Below are positions 1 through 64,000 of a stretch of DNA of 64,000 nucleotides, in pieces. The DNA comes from Georgenia satyanarayanai. Its GTDB lineage: Bacteria > Actinomycetota > Actinomycetes > Actinomycetales > Actinomycetaceae. The first letter of the stretch is position 1. The number at the start of each line of letters is the position of its first letter. Position numbers and translations under genes: made by a program. The notes under the pieces were generated by a model, which ran no database searches, was not told the DNA's origin, and was given only the letters and a program-made list of their open reading frames with translations. The DNA lies in contig NZ_JAMBNZ010000003.1 of NCBI RefSeq assembly GCF_023715365.1, forward strand, positions 248,001 through 312,000, in the 5' to 3' direction.

Positions 1-723
1 GAACTGGGTGGTCTGGATCCACACCTCGGTCTCGATCGTCCCGTAGCGCAGCCCGCCCATGGTCAGGACGACCCCGAAGGACGTGGCGCAGAAGAGGAAG
101 ACGACGGCGCCCGCCGAGACGACGGCCGGGGCGAGCGCGGGCAGGGTCACCGTGCGGAACGCCCGCCACGGGGAGGCGCCGAGGCTGCGGGCCGCCTCCT
201 CGGCGCGCGGGTCGAGCCGCTCCCACAGCGCCCCGACGGTGCGCACGACGAGCGCGTAGTTGAAGAACACGAGCGCCGCGACGACCGCCGCGAAGGTCCC
301 GTCGATGCCGAGGAAGCCGAGCGGTCCGGTCTCCACGAGAAGTGAGCGGAAGGCGACGCCCACGACGACCGTCGGCAGCACGAAGGGCACCGTGACGAAG
401 CCGCGCACGAGCCGGCGGCTCCGGAAGCGGCAGCGGTAGAGCACGTAGGCGCCCGGGACCCCGAGGAGCAGGGCGGCCACGGTCGCGGTGAGTGACTGGC
501 CGACCGTGATCCCGATGACCCGCCACGTCCGCCGCCGCGAGAGCACCTCGGAGATGCCGCCGAGGTCGAGGGTGCCGCCGGGAACGAAGCCGCGCGCGAC
601 CATCGTCGCGACCGGCCACAGGAAGAAGACGGAGAGGAACGCGAGCGGCACCCCGGCGCCGAGCACCCAGGCGAGCGCGCCCGCCTGGCTGCGCCGGGTC
701 AGCCGACGACGATCTCGGTCCAC
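1..723 (-). CDS. thiP: Thiamine ABC transporter permease (partial, 3' end outside window)
   Basis: Inner-membrane permease of a thiamine-type ABC importer; it would form the channel fed by the ThiB lipoprotein just upstream. The first ~240 residues are present: a hydrophobic N-terminal helix (VPLAFLSVFFLWPVATMV), more membrane helices, and a typical MetI-like cytoplasmic EAA loop (ARSLGASPWRAFRTVTLP), which contacts the ATPase. ThiP proteins usually have two such halves (~500 residues), so about half is missing beyond the window edge. I place the start at a GTG overlapping the last 25 bases of thiB, which implies translational coupling. A related iron or putrescine permease is possible from the family alone; the TPP riboswitch upstream of the operon favours thiamine. 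Confidence 0.85.
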   Translation of the reverse strand, partial: MDRDRRRLTRRSQAGALAWVLGAGVPLAFLSVFFLWPVATMVARGFVPGGTLDLGGISEVLSRRRTWRVIGITVGQSLTATVAALLLGVPGAYVLYRCRFRSRRLVRGFVTVPFVLPTVVVGVAFRSLLVETGPLGFLGIDGTFAAVVAALVFFNYALVVRTVGALWERLDPRAEEAARSLGASPWRAFRTVTLPALAPAVVSAGAVVFLFCATSFGVVLTMGGLRYGTIETEVWIQTTQF

Positions 724-1739
724 GTCTCGATCCACCGGTCCCGGTTGTCGGTGATGGCCTGCGGCTCCACCTCGTGGGGCGCCGGGCTCACCGGGGCGTG
801 GTCCGCCCACTCCTGGGGCAGCGCGACGCCGTCGAGCACGGGGTACATGAACATGCTGCCCGGGATGTCGGCCTGGACCTCGGGCGAGAGGAGGAAGTCG
901 ACGAACTCCTGGGCGCCCTCGACGTTCTCGGCCCCGGCCAGCACGCCGGCGTACTCGGTCTGGCGGAAGCAGGTCTCGAGCAGCGCTCCCGTCCGCGGCG
1001 CGGCGCCGTCCTCGGGCACCTCCGCGGCGGGTGAGGAGGAGTAGGACACGACGAGCGGCCGCGGCCCGGCGCCCTCGGAGCCGGAGAAGTCGACGTAGTA
1101 GGCGTCGGACCAGCCTTCGACGACCCGCGCGCCGTTGGCCGTGAGGTCACGCCAGTACTGCTCCCACCCGTCCTCGCCGAAGGCGCCGACGGTCGCGAGG
1201 AGGAAGGCGAGCCCGGGCGACGACGTCGCGGGGTTGGTCACCACGAGCAGGTCGGCGTAGGTCGGGTCGGTGAGGTCCTCGAGCGTCTGTGGCTCGGGGA
1301 CACCGTGCTCCCGGAACCACTCGTGGTCGACGTTGACGCACACGTCCCCGAAGTCGACGGCGGTGAGGGCGTCCTCCATCGCGGTCTCGACGGCGTCCGG
1401 GGAGCGGTAGGGCTGGAGGACGCCCTCCTCGACGGCTCGCGCCGCGAAGGAGTTGTCGATGCCGTAGACGACATCCCCCAGCGGGTTGTCGCGGGTGAGG
1501 ACGAGCTGGTTGACGAGGGCGCCGCCGTCGCCGGGGGTGATCTGCTCGACGGTGTAGCCGGTGCGCTCCTCGAAGCCGGCGAGGAGCCCCTCGCTGAGGG
1601 TGAAGGAGTCGTGGGTGACGACGCGGAGCACGTTCGTGTCCTCGCCGCCTCCCCCGCTCGAGACGGTGGCGCTGCACGCCGCCAGGGCGAGCGTCGCGAC
1701 GAGCCCGGCGGCCACGGTGCGGGTGCGGTGGGTGGTCAT
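699..1739 (-). CDS. thiB: Thiamine ABC transporter substrate-binding lipoprotein
   Basis: Extracytoplasmic binding protein that delivers thiamine (or TPP) to the ThiP permease. The 346-residue product starts with a lipoprotein signal peptide whose lipobox is LALAAC, giving Cys22 as the predicted lipidated residue, followed by a Ser/Gly linker. The mature part has the layout of family-1 solute-binding proteins of the ThiB/iron type (VVTHDSFTLSEGLL near the N terminus, then GDVVYGIDNS). The start codon follows a strong AGGAGG about five bases upstream. It is the first gene of the operon and sits directly downstream of a TPP riboswitch, which is the best evidence for the ligand. Confidence 0.9.
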   Translation of the reverse strand: MTTHRTRTVAAGLVATLALAACSATVSSGGGGEDTNVLRVVTHDSFTLSEGLLAGFEERTGYTVEQITPGDGGALVNQLVLTRDNPLGDVVYGIDNSFAARAVEEGVLQPYRSPDAVETAMEDALTAVDFGDVCVNVDHEWFREHGVPEPQTLEDLTDPTYADLLVVTNPATSSPGLAFLLATVGAFGEDGWEQYWRDLTANGARVVEGWSDAYYVDFSGSEGAGPRPLVVSYSSSPAAEVPEDGAAPRTGALLETCFRQTEYAGVLAGAENVEGAQEFVDFLLSPEVQADIPGSMFMYPVLDGVALPQEWADHAPVSPAPHEVEPQAITDNRDRWIETWTEIVVG

Positions 1740-1804
1740 GCGTCCTCCTCAGGTGCAAGGAGGGGTCCGGGTGCGGGGCCACCGCATCCCGGGGAGAGAA
1801 TCCC

Positions 1805-1887
1805 GACTTCCTTCGCCGGTGCTAGCCGGAGCAGGTTCGAGGGTCTGCGGACTCACCGCACTCTCAGCACCGTCCGGTGCTCCCCTG
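1805..1887 (-). promoter_or_regulatory. TPP (THI-box) riboswitch
   Basis: Read on the minus strand, the leader of thiB has the conserved THI-box landmarks in order: a P1/P2 region with GGTGCTGAGAGTG, the central GAGTCCGCAGACCCTCGAA, then ACCTGCTCCGG and the closing TAGCACCGGCGAAGGAAG. This is the thiamine-pyrophosphate aptamer. About 65 bases separate it from the thiB ATG; that stretch contains short G/C-rich hairpins around the gene's Shine-Dalgarno sequence. High TPP is expected to lower import gene expression, probably at initiation of translation; which expression platform is used is an inference. Confidence 0.93.
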
Positions 1888-1977
1888 TCGTTCGCTCCCG
1901 ATGCTACCTCGCGGCCAGGTGTGCGCGGTACCAGCGGCCCCGTTAGGTTTGTCCCCAGCCCTCAAGGATGGAGTGAC

Positions 1978-2256
1978 ATGGACATCGGGTGGAAGATCGT
2001 CAGCACGGGGTCGGCAGTCCTTGCCGGTCTGCTCGCCAACAAGCTCCTCGACATCGGGTGGAAGGCCGTCACCGGGCACGAGCCGCCCGGTGACGACAAC
2101 GACGACCCCGCGGTCAGCCTCACCGAGGTCGTCGTGTTCGCCGCGGTCAGCGGCGCCGTCATCGGGCTGAGCCGGCAGCTGGCGCAGGCCGGCGCGGCGA
2201 AGTGGTACGGCGGGCCGGTGGAGAAGAAGTCCCCCAGCCCGGTCACCGGGCCGTAG
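1978..2256 (+). CDS. DUF4235 small membrane protein
   Basis: A 92-residue protein of the DUF4235 family, common in actinobacteria and of unknown function. It starts MDIGWKIVSTGSAVLAGLLA, a first transmembrane segment, followed by the family-typical NKLLDIGWKAVTG. A charged loop (GDDNDDP) leads into a second membrane helix (EVVVFAAVSGAVIGLSRQLA). A GGAG sits just upstream of the ATG. It stands alone, divergent from thiB and convergent with the mrp operon. Confidence 0.8.
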   Translation: MDIGWKIVSTGSAVLAGLLANKLLDIGWKAVTGHEPPGDDNDDPAVSLTEVVVFAAVSGAVIGLSRQLAQAGAAKWYGGPVEKKSPSPVTGP

Positions 2257-2268
2257 CGGACCCGCGCC

Positions 2269-2718
2269 TCAGCCGTCCGCGGGCGAGGTGCCGCGCGCCT
2301 CGCGGCCCTCGTCCGCGCGGGCCGCGTCCTTCTCCCGCTCGAGCTCGAGCCGGTCGAGCTCGTCGAGCTTCTCGGCCCGTTCGAGGTCCTCGGTGAGCTC
2401 GTCGACGACGAGCAGCGAGTGGTCGACCTTGCCGGTGCGGTAGCCGGCGCGGCTCAACATGTGCGCGGAGATCGGCCCCGTGACGAGCTGGAACGCGACG
2501 ACGAGCAGCAGGGTGATCCCCGCGGTGACGCTGCGCAGCTCGATCCCCAGGCCGAGCATGAGGAGCATGAGGCCGAGCACCTGCGGCTTGGTCGCCGCGT
2601 GCATGCGGGAGAGCAGGTCGGGGAAGCGGACGATGCCCAGACCCGCGACGAGCGCGAGCAGCGACCCGCTGATGAGCAGGAACCCGGCGACGACGTCGAG
2701 GACGGTGTCGGTGGTCAT
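2269..2718 (-). CDS. mrpG: Mrp Na+/H+ antiporter subunit G
   Basis: Last gene of the six-gene mrp operon and smallest membrane subunit of the multi-subunit cation/proton antiporter. The product has ~149 residues: three membrane helices in the first ~95, with the family signature GIVRFPDLLSRMHAATKPQV, then an unusually long charged tail (~50 residues, rich in Glu, Asp, Arg) absent from classical MrpG of ~110 residues. The ATG chosen overlaps the end of mrpF by four bases. The upstream in-frame extension is rejected because it is antisense-like sequence lying over mrpF. Confidence 0.92.
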   Translation of the reverse strand: MTTDTVLDVVAGFLLISGSLLALVAGLGIVRFPDLLSRMHAATKPQVLGLMLLMLGLGIELRSVTAGITLLLVVAFQLVTGPISAHMLSRAGYRTGKVDHSLLVVDELTEDLERAEKLDELDRLELEREKDAARADEGREARGTSPADG

Positions 2719-3137
2719 CGGTCCCTCCTGCGGTGTTCCTCGTCGTCGTCGGACTCGACGGAGACGATGACCGAGCCGCTGTCCTCGTCCTCGTCGGCGC
2801 CCGGCCCACCCTCGTGCTCCGCGTCGCGCTGCGAGAGGATGTCCTCGAGCTCGTCCTTGGTGAGGATGCGGCCCTCCTCCGCCGACTCCGCCGCGGCGAA
2901 CCGGGCGATGGAGACGGAGCCGATGAAGCCGACGAGGGCGAGGACGATGAGCACGGGGACGAGGTCGCCGCGCTTGGTCACCGCGGCGATGAGCGCGACC
3001 GTGCCGATGATGACGGCCGTCGTGACGTCCACCCCGAGGATGCGGTCGAACATGCTCGGCCCGCGCTCGACCCGGGACAGCGACAAGACGCCGGCGGCCA
3101 GCAGGACGGCGAAGCAGATGACGTAGACGACGGTCAT
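2715..3137 (-). CDS. mrpF: Mrp Na+/H+ antiporter subunit F
   Basis: Small membrane subunit of the Mrp antiporter. The N-terminal ~90 residues hold three helices with the MrpF-typical RVERGPSMFDRILGVDV motif between helices 1 and 2. A ~50-residue, strongly acidic C-terminal tail (KDELEDILSQRDAEH, then DEDEDSG) extends beyond the usual family length of ~90-95. It overlaps mrpE and mrpG by four bases each, so the subunits are probably made by coupled translation. Confidence 0.92.
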   Translation of the reverse strand: MTVVYVICFAVLLAAGVLSLSRVERGPSMFDRILGVDVTTAVIIGTVALIAAVTKRGDLVPVLIVLALVGFIGSVSIARFAAAESAEEGRILTKDELEDILSQRDAEHEGGPGADEDEDSGSVIVSVESDDDEEHRRRDR

Positions 3138-3796
3138 GACCCCTCCTCCCGCCGGGCGTCCATGTCGCGGTCGACGCGGTCCCCGGAGCGGCTGCGCTGC
3201 TTGCCGGCACGCGCGGAGCTGCCCGGCGTCAGGCCCGCCTCGATGAGCTCCTCGCGGCTGCCGAAGGCGCGCAGGATGCGCTCCTCCTGGTCGAGGACGG
3301 CCTGGTGAGCGCGCTCGAGGCCGCCGTGCATGTCGACGTCGAGGATGTGGTGGTAGAGCGTCCCGGTGATGCGGTGCGCCTCGATGACGACGGACCCGGG
3401 CACGAGAGAGGTCATGCCGGCAACCATCGTGAGGTAGACGTCGTTGTGGCTGCGCAGGCGCACCCGGATGACCGCACCGTGCGGCGGCTCGCGGCGCACG
3501 GCGAGGGCCGCGACCTCGACCGACGCCTTGATGACGTCCCACAGGAAGTAGCCGAGGAGGAGCACGACGCCCCAGGGCCGGAAGCGGCCGTCGAAGGGCG
3601 TGCTGGGCAGCGGGAGCACCGCGGTGACGAGGACGGCGAGAAAGGCGCCGATGACGACGTTGGCGAGGCTGAGGTCGCCCCAGAGGGCGACCCACACGAG
3701 AGTGAGCCACAGGAGGATGCCCCAGTTGGCTCGGGGCCGGAACCGGCCACGCGGGCGGTGCTCCTGTGGCTGGTGATCGGCGATGTGCGGGCTCAC
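3134..3796 (-). CDS. mrpE: Mrp Na+/H+ antiporter subunit E
   Basis: Subunit E of the Mrp complex, needed for its assembly in the membrane. About 220 residues: a basic N terminus, then hydrophobic helices (WGILLWLTLVWVALWGDLS, NVVIGAFLAVLVTAVLPL) and the family-typical cytoplasmic segment with LTMVAGMTSLVPGSVV and HHILDVDMHGG. The tail from about residue 185 is basic and low in complexity. The start is a GTG in a GTGA overlap with the stop of mrpD. Confidence 0.92.
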   Translation of the reverse strand: MSPHIADHQPQEHRPRGRFRPRANWGILLWLTLVWVALWGDLSLANVVIGAFLAVLVTAVLPLPSTPFDGRFRPWGVVLLLGYFLWDVIKASVEVAALAVRREPPHGAVIRVRLRSHNDVYLTMVAGMTSLVPGSVVIEAHRITGTLYHHILDVDMHGGLERAHQAVLDQEERILRAFGSREELIEAGLTPGSSARAGKQRSRSGDRVDRDMDARREEGS

Positions 3797-5385
3797 GGCA
3801 CCTCCTCCCGGGTCTCCTGCTCGTCGCTGATCTGGCCCGACTCGCCGTTGCGCTCGGCCTCCTCGGTGAGGTCCGAGGACTGGCCCGAGCCGCGCCGGCC
3901 GTCGGGCAGGACCGTCGAGACGTACGGAGTCTGCTCCCGCAGGTCGCTGGCCGCGCGGTCGGTGTAGTCGAACAGCGGCCCGGCCACGACGGTGAAGGCG
4001 AGGGACATCGCGACGAGCGCGGCCGTGGGCCCGACCATCGAGCGGGGGGTGGAGGTGTCCGGCAGCGGCTCGGGGGCCTCCTGCCAGAAGGCCTGGTTCC
4101 ACGCCTTGCTCACGGCGTAGAGCGTGAGCAGGCTCGTGACGAGCGCGGCGGCGACGAGCGTCCAGTCCAGGGCGCCGCCGCGCTGCGCGCCGGCCTCGAT
4201 GAGGCCGACCTTGCCGAGGAAGCCGGACATCGGCGGGATGCCGGCGAGGTTCATCGCCGGCACGAAGTACAGGACGGCGAGGAGCGGCGCGACCCGCGCG
4301 AGGGAGCCGAGCTTGGCGAGGGACGTCGTGCCGCCCCGGCGCTCGATGAGGCCCGCGACGAGGAAGAGCGCCGTCTGGACGGTGATGTGGTGGACGACGT
4401 AGAAGATCGCCGCGGAGAGCCCCGCCTCCGTCGACATCGCGATGCCCCACACCATGTAGCCGATGTGGCTGACGAGGGTGAAGGACAGGAGCCGTTTGAT
4501 GTCCTGCTGCGCGACGGCGCCGAGGATCCCGATGACCATCGTGAGGAGCGCGAGGACCATGAGGACGTCGTCGGCCCGGCCGCCCGGGAAGAGCAGCGTC
4601 TGCGTCCGGATGATCGCGTAGACGCCCACCTTGGTGAGCAGGCCGGCGAACACCGCGGTGACCGGGGCGGGCGCCGTCGGGTAGGAGTCGGGCAGCCACG
4701 CGTGCAGCGGGAAGATGGCCGCCTTGATCCCGAAGGCGACGAGCAGCATGAGCTGGAGGACGAGCTGGGTCCCCGGGTCGATCTCCGAGAGGCGCTGGGA
4801 CAGCTGCGCGAGGTTGACCGTGCCCGTGGCGGCGTAGATGAGCGCGATCGCCGCGAGGAAGAGGATCGAGGAGAGGATCGAGACGACGATGTAGACGGTG
4901 CCCGCCCGCACCCGCTCGCGGGACCCACCCAGGGTGATGAGGACGAAGCTCGAGACGAGGAGGATCTCGAAGCCGACGTAGAGGTTGAAGAGGTCCCCGG
5001 TGAGGAAGGCGTTGGAGACGCCCGCGGAGAGGATGAGGTACGTCGGGTGGTAGATCGCCACCGGTGCGCCCTCGTCGCCGTCGGCGTTGCCCTGTGCCAG
5101 CGAGTACAGGAGCACCCCGAGGGTGACGGCGACGGACACGACGAGCAGGAGTGTCGAGAGCCGGTCCGCGACGAGCGCGATGCCCACGGGGGCGGCCCAG
5201 CCGCCGACGTCGACGGCCATCGGGCCGTCGTTGGCGAGGACGAGCAGCGCGATCGCGACGCCGAGCACCGTGGTGAGCGCGGTGAGCGTGACGATCCGCT
5301 GGACGTGGGGGAACCGGGCGAGCGCGAGCGCCAGCCCCGCTGCGACGAGGGGGATGAGGACAGGCAGCGGCAGGAGGAAGCTCAT
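3793..5385 (-). CDS. mrpD: Mrp Na+/H+ antiporter subunit D (NuoM/NuoN-like)
   Basis: Large antiporter-like membrane subunit homologous to complex I NuoL/M/N, one of the two proton-conducting modules of Mrp. The product is ~530 residues with about 14 predicted helices. Family motifs are visible: FLTGDLFNLYVGFEILLVSS with the conserved Glu of the fifth helix, GIKAAIFPLHAWLPDSYPTA with the channel Lys, and a QQDIKRLLSFTLVSHIGY stretch. The C terminus has a 60-residue hydrophilic extension. It is translationally coupled to mrpC and mrpE. Confidence 0.93.
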   Translation of the reverse strand: MSFLLPLPVLIPLVAAGLALALARFPHVQRIVTLTALTTVLGVAIALLVLANDGPMAVDVGGWAAPVGIALVADRLSTLLLVVSVAVTLGVLLYSLAQGNADGDEGAPVAIYHPTYLILSAGVSNAFLTGDLFNLYVGFEILLVSSFVLITLGGSRERVRAGTVYIVVSILSSILFLAAIALIYAATGTVNLAQLSQRLSEIDPGTQLVLQLMLLVAFGIKAAIFPLHAWLPDSYPTAPAPVTAVFAGLLTKVGVYAIIRTQTLLFPGGRADDVLMVLALLTMVIGILGAVAQQDIKRLLSFTLVSHIGYMVWGIAMSTEAGLSAAIFYVVHHITVQTALFLVAGLIERRGGTTSLAKLGSLARVAPLLAVLYFVPAMNLAGIPPMSGFLGKVGLIEAGAQRGGALDWTLVAAALVTSLLTLYAVSKAWNQAFWQEAPEPLPDTSTPRSMVGPTAALVAMSLAFTVVAGPLFDYTDRAASDLREQTPYVSTVLPDGRRGSGQSSDLTEEAERNGESGQISDEQETREEVP

Positions 5386-5903
5386 CGCAGCTCCTCGTCG
5401 TCCAGGCCGATGCCCGGACGACGGCGCCTGGGGCCGCTGCTGTGGGGCAGGACGAGGGTCTCGTCCCGGGACAGGGCGGCGTCCTCGGCCAGCGAGGTGC
5501 CGGCGTCGTCGGTGCTGCGGGCGGGCACCTCGTTGCTCTCCGCGAGCCGGACGATCCGGCGGTCCTCGAGGTCGTCCTGCACCTCGTCGTGGCCGTTGAG
5601 CTGCCAGGCACGGTAGGCGACGGACAGGAGGAAGGCGGTGAGCCCGAGGGTGATGACGATGGCGGTGAGCACCATGGCCTGCGGCAGCGGGTCGCTCATG
5701 TTCTCGGGCGCGGTCGTCCCCACGAGCGGGGGCCCGCCGGCGCGGCCGCTGGCGACGAGGAACATGACGTTGACCCCGTTGGAGATCATGGAGACGCCGA
5801 TGATGATGCGCGTGAGGCTGCGCTCGAGGAGGAGGTAGACGCCGGCACCCACGAGGACGGCGATGAGCACGATGAGCGCGAGGCTCGGCGAGGTGTCGAT
5901 CAT
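5382..5903 (-). CDS. mrpC: Mrp Na+/H+ antiporter subunit C (NuoK-like)
   Basis: NuoK-like three-helix subunit of the Mrp antiporter. The first ~110 residues show helices IVLIAVLVGAGVYLLLERSL, IIIGVSMISNGVNVMFLVAS and AMVLTAIVITLGLTAFLLSV with the family's conserved Glu in the first loop. A further ~60 hydrophilic residues at the C terminus (ending in RRRRPGIGLDDEELR) exceed the usual length of ~115. Four-base overlaps with mrpA and mrpD place it in the operon. Confidence 0.93.
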   Translation of the reverse strand: MIDTSPSLALIVLIAVLVGAGVYLLLERSLTRIIIGVSMISNGVNVMFLVASGRAGGPPLVGTTAPENMSDPLPQAMVLTAIVITLGLTAFLLSVAYRAWQLNGHDEVQDDLEDRRIVRLAESNEVPARSTDDAGTSLAEDAALSRDETLVLPHSSGPRRRRPGIGLDDEELR

Positions 5904-8900
5904 CGGGGCTCTCCGTCCGTGGGGCGCGGGTTGCCGACCCACCCGGCGGGCGCGGCCTCGGGCGCGGCGTCGTCGGAGGTGACCTCCGGGGAGTCGAAGG
6001 GCACGTCCGGCGCGACGTCTCCCTCCCGCTCGCCCTGGCGGTCCACCTCGGCACCGAGGGTGCGGAGGATGTCGAGGACGAGACCGACGACGACGAGGTA
6101 GACGCCGACGTCGAAGAAGATCGTCGTCACGAGCTTGAGCTCGCCCATCGGGCCCAGGTCCGCCTCGATGAGGGCCGACTGGAGCACATCCCCGCCGAAG
6201 AGCAGCGGGATGGCACCGGCGCCGGCGGAGAGGAAGAGGCCGGAGCCGAGGATCCAGCCGGCCTGGACCGGGAGCGCCTCGCCCAGCTCGTAGCGACCGC
6301 CGGCCAGGTAGCGCACGGTGAGCGCGATGCCTGCGACGAGGCCGCCCGCGAAGCCGCCGCCGGGCTGGTTGTGCCCGGCGAAGAGCAGGTAGAGGGAGAA
6401 GATCACCATCGTGTGGAAGACGAGGCGGGTGCCGACCTCGAAGATGACCGAGCGCCGCTGCGGCGCGAGGGTCGGGATGGCGCTGAGCCACTGGCGGCCG
6501 CGGCCCGCCGGACCTGCCTCCTCGCCCCGCTCGGTCATCCGGCGGTAGAGGCTGACGTTGCGGTCGGGGACAGGCGTCTCCCACACCCTGGCCTGCCGAG
6601 GGTCGCTCAGCTTGGTCGCGCGGTCGATCTTGATCGCCCGCGCGCGGAGGAAGATGAGCGAGGCGACGCCGGTGGCCGCGGCGAGCAGCACCGAGATCTC
6701 GCCCATCGTGTCCCAGGCGCGGATGTCGACGAGGGTGACGTTGACGACGTTGCGCCCGTAGCCGTACTCGTAGGCCTCCTTGGCGAAGTCGACCGAGACG
6801 GGCACGTGGATCCTGGAGCCGGCGGCGACCATGGTGAGCCCGGCGGCGGTGAGGCCGACGATGGCGCCGAGCGCGGCCCGCCACCAGCGGGACGCGGCGA
6901 GCGGCCGGTTGGAGAAGTACGCGGGCAGCCGGCGCAGGACGAGGATGAAGACGACGAGCGTGATCGTCTCGACGAGCACCTGGGTGAGCGCGAGGTCCGG
7001 GGCACCGTGGATCTCGTAGAGCAGCGCGATGCCGTAGCCGGAGACGCCGAGGAGCAGCACGGCCTTGAGCCGGCGCCGTGCGCGGGCCGCGAGGAGAGCC
7101 GCCAGGGCGACGAAGGCGACGACGGCCGCCTGCACGCCGTTGTCCCACAGCCGCACGTCGGTCGGCAGGATGCCGAAGGCGATGGCCGCACCGCCGGCGA
7201 GGACGACCGTCACGGTGAGGATGATCGACAGGTAGGCGGGCAGCGAACCACGCTGGGTGACGGCGGTGACGTCCGCCGCGAAGCGCTCAGTGCCGCGGAT
7301 GATCCGGCGATAGACCCCCGCGGCGCCGTCGAACTCCCACAGCGCGCCCTGGAGCCGCTCGACCGGTGCACGCCAGAGGAAGAGCACGACGCCGACGGCG
7401 ACGACGAGCAGCGTGAGGTAGAGCGCCGGGCCGAAGCCACCCCAGAGGGTGAGGTGGCCGGGCTCGCCGGGGTAGCCGTCGGCGTGGGGGGCGAGCACGC
7501 GCTCGACGCCACCGGGCAGGAAGCCGACGACGACGCCGGCGACGGCGAGCACGGCGGCCGGGGTGACGATGAGCCGCGAGGTGCGCTGCGCGGAGGAGAG
7601 CTCGACCCCCGGCTTGCTCGCGAAGGCGCCCCACATGAAGCGCATCCCGTAGGCGAAGGTGAGGATCGACCCGAGGACGATGAGGACGAGCGCGGCGGCG
7701 CCGAGGCCGCCGGGGGTGTGGAGCATCGACTCGAGCGCGGCCTCCTTGGCCACGTAGCCCAGCGTGACGGGCAGCCCCACCATCGACGCCGTCGCGAGCG
7801 CCGCGGACGCCGCCGTCAGCGGCATGCGTCGGGCCAGCCCCGTCAGCTCGCGCAGGTCACGGGTGCCCACGGACCAGTCGATCGTCCCGACGACGAGGAA
7901 GAGGGAGGCCTTGAACATCGCGTGCGCGGCGAGCAGGCCCAGGCCGGCGAGCGCCGCGGCCCGGGTGCCGAAGCCGACGAGGAGGATGATGAAGCCGAGC
8001 TGACTGACCGTACCGAAGGCGAGCAGGAGCTTGAGGTCGTGCTGGCGAAGCGAGCGGTAGCCACCGAGCAGGAGGGTGCCCCCGCCGAGGAGGAGCACCG
8101 CCCAGCGCCACAGGGGCACGTCGGCGAAGCCGGGGGCCAGGCGGGCGACGAGGTAGACACCGGCCTTGACCATCGCGGCGGCGTGCAGGTAGGCGCTGAC
8201 CGGCGTCGGCGCAGCCATGGCCGACGGCAGCCAGAAGTGGAAGGGCAGCAGCGCCGACTTCGTCACCGCGCCGAGCAGGACGAGCGCGACGGCCACCTCG
8301 ACGATCGCGCCCCCGGGCGGGGACGCGACGAGCTCGCTCAGCGAGTAGCTCCCGCCCTCGACCTCACCCAGGGCGATGAAGCCGGCGAGCATCGCCAGCC
8401 CGCCGAAGGTCGTGAGGACGAGCGCCTGGACCGCCGCACGCCGCGAGCTCTGCCGGTCGTGGTAGTGCCCGATGAGGAGGAAGGAGGTGATGGTGGTGAG
8501 CTCCCAGAAGACGTACAGGAGCAGCGTGTTGTCGGTCGTCACCAGGCCGAGCATCGAGCCGGCGAAGGCGACGAAGACGCCGGCGAAGCGCCCGAGTCCC
8601 TGCGCAGTGGCCGAGAAGTAGGCGGCGCAGTAGACGAGGACGAGGGCACCGACCCCACCGACGAGCAGCACCATGAGCCAGGACAGGGTGTCGAGCCGGA
8701 AGGTGAGGTGGAGGTCGAGCGCCGGCACCCACGAGACGTCGACGACGGGGTGGTCCCCGCGCAGCACGGCGCTGCCGTGCGCGGCCGCCCAGGCAGCGGC
8801 CGAGGCGGGGACGAGCGCGAGGACGAGGAAGAAGCGGCGCCCCCACAGGCGCATGCACGCAGGCGCGACCACAGCCACCACGAGGTGGAGGATCAGCAGC

Positions 8901-8908
8901 TGCAGCAC
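5900..8908 (-). CDS. mrpA: Mrp Na+/H+ antiporter fused subunits A and B
   Basis: First gene of the mrp operon, encoding a ~1002-residue membrane protein. The N-terminal ~500 residues are the NuoL-like antiporter module (ELTTITSFLLIGHYHDR; KSALLPFHFWLPSAMAAPTP; HDLKLLLAFGTVSQLGF). The middle carries the MrpA C-terminal DUF4040 region (GRNVVNVTLVDIRAWDTMGE). The last ~170 residues are an MrpB domain (RLVFHTMVIFSLYLLFAGHN, then QPGGGFAGGLVAG), so no separate mrpB exists. The complex exchanges Na+ for H+ and supports pH and salt homeostasis. I use the GTG preceded by GGAG at 6-7 bases; an upstream in-frame ATG would add a non-membrane Arg-rich leader. Confidence 0.92.
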   Translation of the reverse strand: MLQLLILHLVVAVVAPACMRLWGRRFFLVLALVPASAAAWAAAHGSAVLRGDHPVVDVSWVPALDLHLTFRLDTLSWLMVLLVGGVGALVLVYCAAYFSATAQGLGRFAGVFVAFAGSMLGLVTTDNTLLLYVFWELTTITSFLLIGHYHDRQSSRRAAVQALVLTTFGGLAMLAGFIALGEVEGGSYSLSELVASPPGGAIVEVAVALVLLGAVTKSALLPFHFWLPSAMAAPTPVSAYLHAAAMVKAGVYLVARLAPGFADVPLWRWAVLLLGGGTLLLGGYRSLRQHDLKLLLAFGTVSQLGFIILLVGFGTRAAALAGLGLLAAHAMFKASLFLVVGTIDWSVGTRDLRELTGLARRMPLTAASAALATASMVGLPVTLGYVAKEAALESMLHTPGGLGAAALVLIVLGSILTFAYGMRFMWGAFASKPGVELSSAQRTSRLIVTPAAVLAVAGVVVGFLPGGVERVLAPHADGYPGEPGHLTLWGGFGPALYLTLLVVAVGVVLFLWRAPVERLQGALWEFDGAAGVYRRIIRGTERFAADVTAVTQRGSLPAYLSIILTVTVVLAGGAAIAFGILPTDVRLWDNGVQAAVVAFVALAALLAARARRRLKAVLLLGVSGYGIALLYEIHGAPDLALTQVLVETITLVVFILVLRRLPAYFSNRPLAASRWWRAALGAIVGLTAAGLTMVAAGSRIHVPVSVDFAKEAYEYGYGRNVVNVTLVDIRAWDTMGEISVLLAAATGVASLIFLRARAIKIDRATKLSDPRQARVWETPVPDRNVSLYRRMTERGEEAGPAGRGRQWLSAIPTLAPQRRSVIFEVGTRLVFHTMVIFSLYLLFAGHNQPGGGFAGGLVAGIALTVRYLAGGRYELGEALPVQAGWILGSGLFLSAGAGAIPLLFGGDVLQSALIEADLGPMGELKLVTTIFFDVGVYLVVVGLVLDILRTLGAEVDRQGEREGDVAPDVPFDSPEVTSDDAAPEAAPAGWVGNPRPTDGEPR

Positions 8909-9257
8909 CGGCGGCTCCGTGTGTTGTCGTCGATCGGGTCCACGCCGGCCGTACCCACGCAGAGCGAGCCCCGGACGTACGCGGCTCGCGCAGCGGGGGG
9001 ACGCCAGCACTGTACCAACCGGCCGTCGGGCCCCGTCCGCGAGAGGACGGAGGAACCGGTCACACCGACGCGGTTGTGAATCGGTTGCGGACAAGCCGCA
9101 TGATCTCGCCTCTCTCGCGGAACTTCGCGGGTGTCATTCCGTGTGCGGTGAGCAGCGACCGGACGTTTCGAGAGGCGCGCTGACGCGATTCGTACCACCC
9201 TGGGCACGTGCCTCGAACGACCACGAGGCCGGATCAGCACCGAAGGGACTGAACCAC
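8909..9257 (+). other. Intergenic region between mrpA and the membrane-protein cluster
   Basis: Roughly 350 bases without a convincing gene, separating two divergent operons, so it should hold both promoters. On the plus strand a weak pair TTGTGA (9074-9079) and CATGAT (9099-9104) is the only sigma-70-like candidate I can point to; the spacing is 19 bases. No repeats, tRNA or strong terminator hairpin seen. Confidence 0.4.
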
Positions 9258-10115
9258 ATGACCGAGGACTTCACCCGCCCCGCGGGAAACCCAGAGGCAC
9301 TTGGGCAGGACGCCGGGGTTCCGGGACGGCCGCCCGTCGGGCCGCCCCCGCCCGTCACCCCGCCCGCACCGGTGACCCCGCCCCCGCCCGGCGCGCCGGC
9401 ACCCGTCAGCACCGGCCCCGCCCACGTGGCCCAGGGCAGCGACGACGGTGGCGCCAAGGAGGCAGCGAAGGAAGAGGCCTCCAAGCTCGCCGGAAGCGCC
9501 AAGGAGCAGGCGGCGAACGTCGCCGGCACCGCCAAGGACGAGGTCAAGCAGGCCGCCGGTGAGGCCAAGCGCCACGCGCAGCAGCTCTACCGCCAGGGCA
9601 CCTCCGAGATCTCCTCCCAGGCCGGCACGCAGCAGCAGCGGCTCGCGAGCGGCCTGCGGTCCTTCTCCTCCGAGATGAACCAGATGGCCGACGGCACCGA
9701 GGAGCCGGGCGTCGCCACCGACGTGGCCCGGTGGGCCTCGCAGGCGGCCGACGACGCCGGGCGCTGGCTCGAGAACCGCGAGCCCGGCGAGCTGCTCGAG
9801 GAGGTGGGCCGCTACGCCCGCCGCAACCCGGGCACCTTCATGCTCATCGCCGCGGGCCTCGGCCTCGCCGCCGGCCGCGTCGCCCGCAGCCTCAAGGACA
9901 TGGGCGACGACGACGCCGACACCTCGGGCGGCACGTCCGCAGGCGTCTACGCCTCGGGCCAGCACGGCACCACCGGGACCACCACGACCCCCGTGGGCTA
10001 CTCCACCGGCACGAGCCCGCTGAGCGGCACCGCCACTCCCCCGCCGCCCATGCACACCTACGGCACGGGCACGAGCACGCACATCCAGGGCGATCAGCCG
10101 GGCGGGCTGCGATGA
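9258..10115 (+). CDS. Proline-rich / Lys-Ala helical membrane-associated protein, unknown function
   Basis: 285 residues, not assignable to a named family with confidence. The N terminus (residues ~20-55) is Pro-rich (GPPPPVTPPAPVTPPPP). Residues ~65-130 are a Lys/Ala/Glu helix resembling LEA or apolipoprotein-like repeats (KLAGSAKEQAANVAGTAKDE). A single hydrophobic helix (TFMLIAAGLGLAAGRVARSL) lies near residue 200, and the tail is Gly/Thr/Ser-rich. It is the first of three overlapping genes with a holin-superfamily-6-like protein and a DUF3618 protein, a set often found together in actinobacteria and thought to act at the envelope under stress. Confidence 0.6.
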   Translation: MTEDFTRPAGNPEALGQDAGVPGRPPVGPPPPVTPPAPVTPPPPGAPAPVSTGPAHVAQGSDDGGAKEAAKEEASKLAGSAKEQAANVAGTAKDEVKQAAGEAKRHAQQLYRQGTSEISSQAGTQQQRLASGLRSFSSEMNQMADGTEEPGVATDVARWASQAADDAGRWLENREPGELLEEVGRYARRNPGTFMLIAAGLGLAAGRVARSLKDMGDDDADTSGGTSAGVYASGQHGTTGTTTTPVGYSTGTSPLSGTATPPPPMHTYGTGTSTHIQGDQPGGLR

Positions 10116-10600
10116 GCACGCCCCCCGGTCACACTCCCCCCGTAGGGGCGCCGGGCACCAGCCCGTACGTTCCCCCCGCGGCGCCGGGCACCAGCCCGCC
10201 GCCCCAGGACGCGAGCCTCGGTGAGCTCATCGGCAACATCAGCGAGGACTTCTCCACGCTGGTGCGCCAGGAGATGGAGCTGGCCAAGGCGGAAATCTCC
10301 CAGACCGTGAGCAAGGCGGGCAAGGGCGCAGGCATGTTCGGCGGCGCCGGACTCGCCGGGTACTTCACCCTGCTCTTCCTCTCCCTCGCCCTGTGGTGGG
10401 CGCTGGGCGCGATGATCGGCGACGGGGACGCCCAGCCGGCCCTCGGCTGGTCCGCACTCATCGTCGCGGTCATCTGGGCCGTCGTCGCCGCCGTGCTCGC
10501 GGTGAGCGGCCGCAAGGAGATCAAGCAGGCCGAGGGCCTGCCCCGCACGCAAGAGACCGTGAAGAAGATCCCGGACGCAGTGAAAGGACAGGACCACTGA
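10112..10600 (+). CDS. Putative Actinobacterial holin-X / phage holin family membrane protein
   Basis: 162 residues. A Pro/Gly-rich N terminus is followed by an amphipathic segment (GELIGNISEDFSTLVRQEME, LAKAEISQTVSKAGKG) and two membrane helices (LAGYFTLLFLSLALWWALGA and ALIVAVIWAVVAAVLAVSGR), the pattern of the Phage_holin_3_6 family. The family name comes from remote similarity; these chromosomal copies are not lysis genes. It overlaps both neighbours (ATGA upstream, one-base TGATG downstream). Confidence 0.75.
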   Translation: MSTPPGHTPPVGAPGTSPYVPPAAPGTSPPPQDASLGELIGNISEDFSTLVRQEMELAKAEISQTVSKAGKGAGMFGGAGLAGYFTLLFLSLALWWALGAMIGDGDAQPALGWSALIVAVIWAVVAAVLAVSGRKEIKQAEGLPRTQETVKKIPDAVKGQDH

Positions 10601-11220
10601 TGGCGACCAACGATCCCGATGCGATCCGCAGTGACATCGAGCGCACCCGCGCCGACCTCAGCCAGAACGTCGACGCGCTCAGCGACAAGGTGAACCCGAG
10701 CAACATCGCCCACCGTCAGGGCGACAAGATCCGCGGTGCCGTCACCGACGCCAAGGACAAGGTCTTCGGGAGCGCCACCGACGCGAAGGACAAGGTCTTC
10801 GGGGCCGCGTCCGACACTGCCGGCTCCCTCCGCGACCAGGCCGATCGCGCGGGTGGCATGGCGCATGACGCGCCGCACCGCGTCAAGGACAAGGCGGAGG
10901 GCAACCCGCTCGCTGCCGGCCTCATCGCCTTCGGTGCGGGCCTGCTCGCGGCCGGACTCATCCCCTCCAGCCGCAAGGAGCGCGAGCTCGTGGGTGGGGC
11001 GCGCGACAGCGACGCCCTCGCCAAGGCGACCGAGGAGGTGAAGTCGGCTGCCCAGGACACCGCCGAGCAGCTCCGGGAGCCGGCTCAGCAGGCCGTCCAG
11101 GATCTCAAGGAGACCGCCACGGAGGGCGTCCAGCATGTCCGCGAGGAGGGCACCGGCGCCGCACAGGACGTGAAGTCCCAGGCGCAGGACTCCGCCGGCA
11201 CCGTCCGCGACTCCCGCTGA
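10600..11220 (+). CDS. DUF3618 domain protein
   Basis: 206 residues. The N terminus carries the DUF3618 signature (PDAIRSDIERTRADLSQNVD), normally found just before a membrane anchor. A short hydrophobic helix (LAAGLIAFGAGLLAAGLIPS) lies near residue 110. Around it are Lys/Asp/Ala repeats, including two near-identical copies of VTDAKDKVFG / ATDAKDKVFG, typical of amphipathic stress-protein helices. Third and last gene of its operon; a strong hairpin follows the stop. Function unknown. Confidence 0.75.
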   Translation: MATNDPDAIRSDIERTRADLSQNVDALSDKVNPSNIAHRQGDKIRGAVTDAKDKVFGSATDAKDKVFGAASDTAGSLRDQADRAGGMAHDAPHRVKDKAEGNPLAAGLIAFGAGLLAAGLIPSSRKERELVGGARDSDALAKATEEVKSAAQDTAEQLREPAQQAVQDLKETATEGVQHVREEGTGAAQDVKSQAQDSAGTVRDSR

Positions 11221-11230
11221 CACCCCGCGT

Positions 11231-11264
11231 ACGTGGCGGCCCCCTGCCCGGGGGGCCGCCACGT
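11231..11264. terminator. Bidirectional hairpin terminator between convergent genes
   Basis: Perfect 14-bp inverted repeat ACGTGGCGGCCCCC / GGGGGCCGCCACGT with a six-base loop. It lies 10 bases after the DUF3618 stop and just beyond the stop of the convergent gene, so it can serve both strands. There is no U-tract, as is common in high-GC actinobacteria. Confidence 0.8.
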
Positions 11265-11266
11265 CG

Positions 11267-12274
11267 TCATGTCTGCGGCAGGGCGACGAGGAAGGCGTCG
11301 TCGTCGACGACCTCCCCGCCGACGACGGCGTGGAGCACCGCCGCGACCCGCTCGACGAGGGCACGCACCTCCTCGCGCCGGCGCCGCAGCGCCAGCGGCG
11401 GCCGCGGTCCGAGCGCGAGGCCCGGCTCGTCGGGCCGCCAGCGCACCTCGTAGCTGATGACGCCGCCACGCGCCCACGGCAGGCCGCGCAGGACGACCGG
11501 CGTGTGCTCGTCGCCGGCGACGAGCACCTCGAGCGTCCCGCCGGGCACGGGCGCGAGGTGCGCGTAGCCGTCGACCACCTGGGGCTGGGCGAGCACGGCG
11601 GCGTCGAGGGCATCGGCCTCCGCGTGCAGCCACGCCCGCTCGCCGTCGTCGAGGGCGGCGACCGCGCGCGCCCTGTGGGGGCTGATGTCGGCCCGCAGCC
11701 GGTCGGCGGGCGGGATGGGCGCCTGGGGGACGTCGAGGGCCTGCACCCCCGGCAGGACGGGTGCGAGCACACGGCCGCAGGCCGCGGGCTGCAGCCAGAC
11801 CGTCGTGTGGACGGTGAGGTCGACGGCGGAGGCCGGGTCCGGCACGAGGACCGTGCCCGTCCCCGAGACGCGCAGCGCGCCGGCGAGGCGGCGGGCCTGG
11901 GCGAGGAGGTGGTCGAGGACGCGCCGCTCCAGACCCACCGGCTCACCCTCGGGGAAGGCGTCGAGCAGCCCCCCGAGTCCGCGCAGCTCCGGCGGGACGG
12001 ACGCCCCGCGCTGCACCGGGCAGCGCAGCAGCATGGCGGTGGCCGCCCAGTGCGGCAGGTCCAGTGCGGCCCGGACGCGGTCGTCCACGCGCCACGGCCC
12101 GGTCAGCTGGACCTCGCCGGTGAGCCGGAGCGTCGAGGGGCCGAGCCAGCCGGCGTCGTCGAAGTGGGAGACGGCGAGCGCCTCGACCTCCTCCGGCCCG
12201 ACCTCCTCGGACAGGACGAGCAGGTGCCGCGGCTCGGCGAGGGCGCGGTCGAGGGCGGGCAGCTCGTCGGTCAT
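11267..12274 (-). CDS. Hypothetical protein coupled to dcd
   Basis: About 335 residues, no family recognised. The protein is soluble-looking, with no signal peptide or membrane helix, and Leu/Ala/Arg/Asp-rich, with few Lys and only two Cys. Features worth noting are an N-terminal segment (LLVLSEEVGPEEVEALAVSH) and a central stretch suggesting beta strands (AVDLTVHTTVWLQPAA). Its ATG overlaps the dcd stop (ATGA), so it is translated after dCTP deaminase and may relate to nucleotide metabolism; this is only context. The frame is supported by normal GC3 pattern and by the terminator right after its stop. Confidence 0.65.
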   Translation of the reverse strand: MTDELPALDRALAEPRHLLVLSEEVGPEEVEALAVSHFDDAGWLGPSTLRLTGEVQLTGPWRVDDRVRAALDLPHWAATAMLLRCPVQRGASVPPELRGLGGLLDAFPEGEPVGLERRVLDHLLAQARRLAGALRVSGTGTVLVPDPASAVDLTVHTTVWLQPAACGRVLAPVLPGVQALDVPQAPIPPADRLRADISPHRARAVAALDDGERAWLHAEADALDAAVLAQPQVVDGYAHLAPVPGGTLEVLVAGDEHTPVVLRGLPWARGGVISYEVRWRPDEPGLALGPRPPLALRRRREEVRALVERVAAVLHAVVGGEVVDDDAFLVALPQT

Positions 12275-12852
12275 CAGCCCAGGGGGATGCGGCTGAAGTT
12301 GAGGTGGGAGCGGGAGGCGGTGGGACCGCGCTGCCCCTGGTACCGCGAGCCCTGCGCACCCGAGCCGTAGGGGTGCTCGGCGGGGCTGGAGAGCTGGAAG
12401 AAGCACAGCTGCCCGATCTTCATGCCCGGCCACAGCGTGATGGGCAGCGTCGCGGTGTTCGACAGCTCGAGGGTGACGTGGCCGGTGAAGCCGGGGTCGA
12501 TGAAGCCGGCCGTGGAGTGCGTGAGCAGACCCAGGCGCCCGAGGGAGGACTTGCCCTCCAGGCGGGCGGCGACGTCGTCGGGCAGGGTGACGAGCTCGTA
12601 GGTCGCGCCGAGCGCAAACTCCCCGGGGTGGAGGACGAAGGGCTCCTCCGGGGCCACCTCGACGAGCCGGGTGAGCTCGGACTGGTCCTGCGCCGGGTCG
12701 ATGACCGGGTAGCGGTGGTTGTCGAAGAGCCGGAACCACCGGTCGAGCCGGACGTCGATGCTGGCGGGCTGGATCATCGCGGGGTCGTACGGGTCGAGGT
12801 GGACCCGCCCGCCGTCGATCTGGGCCCGGATGTCACGGTCGGAGAGAAGCAC
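12274..12852 (-). CDS. dcd: dCTP deaminase (probably bifunctional, dUMP-forming)
   Basis: Converts dCTP to dUTP, and in many actinobacteria onward to dUMP, supplying dTMP synthesis. The 192-residue product has family motifs: [20 protein letters not shown] at the N terminus, the [20 protein letters not shown] loop with the catalytic region, and the [11 protein letters not shown] strand. The C terminus ([20 protein letters not shown]) is the flexible lid that closes on the nucleotide. I start at the GTG that gives [11 protein letters not shown], matching homologues; a start six codons upstream is also open. tRNA-Gly lies directly upstream on the same strand. Confidence 0.93.
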
Positions 12853-12911
12853 GCAGCGATTGTGCCTCACGAATGGCGAACGGCCGGTCCCGTAGGGGGC
12901 CGGCCGTCTGG

Positions 12912-12982
12912 AGCGGGTGACGGGAATCGAACCCGCACCGTCAGCTTGGGAAGCTGAAGTTCTACCATTGAACTACACCCGC
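12912..12982 (-). tRNA. tRNA-Gly (anticodon CCC)
   Basis: The minus strand folds as a complete cloverleaf of 71 nt: acceptor GCGGGTG/CACCCGC, anticodon stem TCAGC/GCTGA around the loop TTCCCAA, and a T arm with GGTTCGATTCCC. The loop gives anticodon CCC, reading the GGG glycine codon. No CCA is encoded after the discriminator base. Confidence 0.96.
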
Positions 12983-13107
12983 GTGGCAGGGGCTGTGCCG
13001 CTGCCGGAGCCGAGTATAGCCACGGCACGCGCGGGTTCGGAAACCGCCCTCGACGGCGGTCGGTCCCGCGGGTGGAACCCGGCGACGTCCCGTAGCGTTG
13101 ACGAACT

Positions 13108-13689
13108 GTGAGCCTTCAGCAGGACGATCCCCCGCCGGTCCCGGCCGTCGATCCCGACGAGTCGGACCTCCTCAGCCGTGCCCGCCAGGTGCTGCGTGGC
13201 ACGACCCCCGGGTCGGGCCTGGACGCCATCCTCGAGCTCGACAGCGACTCCGCCCAGCGGGAGCGGGCACGCCGCCTCCTCGTCGGGGGCGTCGAGGAGC
13301 TCACGGGCCTGCGTCTCGGTGAGCTGCAGGCCCTCACCGCCGTCGCTGAGGGCGCCGACCACCACCGCACGGTGGCCCGGCTCACGGGCCAGGCCGACGC
13401 CGCGTCCGCGGCCACCGTCGCCGGTCTCGTGCGCAGGGGGCTGCTCAGCCGCCATCACCACCCCAGCGAGCCCAACGCCGCCGCCGCGCCCACGCTCGTG
13501 CACCTGACACCCAAGGGCGAGGCCGTCCTCGTCCAGTCCGAGGCCATCCGGATCCGCCTGCTCGACACCGTTGCCCAGACCCTCGGGGACCCCGAGCTCG
13601 AGCAGATGCGCATCGCCGCCGACGCGCTGAACCTCGGCGCCTTCCGCGCGCTGCCCCGCCAGATCGGCGGCACGCCGGCCGCCTCCTAG
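13108..13689 (+). CDS. MarR-like winged-helix protein (probable regulator)
   Basis: 193 residues starting at GTG. The middle and C-terminal half look like a winged-helix DNA-binding domain of MarR type: a helix LRLGELQALTAVAEGADHH, a recognition-like segment (AASAATVAGLVRRGLLSRHH) and a wing followed by LVHLTPKGEAVLVQSEAIR. The first ~50 residues are acidic and probably disordered. It is convergent with a second MarR gene two bases away. Ligand and targets cannot be inferred. Confidence 0.65.
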   Translation: MSLQQDDPPPVPAVDPDESDLLSRARQVLRGTTPGSGLDAILELDSDSAQRERARRLLVGGVEELTGLRLGELQALTAVAEGADHHRTVARLTGQADAASAATVAGLVRRGLLSRHHHPSEPNAAAAPTLVHLTPKGEAVLVQSEAIRIRLLDTVAQTLGDPELEQMRIAADALNLGAFRALPRQIGGTPAAS

Positions 13690-13690
13690 G

Positions 13691-14188
13691 TCAGCGGACG
13701 CCCAGGCCGCGACCGGTCCGCACGCGGCGGCCGGGCGGACGGGCGCGGTCGAGGACCGGCGCGAGGATCCGGGCCAGCTCGGGGACGTCGTCGGGAGCGA
13801 TGGCGTCGAAGACGAGCTCGCGCACGTCGCGGACGTGCGCCGGAGCCGTCTGCTCGACCTTCTCCAGGCCCGCGTCGGTGAGGGTAGCGATGCGGGCCCG
13901 CGGGTTGAGCGGGGAGCGCTCGCGCACCACCCACTCGTGCCGCTCGAGGCGGGTGAGCACGTGGGAGAGACGGGACAGGGAGCCCGAGGTCAGCTCGGCG
14001 AGCTCGCTCAGCTGGAGGGTGCGGTCGTCGTGCTCGGAGAGCATGGCCATGACCATGTACTCGTAGAAGGTGACACCCGCGTGCTGCTGGAGACGGGTGT
14101 CGAGGGCGCCCTGTAGTGTGGTGACGAGCTCGGAGATGCTCAGCCAGGTCTCCCGCTCGACGGGTGACAGCCAGCGTGGATCACTCAT
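13691..14188 (-). CDS. MarR family transcriptional regulator
   Basis: Dimeric winged-helix repressor, ~165 residues. The MarR core is clear: GVTFYEYMVMAMLSEHDDRT, helix-turn-helix LQLSELAELTSGSLSRLSHV, wing and dimer region VVRERSPLNPRARIATLTDA with the characteristic NPRAR. The C terminus is Arg/Gly-rich. I choose the ATG preceded by GAGGTGGAG; a GTG three codons upstream is possible. A small palindrome upstream looks like its own operator. The divergent neighbour is not obvious, so its regulon is unknown. Confidence 0.85.
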   Translation of the reverse strand: MSDPRWLSPVERETWLSISELVTTLQGALDTRLQQHAGVTFYEYMVMAMLSEHDDRTLQLSELAELTSGSLSRLSHVLTRLERHEWVVRERSPLNPRARIATLTDAGLEKVEQTAPAHVRDVRELVFDAIAPDDVPELARILAPVLDRARPPGRRVRTGRGLGVR

Positions 14189-14206
14189 CGTCTCCACCTC
14201 TCATGG

Positions 14207-14218
14207 TTGATCTTTCAA
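14207..14218 (-). promoter_or_regulatory. Candidate MarR operator
   Basis: The 12-base sequence TTGATCTTTCAA (arms TTGA/TCAA) lies about 20 bases upstream of the MarR start. This TTGA-N4-TCAA shape is typical of MarR-family sites, so autorepression is likely; assignment rests on position and symmetry only. Confidence 0.45.
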
Positions 14219-14242
14219 GTATTGCCGGTCCTCGGGTGCGTG

Positions 14243-14953
14243 TCAACGGAGCAGCTCCCACAGCCGGCCCGCCGCGACCCAGCTCGACGCGGCCAGGACG
14301 ACGGCGAAGCTCAGCACCCACAGCACCGCCGGCACCCGGGTGAGACGGGCGAGCACCGCCGGGTCCGAGCCGCGGTCCGGCGCGCGGAGCACGGCGCCGA
14401 GGTGGCGCCAGGCACCAAGGAGCAGGACGACGCCCGCGGTGAGCAGGGCCAGTCCGCGGACCCGCTCGTCCGCCGCCCACCACAGCCACCCCGAGGTGGC
14501 GAGCGCCGCGACCATGACGAGAACGGTGTAGGCCGAGCGGGAGCGCAGCAGGCCGAGCAGGAGGAGCAGCGCGAGGACGAAGGTCGTCGGGCCCGTCCAG
14601 CCGCTCGTCCCCGTGAGGACGAGCGCGAGACCGACGAGCGCCGGGGCGGGGTAGCCGGCCCACGTCGTCGCCACCCGTCCGGGCCCGCGCGAGCGGCCCA
14701 CCGTGACGGCGTGCCCCGACATGTCCGCGCGCAGGACCAGCCCGGTGAAGGAGCGTCCGACGAGCACTCCGACGAGCGCGTGCCCCAGCTCGTGGACCAC
14801 GGTGACGGCCACCCGGAGCAGCCGCCACAGCGGACGCACGCCCACGACGATCAGCCCGGCGGCGAGCGCCGCCCACACCGCCGTGTCCGGGACGCCGAGC
14901 TCGGCGAGCGGCGCACCCGGGCGCAGCCGCGCGAGCACCGCCGTGAGGTCCAT
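14243..14953 (-). CDS. M50-type membrane metallopeptidase-like protein
   Basis: 236-residue polytopic membrane protein. The zinc-protease motif HELGH is inside an early membrane helix (VAVTVVHELGHALVGVLVGR), followed by a SGHAVTV segment typical of peptidase M50B-like proteins. Five or six helices follow. I do not see a clear second motif (NPDG or equivalent) supplying the third zinc ligand; PAPALVGLALVLTG may be its counterpart. It could be a regulated intramembrane protease or a non-catalytic relative. Confidence 0.75.
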   Translation of the reverse strand: MDLTAVLARLRPGAPLAELGVPDTAVWAALAAGLIVVGVRPLWRLLRVAVTVVHELGHALVGVLVGRSFTGLVLRADMSGHAVTVGRSRGPGRVATTWAGYPAPALVGLALVLTGTSGWTGPTTFVLALLLLLGLLRSRSAYTVLVMVAALATSGWLWWAADERVRGLALLTAGVVLLLGAWRHLGAVLRAPDRGSDPAVLARLTRVPAVLWVLSFAVVLAASSWVAAGRLWELLR

Positions 14954-14998
14954 CCCGCCATCGTGCCGTGGCCGGCGCGGCAGCGGTAGCGTGCACGG

Positions 14999-15442
14999 GT
15001 GCCCGCCCTCCCCTCCGACAGCCCGGCTCCCGCCTGGGCGGGCCGTCTCGTCGTCGCCGCCGCGATCGTCGACGACGTCGCCCGGCCGTCCCGGCTGCTC
15101 GCCGCCCGCCGGTCCGCACCGGCGGAGCTCGCCGGCCGGTGGGAGGTGCCCGGCGGCAAGGTCGAGCCCGGGGAGGACCCGGTAGCGGCGCTGCACCGCG
15201 AGCTGCACGAGGAGCTCGGCGTGCGCGTGTCCCTGGGGGCGCTGGTGGCCGGGCCGCTCGCCGGGGACTGGCCGATCACGCCGGCCCTGCGGCTGCGCGT
15301 GTGGCTGGCGGGCATCCTGTCAGGGTGCCCCGAACCGCTCCTCGACCACGACGAGCTGCGGTGGGTGGGCCCGGCGGACTGGGCCGCGCTGCCCTGGCTC
15401 CCCGCGGACCTGCCGGTCGTCGCGGCGCTGGGGCTGCGCTAG
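14999..15442 (+). CDS. NUDIX hydrolase, MutT-like
   Basis: Soluble pyrophosphohydrolase of 147 residues, starting at GTG. The Nudix box is intact (GGKVEPGEDPVAALHRELHE, then ELGV), with the REL-EEL glutamates that bind Mg2+. The preceding strand (LLAARRSAPAELAGRWEVPG) resembles MutT enzymes that clean 8-oxo-dGTP or similar nucleotides from the pool. Length matches MutT (~130-150). Confidence 0.88.
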   Translation: MPALPSDSPAPAWAGRLVVAAAIVDDVARPSRLLAARRSAPAELAGRWEVPGGKVEPGEDPVAALHRELHEELGVRVSLGALVAGPLAGDWPITPALRLRVWLAGILSGCPEPLLDHDELRWVGPADWAALPWLPADLPVVAALGLR

Positions 15443-15443
15443 G

Positions 15444-15989
15444 TCACATGCGCCCGCGGCACCACAGCTGCTCACCGGGCGGGAAGCGCTCGCCGCAGGT
15501 GTCGCCGTACTCCTCGTACTCCGAGCCGACCGGGGACTCGAGGTAGAGGTTGTCGCAGGCCAGCGCGTCCCCGGCCGTGCACGAGTCCCACAGGCGGTCG
15601 AGGTCCGAGTCCTCGCCGTAGGCGCGACCCCCGCCCACGAGCCCGACGAGCGCGGCGACAACGAGGGCGAGCCCGGCGAGGGCGAGCACCGAGAAGACGA
15701 CGACCGCCACGATGAGGCCCGTCCGGCGACGCGGGGCCGGCAGCTGGTAGGCGTAGGCGTCCCAGGGCGAGCCGGTGGGCCCCGCTGGCGCCGGCTCATA
15801 CGGGACGGGGTAGGCGGCCGGGCGGTACGGGCCGGCGGACGGGCCGTAGGCGACCGGGCGGTACGGGTCGGCGGGCGGGCCGTGGGGGCCGGCGGGCGGG
15901 CCGTAGGGGCCGGCGGGCGGGCCGTAGGGGCCGGCGGGCGGGCTCCAGGGTTCCTGGGGCGCTCCTGTGGGCGGGGGCGGCTGGCTCAT
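15444..15989 (-). CDS. Proline-rich single-pass membrane protein
   Basis: 181 residues. The cytoplasmic N terminus (residues 1-85) is Pro/Gly/Tyr-rich with repeated PPAGPYG units. One transmembrane helix follows (GLIVAVVVFSVLALAGLALV). The external C-terminal domain of ~70 acidic residues has paired cysteines (LWDSCTAGDALACDNLYLES; EYGDTCGERFPPGEQLWCRG). This layout is frequent in actinobacterial 'DUF4190-like/proline-rich' envelope proteins. Its ATG overlaps the aroD stop. Confidence 0.65.
   Translation of the reverse strand: MSQPPPPTGAPQEPWSPPAGPYGPPAGPYGPPAGPHGPPADPYRPVAYGPSAGPYRPAAYPVPYEPAPAGPTGSPWDAYAYQLPAPRRRTGLIVAVVVFSVLALAGLALVVAALVGLVGGGRAYGEDSDLDRLWDSCTAGDALACDNLYLESPVGSEYEEYGDTCGERFPPGEQLWCRGRM
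15857..15950. repeat. 21-bp tandem repeat inside a proline-rich gene
   Basis: Three to four near-perfect copies of a 21-bp unit (core GGCGGGCGGGCCGTAGGGGC on the plus strand) encode the seven-residue PPAGPYG repeats of the protein above. Copy number of such repeats tends to vary between strains. Confidence 0.75.
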
Positions 15990-16750
15990 CGCGCAGTGTG
16001 CTCGTGGACGAGCCCGACCACGTCCCGCAGCCGGCCGACGTCGATCTGGCCGGGCGCCGACGCGCTGTCGACCGACCCGAAGGTGACGGCCGACCCGAAG
16101 ACCTCCCCGCACAGCCGGCTGACCAGACCCACCGGGCCCATCGCCATCGTCACCACGGGCACGTCCAGCTCCCGGTCGGCCGTGCACGTCGCCTCGAGCA
16201 GCGCGATGACGTCGAGCGGGTCCTGGGCCGTCACCGCGATCTTCACGACGTCGGCGCCGGTCGCGGCCATCGCGGCGAGCCGGTCCACCATCTCCGCCAG
16301 CGGCGGGGTGCCCGTGACGTCGTGGCTGGAGACGACCACGCGCGCGCCCGTCTCCCGGGCCCGGTCGACGAGCCCGGCCAGCACGCTGCCGCGGGCGAGC
16401 TCGAGGTCGACGGCGTCACCGGAACCGTCGTCGAGGAGGGCCGACACAGCCGTGGCGTACGCGGTGTCGTCGAGTGTGACCTTCCCGCCCTCCTCGGCGC
16501 TGCGGACGGTGAGGAGCAGCGGCATGGCGCCCAGCCGGGCGCGCACGGCCGCCGGGAGCTCCCGGAGCGGCGCGTCGGGACGCGCGGCGAGGAGGTGGTC
16601 TGCACGCCACTCGGCGATGTCGACGCCGGCGGCGGTCACCCGGCCAGCCTCCTCGAAGAGCCCCTCGGCGGTCGGTGAGCACAGCGAGGCGGCGATCTTC
16701 ACGCGCCCCTCCCCGACCGCCACGTCACGCAGCCGCACGACGCCGCTCAT
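15986..16750 (-). CDS. aroD: Type I 3-dehydroquinate dehydratase
   Basis: Third step of the shikimate pathway: dehydration of 3-dehydroquinate through a Schiff base. The ~254-residue product keeps the catalytic residues at the textbook places: His143 in VVVSSHDVTGTPP and Lys170 in GADVVKIAVTAQ. EWRAD near residue 48 and MGPVGLVSRL near the end form the substrate pocket. Type I enzymes are less usual than the type II AroQ in actinobacteria, so this may be a second or catabolic dehydratase. The ATG chosen follows GAGGG; a GTG two codons upstream is also possible. Confidence 0.92.
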   Translation of the reverse strand: MSGVVRLRDVAVGEGRVKIAASLCSPTAEGLFEEAGRVTAAGVDIAEWRADHLLAARPDAPLRELPAAVRARLGAMPLLLTVRSAEEGGKVTLDDTAYATAVSALLDDGSGDAVDLELARGSVLAGLVDRARETGARVVVSSHDVTGTPPLAEMVDRLAAMAATGADVVKIAVTAQDPLDVIALLEATCTADRELDVPVVTMAMGPVGLVSRLCGEVFGSAVTFGSVDSASAPGQIDVGRLRDVVGLVHEHTAR

Positions 16751-16808
16751 CGTCACCCTCTTTCCCTCGGTCCGCAGGCACCCTACCGGGCCGGGCGGTC
16801 GCCGACGG

Positions 16809-18326
16809 TCAGGGGGCCAGGGAGGGGACGGGCCGGCCGAAGCGCTGCCGCAGCGCCCGGCGGGCGGCGTGCCAGCCGTTCATCCCGTGGACGCCGGGCG
16901 CGGGCGGCGCCGAGGACGAGCACAGGTACACGCCGGGGATGCCGAGGTAGTAGGGGTCCCAGCGGCCGGTGGGGCCACCGAGGACGCGGCGCATCGTCAC
17001 GGCGCCGCCGGCGATGTCCCCCCCGGCGAGGTTGGCGTTGTGCTCGACCATCCGCGCCGCCGGCACGCTCACGCTGTCGACGACGACGTCGCGGAAACCG
17101 GGTGCGAAGCGCTCGATCTGGCGGGTGATCGCCTCGGCCATGTCGACGTCGGAGCCGGCGGGCACGTGGGCGTAGGTCCACAGCGGCCGCAGCCCGCCCT
17201 GCTCGCGCCCGGGGTCGGCCACGGTGGGGTCGGACAGGAGCACGCTGGGCCGCTCGGGCATGACGCCGCGGGCCACCTGCGCCTCGGCGGCGGTCACCTC
17301 CTCGCGGCTGCCGCCGACGTGGACGGTAAAGGCCTGTCCCACCTCGGGCACCGCCCACGGGACGGGGCCGTCGATGACGAAGTCGACCTTCGCGGCGCCA
17401 CCGCCGCGCGGTGCCGTGCGCAGGCGCCGGGCGATGTCGGCGGGCAGGCGGTCCCCCCAGATGCCGGCGGCCGCGCGGGGCGTCGTGTCGAGGAGGTAGG
17501 TGCGGGCGCGAGGCATGTCGCGCCACGAGCGCACGCGCACGTCGGTGCGGACCTCACCGCCGTGGACCCGGAGGTCGGCGACGAGCGCGTCGACGATGGC
17601 CTGGGACCCGCCCACCGGGATCCGCCACCCGACGCCGTGCGCGAGCGTGCCGAGCATGAGCGCGACACCGGCGGGGGCGAGGTTGGGCAGCGGCGCGATG
17701 GCGTGCCCGGCGACGCCCGTGACCATGGCCGGGGCGACGTCACCGCGGAAGGGCAGGTTCCACAGGTGGGTGCCCTGGGTCAGCACGCGCAGGCCGAAGG
17801 CGACGGCGGCGCGTAGACCGCTCACGGAGCGCAGCTGCGGCGGGATGCTGCGCATGTCGCCCAGGGTCGCGCCGACGACCGCCCCGGGCTCACGGGTGAG
17901 CGGCTCGAAGAGGCGTCGCCACGCCGGGCCGTCGGGCCCCAGGCCGTCGATCGTGCGCTCGAGGTCGCGCCACGCCAGACCGGCTCGGCCGCCGTCGAGC
18001 GGGTGGGCGTAGGACAGCTCGGGGGTGACGAGCTCGACCCCGCGGGCCGGGAGGTCGAACTCGGCGAGGAAAGGGCTGGCCGTGGCGAGCGGGTGGACGG
18101 CGGAGCAGACGTCGTAGCGCAGCCCGTCCGCGCCCGGCAGGTCGAGCGTGCGGGCCCCTCCGCCGATGGTCGGCTCGGCCTCGAGGACGACGACGCCGAG
18201 CCCTGCCCGCGCCATGGTCACCGCCGCTGCGAGTCCGTTGGGTCCAGAACCCACGACGACGACGTCGGTCGTCTCCCTCGGTGTCGGCACCCCCTCAGTC
18301 TGCACCCGGACCCCGCGGTCCTCCAC
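16809..18326 (-). CDS. Phytoene desaturase-like NAD(P)/FAD oxidoreductase
   Basis: ~505-residue flavoprotein of the CrtI/amine-oxidase type. The dinucleotide-binding fold starts at about residue 20 (DVVVVGSGPNGLAAAVTMAR) with ELEAEP-like acidic end and GGGARTL motif. The C terminus has the CrtI-type FAD motif (YLGIPGVYLCSSSAPPAPGV). Substrate unknown; relatives are annotated as phytoene dehydrogenase-like without proven carotenoid activity. The start is uncertain: the first GTG gives 21 residues before the fold, and a later GTG gives MPTPRETTDVVV. Confidence 0.8.
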   Translation of the reverse strand: MEDRGVRVQTEGVPTPRETTDVVVVGSGPNGLAAAVTMARAGLGVVVLEAEPTIGGGARTLDLPGADGLRYDVCSAVHPLATASPFLAEFDLPARGVELVTPELSYAHPLDGGRAGLAWRDLERTIDGLGPDGPAWRRLFEPLTREPGAVVGATLGDMRSIPPQLRSVSGLRAAVAFGLRVLTQGTHLWNLPFRGDVAPAMVTGVAGHAIAPLPNLAPAGVALMLGTLAHGVGWRIPVGGSQAIVDALVADLRVHGGEVRTDVRVRSWRDMPRARTYLLDTTPRAAAGIWGDRLPADIARRLRTAPRGGGAAKVDFVIDGPVPWAVPEVGQAFTVHVGGSREEVTAAEAQVARGVMPERPSVLLSDPTVADPGREQGGLRPLWTYAHVPAGSDVDMAEAITRQIERFAPGFRDVVVDSVSVPAARMVEHNANLAGGDIAGGAVTMRRVLGGPTGRWDPYYLGIPGVYLCSSSAPPAPGVHGMNGWHAARRALRQRFGRPVPSLAP

Positions 18327-18352
18327 ACGTCGGCCGTGCCCGAGGACAGCAA

Positions 18353-19219
18353 CTACCAGTTCTGACCGCCGCCGAACCCGCCGCCGCCGCGCTCCTGCTG
18401 CTCCTGCCGGTCGCGCTCCGCCTCGCGGTTGCGCTCCTCGAGCTCGTCGCGGCGGGGGTCGTCGTCCGGCTCGTCGGTGGGGTCCTGCTCTCCCGGCCCG
18501 TCGCTCGGCTCGTCGCTCGGGTCGCTCGGTCCCTCGCTCGGGTCCTCGCTGGGCTCGTCGCTCGGATCGTCGCTGGGCTCGTCACTGGGGTCACTGGAGG
18601 GCTGGTCCGAGGGCTGATCCTGCGGCTCCTGCTGGTCCTCCCGCGCCTGCTGCTCCTTGTCCTGCTGGCGCTCGGAGCTCTCCTCGTTCTCCGGGGAGCT
18701 CGTGCAGGGCGCGATGACCTCCTGCGCCTCGGCGTAGTAGACCTCGGCCATGCCGGGGTCCGCGTCGTCGGTGGCGGCAACGTCCCCCATCGCCTCGATC
18801 GCCAGCGACAGGTTGGTCCGCACCCGGCACTCGGGTGACTCCGGAGCCTTGCTGCCCTCGGGACCACCGGGGAGCGGCCCCGCCTCCGGGACCAGCTCGA
18901 GCGCGACCCGCAGGTCCTCGACGGCGAGGAAGTGCTCCTCGGCCCGGTACTGCGCGGTGCCGCTGTTGAACCACGCCTTCCACTGCTCGGCGAAGCCGGT
19001 CCACCGCTGCTGCGCCTGGTACTGCCGCGCCGCCTCCGGGAAGCGCAGCGCGTCGAGCTCGCGGGTGCCCAAGGCGGCGCCGAGCACCGTGCCCACGAGC
19101 AGGGACCCGGTGACGAGGAAGGCCAGCACCACGGGCGCGGACCACGCGAGCAGCCGACGGCGGCGGCGCAGGTGGGCGGGCAGCGGCGGGTGCTCGGGCT
19201 GCGGGACGTCGGCGGTCAT
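18353..19219 (-). CDS. BatC-like TPR protein with acidic low-complexity tail
   Basis: Last gene of the MoxR/Bat cluster, ~288 residues. A membrane helix (LLAWSAPVVLAFLVTGSLLV) near residue 30 is followed by an external TPR-like region (GFAEQWKAWFNSGTAQYRAE; HFLAVEDLRVALELVPEAGP). The C-terminal ~120 residues are a tract of Ser, Asp, Glu and Pro (SDEPSDDPSDEPSEDPSEGP), then Arg/Glu/Gln and a GGGGFGGGQNW end. In the Bat system the TPR protein is thought to help envelope-associated complexes; the acidic tail may bind cations. It overlaps the upstream VWA gene by four bases. Confidence 0.7.
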   Translation of the reverse strand: MTADVPQPEHPPLPAHLRRRRRLLAWSAPVVLAFLVTGSLLVGTVLGAALGTRELDALRFPEAARQYQAQQRWTGFAEQWKAWFNSGTAQYRAEEHFLAVEDLRVALELVPEAGPLPGGPEGSKAPESPECRVRTNLSLAIEAMGDVAATDDADPGMAEVYYAEAQEVIAPCTSSPENEESSERQQDKEQQAREDQQEPQDQPSDQPSSDPSDEPSDDPSDEPSEDPSEGPSDPSDEPSDGPGEQDPTDEPDDDPRRDELEERNREAERDRQEQQERGGGGFGGGQNW

Positions 19220-20259
19220 GCGGTGCTCCCTCCTCGGCGGGACGCGAAGGGGCGGGGGAACCGGCGCGCCAGGTACCACGCCTCCCACGCGAGCAGCGCG
19301 GCGAGCACCACGGCCGCCGGCCAGTAGACGTCCTCGTAGACGGACACCTCGCGGCGGCCGTCCTCCGCGGCGATCGTCTCGGCGTCGATGCCGGCCACGA
19401 GGCCGGAGACGTCCGTGGGCGCGGTGCGGTGGGTGTAGTCGACGCCGAGCTGCTCGGCGACGCGACGCAGCTGCGTCTCGTCGATGCGCGAGACCGCGGG
19501 CGGGGAGTCGGGCTGGGTCTCGTCGAGGATCCACGGGGCGTCGGTGCCGGGACCGGTCTCCTCGGTGCCGTCGTAGTAGCGCATCTGCCCGCCCTCGGCG
19601 GTGCCGTAGCCGAGCACCGCTCCGCCGTCGACGAGCGGGGCCAGCTCCGCGTAGGACTCGGTCTCGCTGTCACCGGTCCCGTCGCCGCGGGTGTTCTCTC
19701 CGTCGGACAGGAGGAAGACGAGCCGGACGTTCTCGGGGTTGCGCTCGGCGGCGCCCTCGAGTGCGCTGCGCAGGGCCGGCAGCGGCCGGTCGACGGCGGA
19801 CCCCGCCGAGTAGTAGGTGATCTCCTGGACGAGGGTCTCAGCCCAGGTGCTCACCGCCCGGGCGTCGGTGGTGAGCGGAAGCTGGCGGGCGGCCTGGGAG
19901 TCGAAGGTGATGACGGAGTACCGCGAGCCGGGCATCGCCTCGACGAGCGCCTCGACGTCGTGCCGCACACCGTCCAGCCGGGGGCGTCCGCCGTCGTAGT
20001 CCTCCGCCGCCATCGACCCGGTGCGGTCGACGACGAAGAACAGCTCGACGTTGGTGGCGACCGTCGTCGTCGTGCTCGGCACGGCGGGGCCCAGCGCGAT
20101 CGCCGCCAGCGCGAGGACCATGCCCCCGCGGCGCAGCCACGCGGCGAAGGAGCCGTCCCCGGTCCGGCGGGCCCGCACGGCGGCGAGGACGCAGACGACG
20201 ACGAGCGGCAGGAAGACCACGGCGATGACCCACAGCGGCCAGACGAGTCGCAGGATCAT
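19216..20259 (-). CDS. VWA-domain membrane protein (BatB-like)
   Basis: 347 residues. Two N-terminal membrane helices and a final one (PAAVVLAALLAWEAWYLARR) flank an external von Willebrand A domain. Its MIDAS metal site is visible as FFVVDRTGSMAAEDYDG (DxTxS variant) with a later LVFLLSDGENTRGDGTGD. The pair of VWA proteins with MoxR and DUF58 is the classical Bat/aerotolerance arrangement, linked to metal insertion or protein maturation at the membrane. Overlaps the upstream VWA gene by four bases. Confidence 0.85.
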   Translation of the reverse strand: MILRLVWPLWVIAVVFLPLVVVCVLAAVRARRTGDGSFAAWLRRGGMVLALAAIALGPAVPSTTTTVATNVELFFVVDRTGSMAAEDYDGGRPRLDGVRHDVEALVEAMPGSRYSVITFDSQAARQLPLTTDARAVSTWAETLVQEITYYSAGSAVDRPLPALRSALEGAAERNPENVRLVFLLSDGENTRGDGTGDSETESYAELAPLVDGGAVLGYGTAEGGQMRYYDGTEETGPGTDAPWILDETQPDSPPAVSRIDETQLRRVAEQLGVDYTHRTAPTDVSGLVAGIDAETIAAEDGRREVSVYEDVYWPAAVVLAALLAWEAWYLARRFPRPFASRRGGSTA

Positions 20260-21278
20260 GACCGCAGCCTCCACGCGGCGAGGACGAGCCCGGCGACGCC
20301 CGCGACGGCGATCCACAGGACGGTCTCGGGCCGGTCGGTGATGACAACCTCCGGCTCGGCCTCGAGCTCCACGGCCTGCTGGGAGGCGATGTCGTCGATG
20401 ATCGCGTCGACGGCGCCGGGGTCGTCGGCGTTGTAGACGAGCCCGCCGTGGCCGGTGATCGCCTGCCGGTAGGCCTCCTCGTTCTCCGGGGAGTAGGACT
20501 CGTCGGAGGCGGCGAACAGGCCGTAGAGCCGGATGTCGCGCTCGGCCGCGAGGTCGGCCGCCTCCTGGAGGCCGTAGATCGGCTCGCCGAGCACCTGGTT
20601 GTCGGTCGCGATGATGATCGAGCGGGAACGCTCGGTGTCGGACTCGTCGAAGGCATAGGCGCAGGTGGCCAGGCCGTCGCCCACCAGCGAGGAGGAGTTG
20701 GGGTCCAGCGACATGGTCCCGGCGACGAACTCCTCGAGCCGGTCCAGCGCCTCGGGCGCGTGGACGAGGGCGTCGAGGTCGAAGTCCAGTGCGGTGGCGG
20801 CGGCCTCGAGCTCCGCGGTGACGAGAGCGTAGTCGTCGGTGAGCGGGAAGACCGCGCGGGAGGTGGAGTTCCACACCGACAGCGCGATGCGCTCGCCGTC
20901 GAAGCCCTCGACCATCTCGGAGAAGGTCTCGACGATCTCGGTGTCGAACTCGATCATCGAGCCGGACACGTCCAGGCACAGGACGATGTCCCGGGTCGCC
21001 AGGACCTCCGCGCGCACGTCCCGCTCCGCCGGACGGGCGAGCAGCAGCGCGGACCCGAGGGCCGCGACGAGCGCGAAGACGCCCACCCCGCCCAGCGCCA
21101 CCTGGTACAGCCGCATGCGCCGGCGGTAGGTGGGCAGGCGGCGCAGGTAGGCGGTGTTGGCCACCCACCTCACCGACCGCGTCTCGCGGGAGGTCCGCGG
21201 CCGGAACCAGCCGAGGACCGCCGCGAGGACGACGAGCCCGAGGACCACGGGGACGAGCCACGCCATGAGCATCACCAC
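20256..21278 (-). CDS. VWA-domain membrane protein (BatA-like)
   Basis: ~340 residues. An N-terminal membrane helix (AWLVPVVLGLVVLAAVLGWF), a second one near residue 75, then a VWA domain with a canonical DxSxS MIDAS (IVLCLDVSGSMIEFDTEIVE), the conserved Thr region and SIIIATDN. The C terminus ends in one helix. The start is one of four closely spaced codons (GTG, GTG, ATG, ATG) after a strong GGAGGTGAT; I give the longest. It forms the second half of the paired VWA module. Confidence 0.85.
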   Translation of the reverse strand: MVMLMAWLVPVVLGLVVLAAVLGWFRPRTSRETRSVRWVANTAYLRRLPTYRRRMRLYQVALGGVGVFALVAALGSALLLARPAERDVRAEVLATRDIVLCLDVSGSMIEFDTEIVETFSEMVEGFDGERIALSVWNSTSRAVFPLTDDYALVTAELEAAATALDFDLDALVHAPEALDRLEEFVAGTMSLDPNSSSLVGDGLATCAYAFDESDTERSRSIIIATDNQVLGEPIYGLQEAADLAAERDIRLYGLFAASDESYSPENEEAYRQAITGHGGLVYNADDPGAVDAIIDDIASQQAVELEAEPEVVITDRPETVLWIAVAGVAGLVLAAWRLRS

Positions 21279-21727
21279 CGGCGGATCACCTCCCGGGCCC
21301 GCTGCACGGCCGTCTCAGCCTCCGCGTCGCTGCGCCGCGCGAAGGACGGCTCCTCCCACAGGTGCAGGAGGTCACCGAGCTGCGCCGACGGGTCGTGGTC
21401 GGCGATCTCACCGGCGGTCCACGAGCTCACGTCCCGCCCGATCCGCTCGGAGGCGAAGGAGCGCATGATGCGCGCGAGCTCGAGGTGGAGGCCGCGCACG
21501 TCGCGGTCCCCGCTGCGGTAGGCGGCCAGCGCCGCCTCGACGTCCTCCTCGAAGCGGGCGCGGCCGTCCGGGCTCAGCGGTCCCGGCTCGCGGGGGCGGT
21601 CCGGGCGGCGCGTGGAGAGTAGGACGAAGGCGTACCAGGCGACGACGGCGAGCAGCAGCACGCCGCCGAGGACCGGCACCCACGTCGAGTAGGACTCGGG
21701 GGGCAGGAGGGACTCAGCTCCGGACAC
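21272..21727 (-). CDS. Bat-operon membrane protein (DUF4381-like)
   Basis: ~151 residues starting at GTG. An N-terminal membrane helix (WVPVLGGVLLLAVVAWYAFV) precedes a helical cytoplasmic domain rich in Arg, Glu and Ala (FEEDVEAALAAYRSGDRDVR; DLLHLWEEPSFARRSDAEAE). Such small proteins sit between DUF58 and batA in most Bat operons; function unknown. It overlaps both neighbours (14 bases with DUF58, 7 with batA). Confidence 0.75.
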   Translation of the reverse strand: MSGAESLLPPESYSTWVPVLGGVLLLAVVAWYAFVLLSTRRPDRPREPGPLSPDGRARFEEDVEAALAAYRSGDRDVRGLHLELARIMRSFASERIGRDVSSWTAGEIADHDPSAQLGDLLHLWEEPSFARRSDAEAETAVQRAREVIRRW

Positions 21728-22601
21728 GTCGCTGCCTCCGGAACAGGTCGATGAGGGCGTCGACGACGTCCTCGGAGCTGGCAGCGACGACGTGCTCGAC
21801 GCCGCGGCGCCGCAGCATGTCGCGCACCCGCTTCTTGCGGTTGGCGACGGCGGTGGTCGCCGCGGCGTGCAGGCGGCGGTCGCGCTGGAGGAAGGGCGGC
21901 AGGACGAGGCCGCCCTCGACGTCGGCCACGGGACCGAGGCCCGGCGTCGTCGGCACGGCGTCGGCCACCGAGATGACCATGACGTCGTGGCGGGTGCGCA
22001 GGCGGCGCAGCGCCTCCTCGTCGCTGAGCGCGGGCCGCGCCTCGTCGGTGATGAGGACGACGAGCGTGCGCCGGGTGGCGGAGGTGAGGATCCGGTCCAG
22101 GACGCGGGACAGGTCCGAGACGGGGGCGTCGCGGGTGAGCTCGCGCTCGAGGAGGCGCAGGAGCATCTCCATGTGGCCGGTGCCGCCGCGGGCGGGCACC
22201 TGGGTGATCCGGCGCGAGTCCCCCGCCACCAGGCCGACGAGGTCGCCGCGCGAGCGCGCGAGGTAGGCGACGACGTCGGCGGCGAAGAGGGCGATCTCGG
22301 ACTTGCGCTCCCCGCTCGGCGCCGTGGCGGCCATCGAGCGGCCGGTGTCCACGGCGAGGACCATCGCGAGGTTCGACTCGTGGACGAAGCGACGGATGAC
22401 CGGGTGCCCGGTACGGGCCGAGGCCTTCCAGTCGATGTCGCCCACGTCGTCACCCGGGTGGTACTCGACCATGTCGTCGAAGTCCTGCCCGTGCCCGGTG
22501 AAGATCGAGCGGTGGTGCCCGTCGAGCAGGCCGGAGGCGCGCCGGACCGTGGGAAGGTCCAGACGCGCACGGACCTTCGCCAGCCGGGAGGCGCTCGACA
22601 T
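21714..22601 (-). CDS. DUF58 domain protein
   Basis: ~295-residue cytoplasmic protein of the DUF58/VWA-like family that accompanies MoxR ATPases. The signature FTGHGQDFDDMVEYHPGDDV then DIDWKASARTGHPVIRRF is intact, followed by a degenerate VWA-like fold (MVLAVDTGRSMAATAP; TLVVLITDEARPALSDEE). Eight bases separate it from moxR, so the two are cotranscribed and likely interact. Confidence 0.9.
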   Translation of the reverse strand: MSSASRLAKVRARLDLPTVRRASGLLDGHHRSIFTGHGQDFDDMVEYHPGDDVGDIDWKASARTGHPVIRRFVHESNLAMVLAVDTGRSMAATAPSGERKSEIALFAADVVAYLARSRGDLVGLVAGDSRRITQVPARGGTGHMEMLLRLLERELTRDAPVSDLSRVLDRILTSATRRTLVVLITDEARPALSDEEALRRLRTRHDVMVISVADAVPTTPGLGPVADVEGGLVLPPFLQRDRRLHAAATTAVANRKKRVRDMLRRRGVEHVVAASSEDVVDALIDLFRRQRRVRS

Positions 22602-22609
22602 CCGCAGGC

Positions 22610-23632
22610 CTACGGGGCGGGGACGGCGGCGAAGACGGCGTCGATGAGCGCCTCGGGCGCGACGTTGTTCGCCAGGGCGTCGTAGGTGCGCACGAGCCGG
22701 TGGCGCAGGACGCTGTGGCTCAGCGCCTTGACGTCGTCGGGCACGACGTAGGTGCGGCCCTGCTGGAGGGCGTGCGCCTGCGCCACCCGCATGAGCGCGA
22801 TCGCGCCACGCGGGCTGGCGCCCACCCGCACGTGCTGGGAGAACTTCGGCAGCGGGCGCGGACCGCCGCCGCGGGTGGTGTTGACGATCGCGACGATGTA
22901 CTGCTTGATCGACGCGTCGACGTACACCTCGGCCGCGAGACGCTGGAGGAAGACGACGTCGTCGAGGGTGACGGGGTGGCTGCCCAGCGGCGCCTCGAAG
23001 GAGCCGGAGCTGATGCCGTCGAGGACGCTGATCTCCTCGGTGGGCGTGGGGTAGGTGAGGACCTCCTTGACGAGGAACCGGTCCATCTGGGCCTCGGGCA
23101 GCACGTAGGTGCCCTCCTCCTCGATGGGGTTCTGCGTCGCGAGCACCATGAAGGGCGTGGGCAGCGGGAAGACCTCGCCACCGATGGAGGTCTGCTTCTC
23201 CTGCATCGCCTCGAGCATCGCCGACTGCGTCTTGGCGCTGGAGCGGTTGATCTCGTCGAGCAGCACGAGGTTGGCGTGCACCGGGCCCAGCTGGGTGGAG
23301 AAGGCGCCGGTCGCGTAGTTGAAGATCTGCGTGCCGACAATGTCGTTGGGCATGAGGTCCGGCGTGCACTGGATCCGGTGGAAGGTGCCGGAGACCGCCG
23401 AGGCCAGCGTCTGGGCCGCCGTCGTCTTCGCCAGCCCGGGGACCGACTCGAGAAGGATGTGCCCGCCGGCGAGCAGCGTGGACACGAGCGCCGTGCGCAG
23501 CGCCTCCTGGCCGATCACCCGCTGGCCGAAGATGCCGTTGACCCGCCCGATCAGCTCCGCGGAGCGCTGGAGGTCGCCGTGCTCGATCGTGGCCGTGCTG
23601 GGCGCCAGCCCCGCGCCGCTCGGTGTCGTCAT
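22610..23632 (-). CDS. moxR: MoxR-family AAA+ ATPase
   Basis: First gene of the Bat operon; a 340-residue AAA+ chaperone-like ATPase. The Walker A variant of the family is present (LLESVPGLAKTTAAQTLA), Walker B is NLVLLDEINRSSAKTQSA, sensor 1 is PFMVLATQNPIEEEGTYVLP with the MoxR-specific EAQMDRF, and the sensor 2 lid follows (RVGASPRGAIALMRVAQAHA). MoxR proteins are thought to mature or load cofactors into partner complexes holding VWA proteins. Confidence 0.93.
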   Translation of the reverse strand: MTTPSGAGLAPSTATIEHGDLQRSAELIGRVNGIFGQRVIGQEALRTALVSTLLAGGHILLESVPGLAKTTAAQTLASAVSGTFHRIQCTPDLMPNDIVGTQIFNYATGAFSTQLGPVHANLVLLDEINRSSAKTQSAMLEAMQEKQTSIGGEVFPLPTPFMVLATQNPIEEEGTYVLPEAQMDRFLVKEVLTYPTPTEEISVLDGISSGSFEAPLGSHPVTLDDVVFLQRLAAEVYVDASIKQYIVAIVNTTRGGGPRPLPKFSQHVRVGASPRGAIALMRVAQAHALQQGRTYVVPDDVKALSHSVLRHRLVRTYDALANNVAPEALIDAVFAAVPAP

Positions 23633-23724
23633 CGTTCCCCTGTCCTGGGGGCGGCTGCTGCCGCCCGGTTCGTGCCGTGTACCCGCGCGAGTATGCCACC
23701 CGTGCCTGGATCTACCCTGGAGGG

Positions 23725-25746
23725 GTGACCACGCCCGCTCCCGCTTCCCGCCACCGCCCTGCCCTCGCCCTCGTCGGGGCCGCGCTCGCGGCGCTCGCGC
23801 TCGCGGTCGCCGGGCTCGTGTTCTCCGGGGCGACCGAGGCCTCCGCCCTGCTCGACCCGGGCGCCGTCGTCCGCTGGGGCGTCCCGCTGGTGACCGTGGT
23901 CGCCGACGGCGCCGCCGCCGTGACGATCGGCGCGCTCGCCCTGTGCGCCCTCGTCCTGCCGCAGGCCGGACGCGGTGACGAGCGGCGCCGACCGCGGGTC
24001 GCCGTCGACGGCGCGGCGTGGTCGCTGGCCGCCCGGGCCGCCGCCGTCGCCGCGGTCGTGTGGACGCTGGCGAGCGTCGTGCGCATCGTCCTCACCTACG
24101 CGCGCACCTCCGGGCGCGGCCTCGACGAGCCCACGTTCGGCGCCGAGCTCGCCCAGTTCGTCACCGACATCCCCATGGGCCAGGCCCACCTCGTCGCCAC
24201 GCTCATGGCCGCGGTCCTCGCCGCCGTGTGCGTGGCCGTCTCGACGCCGACGGCGGCCGCCCTTGCCGGCGCCCTCGCCCTCGCCACCGTCATCCCCATC
24301 GCCCTCACCGGCCACGCCGCCGGCGCGGAGGGCCACAACCTCGCCGTCTCGGCGATGTGGCTGCACATCGGCTCGATCAGCGTGTGGGCCGGCGGCCTGG
24401 CGGTGCTGTGCCTCGTCGCCCGGCGGCTGGGCGCCGACCGCGGACCCGCCGCGCGGCGCTTCTCCACGCTCGCCGGCTGGAGCTTCGCGCTCGTCGGCGT
24501 CTCGGGCCTCGTCAACGGCGGGGTGCGGATGGGCAGCCTCGAGGACCTGGTCACCACCGACTACGGGCTGCTGCTCCTGGCCAAGACCGTGATGTTCGTC
24601 GTCCTCGGCCTCATCGGCTGGGTGCACCGCCGCGCCACCGTGCCGGCGGCCACGGACCGCCCCGGCGCGTTCTGGCGGCTCGCGGCCGGCGAGGTCGTCC
24701 TCATGGGCGCCGTCATCGGCGTCTCCGTGGCGCTCGGCTCCTCGGCCCCGCCCGTCCCGCAGGACCCGCCGAGCCGCCCGAGCCCGGTGCAGGAGATCAC
24801 CGGCTACCCCGCTCCCCCGGAGCCGAGCCTCCTCACGTGGTTCACGGAGTGGCGCCCCGACGTGCTCTTCGGGCTCCTCGCGCTCGTCGGCATCGGCGTC
24901 TACCTCTCCTGGGTCTACCGGCTGCGCCGCCGCGGGGACCACTGGTCCCTCCCTCGCACGGCGTCGTGGGTGGTGGGTCTCGCGCTCTTCGCGTGGGTGA
25001 CGTCCGGTGGCCCGTCGGTCTACGGCGTCGTTATGTTCAGCGCCCACATGGTCCAGCACATGCTGCTCGCGATGGTCGTGCCCATCTTCCTCGTCATCGG
25101 CGCGCCGATCACCCTCGCGGTGCGCGCGCTGCCCTCGCGCGAGGACGGCTCCCGCGGGCCGCGCGAGTGGCTGCTCGCGACCGTCCACTCCCGCTGGGCA
25201 CGCTTCTTCGCCCACCCGGGGACCGCGGCGGTGAACTTCGCCGGCTCGATGATCGTCTTCTACTACTCACCGCTCTTCGAGCTGGCGCTGAGCACCCACG
25301 TGGGCCACATCGCCATGGTCGTCCACTTCACCGCGGCCGGGTACATGTTCGCCAACGTCCTCATCGGCGTGGACCCGGGTCCCAGCCGCTCGCGCTACCC
25401 GATGCGGCTGCTCCTGCTCTTCGCGACGATGGCCTTCCACGCCTTCTTCGGCGTCTCGGTCATGCAGGCCACCACCCTCTTCGCCGGGGACCACTTCGGC
25501 CGCCTCGGCCTGCCCTGGGGCGTGGACGCGCTCGCCGACCAGGAGGCCGGCGGGGCGATCGCGTGGGGCATCGGCGAGCTGCCCACGCTCGCCCTCGCCG
25601 TCGCCGTCGCGATCGCGTGGGCGCGGGACGAGGACCGCGTCACCCGCCGCACCGACCGTCAGGCCGACCGCGACCACGACGCCGCCCTCGCGGAGTACAA
25701 CGCCCAGCTCGCGCGGATGGCCGAGCGGGACGGCGCCGACTGCTGA
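23725..25746 (+). CDS. CopD-CtaG fusion copper membrane protein
   Basis: ~673-residue membrane protein with two modules. Residues ~1-340 form a CopD-like domain with about eight helices and the His-bearing segment TGHAAGAEGHNLAVSAMWLH used for copper in CopD. After a Pro-rich linker, residues ~370-640 form a caa3_CtaG domain (AHMVQHMLLAMVVPIFLVIG; THVGHIAMVVHFTAAGYMFA) rich in conserved His. Relatives are implicated in copper delivery to cytochrome oxidase. Divergent from moxR; start GTG with GGAGGG six bases upstream. Confidence 0.88.
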   Translation: MTTPAPASRHRPALALVGAALAALALAVAGLVFSGATEASALLDPGAVVRWGVPLVTVVADGAAAVTIGALALCALVLPQAGRGDERRRPRVAVDGAAWSLAARAAAVAAVVWTLASVVRIVLTYARTSGRGLDEPTFGAELAQFVTDIPMGQAHLVATLMAAVLAAVCVAVSTPTAAALAGALALATVIPIALTGHAAGAEGHNLAVSAMWLHIGSISVWAGGLAVLCLVARRLGADRGPAARRFSTLAGWSFALVGVSGLVNGGVRMGSLEDLVTTDYGLLLLAKTVMFVVLGLIGWVHRRATVPAATDRPGAFWRLAAGEVVLMGAVIGVSVALGSSAPPVPQDPPSRPSPVQEITGYPAPPEPSLLTWFTEWRPDVLFGLLALVGIGVYLSWVYRLRRRGDHWSLPRTASWVVGLALFAWVTSGGPSVYGVVMFSAHMVQHMLLAMVVPIFLVIGAPITLAVRALPSREDGSRGPREWLLATVHSRWARFFAHPGTAAVNFAGSMIVFYYSPLFELALSTHVGHIAMVVHFTAAGYMFANVLIGVDPGPSRSRYPMRLLLLFATMAFHAFFGVSVMQATTLFAGDHFGRLGLPWGVDALADQEAGGAIAWGIGELPTLALAVAVAIAWARDEDRVTRRTDRQADRDHDAALAEYNAQLARMAERDGADC

Positions 25747-25750
25747 GGTC

Positions 25751-26449
25751 CTAGCCGACCCACTCACCGAGCGCGACGTCGCTGCCCTCGAGGCGCAGCT
25801 CGACGGCGTCCCGGCCGACCTCCAGGCGGGTGGGGACCAGGCCCTCGGGCAGGCCCGGGATCTCGACGCGCACGTCACCGAGGAGGTCGTCGACCACGGT
25901 GACGAGATCGCGGGGAACGGTGCCACCGCCGACCGACACCTCCCCGAGCTCGACGCCGATCGCACCGTCGACGAGGACGGGCTCGACGACGACGGCGAGC
26001 TCCAGGCCGGCGACCACCTCGACGCCGAGCTGGACGAGACCGTTCGCGACGTCGACGCGCAGCGGGGCGCCGGGCACGTCGACGGCGCCCGCGAGCGCCG
26101 CCTGGAGGGTGGCGGGGGGGATCTCGGCGTTGATCTCGACGGTCTCGGCCGGGTAGGGCTCCTCCGGCGCGACCCCGCGCAGTGCCACGCGGACGTCGTG
26201 CAGCTCGAAGTCCTCCAGGACCAGCGTCGAGGCGGTCCCGCGGACCTCGGACAGCCGCCCGGCCACCACCTGGGTGAGAAAGGGGAAGCCGTCGATCTCG
26301 ACGTCGGCGTCCGGCGCGAGCTCCAGCTGCTCGCGCGCCTCGGCGAGGAGCCGGTCCTCGGTGCGGGCCACGGCCACACGGTCGACCACCGTGCCGGCGA
26401 CCGCGAGCACGACGAGCAGGACGAGGACCACGGAGGCGAGGCGGCGCAT
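25751..26449 (-). CDS. DUF2993 (LmeA-like) secreted lipid-binding protein
   Basis: 232 residues with an N-terminal signal anchor (RLASVVLVLLVVLAVAGTVV). The rest matches the DUF2993 pattern: FPFLTQVVAGRLSEVRGTAS, VALRGVA with repeated V-E-I strands, and a C-terminal GLPEGLVPTRLEVGRDAVEL. In mycobacteria LmeA of this family binds phospholipids and affects lipomannan synthesis; the same role here is unproven. Convergent with the CopD-CtaG gene, four bases apart. Confidence 0.85.
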   Translation of the reverse strand: MRRLASVVLVLLVVLAVAGTVVDRVAVARTEDRLLAEAREQLELAPDADVEIDGFPFLTQVVAGRLSEVRGTASTLVLEDFELHDVRVALRGVAPEEPYPAETVEINAEIPPATLQAALAGAVDVPGAPLRVDVANGLVQLGVEVVAGLELAVVVEPVLVDGAIGVELGEVSVGGGTVPRDLVTVVDDLLGDVRVEIPGLPEGLVPTRLEVGRDAVELRLEGSDVALGEWVG

Positions 26450-26588
26450 GGTGACAAAGGTACGGGCGCCGCAAGGCCGCGGAGTCGCGTGTTCCGGATC
26501 CGGTTCGGCTGGTGAGCCCGGTCCAGCACGAAAACGGTACGGCTCCGGCCGGCGCGCGGCAGGGCGCTCCGCTGCCTACGGTGAGCAC

Positions 26589-27218
26589 ATGGCCGTGGAA
26601 CGACCCGGGGCGCAGGAGTGGGTGCCCTCGGACGGTGACGTCGGCGCCCTGCGCGCCGCGGCGCCTGGCTGCCGGGGATGCGAGCTGTGGGCCGACGCCA
26701 CCCAGGTGGTCTTCTCCGCCGGGGACGCCGGGGCCCGACTCATGCTCGTCGGCGAGCAGCCGGGCGACCGGGAGGACAGGGAAGGTGAGCCCTTCGTCGG
26801 GCCCGCCGGGCGGGTGCTGGCCGACGCGCTGGAGGCAGCGGGCATCGCGCGCCGGGACGTCTACCTCACCAACGCCGTCAAGCACTTCCGCTTCGAGGAC
26901 CGCGGCACGCGCCGGATCCACAAGAAGCCGGGCGTCGCCCACGTCGAGGCGTGCCACCCGTGGCTGGCGGCCGAGCGCGCCGCGGTGCGCCCCGCCGTCG
27001 TCGTCTGCCTGGGCGCGACCGCGGCCCGCGCGGTCCTCGGCCGCGAGGTGCGGATCGGGGACGTGCGCGGTGAGGTCCTCGGCGGTGAGGATCCGCCCGT
27101 GCTCGTGACGACGCACCCCTCGGCGCTGCTGCGCCTGCGCGGGCGCGGCGGCTGGGACGAGGCCTTCGCCGAGCTCGTCACGGACCTGCGCACCGCCCAC
27201 CAGGCGGCAGCGGGCTGA
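26589..27218 (+). CDS. udgX: UdgX-type uracil-DNA glycosylase
   Basis: Family-4-like uracil-DNA glycosylase of the UdgX class, ~209 residues. The N-terminal Cys pair (CRGCELW) and VEACHPW Cys fit the 4Fe-4S site. Motif A is MLVGEQPGDREDREGEPFVG, motif B is VTTHPSALLRL. The diagnostic R-loop TRRIHKKPG carries the histidine that, in characterised UdgX, forms a covalent bond with the abasic sugar after uracil removal, yielding a very stable protein-DNA adduct. It is monocistronic. Confidence 0.92.
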   Translation: MAVERPGAQEWVPSDGDVGALRAAAPGCRGCELWADATQVVFSAGDAGARLMLVGEQPGDREDREGEPFVGPAGRVLADALEAAGIARRDVYLTNAVKHFRFEDRGTRRIHKKPGVAHVEACHPWLAAERAAVRPAVVVCLGATAARAVLGREVRIGDVRGEVLGGEDPPVLVTTHPSALLRLRGRGGWDEAFAELVTDLRTAHQAAAG

Positions 27219-27298
27219 CCGGCCCCGACCTCACGGACACGGTGCGGACGATGCGACCTCCGGGGGCGCAAGAACCACATCGTGTCGGGGTGAGGGGC

Positions 27299-27979
27299 TC
27301 AGGCTTCCCAGGCGTGGCGGAGCGGCGAGGAGTCGAGGTCCTCGAGGATCGCGGCGACCGAGCGGTAGACCGCCACGGCCCCGGCCTCGCGCAGCTCGCC
27401 CTCGCTGACCCCGCCGGTGAGCACACCGATGCAGGGCACGCCTGCCCGGGCGGCAGCCTTGACGTCCCACACGGTGTCACCGACGAAGACGGCCCGCTCG
27501 GCGGGGACGTCGACGGCGCCGAGGGCCGTGTGGACGAGGTCCGGGTCGGGCTTGGCCTCCTCGACGTCCTGCGCGGAGGTGATGGCGTCGACGTCGTCGG
27601 ACACCTGGAGGACCTTCTCGAGGATCTCCAGCTCGGCGGGCGCGGCGGAGGTGGCGAGGACGACCTTCGCCCCGCGCTCCTTGAGGGCAGCGACGAGCTC
27701 GACGACGCCCTCGAAGCGGTGCACCTCGTCCGCGGCCTGCGCGTAGTACTCGGTGTGCTTCTCCTTGGCGGCCTCCCCCAGCTCCTCGACACGGTCCCCG
27801 AGCAGCTCGGCGAGGAGCAGCTCCCCACCCATGCCGATGGACCGGTGGATGCGCCACGCGTCGACCGGGTGCCCGACCTCACGAAAGGCCCGCGCCCAGG
27901 TGAAGGTGTGGACGTAGTTGGAGTCGGCCAGGGTGCCGTCGATGTCGAGCAGGACGGCACCGGGAGCGTCAGTAGGCAT
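27299..27979 (-). CDS. HAD-superfamily hydrolase (phosphoglycolate phosphatase-like)
   Basis: ~226-residue haloacid-dehalogenase-type phosphatase. Motif I is LLDIDGTLADSNYVHTFTWA with the nucleophile Asp, motif II ATSAAPAELE, motif III Lys in EEAKPDPDLV and motif IV FVGDTVWDVKAAARAGVP. The four-helix cap between motifs I and II is of C1 type. Substrate unknown, probably a small phosphorylated metabolite. I use the ATG; an upstream in-frame start would add an unlikely Cys-rich leader. Confidence 0.88.
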   Translation of the reverse strand: MPTDAPGAVLLDIDGTLADSNYVHTFTWARAFREVGHPVDAWRIHRSIGMGGELLLAELLGDRVEELGEAAKEKHTEYYAQAADEVHRFEGVVELVAALKERGAKVVLATSAAPAELEILEKVLQVSDDVDAITSAQDVEEAKPDPDLVHTALGAVDVPAERAVFVGDTVWDVKAAARAGVPCIGVLTGGVSEGELREAGAVAVYRSVAAILEDLDSSPLRHAWEA

Positions 27980-28023
27980 GGTCCCGTTGGTACCGCAGCC
28001 GGGGGCCCGCCGCATCCGCTCGG

Positions 28024-28851
28024 CTACTCCTCCGTCTCGCCGGCGGCGTCCAGGCGCGTGCTCATGTCGCTGTACCAGGCCAGGGCGTCCATGCCCTCCA
28101 GGCCCAGCTCGGTGGCAACGGCGAGGAGCACCTGCTCCCGCTCGGCCTCGAGCGCGTCACCGAGGGTGACGTCGGGACCGGCGAGCGCCTGCTGCAGCCG
28201 CCGGGCGAACCACTCGGCCACCTCCACCGCGACCGGCGAGGCGTGCTGCGCGGCCATGTGCTCGCCCTCGACGAACACGAGCTCGACCGCCTGTACGGCC
28301 CGCCGCATGAGCTCGTAGTCCTCCAGCCGGGCGCGCAGGTCCTCCGACACCTCCTGCAGCGCCCGCGCGCGGCTCTCGGCGCGCACGTGGTCGAGCAGGC
28401 CGGCGAGGTCACCCTCGGGCGGCAGGCCGAGCCGCAGCTGCGCCCGGCGCACCTCCCCCAGACCCGGGATCGCGGCGACGGCGGCGTCGAACACCGGCAC
28501 GACGGCCTCGACGGCGGCGCGGGCGCGCGTGAGGTAGACCTCCCGGACGCCCTCGGTCAGCCGGTCCCAGGTGTCACTGCCGGCCGCCTCCCGCAGGGCC
28601 AGGCGCCGCGCGGCCTCGGGGACGGCCTGCTCGACGACGTCGGCGAGCATCGCCGCCGGCTCGTCGGCGCGGTCCTCGCGCGGCTCGGCCGCGAGCTCGG
28701 CGCGCAGTCGGTCGCGCTCCTCGCGCAACCAGTGGATCTGGCGCTGCGCCGCGGACAGGGCGCGCGCCAGCTCGACCTCGACCGAGCCCGCCGGCTCGGC
28801 GAGGAGCTCCTCCTTCTCGGGTACGCCGTCGTCGACCGCCACGGCTCCCAC
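28024..28851 (-). CDS. Hypothetical helical protein
   Basis: ~275 residues, acidic, almost entirely predicted alpha-helix, without a signal or membrane segment. An early coiled-coil candidate is ELARALSAAQRQIHWLREER. Other stretches (VEAVVPVFDAAVAAIPGLGE; LEDYELMRRAVQAVELVFVE) show regular heptad-like hydrophobics. No family recognised. The start is uncertain: GTG codons at 28851 and 28842, the second with GGGAG only three bases upstream. Confidence 0.55.
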   Translation of the reverse strand: MGAVAVDDGVPEKEELLAEPAGSVEVELARALSAAQRQIHWLREERDRLRAELAAEPREDRADEPAAMLADVVEQAVPEAARRLALREAAGSDTWDRLTEGVREVYLTRARAAVEAVVPVFDAAVAAIPGLGEVRRAQLRLGLPPEGDLAGLLDHVRAESRARALQEVSEDLRARLEDYELMRRAVQAVELVFVEGEHMAAQHASPVAVEVAEWFARRLQQALAGPDVTLGDALEAEREQVLLAVATELGLEGMDALAWYSDMSTRLDAAGETEE

Positions 28852-28927
28852 GCTAGCGGCCCCGATGGTCCACCTGGCGGGCCGGGGCGGCGAGTCGCGC
28901 CTCCTCTTGGGCCGACCGCCGGTCACC

Positions 28928-28978
28928 GATACTGTGCGAGGCAGCGTCGACGGCGCTGCCCCGGCAGGGGAGCCGGGG
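28928..28978 (+). promoter_or_regulatory. Candidate promoter -10 and leader hairpins of the gluconate operon
   Basis: A -10-like GATACT (28928-28933) is followed by two tandem stem-loops: GGCAGCG/CGCTGCC (28940-28960) and CCCCGGC/GCCGGGG (28959-28978). They share two bases, so they compete for pairing. They would lie in the 5' leader of gntP just before its AGGGGG Shine-Dalgarno. Position suggests a regulatory leader; I see no named riboswitch consensus. Confidence 0.35.
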
Positions 28979-29001
28979 TCACGACACCCAAGGGGGCTCC
29001 C

Positions 29002-30378
29002 GTGATCGAAGGTTGGACTCAGACATTGGGGGCCGGGCCGCTGCTGCTCGTCGCAGCCGGCGCGATCGCCCTCATCCTCGTCCTCGTCATCGTCTTCAAG
29101 CTGCACGCGTTCCTCACGCTCATCCTCGTCTCGCTCCTGACGGCGTTCATCACGGGGATCCCGGCGGGTGAGATCGTGCCGGCGCTCGTGACGAGCTTCG
29201 GCGGCACCCTGGGCAACGTCGCCCTCCTCATCGCGCTGGGGGCCATGCTCGGCAAGCTCATCGAGCACAGCGGTGGCGCGCGCGTGCTCTCGGAGAAGAT
29301 GGTCAGCGTCTTCGGGGAGAAGCGAGCGCCGCTCGGGCTGGGCGTCGCGTCACTCGCCTTCGGCTTCCCGATCTTCTTCGACGCCGGCCTCATCGTCATG
29401 CTGCCGATCATCTTCGCCGTCGCCCGCCGGCTGGGGAACAACGTCCTGCTGTACGGCATCCCCGCCGCGACCGCCTTCTCGGTCATGCACGTCTTCGTGC
29501 CCCCGCACCCGGGTCCGGTGGCCGCCTCCGAGCTCTACGGTGCCGACGTCGGCCTCGTGCTCGTCGTCGCCATCGTGCTCGCCTTCCCGGTCTGGTACCT
29601 CGCCGGCTACCTCTGGGGCACCTTCGTCGGCAAGCGGTTCATCCTCCCCGTGCCCGCGCTCTTCGGCACCGACGACGACACCCAGGTCAACCCGCCCAGC
29701 GTCGCGACCGTCGTCGGGATCCTGCTCCTGCCCCTCGTCCTCATCTTCTTCAACACCGGCCTTGACTTCCTCGGCACCGCCGACGTCGTCGACGAGTCCG
29801 AGACCTGGGTCCAGGTCCTCTCGTCCGTCGGCACGGCCCCCGTGGCGCTGCTCATCTCCGTGATCGTCGCCCTCTTCGTGCTCGGCCACCGCCGCGGCGA
29901 GAACGGCACGGCCCTGGAGAAGATCGTCGACTCGGCGCTCGGCCCGGTCGCCTCCGTCATCCTCATCACCGGCGCCGGTGGCATGTTCGGCGGGATCCTG
30001 CGCCTGTCCGGCATCGGTGACGCCCTCGCCGACGTGCTGGGCGACACCGGCATCCCGGTCATCCTCGCCGTGTGGCTCATCGCCGTCATCCTGCGCGTCG
30101 CGCAGGGCTCGGCGACGGTCGCGCTCGTCACCGCGGCGGGCCTCATGGCGCCCGCCGTCCTCGCGGGCGGCTTCAGCGAGATGCAGATCGTCGCGATCAC
30201 GCTGGCGACGGCGGCCGGCTCGGTCTTCGCCAGCCACGTCAACGACTCCGGGTTCTGGCTCGTCGGGCGGCTCATGGGGATGGACGTCAAGACGACCCTC
30301 AAGACGTGGACGGTCCAGCAGACCCTCCAGTCCGTCGTCGGCTTCCTCTTCGCCCTCGCCGTCTTCGCGATCTTCTAG
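29002..30378 (+). CDS. gntP: Gluconate/idonate:H+ symporter, GntP family
   Basis: 458-residue permease with ~12-14 helices that imports gluconate, idonate or a related sugar acid. The family stretch FGFPIFFDAGLIVMLPIIFA, the MHVFVPPHPGPVAASELYGA segment and the C-terminal GSVFASHVNDSGFWLVGRLM are intact. Start GTG with AGGGGG six bases upstream. It heads a three-gene operon with idnO- and idnD-like dehydrogenases, so L-idonate, 5-ketogluconate and gluconate are the likely substrates. A gluconate kinase is not in the window. Confidence 0.93.
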   Translation: MIEGWTQTLGAGPLLLVAAGAIALILVLVIVFKLHAFLTLILVSLLTAFITGIPAGEIVPALVTSFGGTLGNVALLIALGAMLGKLIEHSGGARVLSEKMVSVFGEKRAPLGLGVASLAFGFPIFFDAGLIVMLPIIFAVARRLGNNVLLYGIPAATAFSVMHVFVPPHPGPVAASELYGADVGLVLVVAIVLAFPVWYLAGYLWGTFVGKRFILPVPALFGTDDDTQVNPPSVATVVGILLLPLVLIFFNTGLDFLGTADVVDESETWVQVLSSVGTAPVALLISVIVALFVLGHRRGENGTALEKIVDSALGPVASVILITGAGGMFGGILRLSGIGDALADVLGDTGIPVILAVWLIAVILRVAQGSATVALVTAAGLMAPAVLAGGFSEMQIVAITLATAAGSVFASHVNDSGFWLVGRLMGMDVKTTLKTWTVQQTLQSVVGFLFALAVFAIF

Positions 30379-30386
30379 GGCTCGCC

Positions 30387-31160
30387 ATGAGCAGCTCCCT
30401 GTTCGACATCACCGGCCGGCTCGCGCTCGTCACCGGCTCCTCCCGCGGCCTGGGCCTCGCGCTGGCCACCGGCCTGGCCGCGCACGGGGCCCGGGTGGTC
30501 CTGCACGGGCGCAACCACGAGGCGCTGGCCCGTGCCCGCCAGCAGGTCGCCACCGCCGGGGACGCTGCCGAGGTGCCGGCCGTCAGCTTCGACGTCACCG
30601 ACCCCGCCGCCGTGCGGGAAGGTGTCAGCGCGCTCGTGGCCGAGCACGGTGTGCCCGACATCCTCGTCAACAACGCCGGGATCCAGCGCCGAGCGCCGTT
30701 CAACGACTTCGACCCGGACGACTGGGACGACATCGTCGCCGCGAACCTCAGCAGCGCGTTCTACGTCTCCCAGCAGGTGACCCGCGGGATGGCCGAGCGC
30801 GGCTCGGGCAAGGTCGTCAACATCGGCTCGGTCCAGTCCCAGCTCGCCCGGCAGACCATCGCGCCCTACTCGGCGACGAAGGGCGGGCTCGTCATGCTCA
30901 CCAAGGGCATGGCGGCCGACCTCGCCCGCTTCGACATCCAGGTCAACGCCATCTCCCCCGGCTACTTCGCCACCGAGATGAACCGGGCGCTCGTCGAGGA
31001 CGAGGACTTCACCCGCTGGGTCGTGGACCGCACACCGGCCCGCCGCTGGGGCCGCGTCGAGGAGCTCGTCGGGACCCTCGTCTACCTGTGCTCGGACGCC
31101 GCGAGCTTCGTCTCGGGCCAGAACGTCTTTGTCGACGGCGGCATGACCGCCGTCGTCTAG
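30387..31160 (+). CDS. idnO: Gluconate 5-dehydrogenase (SDR family)
   Basis: Short-chain dehydrogenase of 257 residues that would interconvert 5-keto-D-gluconate and D-gluconate with NAD(P)H. The nucleotide motif is LVTGSSRGLGLALATGLA, the NNAG motif DILVNNAGIQRRAPF with Gln-Arg-Arg typical of gluconate 5-dehydrogenases, and the catalytic triad Ser (NIGSVQSQL), Tyr and Lys (APYSATKGGL). Eight bases from gntP, eleven from the next gene. Confidence 0.9.
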   Translation: MSSSLFDITGRLALVTGSSRGLGLALATGLAAHGARVVLHGRNHEALARARQQVATAGDAAEVPAVSFDVTDPAAVREGVSALVAEHGVPDILVNNAGIQRRAPFNDFDPDDWDDIVAANLSSAFYVSQQVTRGMAERGSGKVVNIGSVQSQLARQTIAPYSATKGGLVMLTKGMAADLARFDIQVNAISPGYFATEMNRALVEDEDFTRWVVDRTPARRWGRVEELVGTLVYLCSDAASFVSGQNVFVDGGMTAVV

Positions 31161-31171
31161 GAGGGAGTCTC

Positions 31172-32185
31172 GTGCGCGCGATCGTCATCAGGGGCAGGGA
31201 GGACCTCAAGCTCGTCGAGGTCCCCACGCCTCAGCCCGGTCCCGGGGAGGTCCGCCTGCGGATGGCCTACGCCGGCATCTGCGGCTCGGACCTCCACTAC
31301 TACTACGACGGCGCGAACGGGGCCTTCGTCGTGCGCGAGCCCCTCGTGCCGGGCCACGAGGTCTCCGGGACCGTGGACCTCGACCCCGCCGGCGAGCTCT
31401 CCCCGGGCACGCCGGTCACCGTCCACCCCGCGACCTTCGGCGAGGTGCGGCCCGGCGTGGAGGACCGCCCGCACCTGTGGCCGGGCGGCGCCTACCTCGG
31501 CAGCGCCTCGACCTGGCCGCATACCCAGGGCGGGATGAGCGAGTACCTCCTCGTCGACCGGTCGATGGTGCGGCTCCTGCCCGCGTCGCTGCCGCTGCGG
31601 CGCGCGGCGCTGGCCGAGCCGCTCGCCGTCGGGATGCACGGGATCGCGCTGGCCGGCGGCGTCGCGGGCCAGCGGGTCCTCGTCACCGGCGCCGGACCGA
31701 TCGGGCTGCTCACCGCTGCCGCGGCCCTCGCCGGGGGCGCCGCCGAGGTGACGGCCACCGACGTGCTGCCCGGGCCGCTGGGGCGCGCCCGGTCACTCGG
31801 CGTGCACGCCACCGTCGACGTGAGCCGGGAGGAGGTGCCGGCGGAGGCCTACGACGTCGTCCTCGAGTGCTCGGGCGTGCCCGCGTCGATCAACGCGGCC
31901 TTCCGCGCGGCCCGCCGGGCCGGGGTGCACGTCCAGCTGGGGATGGTGCCGGACGAGCCGAAGGGCCTCAACCTCGCGCCGGTCATCTCCAAGGAGCTCA
32001 CCGTCCACGGCTCCTTCCGCTTCCGGGACGAGATCGACGCCGCGGTCGCGCTGCTCGACGCGCAGCCCGGCATCGAGCAGGTCGTCACCCACGAGCTGCC
32101 CGCCGACCAGGCGCTGGAGGCCTTCGCCGTCGCCCGCGACTCCGAGGCGTCCGGCAAGGTGCTCGTCACGCTGTGGCCCGAGTAG
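31172..32185 (+). CDS. idnD: L-idonate 5-dehydrogenase-like, zinc-type MDR without structural-zinc cysteines
   Basis: Medium-chain dehydrogenase, 337 residues, expected to oxidise L-idonate to 5-ketogluconate for the preceding enzyme. Catalytic zinc ligands are present: Cys in AGICGSDLHYYYDG, His-Glu in VPGHEVSG and the later Glu in LAEPLAVGMHG. The Rossmann motif is LVTGAGPIGLLTAAAALAGG. The lobe that in E. coli IdnD holds four Cys for structural zinc is replaced by TFGEVRPGVEDRPHLWPGG, with no cysteine at all. Start GTG with GGAGGGAG upstream. Confidence 0.87.
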   Translation: MRAIVIRGREDLKLVEVPTPQPGPGEVRLRMAYAGICGSDLHYYYDGANGAFVVREPLVPGHEVSGTVDLDPAGELSPGTPVTVHPATFGEVRPGVEDRPHLWPGGAYLGSASTWPHTQGGMSEYLLVDRSMVRLLPASLPLRRAALAEPLAVGMHGIALAGGVAGQRVLVTGAGPIGLLTAAAALAGGAAEVTATDVLPGPLGRARSLGVHATVDVSREEVPAEAYDVVLECSGVPASINAAFRAARRAGVHVQLGMVPDEPKGLNLAPVISKELTVHGSFRFRDEIDAAVALLDAQPGIEQVVTHELPADQALEAFAVARDSEASGKVLVTLWPE

Positions 32186-32223
32186 CGTGCGGGGTGGCAC
32201 GGGTCACGTGATAGGACAGGTCC

Positions 32224-34272
32224 GTGAGCGACACTCCCTTCCACGACCTCGACGACTACATCGCCCTGCCCCGCCTCGGCGGGCTGGCGATCTCCCCCGA
32301 CGGGCAGCGCCTCGTCACCACGGTGAGCGCCCTCAACGAGGACCGCACGACGTACCAGCCGGCCCTGTGGGAGGTGGACCCGGCCGGCGAGCGCCCGGCC
32401 CGCCGTCTCACCCACGGCCCGAGCGGGGAGTCCCAGCCGACCTTCACCGCCGGCGGTGACCTCCTCTTCGTCGCCAAGCGCGGCACCGACGACGACGCGC
32501 GTCCCGCCGTGTGGTCCCTGCCCGCCGCGGGCGGCGAGGCGAGCATGGTCGCCGCACATCCCGGCGGGGTCTCGGGCGTGAGCGCGGCCGCGCGGGCCGC
32601 CGTCGTCGTCGTCATGGCCGACGCGCTGCCCTCCGCCGGGGACGTCGACGAGGACCACCGCCTGCGCAAGGAGCGCAGCGAGCGCAAGGTGAGCGCGATC
32701 CTCCACAGCGCCTACCCGGTGCGGTACTGGGACCACGACCTCGGCCCGGACCTGCCGCGGCTCTACTCGGCCGAGCCCACCGACGCGGACCCCGCGAAGG
32801 ACGCCGCGCCCCGCGGCAGCCACGCACTGCGCGAGCTCACCCCCGCCGCGGGCGCCGCGCTCACCGAGGCGTCCACGGACCTCGCGGTAGACGGCAGCTT
32901 CCTCGTCACGACGTGGAACGTGCCCGTGGCGCGCGGCGCCGTGCGCACCCAGCTGTGCCGCGTGGACCTTCCCGACGGCGCGCGCACCGTCCTCGTCGAC
33001 GACACCGAGGCGGAGGTGGGCGGCCCGCGGGTCAGCCCCGACGGCCGGCTCGTCGCCTACGTGCGCGAGACGCTCAGCACCGCCGAGCAGGCGCCGCGGA
33101 TGTGGGTCGAGGTCGTCGACGCGGTCGGGGGCGAGTCCCGCGCCCTCACCCGCGAGTGGGACCGCTGGCCCGCGCAGCTGCGCTGGCTGCCCGACTCCTC
33201 CGGCCTGCTCGTCGTCGCCGACGACGACGGCCGCTCGCGCCTCTTCCACGTCGCCCTGGACACCGGTGCCGTCACCCGGCTCACCGACGAGGGCGCGCTC
33301 AGCGACGTCGTCGTCGCCCCGGACGGGACGGCCGCCTACGCGTTGCGCGCCTCCTACGAGTACCCCGCCGAGGTCGTGCGCATCGACCTGGGCGACCTCA
33401 CCGGCGAGGCGGAGGTGACGGCGCTGCGCGGTCCCGCCGAGCGTCCCGCACTGCCCGGCACGCTCACCGAGGTGGAGACCACCGCCGCCGACGGCACGCG
33501 GGTGCGGGCCTGGCTCGCCCTGCCCGAGGGCGCGAGCGCGGACGCCCCGGCGCCCCTGCTGCTGTGGATCCACGGCGGGCCACTGGGCTCGTGGAACTCG
33601 TGGTCGTGGCGGTGGAACCCGTGGATCATGGTCGCCCGCGGCTACGCCGTGCTGCTGCCGGACCCGGCGCTGTCGACCGGCTACGGGCAGGACTTCGTCC
33701 AGCGCGGCTGGGGCGCGTGGGGCGAGGCGCCCTACACCGACCTCATGGCGGTCACCGACGCCGTGGAGGAGCGCGCGGACGTCGACGCCTCCCGCACCGC
33801 CGCGATGGGCGGCTCCTTCGGCGGGTACATGGCCAACTGGGTGGCCGGGCACACCGACCGCTTCCGCGCCGTCGTCACCCACGCGAGCCTGTGGGCGCTG
33901 GACGCCTTCGGCCCGACGACGGACGCCGCCTGGTACTGGGGCCGGGAGATGTCCCCGGAGATGGCGCTGGCCAACTCCCCGCACCTGCACGTGGGCAGCA
34001 TCCGCACCCCCATGCTCGTCATCCACGGGGACAAGGACTACCGCGTGCCGATCGGCGAGGGCCTGCGGCTCTGGTACGAGCTGCTCTCCCGGTCCGGGCT
34101 CCCGGCGGACGAGGACGGCGCGAGCCCGCACCGATTCCTCTACTTCCCCGACGAGAACCACTGGATCCTCACGCCCCAGAACGCCAAGGTCTGGTACGAG
34201 GTCAACCTCGCCTTCCTCGCCGAGCACGTCCTCGGTGCGGAGCCGGGGCACCTGCCGCGCACCCTGGGCTGA
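32224..34272 (+). CDS. S9 family prolyl oligopeptidase
   Basis: Serine peptidase of 682 residues with an N-terminal seven-bladed propeller (residues ~10-390; repeated phrases such as ISPDGQRLV, VSPDGRLVAYVRE, VAPDGTAAYALR) and a C-terminal alpha/beta-hydrolase domain. The catalytic triad is Ser531 (AAMGGSFGGYMANWVAGH), Asp605 (VIHGDKDYRVPIGEG) and His646 (FPDENHWILTPQ). No signal peptide, so cytoplasmic. Related to acylaminoacyl- and dipeptidyl-peptidases; cleaves short peptides. Start GTG. Confidence 0.92.
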   Translation: MSDTPFHDLDDYIALPRLGGLAISPDGQRLVTTVSALNEDRTTYQPALWEVDPAGERPARRLTHGPSGESQPTFTAGGDLLFVAKRGTDDDARPAVWSLPAAGGEASMVAAHPGGVSGVSAAARAAVVVVMADALPSAGDVDEDHRLRKERSERKVSAILHSAYPVRYWDHDLGPDLPRLYSAEPTDADPAKDAAPRGSHALRELTPAAGAALTEASTDLAVDGSFLVTTWNVPVARGAVRTQLCRVDLPDGARTVLVDDTEAEVGGPRVSPDGRLVAYVRETLSTAEQAPRMWVEVVDAVGGESRALTREWDRWPAQLRWLPDSSGLLVVADDDGRSRLFHVALDTGAVTRLTDEGALSDVVVAPDGTAAYALRASYEYPAEVVRIDLGDLTGEAEVTALRGPAERPALPGTLTEVETTAADGTRVRAWLALPEGASADAPAPLLLWIHGGPLGSWNSWSWRWNPWIMVARGYAVLLPDPALSTGYGQDFVQRGWGAWGEAPYTDLMAVTDAVEERADVDASRTAAMGGSFGGYMANWVAGHTDRFRAVVTHASLWALDAFGPTTDAAWYWGREMSPEMALANSPHLHVGSIRTPMLVIHGDKDYRVPIGEGLRLWYELLSRSGLPADEDGASPHRFLYFPDENHWILTPQNAKVWYEVNLAFLAEHVLGAEPGHLPRTLG

Positions 34273-34296
34273 GGCGCACCCCCGTAAGGTGGGGGC

Positions 34297-35478
34297 GTGA
34301 GTACCGACGACGACCTGGGCGCCGCACTGCGCTTCCTCACCTCCCTGCTGGACGGTGCGCACCGGGCGACGCCGGACGAGCTCATCGGCGCCGTCTCCCG
34401 GGCAGGACTCACGATGGGCTGGGAGGTCGACATCCACCTCGTCACCTTCGACCAGCTCCGGCTCGTCCCCCTCACACCCGAGCGGGAGGAGCTGGGCCTG
34501 GACACCCCCGCCGGTGAGGCGTTCCGCACCATGCGCGCGGTCCACGACGGCGACACCTCCTGGGTGCCGCTCGTGGACGGTGTCGAGCGGCTGGGCGCGC
34601 TGCGTGCCGTCGCCCTGACGCCCGACCGTCGCCCGTCCGAGCACCCCGAGACGCTGCGCTGGGCGTCGATACTCATCGGTCACCTCGTCGCCGTCGTCAC
34701 GCCCTACGGGGACGTCATCACCCGGGTCCGCGGCGGCGCGAACCGCACCGTGGAGGCCGAGCTGCTGTGGAACCTCCTGCCGCCGCTCACCTACGCGACC
34801 AACGACGTCGTCATCGCCGGGCTCCTGGAGCCGAGCGAGAAGGTAGCCGGGGACGCCTTCGACTACGCCGTCGAGGACGGCTGCGCCGACATCGCGCTCT
34901 TCGACGGGACGGGCCACGACCTCAGCTCCGGCCTGCTCACCTCGGTGGCGCTGGCCACCTACCGCAACCAGCGGCGTCGCGGCGCAGACCTCATCGACTG
35001 CGCCCGGGAGATCGACCGCGTCCTGCTCGAGCACACCGACGCCGCCGGGTACGCCACCGGGGTGCTGGCCCGGCTCGACATCGTCACCGGCGTCCTCGAC
35101 TACCTCAACGCCGGGCACCCTCACCCTCTCCTCGTGCGCGACGGGACGGTGCACGAGGCGCTCGACCACTCCGGGCGTCCCCTCTTCGGCCTCGGCGGCC
35201 GGGAGGCGACGGCCGGCCGGCTCCAGCTCGAGCCCGGCGACCGGGTGCTTCTGTACACCGACGGCATCACCGAGGCACGCGACTCCGACGGCACGTTCTT
35301 CGGGGTGCCACGTCTCGTGGCACTGCTCGAGGAGCACGGGGGCACGCCCGCGCCCGAGACGCTGCGCCTCGTCGTGCGCGACGTCCTCGCCCACCAGCGC
35401 GGCGTTCTCCAGGACGACGCGACCCTGCTCCTGCTCGAGTGGTCCCCCGGCGGCGGTCTGGACCTCCTGCCCGTCTAG
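34297..35478 (+). CDS. PP2C-type serine phosphatase (SpoIIE/RsbU-like)
   Basis: 393-residue protein. The N-terminal ~150 residues look like a GAF-type sensor (GWEVDIHLVTFDQLRLVPLT, then DTSWVPLVDGVERLG). The C terminus is a SpoIIE phosphatase domain: PLTYATNDVVIAGLLEPSEK, VAGDAFDYAV with the metal Asp, DIALFDGTGHDLSSGLLTS, LDYLNAGHPHPLLVRDG and LLYTDGITEARD. Such proteins release anti-sigma-factor antagonists from Ser phosphorylation in stress signalling. No anti-sigma partner is adjacent. Confidence 0.9.
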   Translation: MSTDDDLGAALRFLTSLLDGAHRATPDELIGAVSRAGLTMGWEVDIHLVTFDQLRLVPLTPEREELGLDTPAGEAFRTMRAVHDGDTSWVPLVDGVERLGALRAVALTPDRRPSEHPETLRWASILIGHLVAVVTPYGDVITRVRGGANRTVEAELLWNLLPPLTYATNDVVIAGLLEPSEKVAGDAFDYAVEDGCADIALFDGTGHDLSSGLLTSVALATYRNQRRRGADLIDCAREIDRVLLEHTDAAGYATGVLARLDIVTGVLDYLNAGHPHPLLVRDGTVHEALDHSGRPLFGLGGREATAGRLQLEPGDRVLLYTDGITEARDSDGTFFGVPRLVALLEEHGGTPAPETLRLVVRDVLAHQRGVLQDDATLLLLEWSPGGGLDLLPV

Positions 35479-35490
35479 GACGTGCGCCCT

Positions 35491-35506
35491 GGACGGGCGG
35501 CCGTCC
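35491..35506. terminator. Weak hairpin between convergent genes
   Basis: GGACGG and CCGTCC form a 6-bp stem with loop GCGG, lying between the stops of the phosphatase gene and bkdC. Position fits a bidirectional terminator, but the stem is short and there is no U-run. Confidence 0.35.
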
Positions 35507-35538
35507 CGACCACGACGACGGTGCGATGGGGACCTGGG

Positions 35539-36945
35539 TCAGCTCCAGACGAGGCCCATGTCGGGGTTCTCCAGGAGGCGGGCCACGTCCGCCAGCACTC
35601 GCGCACCGAGCTCGCCGTCGACGAGCCGGTGGTCGAAGGACAGCGCGAGCTGGGTGACCCAGCGCGGCTTCACCTTGCCCTTGTGGACCCACGGCTGCTT
35701 GCGGATCGCCCCGAAGGCCAGGATCGCCGACTCCCCCGGGTTGAGGATCGGGGTGCCGGTGTCGATCCCGAAGACGCCGACGTTCGTGATCGTCACGGTG
35801 CCGTCGGTCATGTCCTGCGGGGTCGTGCGCCCGGCCCGCGCGGTGGCGGTGAGCCCCGCGATCGCCGTCGCCAGCTCGTGCAGGTCCAGGCGGTGGGCGT
35901 CCTTGATGTTGGGCACCACGAGGCCACGGGGCGTGGCCGCGGCGATGCCGAGGTTGATGTAGTGCTTGTAGACGATCTCCTGGCTCTCGTCGTCCCACGA
36001 GGCGTTGATCTCCGGGTGGCGGCGCACCGCGAGGAGCAGCGCCTTGGCGGCGAGGAGGAGCGGGGTGACTCGGACGTCAGCGAAGGCGCGGTCCTCCTTG
36101 AGCCTCGCGACGAGCGTCATCGAGCGGCTGACGTCGACCGTGTGGAACACCGTGACGTGCGGGGCGGTGAAGGCCGAGCTCACCATCGCCTCGGCGGTGC
36201 GGCGGCGCACCGAGCGCACCGGCACGCGGGTCTGGCGCCCGTTGGCGGACACGACGCCGTCGGCGAGCCACGGCTTGTCGTCGTCCGGGTAGGTCGCCAG
36301 CTCCTGCGCCTCCGAGCGCTTGGTGTGGGCGAGGACGTCCTCGCGGGTGACGATCCCGCCGGGGCCCGTCGCCGCGACGGCGGTGAGGTCGACGCCGAGG
36401 TCCTTGGCGAGCTTGCGCACCGGCGGCTTGGCCAGCACCGCGGGCGAGACGGCCGCGCGGCTCGCCGCGGGCGTGCCCTGGCCGCGGTCGGGACGCGCGG
36501 CGGGCGCGGTCGCGGCGGGCGGGGCCTGCGGGGCGGGGACGCCCGGGGCGGCCGCGGGGTCCTGGGCCGCCGGCTCTGCGGCGGGGGCGGAGCGGCGGCG
36601 ACGGCGGGTGGTGGAGCCCTCCTTCGTCCCCGAGCCCACGAGCACGTCACCGCTCGCCGACGACGCGGCGGGAGCGCCGTCGTCGGCGGCCGCACCGCCG
36701 GGGTCGACGTCGATGACGACGATCGGCGTGCCCACCGGCACGGTCTCGCCCTCGCGGACGAGGAGCTCGGTGACGACGCCCGCCCACGGGACCGGCAGCT
36801 CGACGAGGGACTTGGCCGTCTCGATCTCGACGATCACGTGGTTGACGTCGACGGTGTCGCCGACGGCGACCCGCCACTCGGCGACGTCGGCCTCGGTGAG
36901 GCCCTCACCGACGTCGGGCAGCTTGAACTGCTGGTACTTCGGCAC
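35539..36945 (-). CDS. bkdC: Branched-chain alpha-ketoacid dehydrogenase E2 (dihydrolipoamide acyltransferase)
   Basis: Core acyltransferase of the ketoacid dehydrogenase complex, 468 residues. Order of domains: lipoyl domain with Lys45 in VEIETAKSLVEL; an Ala/Pro-rich linker (residues ~85-165); the E1/E3-binding domain (SPAVLAKPPVRKLAKDLGVD, TGPGGIVTREDVL); and the catalytic domain ending in LALSFDHRLVDGELGARVLA with the active-site His. Start GTG preceded by AGGAGG. It follows bkdB by eight bases. Confidence 0.92.
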   Translation of the reverse strand: MPKYQQFKLPDVGEGLTEADVAEWRVAVGDTVDVNHVIVEIETAKSLVELPVPWAGVVTELLVREGETVPVGTPIVVIDVDPGGAAADDGAPAASSASGDVLVGSGTKEGSTTRRRRRSAPAAEPAAQDPAAAPGVPAPQAPPAATAPAARPDRGQGTPAASRAAVSPAVLAKPPVRKLAKDLGVDLTAVAATGPGGIVTREDVLAHTKRSEAQELATYPDDDKPWLADGVVSANGRQTRVPVRSVRRRTAEAMVSSAFTAPHVTVFHTVDVSRSMTLVARLKEDRAFADVRVTPLLLAAKALLLAVRRHPEINASWDDESQEIVYKHYINLGIAAATPRGLVVPNIKDAHRLDLHELATAIAGLTATARAGRTTPQDMTDGTVTITNVGVFGIDTGTPILNPGESAILAFGAIRKQPWVHKGKVKPRWVTQLALSFDHRLVDGELGARVLADVARLLENPDMGLVWS

Positions 36946-36953
36946 CGGTCCTC

Positions 36954-37970
36954 CTAGTACGCCAGGGCGCGGTCGACGGCGTCGAGCACCCGGTCGAGCC
37001 CGGGGAGGAACTCCTCCTCGTGCGCCGACGCCGGGTAGGGCGTGTGGAAGCCGCCGACGCGGAGCACCGGTGCCTGGAGGCTGTAGAAGCACTCCTCGGT
37101 GACGCGGGCGGCCAGCTCGGCGCCGGGGCCGAGGAAGGTCGTGGCCTCGTGGGCGACGACGAGGCGGCCGGTGCGGCGCACCGACTCGGCGACGGTGGGG
37201 ACGTCGAGCGGGGACAGCGAGCGCAGGTCGAGGACCTCGAGCTGCTGCCCGTCGGTCGCCGCCACGTCCGCGGCCCGGAGCAGGGTCTTGACGGTGGGGC
37301 CGTAGCCGACGAGCGTCGCGTCCCGGCCCGCGCGCACCACCCGGGCGCCGTGCAGGCCGGTCGTGATGCCGGCGGCGCTGAGGTCGACGGGTGCCTCGAC
37401 GTCGACGTCCTCCCGGTCCCAGTACCGGGCCTTGGGCTCGAAGAAGAGGACGGGGTCCGGCGAGGCGATGGCCTGCTGGATCATCGTGAAGGCATCGGCG
37501 GCCGTGGCGGGCGCGACGACCCGCAGCCCGGGGGTGTGCGCGAAGAGCGCCTCGGGGGACTCGCTGTGGTGCTCGATGGAGCCGATCCCGCCGCCGAAGG
37601 GCACCCGGATGACGACCGGCACCTCGACCCGGCCGCTCGACCGGTAGCGGAGCTTGGCCAGCTGCGTGGTGATCTGGTCGAAGCCGGGGAAGATGAAGCC
37701 GTCGAACTGGATCTCGCAGACGGGCCGGTAGCCGGCCATCGCCAGGCCGATCGCCGTGCCGACGATGCCGGACTCGGCGAGCGGCGTGTCGACGACGCGC
37801 TGGGAGCCGAACTCCGCCTGCAATCCGTCGGTCACGCGGAACACCCCGCCCAGGGCGCCGATGTCCTCGCCCATGAGCATGACCGTCGAGTCACGCCGCA
37901 TGGCCGCGCGCAGCCCCGCGTTGACGGCCTTGGCGAGCGGGAGCGGGGTGGCGGTCGTCGTCGCCGTCAT
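36954..37970 (-). CDS. bkdB: Branched-chain alpha-ketoacid dehydrogenase E1 beta
   Basis: Beta subunit of the thiamine-diphosphate-dependent E1 enzyme, 338 residues. Family motifs: VMLMGEDIGALGGVFRVTDG, VVDTPLAESGIVGTAIGLAM, CEIQFDGFIFPGFDQITTQL and HHSESPEALFAHTPGLRVVA. Together with the alpha subunit it decarboxylates 2-oxo acids from Leu, Ile and Val, feeding branched fatty-acid primers. Overlaps bkdA by four bases. Confidence 0.93.
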   Translation of the reverse strand: MTATTTATPLPLAKAVNAGLRAAMRRDSTVMLMGEDIGALGGVFRVTDGLQAEFGSQRVVDTPLAESGIVGTAIGLAMAGYRPVCEIQFDGFIFPGFDQITTQLAKLRYRSSGRVEVPVVIRVPFGGGIGSIEHHSESPEALFAHTPGLRVVAPATAADAFTMIQQAIASPDPVLFFEPKARYWDREDVDVEAPVDLSAAGITTGLHGARVVRAGRDATLVGYGPTVKTLLRAADVAATDGQQLEVLDLRSLSPLDVPTVAESVRRTGRLVVAHEATTFLGPGAELAARVTEECFYSLQAPVLRVGGFHTPYPASAHEEEFLPGLDRVLDAVDRALAY

Positions 37971-39130
37971 CGGTCGGCCTCCGCGAAGGACTGCTGGTAG
38001 TCGGTGAACCAGGCGCGATCGGCCTCGACCTGCGGATGGGGGGCGCCGTAGACGTGGTCGAACATCGTCTCCGGGCCGGAGGGAGTGAGCGCGCGGCAGT
38101 ACTCGCGGGTCGACTCTCCGAGCTCGTCGGCCGCGACCGCGACCTCGGTGAGGAAGTCCTCGTCCGCGTGGCCCTGCTCGGTGAGGTAGGTGCGCAGGCG
38201 GGCGATCGGGTCGCGCTCGCGCCAGTAGTCCTCCTCCGCGCTCGTGCGGTAGCGCGTGGGGTCGTCGGCGGTCGTGTGCGCGCCCATCCGGTAGGTGTAG
38301 GCCTCGATGAGGGTGGGCCCGCCGCCGCTGCGCGCGCGCTCGAGGGCCTCGGCGGTGACGGCGTAGCTGGCGAGGACGTCGTTGCCGTCGACACGCACGG
38401 AGGGGATGCCGACGCCGGTGCCGCGGCGGGCGAGCGGGACGGTGGTCTGGCCGCTCGCGGGCACGGAGATCGCCCACTGGTTGTTCTGGCAGACGAAGAC
38501 GACCGGTGCCTTCGTCACGGCCGCGAAGACCATGGCCTCGTGGACATCACCCTGGGAGGTGGCGCCGTCGCCGAAGTAGACGACGACGGCGCGGTCCCGC
38601 TCGGGATCCCCGGTGCCGACGTCGCCGTCGCGCTGGGCACCCATGGCGTAGCCGGTCGCGTGGAGCGTGTGGGAGCCGATGACGAAGGTGTAGAGGTGGA
38701 AGTTGTGGGTGGCCGGGTCCCAGCCACCGTGCTCGACGCCGCGGAAGACCCGCAGCAGCTCGCGCATGTCCATGCCGCGCGCGTGGGCGACGGCGTGCTC
38801 CCGGTAGGAGGGAAAGGCGAAGTCCTGCGAGCGCATGGCTCGGCCGGAGCCCACCTGCGCAGCCTCCTGGCCCAGGCTGGGGGGCCACAGGCTGAGCTCA
38901 CCCTGACGCTGGAGCGCGGTGGCCTCCGCGTCGAAGCGGCGGGCCAGCACCATGTCGCGGTAGAGCCCCCGCAGCTCGGCGGGGCCCAGCCCGGCGACCC
39001 ACCGGTCGTAACGGCTGTGGTCGAGGCGACGACCCTCCGGGTCGAGAAGCTGGACGAGCGTGTCGGGATCTGCCGGGCTGCTCGCCTCAGGCCGCGGTGT
39101 CAGTGTGTCCATGGTGGTGACCACCTCCAT
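37967..39130 (-). CDS. bkdA: Branched-chain alpha-ketoacid dehydrogenase E1 alpha
   Basis: Alpha subunit of E1, ~387 residues, first gene of the bkd operon. The thiamine-diphosphate motif is VYFGDGATSQGDVHEAMVFA followed by VCQNNQWAISVPA; the phosphorylation-loop region is TYRMGAHTTADDPTRYR. I use the ATG preceded by GAGGAGG at eight bases; a second ATG six codons on is also plausible. A 30-bp imperfect palindrome lies 45 bases upstream. Confidence 0.93.
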   Translation of the reverse strand: MEVVTTMDTLTPRPEASSPADPDTLVQLLDPEGRRLDHSRYDRWVAGLGPAELRGLYRDMVLARRFDAEATALQRQGELSLWPPSLGQEAAQVGSGRAMRSQDFAFPSYREHAVAHARGMDMRELLRVFRGVEHGGWDPATHNFHLYTFVIGSHTLHATGYAMGAQRDGDVGTGDPERDRAVVVYFGDGATSQGDVHEAMVFAAVTKAPVVFVCQNNQWAISVPASGQTTVPLARRGTGVGIPSVRVDGNDVLASYAVTAEALERARSGGGPTLIEAYTYRMGAHTTADDPTRYRTSAEEDYWRERDPIARLRTYLTEQGHADEDFLTEVAVAADELGESTREYCRALTPSGPETMFDHVYGAPHPQVEADRAWFTDYQQSFAEADR

Positions 39131-39175
39131 CGGTCCTGCCTCCTCTGCGCCGGGGGTCGGCCCCGAACCTACGCC

Positions 39176-39205
39176 AGCGTAGGCTACGGAACCGTAACTT
39201 ACGCT
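39176..39205 (-). promoter_or_regulatory. Palindromic operator upstream of bkdA
   Basis: A 30-base imperfect palindrome pairs 24 positions: outer arms AGCGTA/TACGCT and inner arms TACGG/CCGTA around a two-base centre. This form resembles TetR-family operators of fatty-acid and branched-chain catabolism. No TetR gene is in the window. It probably overlaps the bkd promoter. Confidence 0.65.
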
Positions 39206-39432
39206 TGTAGGGGGTCTACAGAACCCCGGCTCGGCGGTTGTGCGCGGCCCGCGAGGCCGCTGCCGAGGACGATAACGGTTGAGCACCGGACGTCCGGCAG
39301 CTGCCGGACGTCGCAGCGACTGAGGACCGACGGCGGTCGTTCAGCCTGGGCGCGCTCATTGGTCTCATCGCCTGGCGTGACCGCCGCAGACGGCACCACC
39401 AGGGGATCGCCCACCTGGACGTGCTTCGCCGG

Positions 39433-39864
39433 TCAGCCGTCGAAGCGAACGAATGCTCGCAGGGAGCCAGCGCCGTGGTCTCGGGTTTCCTCGTACCCCA
39501 GGGACTCGTAGAAGGCGCGTTGCCCGGGCTCGTCATCGGTCAGCAGGACCTTCTGGCGAACCGAGCCGTACGGTTCTAAGGCGGCGAGGACAAGGGCGCG
39601 ACCCACACCGGCCCGCTGGGCGTCAGGGTGAACGAGTACGTCTTGCAGGTAGCAAATGGTGGCTCCGTCAGAGATCACTCGCGCCAGCCCGATGAGGCGC
39701 CCATCGCGCCGAGCCGCCACGACGTGTGACGAGCCGGCCAGAGCTGCCTCGAGTGTCACGACATCGTCGGCGTACGTCGTCCAGCCAACCTCGCGGTAGA
39801 GCGCTTCGACCTCGTCCATGCTGAGCGCCGGCGATGCTTCCACGGTGTTCCCTGCGGTGTGCAT
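39433..39864 (-). CDS. GNAT family N-acetyltransferase
   Basis: ~143-residue acetyltransferase. The acetyl-CoA loop is VLVHPDAQRAGVGRALVLAA (Q-x-x-G-x-G/A), preceded by beta-strand GLARVISDGATICYLQD and followed by LLTDDEPGQRAFYESLGYEE, typical of the small cytoplasmic GNATs. Substrate unknown. GC content is slightly lower than the flanking core genes, in line with an accessory region starting here. The ATG has no clear Shine-Dalgarno. Confidence 0.82.
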   Translation of the reverse strand: MHTAGNTVEASPALSMDEVEALYREVGWTTYADDVVTLEAALAGSSHVVAARRDGRLIGLARVISDGATICYLQDVLVHPDAQRAGVGRALVLAALEPYGSVRQKVLLTDDEPGQRAFYESLGYEETRDHGAGSLRAFVRFDG

Positions 39865-39985
39865 GTCGACCACAGTAGAGGGCGTGAGCCGTCCACCGAT
39901 GCCCGACGTCGAACCGCGCCACAAAGGGGATCCACGACCGCACACTGCTGTAGTCATCGGTGAGTGGTTGTATTACGATGTGTGC

Positions 39986-40287
39986 GTGGACAGGTTCGAC
40001 GTCGATCGGCTCGATGACGACTGGCCGCTCGAGATCGATCGGCAGGCCAGTCACCTCTTCAAGCATCCCCACCTGGGGTTGGATGACGTCAACGATGTCT
40101 GGACCAGCGAGCCCTTGTTCTATCCAGCCAAGCCACCTGCCCACTGGCTCATGGTCGCCGAGGTCTTCGGGCAAGTTCTGACTGTGCCGCTTGCGCCATC
40201 GCACACCGGTGACCCCAGCAATGCCGTCCCATCGGTTGCTACATCGCGGCCGACCACCTCGCCCGCCGGTACCGGGAGGACCGATGA
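39986..40287 (+). pseudogene. Frameshifted BrnT-like toxin
   Basis: Reading from a GTG, the frame encodes RFDVDRLDDDWPLEIDRQAS, then HLFKHPHLGLDDVNDVWTSE and LMVAEVFGQVLTVPLAP, resembling BrnT-like RNase toxins (~95 residues). Near 40213-40220 (AGCAATGCC) the frame is lost; in the next frame the expected end appears, CRPIGCYIAADHLARRYRED and a stop overlapping the next gene's ATG. One missing base explains it. Either the toxin was inactivated or the read has an indel. Its partner antitoxin is intact. Confidence 0.65.
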
Positions 40288-40520
40288 CGAACAGGAACAT
40301 GACCCCCGAGCAGGAGAACGCCTTTTACGCCGACCCGGACAATCAGGCGCCTCAAGGGCCACCGGTTCGCCGTCGGGCCAAGCTGAGCCAGCCTGTGCCG
40401 GTGAGGTTTCCAGAGGACCTTCTGAACGAAGTCCGAAGTCGTGCCGCCGCAGATGACCGCTCGGTCTCCAACTGGATCCGACGGGCGGTCGAGCACGAAC
40501 TCGCTCGCGGCGCCAACTGA
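40284..40520 (+). CDS. Ribbon-helix-helix antitoxin (CopG/BrnA-like)
   Basis: 78 residues. The C-terminal 45 form an RHH DNA-binding fold: strand PVPVRFPEDLLNEVRSRAAA, then DDRSVSNWIRRAVEHELARG. The N terminus is charged and would bind a toxin. The ATG overlaps the stop of the broken toxin gene and follows GGGAGGA. Such antitoxins autorepress their operon. Confidence 0.75.
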   Translation: MTNRNMTPEQENAFYADPDNQAPQGPPVRRRAKLSQPVPVRFPEDLLNEVRSRAAADDRSVSNWIRRAVEHELARGAN

Positions 40521-40550
40521 TCCCCGCTGTGGGATCGACGCACGGCGAGC

Positions 40551-40630
40551 CCCGGTGGACGATCCTTCACCGGGCCGGCAGCAGACCGGAGGAACAGGCG
40601 TCGCGTTGGGGTACACCCTGCGCGACAGAT
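40551..40630 (+). repeat. Copy 1 of ~85-bp island repeat
   Basis: Begins with a hairpin (CCCGGTG ... CACCGGG), then GGCAGCAGACCGGAGGA and TTGGGGTACACCCTGCGC, ending in ACAGAT. The same order and orientation recur at 47338-47424 with a few substitutions and a ~6-base size difference. Copy 1 lies just after the antitoxin stop. Confidence 0.8.
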
Positions 40631-40802
40631 GTGTTGAGCGGCAATTTCGTGATCGCTGAAAGCCGTACCTGCAAGGATAACCGGCGGACACGCCGTGAAG
40701 CAGCCCCGCTTAACGCACGCTGAGGTCTTGTGGTGCACGCCGCCTTGCGCTTGCCCGCGGTGTCGGCGCGACGCCCGACCAAGGCGCTGCCAGACTGGCG
40801 CG

Positions 40803-41279
40803 ATGGTGGACGACGGCGACATTCCTCCGGGCGGCCAGCCGCCCCTGCCGTCGTCGCAGACGTGGTACCCGCCCCGTCAGATGCGCTGGTTGCCCGCCGC
40901 CGCCGTCGTCATCGCCGTACTGGCCGCTGCCATGGCCGTGTGGCACCTCGTCAGCAGCGAGAAGGACACCGGTGAACGAGTCGTCAACGTCGTCGTCTAC
41001 GTCCTCATGGCCGTGACTTTCGCGGGCATGGCCTGGTCCCACCGTGAGTCCTCGGCCACTGCAGACAGCGAGGGGCTAAGCACGCGCATCGGGCGGGTCA
41101 GCGAGACTTACCCGTGGCAGGACATCGTCGAGATCCGCCCGAGCATCGCACGCGGAACGCGACACACCATGCTTGTGCTCGTCCTCGCTGATGATCATCG
41201 CACGATCGACCTTCCGGTGACCGAGGAGCACCTCGGCGAGCTGCGAGGCTGGCATGCGGCCGAGCTCGGGCGCGGTTGA
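40803..41279 (+). CDS. Small two-helix membrane protein with PH-like C-terminal domain
   Basis: ~158 residues from the ATG at 40803. Two membrane helices (WLPAAAVVIAVLAAAMAVWH; VVNVVVYVLMAVTFAGMAWS) are followed by a beta-rich cytoplasmic domain: STRIGRVSETYPWQDIVEIR, LVLVLADDHRTIDLPVT, which resembles bacterial PH domains that start with a W-x-x-I pattern. Function unknown. An in-frame upstream start would add 36 Cys/Arg-rich residues and is less likely. Confidence 0.6.
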   Translation: MVDDGDIPPGGQPPLPSSQTWYPPRQMRWLPAAAVVIAVLAAAMAVWHLVSSEKDTGERVVNVVVYVLMAVTFAGMAWSHRESSATADSEGLSTRIGRVSETYPWQDIVEIRPSIARGTRHTMLVLVLADDHRTIDLPVTEEHLGELRGWHAAELGRG

Positions 41280-41631
41280 GCCATTGGCGAGAGGCTGGGC
41301 GGTGGCGATGTGACGGCCGAGTCCGACTGTCGCTCTGGGGTGCACCCCACGCAACGGTCCGCGGACGGGTAGACCGCTGTTGCACCAAGTCCACTCTCAA
41401 GCACCGCAACACGCACCGGACGGTCCGTCCGACGTTGTTGCACGATGCTTAGACCCATTGCCGCGGATGTGGCAAGGCGAACCCGGCGCGGTGCCCGTGC
41501 GCAGGTCTCAGCAGCCGCGCTGACGACATCCCGCGGGGGATCCCCACCCGGCGACGCCGCCCCCCCGGCAGTGTCGTTCTGCTCGTCCTGCGGCACGTTC
41601 CTCTTACGGGAAGTCTTCAACGCGTCTCGCG
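41280..41631 (+). other. Intergenic region at the left edge of the arsenic island
   Basis: About 350 bases without a convincing gene. It contains a 12-bp palindrome GGGGTGCACCCC (near 41337), faintly like the GGGGTACACCC core of the island repeat, and a small palindrome GGACGGTCCGTCC near 41420. I see no integrase, tRNA or clear transposon end. Confidence 0.4.
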
Positions 41632-42669
41632 TCAGAACGCGACGACCGCTCCTTGTGGGGTCTGGGAGGCGTCGGTGTCCGGCTCGGCGGCCTGGCCGAG
41701 GGCGGCGAGGTAGCGCTCGGCGTCCAGTGCGGCCGCGCACCCGGTGCCGGCGGCGGTGATGGCCTGGCGGTAGGTGTGGTCCACGGCGTCCCCGCACGCG
41801 AACACCCCCGGGAGGGTCGTGGCCGTGGATGGCGAGGTGACGACGATGTAGCCGTTCTCGTCGAGGTCGACCTGCCCGGCGAGCATGTTCGTGCGCGGCA
41901 TGTACCCGATGGCGACGAACACCCCGGTGGCGTCCAGCTGGCGCTCCTGGCCGGTGAGGGTGTCGCGCAGGGTGATGCCGGTGACCTTGTCGGTGCCGTG
42001 GATCGCGGTGACCTCGCTGTTCCAGGCGAAGTCGATCTTCGGGTTGGCCATGGCGCGGTCGGCCATGATCTTGGAGGCGCGCAGTTCCTCGCGGCGGTGG
42101 ACGACGGTGACCTTGGAGGCGAATTTGGTGAGGAAGGTGGCCTCCTCCATCGCGGAGTCACCGCCGCCGACGACGATGATGTGCTGCTCGCGGAAGAAGA
42201 ACCCGTCGCAGGTGGCGCAGTAGGACACTCCGCGGCCGGTCATCTCGCTCTCGCCGTCCAGGCCGAGCTCCTTGTAGGCCGAGCCGTTGGCCAGGATCAC
42301 CGCCCGGGCCCGGTAGATGTGACCCTCGGCGGTGGTCACGGTCTTGACATGGGCGGCGAGGTCGACGGAGGTGGCGTCGTCGTAGATGACGGTGGCGCCG
42401 AACTTCTCGGCCTGGGCCTGTATCTTGTCCATGAGCTCGGGGCCCATGACGCCCTCGGGGAACCCTGGGAAGTTCTCTACCTCGGTCGTGTTCATCAGCG
42501 CTCCACCGGCCGTGACGGCGCCGGCGATGATGACCGGGGCGAGGTTCGCGCGGGCGGCGTAGATCGCCGCGGTGTAGCCCGCCGGACCGGAACCGACGAT
42601 GACCACTTCGTGCACGCGACCGGAGTCGGTCTGCTTGGCGGCGGGGGTGAGGCTGCTCAGCTCGATCAT
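41632..42669 (-). CDS. trxB: Thioredoxin reductase (left arm)
   Basis: NADPH-dependent flavoenzyme, 345 residues, that reduces thioredoxin, the likely electron donor of the adjacent ArsC. FAD motif [20 protein letters not shown], redox pair Cys151/Cys154 in [19 protein letters not shown] motif [20 protein letters not shown] and the C-terminal [20 protein letters not shown] are intact. No trxA is in the island, so a chromosomal thioredoxin must be used. About nine in ten residues match the right-arm copy. Confidence 0.94.
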
Positions 42670-42675
42670 CGGGGG

Positions 42676-43086
42676 TCAGGCCTTCGCGGGGAGGAGCTCG
42701 GCCAGTAGGCCCTCGATGCGGCCGCGGATGTCGTCGCGGACCTGGCGGACGGTCTCGATGCCTTGGCCGGCGGGGTCGGTCAGCTCCCAGTCCTCGTAGC
42801 GCACACCGGGGAAGTAGGGACAGACGTCCCCGCAGCCCATGGTGATGACGACGTCGGAGGCTTCCACGGCGTCGGGGGTGAGGATCTTGGGCTTGTTGGC
42901 GGTGATGTCGATGCCGACTTCCTTCATCGCCTCGACGGCGACGGGGTTGATCTGGTCGGCTGGGGCGGACCCGGCGGAGCGGACCTCGACCTGCCCCTGG
43001 GACAGGGCGGTCATGAAGCCGGCGGCCATCTGGGAACGGCCGGCGTTGTGGACGCAGACGAACATGACGCTGGGACGCTGGGACAC
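42676..43086 (-). CDS. arsC: Arsenate reductase, LMW-phosphatase type (left arm)
   Basis: 136-residue cytoplasmic enzyme reducing arsenate to arsenite. The phosphate-binding loop is MFVCVHNAGRSQM with nucleophile Cys11. A second pair, Cys85 and Cys89 in ITMGCGDVCPYFPG, would carry the disulfide relay to thioredoxin; spacing is Cys-x3-Cys. The neighbouring trxB supports thioredoxin coupling over mycothiol. Start GTG. Only three residues differ from the right copy. Confidence 0.93.
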   Translation of the reverse strand: MSQRPSVMFVCVHNAGRSQMAAGFMTALSQGQVEVRSAGSAPADQINPVAVEAMKEVGIDITANKPKILTPDAVEASDVVITMGCGDVCPYFPGVRYEDWELTDPAGQGIETVRQVRDDIRGRIEGLLAELLPAKA

Positions 43087-43097
43087 GGGGGTCTCCT

Positions 43098-43772
43098 TCA
43101 GTGGGTGGGGGTCAGGCGGGGGGCCAGGGTGGTGACCCGGCGGGTGAGGTCGGCCAGTGCCTCGTCGAAGGCCTCGGCGTCACCGGCGGCGACCGGGTCG
43201 GGCACCGACCAGTGGATGTCGATCGGGGTGGTGAGCTCCTCGTGGGCGCGGTCGCACACGCTGATGACCAGGTCACCCAAGCTCAGCACGCCGTCGACGT
43301 GCTGGGGGGCCACGCGCGGCAGGTCCAGGCGGTGGCGGCGGGCCACCTCGAGGGCGACCGGGTGAATCGCCTCGGCGGGGTGGGTGCCGGCCGAGGTGAC
43401 GGGCACCGCACTAGCGCGGCGCCACAGCGCCGCGGCCAGGTGGGAGCGGGCGGAGTTGCGGGTGCAGACGAACACGACGCGGGCCACCGCGCGCTGGTCG
43501 CGCGGGGTGATGTGGTCCAGGGCGCCGGGCACGAGCTGGACGTAGTTCCGGCGCCGGTCGGCCTCGGACCTCTTGCGGCTCACGATGCCCTCGCGCTCCA
43601 GGACACCCAGGTGGTGGGCCACCAGGTTCGACGGCGCGCCCAGGATCTCGGCGAGCTCGGAGGGGGAGGCGTCCCCCAGGCTCAGCACATCGACGATCCG
43701 CAGCCGGGCGGGGTCGGCCAGCGCGGCGTGCAGCCGCGCCCGCCCCTCCACGTCACTCCAGTCAGCGTTCAT
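43098..43772 (-). CDS. ArsR-type regulator fused to LMW-phosphatase/ArsC-like domain (left arm)
   Basis: 224 residues in two parts. Residues 1-92 are an ArsR/SmtB winged helix (LSLGDASPSELAEILGAPSN; VAHHLGVLEREGIVSRKRSE). Residues 97-224 are an LMW-phosphatase fold with P-loop VVFVCTRNSARSHLAAAL (Cys103, Arg109) and an acid loop VPDPVAAGD. The usual CVCDL metalloid site of ArsR is missing; the protein has only two cysteines, 103 and 173. The phosphatase pocket may therefore be the sensor or an enzyme. Its start codon lies inside a palindromic operator. Confidence 0.9.
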   Translation of the reverse strand: MNADWSDVEGRARLHAALADPARLRIVDVLSLGDASPSELAEILGAPSNLVAHHLGVLEREGIVSRKRSEADRRRNYVQLVPGALDHITPRDQRAVARVVFVCTRNSARSHLAAALWRRASAVPVTSAGTHPAEAIHPVALEVARRHRLDLPRVAPQHVDGVLSLGDLVISVCDRAHEELTTPIDIHWSVPDPVAAGDAEAFDEALADLTRRVTTLAPRLTPTH

Positions 43773-43783
43773 TGACTCAATGA
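43769..43783 (-). promoter_or_regulatory. Operator over the start of the fusion gene (left arm)
   Basis: Perfect palindrome TCATTGA-n-TCAATGA whose right arm contains the ATG. A -35-like TAGACA, 17-bp spacer and -10-like CATCAT precede it, putting the transcription start at or next to the ATG (leaderless). The same arrangement recurs at 51021-51035. Confidence 0.7.
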
Positions 43784-43821
43784 TGACTGACTGATTCGCG
43801 ATTGTCTAGCCCCGGTGCGGC

Positions 43822-45279
43822 TCAGGGGCCGAGGAGGGTGAGCCAGCCGGCCAGGGCGAGCAGCGTGACCGCGAGGACGGGGATGGTGAGGACGATGCCG
43901 ACCTTGAAGTAGGTGCCCCAGCCGATTTGCATGCCCTTGCGGTCCAGGACCGAGAGCCACAGGAGGGTGGCGAGTGACCCTATGGGGGTGATCTTGGGGC
44001 CGAGGTCGGCGCCGATGACGGCGGCGTAGGCCATCATCTGCTCGGTGAGCCCGCTGGTTGCGGCGGCCTCGATGCCCAGGGCGGCGATGAGGGTGGTGGG
44101 CATGTTGTTCATCACCGAGGACATCCCCGCCACCAGGAAGCCGGTGCCGGCCGCGGTGGCCAGGCCCCCGTGCTCGGCGATGCCCGCGAGGACCTGACCG
44201 AGGTAGTCGGTCAGGCCCTCGTTGCGCAGGCCGTAGACCACCAGGTACATGCCCAGGCTGAACAGCACGATCTGCCACGGCGCGGACCTCACCACCGACC
44301 ACACCGCGATCGTCGGCTCCGAGGTGGTGATGGTCCCCGCCGGTGCGGGGGTGGTCCTGCCGCCAGGAGCAGAGGTGGTGCCGGGCGAGGGCCGGCCACC
44401 ACCACCGCGCACCGGGACCGTCACCAGGTCGTCGTCGGTGGCGGCGGGACGGATCTGGGCGCGCCGGAAGAGCGGGCGCGGGCGGCGGGCGGCGATGAGC
44501 GCCAGGACGACGGCACACAGGGCGGCCACGGCGGCCACGGGGATCCCGATGGCGTCGGCGGCGAAGTAGCCGACCAGCAGCGCGCCCAGGACGACGACGC
44601 CCGCGCGGAACGTCGTCGGGTCGGTCACCGCCTCGGGCGGGCGACGCAGCGCCGTCACGTCGTAGCGGCCGGGGATGGACTTGCGGAAGAACAGCCGCAG
44701 CACCACCAGGCTCGCGCCCAACGAGACCAGCGCCACGGGCACCATGACCAGGGCGTAGCGGGCGAAGCCGATGCCGAAGAAGTCGGCGATGACGATGTTG
44801 ACGAGGTTGGACACCACGAACGGCAGGCTGGTGGTGTCGGCGATGAAGCCGGTGGCGATGACCAGCCCGAAGGCCACCGCCGGGAAGAACCGCAGCGCCA
44901 GGATCATCTGGAAGACGATCGGGGTCATCACCAGGGCCGCGCCGTCGTTGGCGAACAGCGCCGCCACCGCCGCCCCGAGGACGACGATGAGGTTGAACAG
45001 GGCGCTGCCGTTGCCGCGCGCCCAGCGTGCCACGTGCAGGGCGGCCCACTCGAAGAAGCCGGCCTCGTCCAGGATCGAGCAGATGATGATGACCGCGACG
45101 AAGGTCAGCGTCGCGTTCCACACGATGTCCCACACCACCGGGATGTCACCGAGCTGGACCACCCCGGCGATGAGCGCGACCGCCGCGCCGCCCAGCGCGC
45201 TCCACCCGATACCGAGGCCCTTGGGCTGCCAGATCACCAGGACCAGGGTGGCGAGGAAGATCCCCACGGCTAGCAGCAC
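43822..45279 (-). CDS. arsB: ArsB-type arsenite efflux permease (left arm)
   Basis: 485-residue carrier of the ion-transporter superfamily, ~11 helices. Conserved parts include [40 protein letters not shown] and the C-terminal [20 protein letters not shown] and [21 protein letters not shown] cytoplasmic loop (residues ~255-315) is enriched in Pro, Thr and Gly ([20 protein letters not shown]) and is the part that differs most from the right copy. Start GTG. Exports As(III)/Sb(III). Confidence 0.9.
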
Positions 45280-45388
45280 GGCGCACCCCCGACCGCAAAG
45301 CGGGAGGTCCCGGCCGGCTGGGCGCCGGGTGCCTCATGTCGAGAGTCGAGTGCGGGTGTCACCGTCTGGTGTCCTTCCGTCGCGCGGG

Positions 45389-45421
45389 CGAGCCCTGCCC
45401 TCAGGGGGAGGGCAGGGCTCG
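45389..45421 (-). terminator. Intercistronic hairpin between flavoprotein gene and arsB (left arm)
   Basis: A perfect 14-bp stem CGAGCCCTGCCCTC/GAGGGCAGGGCTCG with loop AGGGG. It sits between the flavoprotein stop and the arsB start and could act as a partial terminator or an RNA processing site. A structural equivalent with different stem sequence lies at 49378-49415. Confidence 0.7.
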
Positions 45422-45442
45422 ACCTGTGATCGTTAAGTTCGT

Positions 45443-46831
45443 TCAAAGGGCGGTGCGGCCGTGGGCGAAGCCGGTGGGGAAGCCGATGAGCGCGGGCTCG
45501 GCCGGCGCCCCGCAGCAGTCACCGGCCGCCTCCGGGGCGATGCTCAGGCTGCCGTCGGCCTCCACCACCGGGGTCGCGGTGGAGCACACCCCGGTCTCGG
45601 GCAGTGCCAGCTCCAGCGTGGACGCGGCGGCGCTGTCCCCGGCGAGCTGGGCGACGATCGATCGCACCTGCTCATACCCGGTGGCCAGCAGGAACGTGGG
45701 GGCGCGGCCGTAGGACTTCATGCCCGCGATGTAGAAGTCGGGCTCCGGGTGGGCCAGCACGTCCGCGCCGTGCGCGGGAACCGTCCCACAGGAGTGGAAC
45801 TCCGGGTCGATGAGCGGAGCGAGCCGGCTCGGTGCCTCGACTCCCGGGTCCAGGTCCAGGCGCAGCTCACGCAGCATCGCCAGGTCCGGGCGGAAGCCCG
45901 TCGCGCCCGCGACGGCGTCCACCGCCAGTCGGCACTCACCCTCGCGCGTGGTGAGTGTCAGCTCCAGCCGGTCCCCGACCGGCCGCATCGCGGTGATCGT
46001 GGCCGACGCCATGAGCTCGACCTCACCGGCCTCCACCGCCCGCCGCAGCTGGGAGCCGAGCATGCCGCGGGCCGGCAGCCCATCGGCGTCACCGCCGCCG
46101 TAGGCCCGCTCGACCGAGGAGCCCCGCACCAGCCAGGTCACCCGGGTGCCCGGCTCGGCGCGACGCAGCTGGGCCAGGGACAGCAGCGTGTTCGCCGCCG
46201 AGTGCCCGGCGCCCACGACCACGACGTGCTTGCCGGCCGCCCTCTCCCGGTCCCGCCCGAGCACGTCGGGCAGTGGGCCGAGGAGGAAGGAGGCGGCGTC
46301 GGTCTCGCCCAGGGCGGGCAGCCCGGCCGTGCCCAGCGGGTTGGTCTGGGACCAGGTGCCCGAGGCGTCGATCACGGCCCGGGCCCGGTAGTCCACCACC
46401 TCGCCGTCGACCGTGGCGCGCACAAGGAACGGGCGCTCGGCGCGGCCGCGGCCGTGGGTCTTGTCCAGGCCATCGCGGCTCACCGCCACCACCCGTGCCC
46501 CTGTCACGATCCGCCCCTGCAGGGCGGCCGTTCGGGCCAGCGGCTCGAGGTAGTCACTGACCAGCTCGCCACCGGTGGGCAGGCGCTTGGGGGCCGGCTC
46601 CTGCCAGCCCGCCTCCTCCAGCAGGCGGCGCGCGGCGGCGTCGACGTTGAACTGCCACGGCGAGAACAGCCGAACGTGGGCCCACTGCCGCACCGCCGCG
46701 GCCACCGAGTCCCCGGCCTCCAGCACCAGCGGCTCCAGGCCCCGCTCGACCAGATGGGCGGCGGACGCCAGGCCCACCGGGCCGGCGCCGATCACGATCA
46801 CAGGCAGCGACGTCGTTGTAGTCGAGGACAT
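45443..46831 (-). CDS. FAD-dependent NAD(P)-binding oxidoreductase, ArsO-like (left arm)
   Basis: 462-residue flavoprotein, first gene of the left minus-strand operon. FAD motif VIVIGAGPVGLASAAHLVER, a second nucleotide motif KHVVVVGAGHSAANTLLSLA and a TGFRPD motif match flavin monooxygenases/pyridine disulfide-like oxidoreductases. Such proteins next to arsB are often called ArsO; the reaction is unproven. The C terminus holds Cys residues (GVCSTATPVVEADG; AAGDCCGAPAE) suited to metalloid thiol chemistry. The start follows AAGGACC. Confidence 0.85.
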   Translation of the reverse strand: MSSTTTTSLPVIVIGAGPVGLASAAHLVERGLEPLVLEAGDSVAAAVRQWAHVRLFSPWQFNVDAAARRLLEEAGWQEPAPKRLPTGGELVSDYLEPLARTAALQGRIVTGARVVAVSRDGLDKTHGRGRAERPFLVRATVDGEVVDYRARAVIDASGTWSQTNPLGTAGLPALGETDAASFLLGPLPDVLGRDRERAAGKHVVVVGAGHSAANTLLSLAQLRRAEPGTRVTWLVRGSSVERAYGGGDADGLPARGMLGSQLRRAVEAGEVELMASATITAMRPVGDRLELTLTTREGECRLAVDAVAGATGFRPDLAMLRELRLDLDPGVEAPSRLAPLIDPEFHSCGTVPAHGADVLAHPEPDFYIAGMKSYGRAPTFLLATGYEQVRSIVAQLAGDSAAASTLELALPETGVCSTATPVVEADGSLSIAPEAAGDCCGAPAEPALIGFPTGFAHGRTAL

Positions 46832-46870
46832 GGCTGGTCCTTCCCCAGAGGGCACGCCTCGCGCCCTCAC

Positions 46871-46928
46871 ATTGATGGTTATCGATGAGACCAGCGCAGC
46901 ATGGCAGATCGTATCGACAGACGTCAAT
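46871..46928. promoter_or_regulatory. Divergent ars promoter with two ArsR boxes (left arm)
   Basis: Two inverted 16-base sites, ATTGATGGTTATCGAT (46871-46886) and ATCGACAGACGTCAAT (46913-46928), flank the space between the flavoprotein gene and arsR. Each fits ATTGAy-N-TCGAT. ArsR probably binds both and represses both directions until As(III) binds. Same arrangement at 47878-47935. Confidence 0.75.
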
Positions 46929-46948
46929 GTGTAGGGAATGATGGTGTC

Positions 46949-47326
46949 ATGACGGCGATCCAGGGCACACCCGAGCTTGAGGCAGCCTGCTGCGCCCCGC
47001 TCATCCGCGAACCCCTCGCGGATGCTGAGGCCCGCGATCTCGCGACGATGTTCAAGGCGCTGGCCGACCCTGCTCGCCTGCGTCTGCTCTCCCTCATCGC
47101 CTCTCACCAGGGGGGCGAGGCGTGCGTATGCGACCTCACCGAGCCGGTCGATCTGTCCCAGCCGACCGTCTCTCACCATCTGAAAATCCTCACCGACGCC
47201 GGGCTACTCACTCGCGACAAGCGCGGCAAGTGGGCCTACTACGCCGTCGTCCCCGACGCCCTCGACGCCCTCGGCGAGATCCTTCGGGTCGAACACCAAG
47301 GCAACCGTCCCACCAGCTGCTGCTAA
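46949..47326 (+). CDS. arsR: ArsR arsenite-responsive repressor (left arm)
   Basis: 125-residue winged-helix repressor. HTH region VDLSQPTVSHHLKILTDAGL; the metal-binding helix carries EACVCDLTEP, the CVC pair of As(III) sensors, with extra cysteines near the N terminus (ACCAPL) and at the C-terminal end (SCC). It faces the right-arm arsR tail to tail across 153 bases. About twelve residues differ from the right copy, mainly at both ends. Confidence 0.93.
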   Translation: MTAIQGTPELEAACCAPLIREPLADAEARDLATMFKALADPARLRLLSLIASHQGGEACVCDLTEPVDLSQPTVSHHLKILTDAGLLTRDKRGKWAYYAVVPDALDALGEILRVEHQGNRPTSCC

Positions 47327-47336
47327 CGACGCTCCG

Positions 47337-47362
47337 TCCCGGTGAAGGATCCTTCACCGGGA
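47337..47362. terminator. 26-bp perfect palindrome after arsR (terminator-like)
   Basis: Fully self-complementary: TCCCGGTGAAGGA followed by its reverse complement. As RNA it gives an ~11-bp stem with a GATC loop 10 bases after the left arsR stop. It is the head of repeat copy 2. In DNA a gapless palindrome of this size can extrude a cruciform. Confidence 0.75.
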
Positions 47363-47424
47363 TGGAGGCAGGCAGCAGACCGGAGGAGCAAGCGTCGTGT
47401 TGGGGTACACCCTGCGCAACAGAT
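47338..47424 (+). repeat. Copy 2 of ~85-bp island repeat, between the two arms
   Basis: Direct repeat of 40551-40630. Identical blocks include GGCAGCAGACCGGAGGA and TTGGGGTACACCCTGCGC. It begins just where the homology between left and right arms (after the arsR stop) ends, so it marks the junction of the two operons. Confidence 0.85.
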
Positions 47425-47479
47425 CTGTGGCGAGATGTCTTGGATCTCAATGCAGTGGTCCGGGCGGCTTTGGGCGTCG

Positions 47480-47857
47480 CTAGCAGCAGCTGGCGGGGCC
47501 GCTGGCCTGGTGTTCGACGCGGAGGACCTCGCCGAGGGTGTCGAGGGCCTGGGGGACGACGGCGTAGTAGGCCCACTTGCCGCGCTTGTCTCGGGTGAGC
47601 AGCCCGGCGTCGGTGAGGATCTTGAGGTGGTGGGAGACGGTGGGCTGGGACAGGTCAACTGGCTCGGTGAGGTCGCAGACGCATGCCTCCCCTCCTTGGT
47701 GGGAGGCGATGATGGAGAGCAGGCGCAGGCGGGCGGGGTCGGCCAGGGCCTTGAACATCGTTGCGAGGTCGCGCGCCTGGCCGTCCGCGAGGGGCTCGCG
47801 GATGAGCGGGGCGCAGCAGACCGCCTCAAGCTCGGGAGTGTCCTGGATCGCCGTCAT
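47480..47857 (-). CDS. arsR: ArsR arsenite-responsive repressor (right arm)
   Basis: 125 residues, same fold and cysteine set as the left copy (AVCCAPL, EACVCDLTEP, ASCC end). The recognition helix VDLSQPTVSHHLKILTDAGL is identical in both, so the two repressors should bind each other's operators and cross-regulate. Confidence 0.93.
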   Translation of the reverse strand: MTAIQDTPELEAVCCAPLIREPLADGQARDLATMFKALADPARLRLLSIIASHQGGEACVCDLTEPVDLSQPTVSHHLKILTDAGLLTRDKRGKWAYYAVVPQALDTLGEVLRVEHQASGPASCC

Positions 47858-47877
47858 GACACCATCATCCCCCACAG

Positions 47878-47935
47878 ATTGACGTCTGTCGATACGATCT
47901 GCCATGCTGCGCGGGTCTCATCGAGAACCATCAAT
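47878..47935. promoter_or_regulatory. Divergent ars promoter with two ArsR boxes (right arm)
   Basis: ATTGACGTCTGTCGAT (47878-47893) and ATCGAGAACCATCAAT (47920-47935) form the inverted site pair, as in the left arm. The spacer sequence between boxes is also largely conserved. Confidence 0.75.
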
Positions 47936-47974
47936 GTGAGAGTGCCTGTCGTGCTCTCTGGGGAGGGACCAGCT

Positions 47975-49360
47975 ATGTCCTCGGCTACAACGATGTCGTT
48001 GCCGGTGATCGTGATCGGCGCTGGCCCGGTGGGCCTGGCGGCCGCTGCTCACCTCGTGGAGCGAGGCCTGGAGCCTCTCGTGCTGGAGGCCGGGGACTCG
48101 GTGGGCGCGGCGGTGCGGCAGTGGGCCCATGTTCGGCTGTTCTCGCCGTGGCAGTTCAACGTCGACGGCGCCGCGCGCCGCCTGCTGGAGGCGGAGGGCT
48201 GGCAGGAGCCGGGCGCCAAGCGCCTGCCGACCGGTGGTGAGCTCCTCAGCGACTACCTCGAGCCGCTGGCCGGCACGGCCGCCCTGCAGGGGCGGATCGT
48301 GACCGGGGCGCGGGTGATGGCAGTGAGCCGAGACGGCATGGACAAGACCCACGGCCGCGGCCGCGCCGAGCGCCCGTTCCTGGTGCGCGCCACGGTCGAC
48401 GGCGAGGTGGTGGACTACCGGGCCCGGGCCGTGATCGACGCCTCGGGCACCTGGTCCCAGACCAACCCGCTGGGCACGGCCGGACTGCCAGCACCGGGCG
48501 AGGCCGAGGCCGCCGCCTTCCTCCTCGGCCCGCTACCCGACGTGCTCGGGCGGGACCGGGAGCGGGCGGCCGGCAAGCACGTCGTGGTCGTGGGCGCCGG
48601 GCACTCGGCGGCGAACACGCTGCTGTCCCTGGCCCAGCTGCGTCGCGCCGAGCCGGGCACCCGGGTGACCTGGTTGGTGCGGGGCGCCTCGGTCGAGCGG
48701 GCCTACGGCGGCGGTGACGCCGATGGGCTGCCGGCCCGCGGCATGCTCGGCTCCCAGCTACGGCGCGCGGTGGAGGCGGGCGAGGTCGAGCTCATGACGT
48801 CGGCCACGATCACCGCCATGCACCCGGCCGGGGACCGCCTGGAGCTGACGCTCGCCACGCCCGAGGGTGAGCGCCGCCTGGTGGTGGACGGGGTCGCGGG
48901 CGCGACGGGGTTCCGGCCGGACCTGGCGATGCTGCGCGAGCTGCGCCTGGAGCTCGACCCGGGAGTCGAGGCACCCAGCCGCCTCGCCCCGCTCATCGAC
49001 CCGGAGTTCCACTCCTGTGGGACGGTTCCCGCCCATGGCGCGGACGTGCTGGCCCACCCGGAGCCCGACTTCTACATCGCCGGCATGAAGTCCTACGGCC
49101 GCGCCCCCACGTTCCTACTGGCTACCGGGTATGAGCAAGTCCGCTCGATCGTCGCCCAGCTGGCCGGCGACACGGCCGCCGCGACGACGCTCGAGCTCGA
49201 GTTGCCCGAGACCGGGGTGTGCTCCACCGCGACCCCGGTGGTGGAGGCCGACGGGAGCCTGAGCATCGCCCCGGACGCGGCCAGTGACTGCTGCGCCGCG
49301 CCGGAGCCCCAGCTCATCGGGTTCCCTACCGGCTTCGCCCACGGCCGCACCGCCCTCTGA
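47975..49360 (+). CDS. FAD-dependent NAD(P)-binding oxidoreductase, ArsO-like (right arm)
   Basis: 461 residues, counterpart of the left-arm flavoprotein: FAD motif VIVIGAGPVGLAAAAHLVER, NAD(P) motif HVVVVGAGHSAANTLLSLAQ, and C-terminal cysteines (SDCCAAPEP). The start is the ATG following GGGAGGGACC. A long open stretch upstream in the same frame runs over antisense arsR and is not coding. Role as for the left copy: a putative redox enzyme for arsenicals, unproven. Confidence 0.85.
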   Translation: MSSATTMSLPVIVIGAGPVGLAAAAHLVERGLEPLVLEAGDSVGAAVRQWAHVRLFSPWQFNVDGAARRLLEAEGWQEPGAKRLPTGGELLSDYLEPLAGTAALQGRIVTGARVMAVSRDGMDKTHGRGRAERPFLVRATVDGEVVDYRARAVIDASGTWSQTNPLGTAGLPAPGEAEAAAFLLGPLPDVLGRDRERAAGKHVVVVGAGHSAANTLLSLAQLRRAEPGTRVTWLVRGASVERAYGGGDADGLPARGMLGSQLRRAVEAGEVELMTSATITAMHPAGDRLELTLATPEGERRLVVDGVAGATGFRPDLAMLRELRLELDPGVEAPSRLAPLIDPEFHSCGTVPAHGADVLAHPEPDFYIAGMKSYGRAPTFLLATGYEQVRSIVAQLAGDTAAATTLELELPETGVCSTATPVVEADGSLSIAPDAASDCCAAPEPQLIGFPTGFAHGRTAL

Positions 49361-49377
49361 CCCACCGCAACCCCCAG

Positions 49378-49415
49378 GCTGAGCCCTGCCCTCACCCGCG
49401 AGCACAGGACTCAGC
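49378..49415 (+). terminator. Intercistronic hairpin (right arm)
   Basis: GCTGAGcCCTG pairs with CAGGaCTCAGC (10 of 11 positions) around a loop. It occupies the same place as the left-arm hairpin, but the stem is formed by different base pairs, which argues that the structure is selected. Downstream, AAGGACACCAGACGGTGACA is shared by both arms. Confidence 0.6.
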
Positions 49416-49522
49416 CGCGCGACGGAAGGACACCAGACGGTGACACCCGCACTCGACCCTCGTCATGAGGCCCCCGGCGCCCAGCCGCTCGGGACCTACC
49501 CCTTCGCGGTCGGCGGTGCGCC

Positions 49523-50983
49523 GTGCTGCTAGCCGTGGGGATATTCCTCGCCACCCTGGTCCTGGTGATCTGGCAGCCCAAGGGGCTGGGCATCGGGTGG
49601 AGCGCGCTGGGCGGTGCCGCGGTCGCGCTGGTCGCCGGGGTGGTGCACCTGAGCGACGTCCCGGTGGTGTGGGACATCGTGCGGAACGCGACGCTGACGT
49701 TCGTCGCGGTCATCATCATCTGCTCGATCCTGGATGAGGCCGGCTTCTTCGAGTGGGCGGCCCTGCACGTCGCGCGCTGGGCGCGCGGCAACGGCAGCGC
49801 CCTGTTCAACCTCATCGTCGTGCTCGGCGCGGCGGTCGCTGCGCTCTTCGCCAACGATGGCGCGGCCCTGGTAATGACCCCGATCGTGTTCCAGATGATC
49901 CTGGCGCTGAGGTTTTCGCCCAAGGTTGCCTTCGGGCTGGTTATCGCCACCGGCTTCATCGCCGACACCACCAGCCTGCCGTTCGTGGTGTCCAACCTCG
50001 TCAACATCGTCATCGCCGACTTCTTCGGCATCGGCTTCGCCCGTTACGCGCTGGTCATGGTGCCCGTGGCGCTGGTGTCGTTGGGCGCGAGCCTGGTAGT
50101 GCTGCGGCTCTTCTTCCGCAAGTCCATCCCGGGCCGCTACGACGTCACGGCGCTGCGCCGCCCGCCCGAGGCGGTGGTCGACCCGACGACGTTCCGCGCG
50201 GGCGTCGTCGTTCTCGTCGCGCTGCTGGTCGGCTACTTCGCCGCCGACGCCATCGGGGTGCCGGTCGCGGTGGTGGCCTCCCTGTGCGCGGCCGTTCTGG
50301 CGCTCGTTGCCGCCCGCCGCCCACGCGCACTGTTCCGGCGCCTTGGTGCGCAGATTCGTCCCGCCGCAACGGACGACGACCTGGTGGCGGTCCAGCTGAG
50401 CGGTGGTGGCCGGCCTTCGTTCGGCGCCACCTCCTCTCCTGGCGACGGGGTCACGTCCGCCCCGACCGGCACGATCACCACTGCCGAGCCGGCGATCGCG
50501 GTGTGGTCGGTGATCAGGTCCGCGCCGTGGCAGATCGTGCTGTTCAGCCTGGGGATGTACCTGGTGGTCTACGGCCTGCGCAACGAAGGCCTGACCGACT
50601 ACCTCGGCCAGCTCCTCGCGGGCATCGCCGAGCACGGCGGCCTGGCGACCGCGGCCGGGACAGGCTTCCTGGTGGCGGGGATGTCCTCGGTGATGAACAA
50701 CATGCCCACCACCCTCATCGCCGCCCTGGGCATCGAGGCCGCCGGAACCAGCGGGCTGACCGAGCAGATGATGGCCTACGCCGCCGTCATCGGCGCCGAC
50801 CTGGGCCCCAAGATCACCCCCATCGGCTCCCTGGCCACCCTGCTGTGGCTCTCGGTCCTGGACCGCAAGGGCATGCACATCGGCTGGGGCACCTACTTCA
50901 AGGTCGGCATCGTCCTGACCATCCCCGTCCTGGCCATCACGCTGCTCGCCCTGGCCGGCTGGCTCACCCTCCTGGGCCCCTGA
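49523..50983 (+). CDS. arsB: ArsB-type arsenite efflux permease (right arm)
   Basis: 486 residues, GTG start, same membrane architecture and motifs as the left copy ([40 protein letters not shown]). Differences concentrate in the central loop ([20 protein letters not shown]). The upstream leader of ~160 bases holds the conserved hairpin. Two permeases with near-equal cores suggest a dosage effect rather than new specificity. Confidence 0.9.
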
Positions 50984-51020
50984 GCCGACCAGGACTAGAC
51001 AACCATCGGCCAGTCAGTGA

Positions 51021-51035
51021 TCATTGAGTCAATGA
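51021..51035 (+). promoter_or_regulatory. Operator over the start of the fusion gene (right arm)
   Basis: TCATTGA-G-TCAATGA, a perfect 7-bp-arm palindrome including the ATG. Preceded by TAGACA, 17 bases and GATCAT, as in the left arm, so a leaderless transcript is predicted. Confidence 0.7.
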
Positions 51036-51706
51036 ACGCTGACTGGAGTGACGTGGAGGGGCGGGCACGTATGCACGCCGCGCTGGCCGATCCCGCCCGT
51101 CTGCAGATCGTGGACGTACTGAGCCTGGGGGACGCGTCCCCTTCCGAGCTCGCCGAGATCCTCACCGCGCCGTCGAACCTGGTGGCCCACCACCTGGGCG
51201 TGCTCGAGCGCGAGGGCGTCGTGAGCCGCAAGCGGTCCGAGGCGGACCGTCGGCGCAACTACGTCCAGCTCGTGCCCGGCGCCCTGGACCACATCACCCC
51301 GCGCGACCAGCGCGCGGTAGCCCGCGTGGTGTTCGTCTGCACCCGCAACTCGGCCCGCTCCCACCTGGCCGCGGCACTGTGGCGCCGCGCTAGTGCGGTG
51401 CCCGCTACCTCGGCCGGCACCCACCCCGCCGAGGCGATCCACCCCATCGCCCTCGAGGTGGCCCGCCGCCACCGCCTGGACCTGCCCCGCGTGGCACCCC
51501 AGCACGTGAGTGAAGTGCTGAGCATGGGCGACCTGGTCATCAGCGTGTGCGACCGCGCCCACGAGGAGCTCACCACCCCGATCGACATCCACTGGTCGGT
51601 ACCCGACCCCGTCGCCGCCGGCGACGCCGAGGCCTTCGACGAGGCGCTGGCCGACCTCACCCGCCGGGTCACCACCCTGGCCCCCCGCCTGACCCCCACC
51701 CACTGA
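51032..51706 (+). CDS. ArsR-type regulator fused to LMW-phosphatase/ArsC-like domain (right arm)
   Basis: 224 residues; about nine differ from the left copy. The P-loop FVCTRNSARSHLAAAL, Cys173-equivalent (ISVCDRAHEEL) and the absence of the CVC metal site are shared. The ATG equivalent to the left start is used; an in-frame GTG five codons upstream lies in the operator. Confidence 0.9.
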   Translation: MNADWSDVEGRARMHAALADPARLQIVDVLSLGDASPSELAEILTAPSNLVAHHLGVLEREGVVSRKRSEADRRRNYVQLVPGALDHITPRDQRAVARVVFVCTRNSARSHLAAALWRRASAVPATSAGTHPAEAIHPIALEVARRHRLDLPRVAPQHVSEVLSMGDLVISVCDRAHEELTTPIDIHWSVPDPVAAGDAEAFDEALADLTRRVTTLAPRLTPTH

Positions 51707-51717
51707 AGGAGACCCCC

Positions 51718-52128
51718 GTGTCCCAGCGTCCCAGTGTCATGTTCGTCTGCGTCCACAACGCCGGCCGTTCCCAGATGGCCGCCGGCTTCATGACCGCCCT
51801 GTCCCAGGGGCAGGTCGAGGTCCGCTCCGCCGGGTCCGCCCCAGCCGACCAGATCAACCCCGTCGCCGTCGAGGCGATGGCCGAGGTCGGCATCGACATC
51901 ACCGCCAACAAGCCCAAGATCCTCACCCCCGACGCCGTGGAGGCCTCCGACGTCGTCATCACCATGGGCTGCGGGGACGTCTGCCCCTTCTTCCCGGGTG
52001 TGCGCTACGAGGACTGGGAGCTGACCGACCCCGCCGGCCAAGGCATCGAGACCGTCCGCCAGGTCCGCGACGACATCCACGGCCGGATCGAGGGCCTGCT
52101 GGCCGAGCTCCTCCCCGCGAAGGCCTGA
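51718..52128 (+). CDS. arsC: Arsenate reductase, LMW-phosphatase type (right arm)
   Basis: 136 residues, GTG start, nearly the same as the left ArsC (changes at residues ~54, 91 and 118). Cys11, Cys85 and Cys89 are conserved. It follows the fusion gene by 11 bases with AAGGAG before the start. Confidence 0.93.
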   Translation: MSQRPSVMFVCVHNAGRSQMAAGFMTALSQGQVEVRSAGSAPADQINPVAVEAMAEVGIDITANKPKILTPDAVEASDVVITMGCGDVCPFFPGVRYEDWELTDPAGQGIETVRQVRDDIHGRIEGLLAELLPAKA

Positions 52129-52134
52129 GCCCCG

Positions 52135-53169
52135 ATGATCGAGCTGACACCGCTCACCACTGCCACGCCGCAGACCGACCCGGGCGAGCTGCACGAGGTC
52201 CTCATCGTGGGCTCGGGCCCGGCCGGCTACACCGCCGCCATTTACGCGGCGCGCGCGAACCTGGCCCCGGTGGTCATCGCCGGCGCCGTCACCGCTGGTG
52301 GGGCGCTGATGAACACCACCGAGGTGGAGAACTTCCCCGGCTTCCCCGAAGGCGTCATGGGCCCCGAGCTCATGGACAAGATGAAGGCCCAGGCCGAGAA
52401 GTTCGGCGCCACCGTCCTGTACGACGACGCCACCTCGGTCGACCTGGCCGGTGAGGTCAAGACCGTGACCACCGCCGAGGGTCACGTCTACCTGGCCCGG
52501 GCGGTGATCCTGGCCAACGGCTCGGCCTACAAGGAGCTGGGCCTGGACGGCGAGAGCGAGATGACCGGGCGCGGGGTGTCCTACTGCGCGACTTGTGACG
52601 GGTTCTTCTTCCGCGAGCAGCACATCATCGTCGTTGGCGGCGGGGACTCCGCGATGGAGGAGGCCACCTTCCTCACCAAGTTCGCGTCCAAGGTCACCGT
52701 CGTGCACCGCCGCGAGGAGCTGCGCGCCTCGAAGATCATGGCCGAGCGCGCCATGGCCGACCCGAAGATCGACTTCGCCTGGAACAGCGAGGTCGCCGCG
52801 ATCCACGGCACCGACAAGGTCACCGGCGTGACGCTGCGCGACACCGTCACCGGTGAGGAGCGCGAGCTGGACGCCACCGGGGTGTTCGTGGCCATCGGGC
52901 ACGTGCCGCGCACCGAGATGCTCGCCGGCCAAGTCGCGCTGGACGAGAACGGCTACATCCTCGTCACCTCGCCCTCGACTGCCACCAGCGTGCCGGGCGT
53001 CTTCGCCTGCGGTGACGCCGTGGACCACACCTACCGCCAGGCCATCACCGCCGCCGGGACCGGCTGCGCCGCCGCACTGGACGCCGAGCGCCACCTCGCC
53101 GCCCTCGGCCAGGCCGCCAAGCCCGCCACCGCCGCCTCCCAAACCCCACAGGGAGCCATCGCGCTGTAA
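52135..53169 (+). CDS. trxB: Thioredoxin reductase (right arm)
   Basis: 344 residues, six bases after arsC. FAD motif [20 protein letters not shown], redox pair in [11 protein letters not shown] and NADPH motif [20 protein letters not shown] are intact. Divergence from the left copy is highest at both ends of the protein, which also end differently (left VVAF, right IAL). Confidence 0.94.
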
Positions 53170-53233
53170 ACCACGGCGCTCGGTACCCGGGGCGGGCGCG
53201 GGCGGCGATGAAGGGTCTTCGTATGCTGGCGCG

Positions 53234-54217
53234 GTGTCGTTGCCGCCCTTGATCCGAGCGATAGAGCGCCACCAGGTCGTTCTGTATCTGCTGGCGATCG
53301 CTGGTGGAGTCGTCCTTGGCTGGTCGCTGCCCGATGTTGCCGAACCTCTTGAGTACGCCATCACTCCCGTGCTCGGGCTGTTGCTGTTCGCCACGTTCCT
53401 GGGGATCCCGTTCTCGGCGATCGGTCAGGCCGTGCGCGATACGCGCTTCATGGCCACGATCCTGATCCTGAACTTCGTCATCGTTCCCGCCGTGGTCTTT
53501 GCCCTGTCGCGGTTCGTGGCCGACAGCCCGGCCCTGCTCGTGGGCGTGCTGCTAGTGCTGCTGACGCCATGCATCGATTACGTGATCGTCTTCGCCGGGC
53601 TGGCCGGCGGCTCCAGTGAACGTCTGCTCGCTGCAGCGCCATTGCTCATGCTGGCCCAGATGCTGTTACTGCCCCTCTACCTGCTCCTCTTCGTCGGCCC
53701 GGAGCTCGTCTCGGGCATCGAGCCCGGCCCCTTCCTCGAAGCGCTCATCGGGCTCATCATCGTCCCCCTCACCCTGGCGGCCTTAATTCAGTGGTGGTCC
53801 CGAAAGCAGGCAGCCGGCAAGGCATTCACGGCCGTTGTGCAAGCGATGATGGTTCCGTTGATGATGGCGACGCTGGCTGTGGTGATCGCATCGCAGATCC
53901 ACGCAGTGGGACAAGAAGTCAGTGCGCTGCTGGCGGTCGTCCCTCTCTACGTGGCCTTTCTGGTGGTGATGGTTCCCGTCGGGATGGCGTGCGCGCGAGT
54001 CGCACGGCTCGATGCAGGAAGCACCAGAGCGGTGATCTTCAGCGGCGCCACTCGAAACTCGCTGGTGGTACTCCCACTGGCACTAGCACTGCCGGCGCCC
54101 CTGGCTCTGGTTCCGCTCGTCGTGGTCACCCAGACCATGATCGAGCTCCTCGGCATGGTGATCTACGTGAAGGCCATTCCACGACTGGTCACCTCGGAGC
54201 CGATCCTGCGGAACTGA
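53234..54217 (+). CDS. ACR3-like arsenite permease (BASS superfamily)
   Basis: 327-residue membrane protein with ten predicted helices, starting at GTG. The pattern LLLFATFLGIPFSAIGQAVR, VLLVLLTPCIDYVIVFAGLA (a Cys in helix 4 as in ACR3) and IFSGATRNSLVVLPLALALP are those of arsenite carriers of the ACR3/arsenical-resistance type. It differs in GC and codon use from the ars arms (more T/A), and sits 65 bases after the right trxB. A bile-acid:Na+ symporter relative is the alternative. Confidence 0.75.
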   Translation: MSLPPLIRAIERHQVVLYLLAIAGGVVLGWSLPDVAEPLEYAITPVLGLLLFATFLGIPFSAIGQAVRDTRFMATILILNFVIVPAVVFALSRFVADSPALLVGVLLVLLTPCIDYVIVFAGLAGGSSERLLAAAPLLMLAQMLLLPLYLLLFVGPELVSGIEPGPFLEALIGLIIVPLTLAALIQWWSRKQAAGKAFTAVVQAMMVPLMMATLAVVIASQIHAVGQEVSALLAVVPLYVAFLVVMVPVGMACARVARLDAGSTRAVIFSGATRNSLVVLPLALALPAPLALVPLVVVTQTMIELLGMVIYVKAIPRLVTSEPILRN

Positions 54218-54257
54218 GCATCGAGCCTGGTGACCTCTCACGGTCGTTCTGGTTTCG

Positions 54258-54854
54258 TCAGAGACCAAACGCTCCGCCGCTGACGAGGATGAAGATGCCC
54301 AGGCCGATCAGGACGATGGGGAACAGGATGTGTTCCCAGCGTTCGAGGACTTCGGCGATCGGCGGGCGGGTGGCGACGAACCTGGCGAGTACGACCAGGA
54401 CCGCGACGAGCGCGAGGAAGACGAGGCAGTAAGCGACCACTGCGAGGGGCTCCACGCTCAGGAAGACGGGGACATAGACACCGATGTTGTCTCCGCCGTT
54501 GGCGAAGGTGACTCCTGCGACAGTCCACGCGCTGACCTTCTTGCCCGCGACCTTGGCGTCATCGTCGTCATCGCCTCCGCGCCAGGCTTGCCATGCGGCC
54601 CAGAACCCGAGCGCTAGGGGAATGAGCCCGAAGTACGGGATAGCTGCTGAGGGCAGGAATGCTCCGGCCCCGATAGTCACCAACACAGCAGCCCCGAGGA
54701 TGCCGGCGAACCCCAGGTACTGGCCGACCAGGATGCGGGTGGTCGTCCCGCGTTGGCCCGCGCCACGGGCGAAGAACAGGGAGAGCACGATGATGTCGTC
54801 GATGTTGGTCGCGATGAACAGACCGATTGCCTGCAGGGCCGTAGCCAGGATCAC
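54258..54854 (-). CDS. cadD: Cadmium resistance transporter, CadD family
   Basis: 198-residue membrane protein, GTG start. Family signs are ATNIDDIIVLSLFFARG near the N terminus and FANGGDNIGVYVPVFLS in the middle; both acid-Asn motifs are hallmarks of CadD/LysE-like metal exporters. Five helices with a charged linker (GGDDDDDAKVAGKK). It overlaps the cmtR stop by four bases, so it is made with its regulator. Confidence 0.87.
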   Translation of the reverse strand: MILATALQAIGLFIATNIDDIIVLSLFFARGAGQRGTTTRILVGQYLGFAGILGAAVLVTIGAGAFLPSAAIPYFGLIPLALGFWAAWQAWRGGDDDDDAKVAGKKVSAWTVAGVTFANGGDNIGVYVPVFLSVEPLAVVAYCLVFLALVAVLVVLARFVATRPPIAEVLERWEHILFPIVLIGLGIFILVSGGAFGL

Positions 54855-55210
54855 GCGCCCGCCTCTGCGTCGTCGCATCCGGGCACCGAGCAGGCGGGAT
54901 CGATGCACGGGGCGTTCTCGTCCACCGCGAGGGTGACGTCAACCAGGGCGCTCAGCGCCCGCGCTAGGTGCGGATCGGCGATTTCATAGCGCGTCTTGCG
55001 GCCCTCGGGTTCGGCGACCACGATCCCGCAGTCGCGCAGGCACGCCAGATGGTTGGACACGTTAGAGCGTGTCAGGTCCAGATCGCGGGCCAGCTCTGCC
55101 GGGTAGGTCGGCCGGTCGAGCAACGTCAGGATGATCCGGGACCTGGTCGGGTCGGCCAGTGCGCGGCCCAGCCGGTTCATCACGGCCAGGCGAGAAGCAA
55201 TAGTCAGCAC
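54851..55210 (-). CDS. cmtR: CmtR-like Cd(II)/Pb(II) sensing repressor
   Basis: 119-residue ArsR-family repressor close to mycobacterial CmtR. The three metal ligands known from CmtR are at the same residue numbers: Cys57 and Cys61 in NHLACLRDCGIVV and Cys102 in NAPCIDPACSVPGC. HTH is DLDLTRSNVSNHLACLR. The GTG start lies ~8 bases after a -10 box, so its mRNA is probably leaderless. Confidence 0.9.
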   Translation of the reverse strand: MLTIASRLAVMNRLGRALADPTRSRIILTLLDRPTYPAELARDLDLTRSNVSNHLACLRDCGIVVAEPEGRKTRYEIADPHLARALSALVDVTLAVDENAPCIDPACSVPGCDDAEAGA

Positions 55211-55217
55211 ACGCTGA

Positions 55218-55248
55218 ACTATACAGCAGAGACTGAACCGTTTTCAGT
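55218..55248 (-). promoter_or_regulatory. cmtR promoter and operator
   Basis: Minus-strand -10 TATAGT (55218-55223) and -35-like CTGAAA (55242-55247), 18 bases apart. An inverted repeat ACTGAA/TTCAGT (55232-55248) lies across the -35, as expected for CmtR repression. Confidence 0.65.
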
Positions 55249-55358
55249 GAGGTCCGAGGCGGTCAGGCGCCTCTGATCTCGCATTCCGCATGCCAGCATC
55301 GCTCACCGGGACACTCTTCGGCATTTGGAGCGTAGGCACTGCGCCAGGTCACGTGCGC

Positions 55359-55748
55359 TCACAGATAGTGGCAGACGGTCGTGGCCTTGCAGTTGCTGGG
55401 GTCGATGATGGCGGCGCCGTCGCGAAGGTGGGCGACGGTGTGTCGCAGTGCCTGCAGGTCGGCGATCTGGCGGTCCAGATCGCCCAGGCGGGTCTCGAGC
55501 AGGTCTTGCACGTGCTGGCAGGGCGCGACTCCGGCGTCGCGGATGTCGAGCACCTCACGGATCTGGGCGAGAGTGAGCCCAGCGGTGCGGCTGCGGCGAA
55601 TGAAGTCCAGCCGCGTCAGGGTCTCAGGGGCGTAGTCGCGGTAACCGTTGGGGGTGCGCTCGGGCGGGGGTAGGAGGCCGGCCTTCTCATAGAAGCGCAG
55701 CGTCTTGGTCGTGGTGCCACTGGCCTCGGCCAGCTCACCGATCCGCAC
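55359..55748 (-). CDS. merR: MerR-family heavy-metal regulator
   Basis: 129 residues. Winged HTH MRIGELAEASGTTTKTLRFY and wing PNGYRDYAPETLTRL are canonical, followed by the dimer helix. Metal-ligand candidates are Cys77 (APCQHVQDLL), Cys120 and Cys126 (DPSNCKATTVCHYL). The pattern is not the classic Cys82-117-126 of Tn501 MerR, so Hg(II) is inferred from the neighbouring merA rather than from the ligands. Divergent from merA across a MerR-type promoter. Confidence 0.85.
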   Translation of the reverse strand: MRIGELAEASGTTTKTLRFYEKAGLLPPPERTPNGYRDYAPETLTRLDFIRRSRTAGLTLAQIREVLDIRDAGVAPCQHVQDLLETRLGDLDRQIADLQALRHTVAHLRDGAAIIDPSNCKATTVCHYL

Positions 55749-55783
55749 AGTGACCCATTGCTCTGCTCTTGTCCATGTTCACC

Positions 55784-55815
55784 TTGACCTTCCCCTGCAC
55801 TGGAACGTCCAGTGT
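55784..55815 (+). promoter_or_regulatory. MerR-type promoter of merA
   Basis: -35 TTGACC and a -10-like CAGTGT with a long 20-base spacer, the feature by which MerR activators work. Within it lies the dyad GACCTTCC/GGAACGTC (one mismatch, 55786-55809). Confidence 0.7.
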
Positions 55816-55852
55816 GGTCGCTGAAGACGTGTAACGCGAAGGAGGGTGCGAA

Positions 55853-57253
55853 ATGGGTGAGGACTACGACATCGATCTGGCCGTGATCGGGTCAGGAGGC
55901 GCGGCCATGTCGGCCGCCATCGCGGCCAGCCAGGCCGGTAAGAGCGTCGTGCTGATCGAGCGCGGCGTCCTGGGCGGTACGTGCGTGAACATCGGCTGTG
56001 TGCCGTCCAAGACACTCCTGGCGGCCGCCGGAGCGCGGCACGCCGCGCTCACCAACCCTTTCCAGGGCGCCCCAACGTCAGTCGCGCCGGTGAATCTCGG
56101 CGATCTGGTGGCCCAGAAGGACGCCCTGATCGAGCGCCTGCGCGATGCGAAGTACGCCGACGTGGCCGCCGCCTATGGCTTCGAGGTCCGCCCGGGCCAG
56201 GCCACCTTTCTGGACAGGGAGCACCTGGCCGTCGACGGCCAGGTGCTGCGGGCCCGGGCCTATCTGGTCGCTACCGGCTCCACCCCCGCTGTCCCGGACG
56301 TGGCCGGCCTTGATTCCGTGGACTGGCTGACGTCCACCACGGCGATGCAGCTGACCGAGCTGCCCGAGTCCCTGGTCGTTATCGGTGGCGGGTACGTCGG
56401 GATGGAGCAGGCCCAGCTGTTCGCCCACCTCGGCGCCCGGGTGTCGGTGGTCGGGCGTCTGGCGCCCCACGCCGAGCCGGAGCTGGCCCAGGGCCTTCGG
56501 GAACTCTTCGCCGACGACGGCATCACCGTGGTGGAAGAGCACGCTAGTGCGGTGGCCCACGAGACCGGCACCACAGGAGAGGTGGTGGTGACCACCGTCT
56601 CGGGCGAGCAGCTGCACGGCGCGCGGGTCCTGGTGGCCACCGGACGCCTGCCCCGCATCGACGGCCTGGACCTGGCCGCTGCCGGTGTGGACGTGGACGA
56701 GCGGGGCTTTGTCGTGGTCGACGAAGCCCAGCGCACCTCCAACCCCCGCGTCTACGCCGCCGGTGACGTTTCGGGGGCTCCCCAATACGTCTACGTCGCC
56801 GCAGCTGGCGGTCGGGCCGCTGCGCTCAACGCCCTGACCGATGACGGGGACCCGCCGGCAGCTCGAGTCGACTACGCCGGCTTGCCAGCGGTCGTGTTCA
56901 CCCGCCCCCAGCTGGCCTCGGCGGGACTGACCGAGGACGAGGCCCTCGCCCGAGGGTACGCGTGCGACTGCCGCGTCCTGAACCTGTCCGACGTCCCCCG
57001 GGCGCTGGTCCAGCACGACACCCGCGGCGCGGTGAAACTCGTCGCCGACGCCGAGAGCGGCAAGGTCCTGGGCGTGCACGCCCTGGCCGACGGCGCCGGG
57101 GAGATCATGCTGGCGGCCACCTACGCCATCAAGTCCGGCATGACCGTTGACGATCTGGCCGACACCTGGGCGCCGTACCTGACCATGGCCGAGAGCCTGC
57201 GCATCGTGGCCGGCCTCTTCCGCAACCAAATGCCGACGTCTTGCTGTGCCTGA
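55853..57253 (+). CDS. merA: Mercuric reductase
   Basis: 466-residue flavoprotein that reduces Hg(II) to volatile Hg(0) with NADPH. FAD motif LAVIGSGGAAMSAAIAASQA, active-site Cys44/Cys49 (GGTCVNIGCVPSK), NADPH motif LVVIGGGYVGMEQAQLFAHL and the C-terminal vicinal cysteines Cys464/Cys465 (MPTSCCA) all identify MerA. No N-terminal metallochaperone domain is present. A strong AAGGAGG precedes the ATG. No merT, merP or merB is nearby. Confidence 0.94.
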   Translation: MGEDYDIDLAVIGSGGAAMSAAIAASQAGKSVVLIERGVLGGTCVNIGCVPSKTLLAAAGARHAALTNPFQGAPTSVAPVNLGDLVAQKDALIERLRDAKYADVAAAYGFEVRPGQATFLDREHLAVDGQVLRARAYLVATGSTPAVPDVAGLDSVDWLTSTTAMQLTELPESLVVIGGGYVGMEQAQLFAHLGARVSVVGRLAPHAEPELAQGLRELFADDGITVVEEHASAVAHETGTTGEVVVTTVSGEQLHGARVLVATGRLPRIDGLDLAAAGVDVDERGFVVVDEAQRTSNPRVYAAGDVSGAPQYVYVAAAGGRAAALNALTDDGDPPAARVDYAGLPAVVFTRPQLASAGLTEDEALARGYACDCRVLNLSDVPRALVQHDTRGAVKLVADAESGKVLGVHALADGAGEIMLAATYAIKSGMTVDDLADTWAPYLTMAESLRIVAGLFRNQMPTSCCA

Positions 57254-57501
57254 GACCCGCGGCCCACAACGCGGCAGCCGCCCGGCCTTCAGCGCCGGTA
57301 CAGCCGCTCCGGCACCCACGTCGCCGGGCTGGCCACAGCCCCATAAGAGGAACCGCCACCGGGACGGAGTCCGGCACCGCCCGCCCTCAGGGGCACGACC
57401 CCGACTCCCGTCCCGTAAGACCTGCCCGCTGGCATGCCCGGTGAGGGCTCGCTATCCGGCACGCTGACTGAGCCCCGGAGGGCGGGTCGTGCCCTTCCGG
57501 T

Positions 57502-57600
57502 TCAACCGGCGGCCGCGAGGTAGCGGTAGACCGTTGCACGCGACACCCCAAGCGCCTCGGCAATCTGTGTTGGGCTCTCGCCATTGGAACGGCGGGCGCG
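57502..57600 (-). pseudogene. Serine recombinase (resolvase) C-terminal remnant
   Basis: A ~31-residue open piece ends in NGESPTQIAEALGVSRATVY then RYLAAAG and a stop: the C-terminal helix-turn-helix of Tn3/Hin-type resolvases. A stop codon lies just upstream in frame and no catalytic domain exists nearby. It marks the right edge of the island as a former mobile element. The ~250 bases between merA and it hold no gene, only an 11-bp inverted repeat GGGCACGACCC/GGGTCGTGCCC (57391, 57484). Confidence 0.75.
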
Positions 57601-57627
57601 GGTCCCTCACGTGGTGCAATGGCGCCC

Positions 57628-58166
57628 ATGACAGCCCAGCCCCACGCGTCGACCACGCCCCGGTTGGACCTGGAGTGGTTGCGCGTCGAGCACGCGGAGG
57701 AGATGGCTCCCCTCCTGGACGACGTCCTTCTGCACACCTACATCGGCGGCACCCCAGCAACGCTGTCCCAGCTGCAGGCGCAGTACCGGCGGCAGGTCGT
57801 CGGCCGGTCAGCGGACGGCACGGAGCGTTGGCTCAACTGGGTGCTGCGTCGACGCGAGGACGGCACGTCGTCGGCACGCTGCAGGCGACCCTCACCGAGG
57901 GGACGAAGGAGCAGGGCGGCGTGACCGCCGAGGTCGCCTGGGTGGTCGCCGTCCCCTACCAGGGACGGGGCTACGCCCGCGAGGCTGCGCAGCGCCTGAT
58001 GGGCTGGCTGCGGGAGCAGGGTGTCACGGCGGTCGTCGCACACGTGCACCCCGAGCACGCCGCGTCGAGCGGGGTCGCCCGAGCGATCGGCCTCACCGAG
58101 ACCACGGCCGTCGTCGACGGCGAGACTCGTTGGCACGGCTCCATGGAGCCCGACGGCGCACCATAG
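57628..58166 (+). pseudogene. Frameshifted GNAT acetyltransferase
   Basis: The first frame gives RLDLEWLRVEHAEEMAPLLD and SADGTERWLNWVLRRREDG; the reading continues in another frame with VGTLQATLTEGTKEQGG, then VAVPYQGRGYAREAAQRLMG (acetyl-CoA loop) and HPEHAASSGVARAIGLTET. One base appears to be lost near 57866 (GGCACGTCGTCGG). Whole protein would have ~179 residues. Either recent inactivation or a read error. Confidence 0.75.
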
Positions 58167-58187
58167 CCGTCCGCTGGCAGCGCCGTC

Positions 58188-59276
58188 TCAGGCGGTGCGC
58201 GGTCCCACGAGCTCGCGCCACTCCCGCGCGACGTGGAGCACGACGTCGTTGCCCTCGACCTCCCCGATGCTCACCCGCACCCCCTCGCCGTCGAAGGCCC
58301 GCACCATCGCGCCGCCGCGGGCGGTCTCCCGGGCGAACGCGGCCGTGTGGCGGCCGATCCCCAGCCAGTAGAAGTTCCCGTGGGACTCCGGGACGCTCCA
58401 GCCCATCTCGCGCAGGGCGGCGAGCAGACGGCTGCGCTCGGTGACCACCCGGTCGCAGCGCTCGGCGACGGCGTCGGCCTCCCGCAGGACCGCGAGGGCG
58501 GCGGCCTGGGCGAGGGCGTTGACGCCGAAGGGGGTGGAGGCGGTCTGCAGCCCGCGCGCGAGGCGCGGCCGGGCGACGGCGTACCCGACGCGCAGGCCGG
58601 CGAGGCCGTAGGCCTTGGAGAAGGTGCGCAGGACGAGGACGTTCTTGAACTCGGCCGCGAGCGCCAGCCCGTCCGCGACCTCCTCGTCGCGGACGTACTC
58701 GACGTAGGCCTCGTCGAGGACGACGAGCACCTCACGCGGCACGCGGGCGAGGAAGGCGCGCATCTCGTCCTCGCGGACGACTGTGCCGGTGGGGTTGTTG
58801 GGGCTGCACACGAGGACGACGCGGGTGCGCTCGGTGACGGCGTCGGCCATGGCGTCCAGGTCATGGCTGCCGTCCTCTCGCAGCGGGACCGGGACGCTGC
58901 GGGCACCGGCGACCTGGACGGCGATGGGGTAGGCCTCGAAGGACCGCCACGCGTGGACGACCTCGTCGCCGGGGCGGCACGCCGCCTGGAGCGCCGTCTC
59001 GAGGACCGCGACCGAGCCGTTGCCGACGACGACGCGCTCGGCGTCGATCCCCACGTGCCGGGCGATGGCGGCGGTGAGCGCGGTGGCCGCCATGTCCGGG
59101 TAGCGGTTGAGGTCGGCGGCCGCGTCGATGACGGCGCTGAGGACCGCGGAGGACGGCGGGAAGGGGTTCTCGTTGGACGAGAGCTTGTACGCGGACCGTC
59201 CCGCTGGCGGGCGCTGGCCCGGGACGTAGGCCGGCAGGGAGTCGATGTCCGCGCGGAAGCGGAACGCTGGAGCCAT
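58188..59276 (-). CDS. hisC: Histidinol-phosphate aminotransferase
   Basis: Fold-type I PLP enzyme, 362 residues, converting imidazole-acetol phosphate to histidinol phosphate. Visible motifs: KLSSNENPFPPSSAVL, VVVGNGSVAVLETAL, LVCSPNNPTGTVV, VVLDEAYVEYV and the Schiff-base lysine in LRTFSKAYGLAGLRVG, then the C-terminal Arg in GEGVRVSIGEVEGN. Not next to other his genes, so it may be the aromatic-type or stand-alone hisC2. Confidence 0.92.
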   Translation of the reverse strand: MAPAFRFRADIDSLPAYVPGQRPPAGRSAYKLSSNENPFPPSSAVLSAVIDAAADLNRYPDMAATALTAAIARHVGIDAERVVVGNGSVAVLETALQAACRPGDEVVHAWRSFEAYPIAVQVAGARSVPVPLREDGSHDLDAMADAVTERTRVVLVCSPNNPTGTVVREDEMRAFLARVPREVLVVLDEAYVEYVRDEEVADGLALAAEFKNVLVLRTFSKAYGLAGLRVGYAVARPRLARGLQTASTPFGVNALAQAAALAVLREADAVAERCDRVVTERSRLLAALREMGWSVPESHGNFYWLGIGRHTAAFARETARGGAMVRAFDGEGVRVSIGEVEGNDVVLHVAREWRELVGPRTA

Positions 59277-59327
59277 GCCCCCATGATCGCACTCCCGGCG
59301 AGGGGCCCGCCGTGGCACCATCGCCGC

Positions 59328-59702
59328 ATGCGCTTCCTCGTGCGGCTCGTCGTCAGCTCGGTGGCCATCTGGCTCACCTCCCTCCTCCTCGACGGGGTGA
59401 CCCTCACCCAGGCCGAGGGCTGGGAGCAGGTGCTCGTCATCGGCGTCGTCGGCCTCGTCTTCACGCTCGTCAACCTCGTCGTCAAGCCGGTGGCCAAGCT
59501 CCTCACCCTGCCACTGACGATCCTCACGCTCGGCCTGTTCCTCCTCGTCGTCAACGCGCTCATGCTCATGCTCACGAGCTGGCTGACGAGCTTCACCGAG
59601 TGGGGCCTGGACGTCGACGGCTTCTGGTGGGCGCTGCTGGCGGCGCTCGTCATCTCGGTCGTCAGCGGCATCCTCAACGCTGTCCTGCCCGGCGAGCGCT
59701 GA
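59328..59702 (+). CDS. Phage holin family 4-like small membrane protein
   Basis: 124 residues, four predicted helices, family signature VFTLVNLVVKPVAKLLTLPL then TILTLGLFLLVVNALMLMLT, typical of the DUF360/phage_holin_4_2 family. Chromosomal members are widespread and not lysis proteins. Divergent from hisC, convergent with the next gene, two bases apart. Confidence 0.88.
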   Translation: MRFLVRLVVSSVAIWLTSLLLDGVTLTQAEGWEQVLVIGVVGLVFTLVNLVVKPVAKLLTLPLTILTLGLFLLVVNALMLMLTSWLTSFTEWGLDVDGFWWALLAALVISVVSGILNAVLPGER

Positions 59703-59703
59703 C

Positions 59704-61230
59704 TCACCCCCTCTCCAGCGTGAAGCGGGTGGCCGTCACGCGGGCGCCCGGGCCGCCCGTGACGTCCGCGAGCCGCTCCGCCAGGTGGGCGACTGACCGC
59801 TCCCCGGCGTCCAGGGCCAGGCGAGCGGTGCGGGTGTACTCGGTGATCGAGTGCGAGTCCGAGGGCGGGACCTCCAGCCGGGTGAGTCCGGTCGTGCCGG
59901 TGGCCAGGGAGCGGCTCACCGTGGTGCGCGCGTCCTCCGCGGGGTTGGAGGTGCCGTCGAGCCCGACGAAGGGGTCCTCGAGGTGCTCGAGGTGGAGCAC
60001 CTCCGTGCCCGCGGGCGTGGGCAGGTGGCCGACGGGCGACCCAGCCGTGACGACCGTGGTGATGCTGTAACGCAGGCGGACGAGCGGGTCGGCCGCCAGA
60101 CGCATCGCCACGAGGCCGCCCTGGCTGAAGCCGACGACGGCGACCGCCTCCCCGGGCCGCACGCCTGCCAGCCGCAGCGCCTCGGCTGCCCCGATCTCGA
60201 CGTCGCTCACCATGCCGCCGTAGGTCTCGACGTTCGTGAGGTTGTCCACGGGGTTGCGCCCGCCGGGGACCATCGCCTGGGTGCTCGGCAGGAGGAGGAC
60301 CCACGAGCGCGTGCCGTCCGCGTGCTCGACGCGGCGCACCTCGAGCGTGCCCGGATCGGCGCCGTGGTCCTGGTGGATGCCGTGGAGACTGTCGACGACG
60401 GCGGGCAGGTCCGGCGGGGCCGGGACCTCGCTCGGCGGGGTCACCGTGAGCGTGAGGTCGTCGGCGGCGCGGGGGCGCCGGCCGGTGAGGCCGTGGAAGG
60501 CGGCGACGACGGGGATGACGAGCCGCTGGGCGCCGGTGAGCGCGGCGGGGTCGATCTTGCGGCCGTCGTAGACGAAGGGGCCGGGGACGAGGAACCAGGG
60601 GAAGACGTTCTGCCCGTGCTCCCCGAGCTCGCGAACCGCGACGTCCAGGGCGATGCCGTCGGGTGGCAGGTCGTCGTCGCCGTGGATGACGTTGACGATC
60701 TCGCCGAGCGCGTCGAGGGCGTGGCCGAACGCGGTGGTCGGCTCCATGCCGGGCAGGCGGCCCACGAGGGTGAGCCGGTCCGCCACGGAAAACACCGCCT
60801 CGTGGGGCATGAGGAGCATGCGCAGGAACCCGACCAGCGACGGGCCAGGTGGTCGGGCGTGGGCGGCGAGCTCGGCCTCCTCGTACAGGAGCCGGGCGTG
60901 GCGCAGCGACAGGAGGAGCTCGAGGACCTCCTCGCCGAGCCGGCGCGCTCCCCACCCACCGTCGAGCGCGTCCCCCACGGCGGACTCGGCGGCGGCGGCG
61001 AGTGCCGGGGACCAGGTGGCGTCCAGGGCGAGGTCGCGCCGGGCGGCGCTCAGGGTGCTCTCGAGGTGGCCGACCTCCCCGCGCAGTCCGTCGAGGAGCG
61101 CGTCAATGGCCAGGAGCTCCTCGACGTCCACGCGGGTGGCCCCCACCCCTCCGCGCACGTGGACGGACGTGCGGTGGCGGGAGTCGCCCACGGCGCCGTC
61201 GGCGTCGTGGCTGTGGAGGAGCGCGGTCAC
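59704..61230 (-). CDS. Predicted alpha/beta hydrolase with helical N terminus
   Basis: 508 residues, GTG start. Residues ~1-200 are mainly helical (VEELLAIDALLDGLRGEVGH; GARRLGEEVLELLLSLRHAR), reminiscent of WXG/LXG-like N termini of secreted effectors. The C-terminal half has the nucleophile elbow AVAVVGFSQGGLVAMRLAAD, with a possible Asp in HLEHLEDPFVG and a possible His in SDSHSITEYTR. It may be a lipase or esterase. It overlaps the small WXG100-like gene upstream by four bases. Confidence 0.7.
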   Translation of the reverse strand: MTALLHSHDADGAVGDSRHRTSVHVRGGVGATRVDVEELLAIDALLDGLRGEVGHLESTLSAARRDLALDATWSPALAAAAESAVGDALDGGWGARRLGEEVLELLLSLRHARLLYEEAELAAHARPPGPSLVGFLRMLLMPHEAVFSVADRLTLVGRLPGMEPTTAFGHALDALGEIVNVIHGDDDLPPDGIALDVAVRELGEHGQNVFPWFLVPGPFVYDGRKIDPAALTGAQRLVIPVVAAFHGLTGRRPRAADDLTLTVTPPSEVPAPPDLPAVVDSLHGIHQDHGADPGTLEVRRVEHADGTRSWVLLLPSTQAMVPGGRNPVDNLTNVETYGGMVSDVEIGAAEALRLAGVRPGEAVAVVGFSQGGLVAMRLAADPLVRLRYSITTVVTAGSPVGHLPTPAGTEVLHLEHLEDPFVGLDGTSNPAEDARTTVSRSLATGTTGLTRLEVPPSDSHSITEYTRTARLALDAGERSVAHLAERLADVTGGPGARVTATRFTLERG

Positions 61231-61508
61231 TGCTCCTCCCAGGCCTCGGCGACCGCGGCGGCGAGCGCGGCGGACCGCTCCTGCGCGGCCGCGAGCAGGT
61301 CTCCGAGCCGGTACGCGTGGTGGAGGAGGTCGCCGAGGCGGGCCGCGAACTCGTCGGCGGCCGGCGAGCGCCACTGCTCGGGGTAGGCGGCCCGCAGCGT
61401 GTCCTCGATGGTGGCGAGGACACCCGTGGCGCTCACGACACTCGCGCACCCCTCCCCCGCCCCGCCCCACCCCTCCACGGCGACGGGGGTGCAGCTGCTC
61501 GTGCTCAT
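61227..61508 (-). CDS. WXG100-like small protein
   Basis: 93 residues, helical hairpin type. The turn carries YPEQWRSPAADEFAARLGDL, close to the W-x-G/W-x-S motif of ESX substrates, followed by LLAAAQERSAALAAAVAEAW. AGGAGGGCGAG precedes the ATG. Such proteins often pair with a larger secreted partner; here the downstream hydrolase. No ESX secretion genes are seen in the window. Confidence 0.6.
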   Translation of the reverse strand: MSTSSCTPVAVEGWGGAGEGCASVVSATGVLATIEDTLRAAYPEQWRSPAADEFAARLGDLLHHAYRLGDLLAAAQERSAALAAAVAEAWEEQ

Positions 61509-61660
61509 CTCGCCCTCCTGCGGCTCGTCCTGCCCCGAACCTAGGGGCGCCGCCCGACGGCGGGACGGGCCGCCGTCGTCGGCTGGGGACGCGCCGGGCG
61601 CGTCGCGGACCTGTTGCGCACCCGGTGGCTCTCCCCGGCACCCCAGGCGAGAATGCGGTC

Positions 61661-62161
61661 ATGTCCCCCTTCACCGTCTCCTTCGTGTGCACCGGCAACA
61701 TCTGCCGCTCCCCCATGGGCGAGGTCGTCCTCCGCGACCTCCTCGAGCGGGAGGGGCTCGCGGACCGGGTGCGGGTCGTGTCGGCGGGCACCGGGGACTG
61801 GCACGTGGGCGGCCCGGCCGACCCGCGCGCGGTGAGCACCCTCAAGCAGTACGGCCTGGATGGCGAGCAGCACCGTGCGCAGCAGTTCGCGCGGGAGGGC
61901 TTCGCCGAGGTCGACCTCGTGCTCGCGCTCGACCGCGGCCACGAGCGGGCGCTGCGCACCCTCGCCCCCACCCCGCAGGACGCGGACAAGGTCCGGCTGC
62001 TGCGCAGCTTCGACGAGGACGCCGTCGCCGCCGGTGAGCTCGAGGTGGACGACCCCTACTTCGGTGAGGACGCGGACTTCGTCGCCACCTACGAGGAGGT
62101 GCTGCCGGCCTGCGAGGGCGTGGTGGCCCACCTCAGGGAGCGCCTGTCCCTCACCCGCTGA
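61661..62161 (+). CDS. Low-molecular-weight protein tyrosine phosphatase
   Basis: 166-residue phosphatase. The P-loop is FVCTGNICRSPMGEVVL with Cys10 as nucleophile and the acid loop VDDPYFGEDADFVATYEEV, both standard for LMW tyrosine phosphatases like PtpA. It lacks the ArsC extra cysteines (LALDRGHERAL instead), so it is not an arsenate reductase. It may precede purB in one transcript. Confidence 0.92.
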   Translation: MSPFTVSFVCTGNICRSPMGEVVLRDLLEREGLADRVRVVSAGTGDWHVGGPADPRAVSTLKQYGLDGEQHRAQQFAREGFAEVDLVLALDRGHERALRTLAPTPQDADKVRLLRSFDEDAVAAGELEVDDPYFGEDADFVATYEEVLPACEGVVAHLRERLSLTR

Positions 62162-62228
62162 CGCCGGGGGCCGCACGCCGAGTGGACGGGGCGGCTCGTG
62201 GTGCCCGGGCTCTGGGAGACTGGGAGCC

Positions 62229-63728
62229 ATGAGCGAGCAGCCCAGCACCACGTCGTCCGCCAGCCTGTCGGCCGGAGCAGCTCCGGGCCGGCACCGCGTC
62301 CCCCTCGCGGAGCTCGAGCCGCCGATCGCGCTCGGCCCGCTCGACGGGCGCTACCGCGGCGTCGTCGCCCCGCTCGTCGACCACCTCTCCGAGGCGGCCC
62401 TCAACCGGGCCCGGCTCGACGTCGAGGTCTCCTGGCTGGTCCACCTCACCACCTCCGGCGCCCTCCCGGGGGCCCCGCAGCTGAGCGACGTGGACGTCGC
62501 CTACCTGCGCGGCGTCGTCGACTCCTTCGGGGCGGAGGAGATCGCCGAGCTCGCGGAGATCGAGCGCGAGACCCGGCACGACGTCAAGGCCGTGGAGTAC
62601 TTCCTCAAGCGGCGGCTGGCCGCGGCCGCCGAGGCGGTCGGGCCGGACAGCCCGCTGCCCGCCGTCGGGGAGATTGTCCACATCTTCTGCACGAGCGAGG
62701 ACGTCAACAACCTCTCCTACGCCGTCACCATCCGTGACGCCGTCCGCCAGGTCTGGCTGCCCGCGGCGATCGCCCTCGTCGGTGACCTCGCCGAGCTCGC
62801 CCGCGAGACGGCCGAGGTGCCCATGCTCTCGCGCACCCACGGCCAGACGGCCACGCCCACGACGCTCGGCAAGGAGGTCGCGGTGCTCGCCGCCCGCCTG
62901 CGCCGCCAGCTGCGCCGGGTCTCCGCGGCTGAGTTCATGGGCAAGATCAACGGCGCGACGGGCACCTACGGCGCGCACGCCGTCTCGGTCCCGGACACCG
63001 ACTGGCAGGCCGTCTCGCGCTCCTTCGTCGAGGGCCTGGGCCTCACGTGGAACCCGTTGACGACGCAGATCGAGGCGCACGACTGGCAGGCCGAGCTCTA
63101 CGCCGACATCGCCCGCTTCAACAGGATCCTGCACAACCTGTGCACGGACGTGTGGACCTACATCTCCCTCGGCTACTTCCGCCAGCGTCTCGCGGCCCAG
63201 GGCTCGACCGGCTCCTCGACGATGCCGCACAAGGTCAACCCGATCCGCTTCGAGAACGCCGAGGCGAACCTCGAGATCTCCTCCGCGCTCCTCGACACCC
63301 TCGGCGCCACGCTCGTCACCTCCCGTCTCCAGCGCGACCTCACCGACTCGACGACGCAGCGCAACATCGGTGTCGCGCTCGGGCACTCGCTGCTCGCCGT
63401 CGACAACGTCCGCCGCGGCCTGGCGGGCCTCGACGTCGACGCCGCCGTCATGGCTCGCGACCTCGACGACTCGTGGGAGGTGCTCGGCGAGGCCGTCCAG
63501 TCCGCGATGCGTGCCGCGTCCGTCGCTGGCGCCGAGGGCATGGCCGACCCGTACGAGCGGCTCAAGGAGCTCACCCGCGGGCGCCGCGTCGACGCCGACG
63601 GCATGCGCGGCCTCATCGCCGGGCTCGGGCTCCCCCGCGACGTCGAGGAGCGGCTCCTCGCGCTCACGCCGGCCACCTACACGGGGCTGGCCGCCTCACT
63701 CGTCGCCCACCTCGACGACGTGGGCTGA
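62229..63728 (+). CDS. purB: Adenylosuccinate lyase
   Basis: 499-residue homotetrameric lyase of purine synthesis (SAICAR to AICAR and adenylosuccinate to AMP). Signature GSTGSSTMPHKVNPIRFENA, the substrate-loop TRHDVKAVEYFLKRRL, catalytic region VPMLSRTHGQTATPTTLGKE and TSEDVNNLSYAVTI all present. A ~35-residue Ser/Ala-rich N-terminal extension precedes the usual start; the ATG follows GGGAG. A strong terminator follows. Confidence 0.95.
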   Translation: MSEQPSTTSSASLSAGAAPGRHRVPLAELEPPIALGPLDGRYRGVVAPLVDHLSEAALNRARLDVEVSWLVHLTTSGALPGAPQLSDVDVAYLRGVVDSFGAEEIAELAEIERETRHDVKAVEYFLKRRLAAAAEAVGPDSPLPAVGEIVHIFCTSEDVNNLSYAVTIRDAVRQVWLPAAIALVGDLAELARETAEVPMLSRTHGQTATPTTLGKEVAVLAARLRRQLRRVSAAEFMGKINGATGTYGAHAVSVPDTDWQAVSRSFVEGLGLTWNPLTTQIEAHDWQAELYADIARFNRILHNLCTDVWTYISLGYFRQRLAAQGSTGSSTMPHKVNPIRFENAEANLEISSALLDTLGATLVTSRLQRDLTDSTTQRNIGVALGHSLLAVDNVRRGLAGLDVDAAVMARDLDDSWEVLGEAVQSAMRAASVAGAEGMADPYERLKELTRGRRVDADGMRGLIAGLGLPRDVEERLLALTPATYTGLAASLVAHLDDVG

Positions 63729-63748
63729 CAGACCGCCGCTCCCTCTCG

Positions 63749-63792
63749 CGCCGAGAGCCGGATTCCTCCGCCGAGGAATCCGGCTCTCGGCG
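63749..63792 (+). terminator. Strong hairpin terminator after purB
   Basis: A perfect 20-bp inverted repeat, CGCCGAGAGCCGGATTCCTC and its complement, with loop CGCC, 20 bases after the purB stop. No T-tract; the stem strength is enough for intrinsic termination in high-GC genomes. Confidence 0.85.
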
Positions 63793-63850
63793 TCAGGCGG
63801 TGGGACCTTGGTCCGTGGGATTCGTCCGAATTGGCCCGGACGATGAGCGG

Positions 63851-64000
63851 GTGAACCTCACCGAGACACGGCCGGGCCTACGGCAGATCCGGCACACCGA
63901 CGGGTGGATCTTCGCCACCATGCTGCTGTCGGCCTGCCTCAGCCTCACCGCCTCCTTCGTGCTGTCGGTCGACGCGGTCACGCTCGCGGCCGACCCGAAC
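63851..64000 (+). CDS. Probable vitamin K epoxide reductase family protein (partial)
   Basis: First 50 residues only, GTG start. A charged N terminus leads into a membrane helix WIFATMLLSACLSLTASFVL followed by SVDAVTLAADPN, which matches the start of actinobacterial VKOR proteins (usually followed by CSIN- and CSSV-type cysteines beyond the window). These oxidise DsbA-like enzymes in the cell envelope. The assignment is tentative because the catalytic CXXC is outside. Confidence 0.55.
   Translation, partial: MNLTETRPGLRQIRHTDGWIFATMLLSACLSLTASFVLSVDAVTLAADPN

Follow-up and report, generated by a model that had tools for sequence, protein, structure and literature searches.

An ArsR–arsenate reductase-like fusion protein without the recycling cysteine as a candidate arsenate-triggered autorepressor in a duplicated ars operon

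Proteins that unite an ArsR-type regulator and an arsenate reductase in one chain are already known, and in the 2010 work of Achour-Rokbani on Microbacterium sp. A33, ArsRC2 is said to repress the operon. In the available portions of the respective sources, ArsR-ArsC fusions form the actinobacterial clusters C4 and C7 (PMC6514093) and are listed for L. ferriphilum, Microbacterium and Sinorhizobium (PMC6205960), the expression of an arsRC gene was followed (PMC4443643), and an ArsRC reportedly enhances arsenate sensing (Chen et al., 2022). Since such fusions have been published, the protein analyzed here is a variant within a known group. According to the accessible part of a review, ars repressors sense arsenite, the product of reduction, while arsenate sensing itself is less clear; the four As(III)-responsive ArsR site types named there each contain three cysteines (PMC11868830). 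TtSmtB of Thermus thermophilus, an ArsR/SmtB regulator, has been proposed as an arsenate sensor in the portion of the report available (PMC5658604).

The fusion gene lies in a window (the whole stretch of DNA analyzed, 64,000 nucleotides) that carries, between positions 41632 and 53169, an inverted duplication of a whole ars operon, at whose center stand two divergent arsR copies of the CVC type (Table 1). Each arm has the gene order flavoprotein, arsB, fusion, arsC and thioredoxin-reductase-like gene, and the first flavoprotein is ArsO-like, far under the NCBIfam cut-off. Because the CVC-bearing ArsR is divergent from the operon, an arsenite-type regulator is already present at the locus. The region adjoining arm 2 (53225-57253) encodes an SBF-like transporter (Pfam) and, by appearance, a CadD-like protein with an ArsR/CadC-like regulator as well as a MerR-type regulator with a mercuric-reductase-like flavoprotein, so that it looks like a metal-resistance island.

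The original prediction of a fusion between ArsR and an LMW phosphatase was confirmed by Pfam, which placed HTH_20/HTH_5 at residues 18-65 and LMWPc at residues 99-216 of a single ORF. The arm 1 protein consists of the HTH (about residues 1-80), a linker (81-97) and an arsenate-reductase-like domain (98-224) with the nucleophile C103, R109, C173, L180 at the C89 position and D192-P193. The AlphaFold model (pLDDT 92.2, pTM 0.87) displays the helices and wing of a winged HTH domain and a coil at 81-93, with the ArsR C-terminal helix missing. As the fold searches listed the enzyme half, the HTH half is identified through Pfam and the model. The protein has the makeup of an ArsRC: according to Pfam, the model and the fold search, one polypeptide carries an ArsR-type HTH and, C-terminal to it, an LMWP arsenate-reductase-like domain, and its gene lies inside an ars cluster.

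Table 1. Coordinates of the ars genes and the predicted regulatory elements in the window.
Feature	Position	Strand	Remarks
ArsR-LMWP fusion, arm 1	43098..43772	-	224 aa; reported ORF is real
ArsR-LMWP fusion, arm 2	51032..51706	+	96% identical to arm 1 copy
arsC-like free-standing arsenate reductase, arm 1	42676..43086	-	LMWPc; under NCBIfam cut-offs; next downstream of fusion
Thioredoxin-reductase-like flavoprotein, arm 1	41632..42669	-	labeled by look
arsB arsenite efflux pump, arm 1	43822..45279	-	directly upstream of fusion
Canonical ArsR with CVC motif	46901..47326	+	divergent from flavoprotein-arsB side
arsC-like gene, arm 2	51718..52128	+	start by analogy with arm 1
Dyad operator (predicted), arm 1	43759..43793	.	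centre 43776, overlaps start codon; inner core 43769-43783; arms 43759-43775/43777-43793, 82% complementary
Dyad operator (predicted), arm 2	51010..51046	.	centre 51028; arms 51010-51027/51029-51046, 89% complementary
Putative -35-like TAGACA, arm 1	43803..43808	-	stands where TTGAC is in 61/80 rows

As had been predicted, translation of the ORF yielded C103 in the P-loop (FVCTRNSARS) and C173 (SVCDRAHEEL) as the only cysteines of the whole protein, both of which are retained in the arm 2 copy. The expectation that the DNA-binding half is devoid of a CVC motif also held, the fusion having DASPSEL at the place that corresponds to EACVCDL of the co-resident canonical ArsR. Conservation was assessed in 82 aligned rows, comprising the best 80 of 176 confirmed relatives from a scan of genome contigs (loci designated by L-numbers) and the two window copies; some rows are mutually related, L069 and L071 being from one strain and L073 and L074 looking alike. 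C103 is kept in 81 of these rows, the exception being L025 with Ser, and C173 in all 82. Exactly two cysteines are present in 75 rows, and the HTH half (before residue 97) has no cysteine in 78 rows and one in each of the other four. Since the seed peptides of the contig scan included VCDRAHEE and were thus biased toward C173, a seed-free check was made by searching 296 genomes from the phylum (G-numbers) with a profile; 38 of them contained full-length proteins (over 220 bits). The resulting further set of 37 rows (G000 and G247 left out, G031 represented twice) retains both C103 and C173 throughout, with HTH-half cysteines in six rows; L138 has two.

The cysteine rate of the 835 ORFs from the loci and the window predicts 2.2 cysteines per 224 aa, and the two-cysteine count was therefore rejected as evidence in itself. 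Judging from the alignments, the departure from chance lies in the retention of these two positions across the homologues, with almost no cysteines in the remainder. Because each of the four As(III) site types (types 1, 2 and 3 and the ArArsR type) needs three cysteines, none of them fits the HTH of the window protein. The two near-invariant thiols could instead act as a direct As(III) sensor, in which arsenite or a methylated form bridges C103 and C173, perhaps together with a non-cysteine third ligand, so that the DNA is released. In the C89L structure the equivalent thiols are disulfide-bonded, as its title states, and in the case of SpArsR two cysteines are enough for MAs(III) according to the accessible part of the review (PMC11868830). 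We nevertheless regard such bridging as improbable, as the As(III)-responsive ArsR types named in that part use three cysteines where the fusion has two, and the kept P-loop, Asp-Pro and HWS exceed the needs of a dithiol site.

When a profile of 79 rows was aligned with pI258 ArsC, C103 fell on C10, C173 on C82 and position 180 on C89. Of the features of a thioredoxin-coupled reductase, the CX5RS P-loop with its nucleophile and the resolving cysteine C82 (C173) are present, while the recycling cysteine C89 is absent, being Leu180 in the window protein. Position 180 is Leu in 52 of the 82 rows and Cys in none, and a cysteine within 15 residues after C173 was found in 0/82 rows and in one of the 37 further rows. 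In a fold search with the model, the enzyme half matched pI258 ArsC best (1ljl; Z 18.5, rmsd 1.9 A, 123 aligned residues), with 1lk0, entitled 'Disulfide intermediate of C89L' (Z 17.9, rmsd 1.9 A, 123 aligned), in fifth place, rows within Z 1 of each other counting as tied. Given that the engineered C89L mutant of ArsC was crystallized as a disulfide intermediate, as the title of 1lk0 indicates, the fusion domain resembles a naturally stalled enzyme. From its sequences, the fusion family looks like a natural C89-less enzyme, with the window protein as the C89L form.

Wzb and YwlE, which share the LMW-PTP fold, also match the fusion model at Z about 16-18, as would be expected if the protein were a protein phosphatase or another regulator that merely sits in ars operons. 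Among solved structures, however, those closest in sequence are arsenate reductases, and the neighbors are arsenic genes, and we consider this explanation very improbable. In a 77-row tree with few columns, unsettled bootstrap values and poor resolution among the fused rows, a branch (97/92) separated the free ArsC and unfused LMWP rows from the fused domains. The idea that the fused domain is a recent copy of the adjoining ArsC was thus not supported.

The P-loop, Asp-Pro and HWS are conserved in the 79-row alignment, with N106, R109 and S110 invariant and C103 kept in at least 90% of the rows. The P-loop conservation would also suit a non-redox oxyanion sensor that binds arsenate or phosphate reversibly and for which cysteine chemistry is secondary. 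Phosphate-transport-like genes (labels partly by look) occur near the fusions of L017, L028, L031, L038, L041 and L042, pstSCAB is annotated divergent from the fusion on a Mycolicibacterium pallens plasmid (L161), and phn/pst genes lie beside L147, all of which is consistent with such a sensor. On the other hand, C173 is unexpected in an oxyanion cradle, yet it is kept in 119/119 rows, and the phosphate level in cells is high, so that we judge this reading unlikely.

Neighboring genes of the 80 loci were labeled by tblastn with reference proteins, partly by look. A separate arsC was found within about 6 kb (less at contig ends) in 70 of the loci; an MIP aquaporin and an ArsR resembling the CVC-bearing reference were each found in 44. 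Of the 10 loci that have no arsC nearby, five (L020, L024, L043, L048 and L061) belong to genomes in which a strong ArsC is encoded elsewhere. In the other five genomes, the search for a strong free ArsC returned none at E 1e-8 for L034 and L044, a weak separate match only for L027, and the fusion itself only for L054 and L058; in these genomes the fusion may therefore have to reduce arsenate. ChrA, a chromate transporter (PF02417), is encoded divergent from the fusion in L044 (4754-5953), with a pyridine-nucleotide-disulfide-reductase-like gene behind it, and L043 contains an ORF that by appearance resembles this transporter. The position of ChrA implies that the signal may not always be arsenic.

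The five of 80 loci in genomes without a strong free ArsC would fit a bifunctional, self-regulating arsenate reductase whose turnover would use mycothiol, mycoredoxin or thioredoxin and which would contribute to detoxification. The nucleophile, Arg, Asp-Pro and the resolving Cys are all kept, the mycothiol-dependent Cg_ArsC2 described in the available part of PMC6514093 lacks a cysteine opposite C173 in the profile alignment, and both sensing and detoxification are ascribed to an ArsRC in the title of Chen et al. (2022). A full enzyme of this kind, which was one of the two options of the original prediction, is rather unlikely because the equivalent of C89 is missing in 82/82 rows and most loci already have a separate arsC close by.

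The 15-bp palindrome has two matches in the window, both exact, at the inner core of the arm 1 dyad and at 51021-51035, whereas shuffles gave a mean of 0.18 matches at up to three mismatches, with 3 of 100 shuffles reaching two. It forms the core of a longer dyad of 31-37 bp that spans the presumed -10 and the start codon. The upstream regions are strikingly alike across the 80 loci, with the consensus CTCAGT-N4-ATTGA(S)TCAAT-N4-ACTGAG, the last arm of which is located within the first codons, and with TTGAC 17-18 bases upstream in 61 rows. Since the ATG follows directly or closely after the presumed -10, the transcript of the fusion gene is probably leaderless. A scan of dyad centers ranked the start-region center at the top (0.62, runner-up 0.49). 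Two of 18 dyad position pairs beat their shuffled partners (p 0.01 and 0.02, uncorrected and with relatedness not controlled); the remaining pairs vary too little, as the inner ones do, or fail to beat the shuffles.

An operator matrix detected 79 main sites above a score of 18 in the 941,163 bases of the 80 loci. No second site above this score was present in these bases, and shuffled loci gave no site at all above it. In the source genome, exact matches occur at the two fusion genes only, and one further match with three mismatches is equaled in number by the reversed control. A regulon beyond the own promoter was rejected on these grounds. As the operator was placed with a by-eye consensus, which favors agreement, the 37 further rows served as a check: 19 scored above 18 and 18 lower, compared with 64 of 2000 segments of 210 bases drawn at random from the loci in question, true sites included. 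Nine of the 19 have no start codon at the matching place, and the operator pattern is therefore not a by-product of coding. The predicted operator is thus well supported, and the presence of a conserved dyad at this promoter suggests that the fusion most likely represses its own promoter. Given also that a three-cysteine site is not possible in the HTH, that C103 and C173 are near-invariant and that the neighbors are mostly arsenic genes, sensing by the phosphatase pocket, the other option of the original prediction, is the best-supported reading.

Within the phylum, the profile search of 296 genomes also revealed a second class of fusions, in 8 genomes at about 125-175 bits. Six of the 8 carry a cysteine at the position of C89, and the model of one member (pLDDT 85) contains the ArsR C-terminal helix at 78-92. 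A palindrome peculiar to this class lies upstream of L124, L125 and L127, near ATACATCAAT-N4-ATTGATGTAT in L124. In L131 and L132 the two parts are separate proteins: an ArsR carrying a CNC motif is encoded divergently from an LMWP protein in which all three cysteines are retained, and this pair may represent such a system in its unfused form. L123 (1971-2696) encodes a fusion-like protein in which the nucleophile is retained, the P-loop is altered and Ser stands in place of C173; this protein may be a sensor that has degenerated.

Searches of plasmids yielded 22 loci, 17 of which were counted as distant alphaproteobacterial ArsR-LMWP fusions; L146, L160 and L161 are actinobacterial members, and the arsR annotated in L144 and L165 stops short of the phosphatase half. 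One of the plasmids (L145, CP070277.1), named Dysgonomonadaceae bacterium zrk40, is probably mis-assigned, as its length equals that of a Martelella lutilitoris plasmid (both 166,348). The gapdh-arsJ pair, which confers arsenate resistance according to the available part of PMC6205960, comes after 14 of the 17 fusions read, a count favored by the choice of 10 of the 17 for their likeness to one gapdh-arsJ fusion. An AfArsR-like three-cysteine HTH site is present in eight of the 17, absent in seven and partial in two. Among the 14 gapdh-arsJ fusions, seven keep this site and six lack the AfArsR-type cysteines; L168, one of these six, has three other cysteines in the HTH half instead. In the tree of the distant fusions, which contains one long branch, the lack of the HTH site needs two changes, and these changes may be losses. 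It seems that the absence of an arsenite site in enzyme-fused repressors arose more than once while the catalytic pair was kept. The P-loop cysteine is present in every one of the 17, and so are the C173 equivalent and, eight residues on, a C89-like third cysteine. Because of this third cysteine they do not support a stalled disulfide, but their sequences speak for sensing by the enzyme half.

Our preferred reading, to which we give slightly less than an even chance, is that the fusion is an autorepressor released when arsenate drives the formation of a C103-C173 disulfide in the fused arsenate-reductase-like pocket. Alongside the architecture, cysteine pattern, predicted fold, conserved dyad and gene contexts found here, we infer DNA binding and repression by the fusion, a redox trigger with arsenate as the inducing ion and the disulfide as the signal, and coupling of this signal to the DNA. 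The reduced fusion would bind the dyad over its own -10 and start region and shut off fusion, arsC and the thioredoxin-reductase-like gene; in other genomes, a divergent aquaporin, arsC or pst gene would probably be repressed as well. Arsenate would then enter the P-loop and be attacked by C103, and C173 would displace arsenite, leaving the C103-C173 disulfide. Since the recycling cysteine is replaced and its loop shortened, the domain would stall at this stage, as the engineered C89L ArsC does, and its altered conformation would loosen DNA binding until a cellular reductase resets the fusion.

Several observations weigh against this autorepressor. The disulfide might be reduced too fast for signaling, L025 has Ser at position 103, half of the 10 loci lacking a nearby arsC belong to genomes without a strong free ArsC, and HTH-half cysteines occur in some of the further rows. 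The chromate transporter divergent from the L044 fusion, the retention of the three-cysteine HTH site in half of the gapdh-arsJ fusions and the three other cysteines of L168 point in the same direction. More tentative, and somewhat more apt to be wrong than right, is the wider proposal of a single-shot enzymatic sensor, which would reduce one arsenate and lock itself as the C103-C173 disulfide owing to the natural loss of the recycling cysteine, together with a shift of sensing from HTH cysteines to a fused enzyme that would have occurred separately in actinobacteria and in alphaproteobacterial gapdh-arsJ operons. If true, the first half of the arsenate reductase reaction would serve as the trigger, which would make the fusion repressor a clear example of an enzyme converted into a switch and a ready part for an arsenate biosensor.

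The available portions of the literature searched contain no description of the missing C89 equivalent, of a cysteine-free HTH or of this operator, some of which Achour-Rokbani (2010) and Chen et al. (2022) may contain. Like the ArsRC fusions of Microbacterium sp. A33, clusters C4 and C7, Leptospirillum ferriphilum and Chen et al. (2022), the window fusion combines ArsR and ArsC in one protein and is encoded in an ars cluster; the lack of an As(III) site in the HTH and of a C89-type cysteine, seen in the window fusion, is not described for them in the accessible parts of the sources. With the ArsC of pI258 and B. subtilis it shares the predicted fold, the P-loop cysteine, the resolving C82 and the Asp-Pro, whereas it lacks C89, has a shortened loop and carries a fused HTH. 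R773, AfArsR, CgArsR and ArArsR likewise have a winged-helix domain and a palindrome at their own promoter, but the fusion has no possible three-cysteine site and, in the model, no C-terminal helix. TtSmtB is similar to it as an ArsR/SmtB-type regulator for which arsenate sensing has been proposed; unlike the fusion, it is described in the available portion of its report as an unfused protein with three cysteines in the HTH protein itself.
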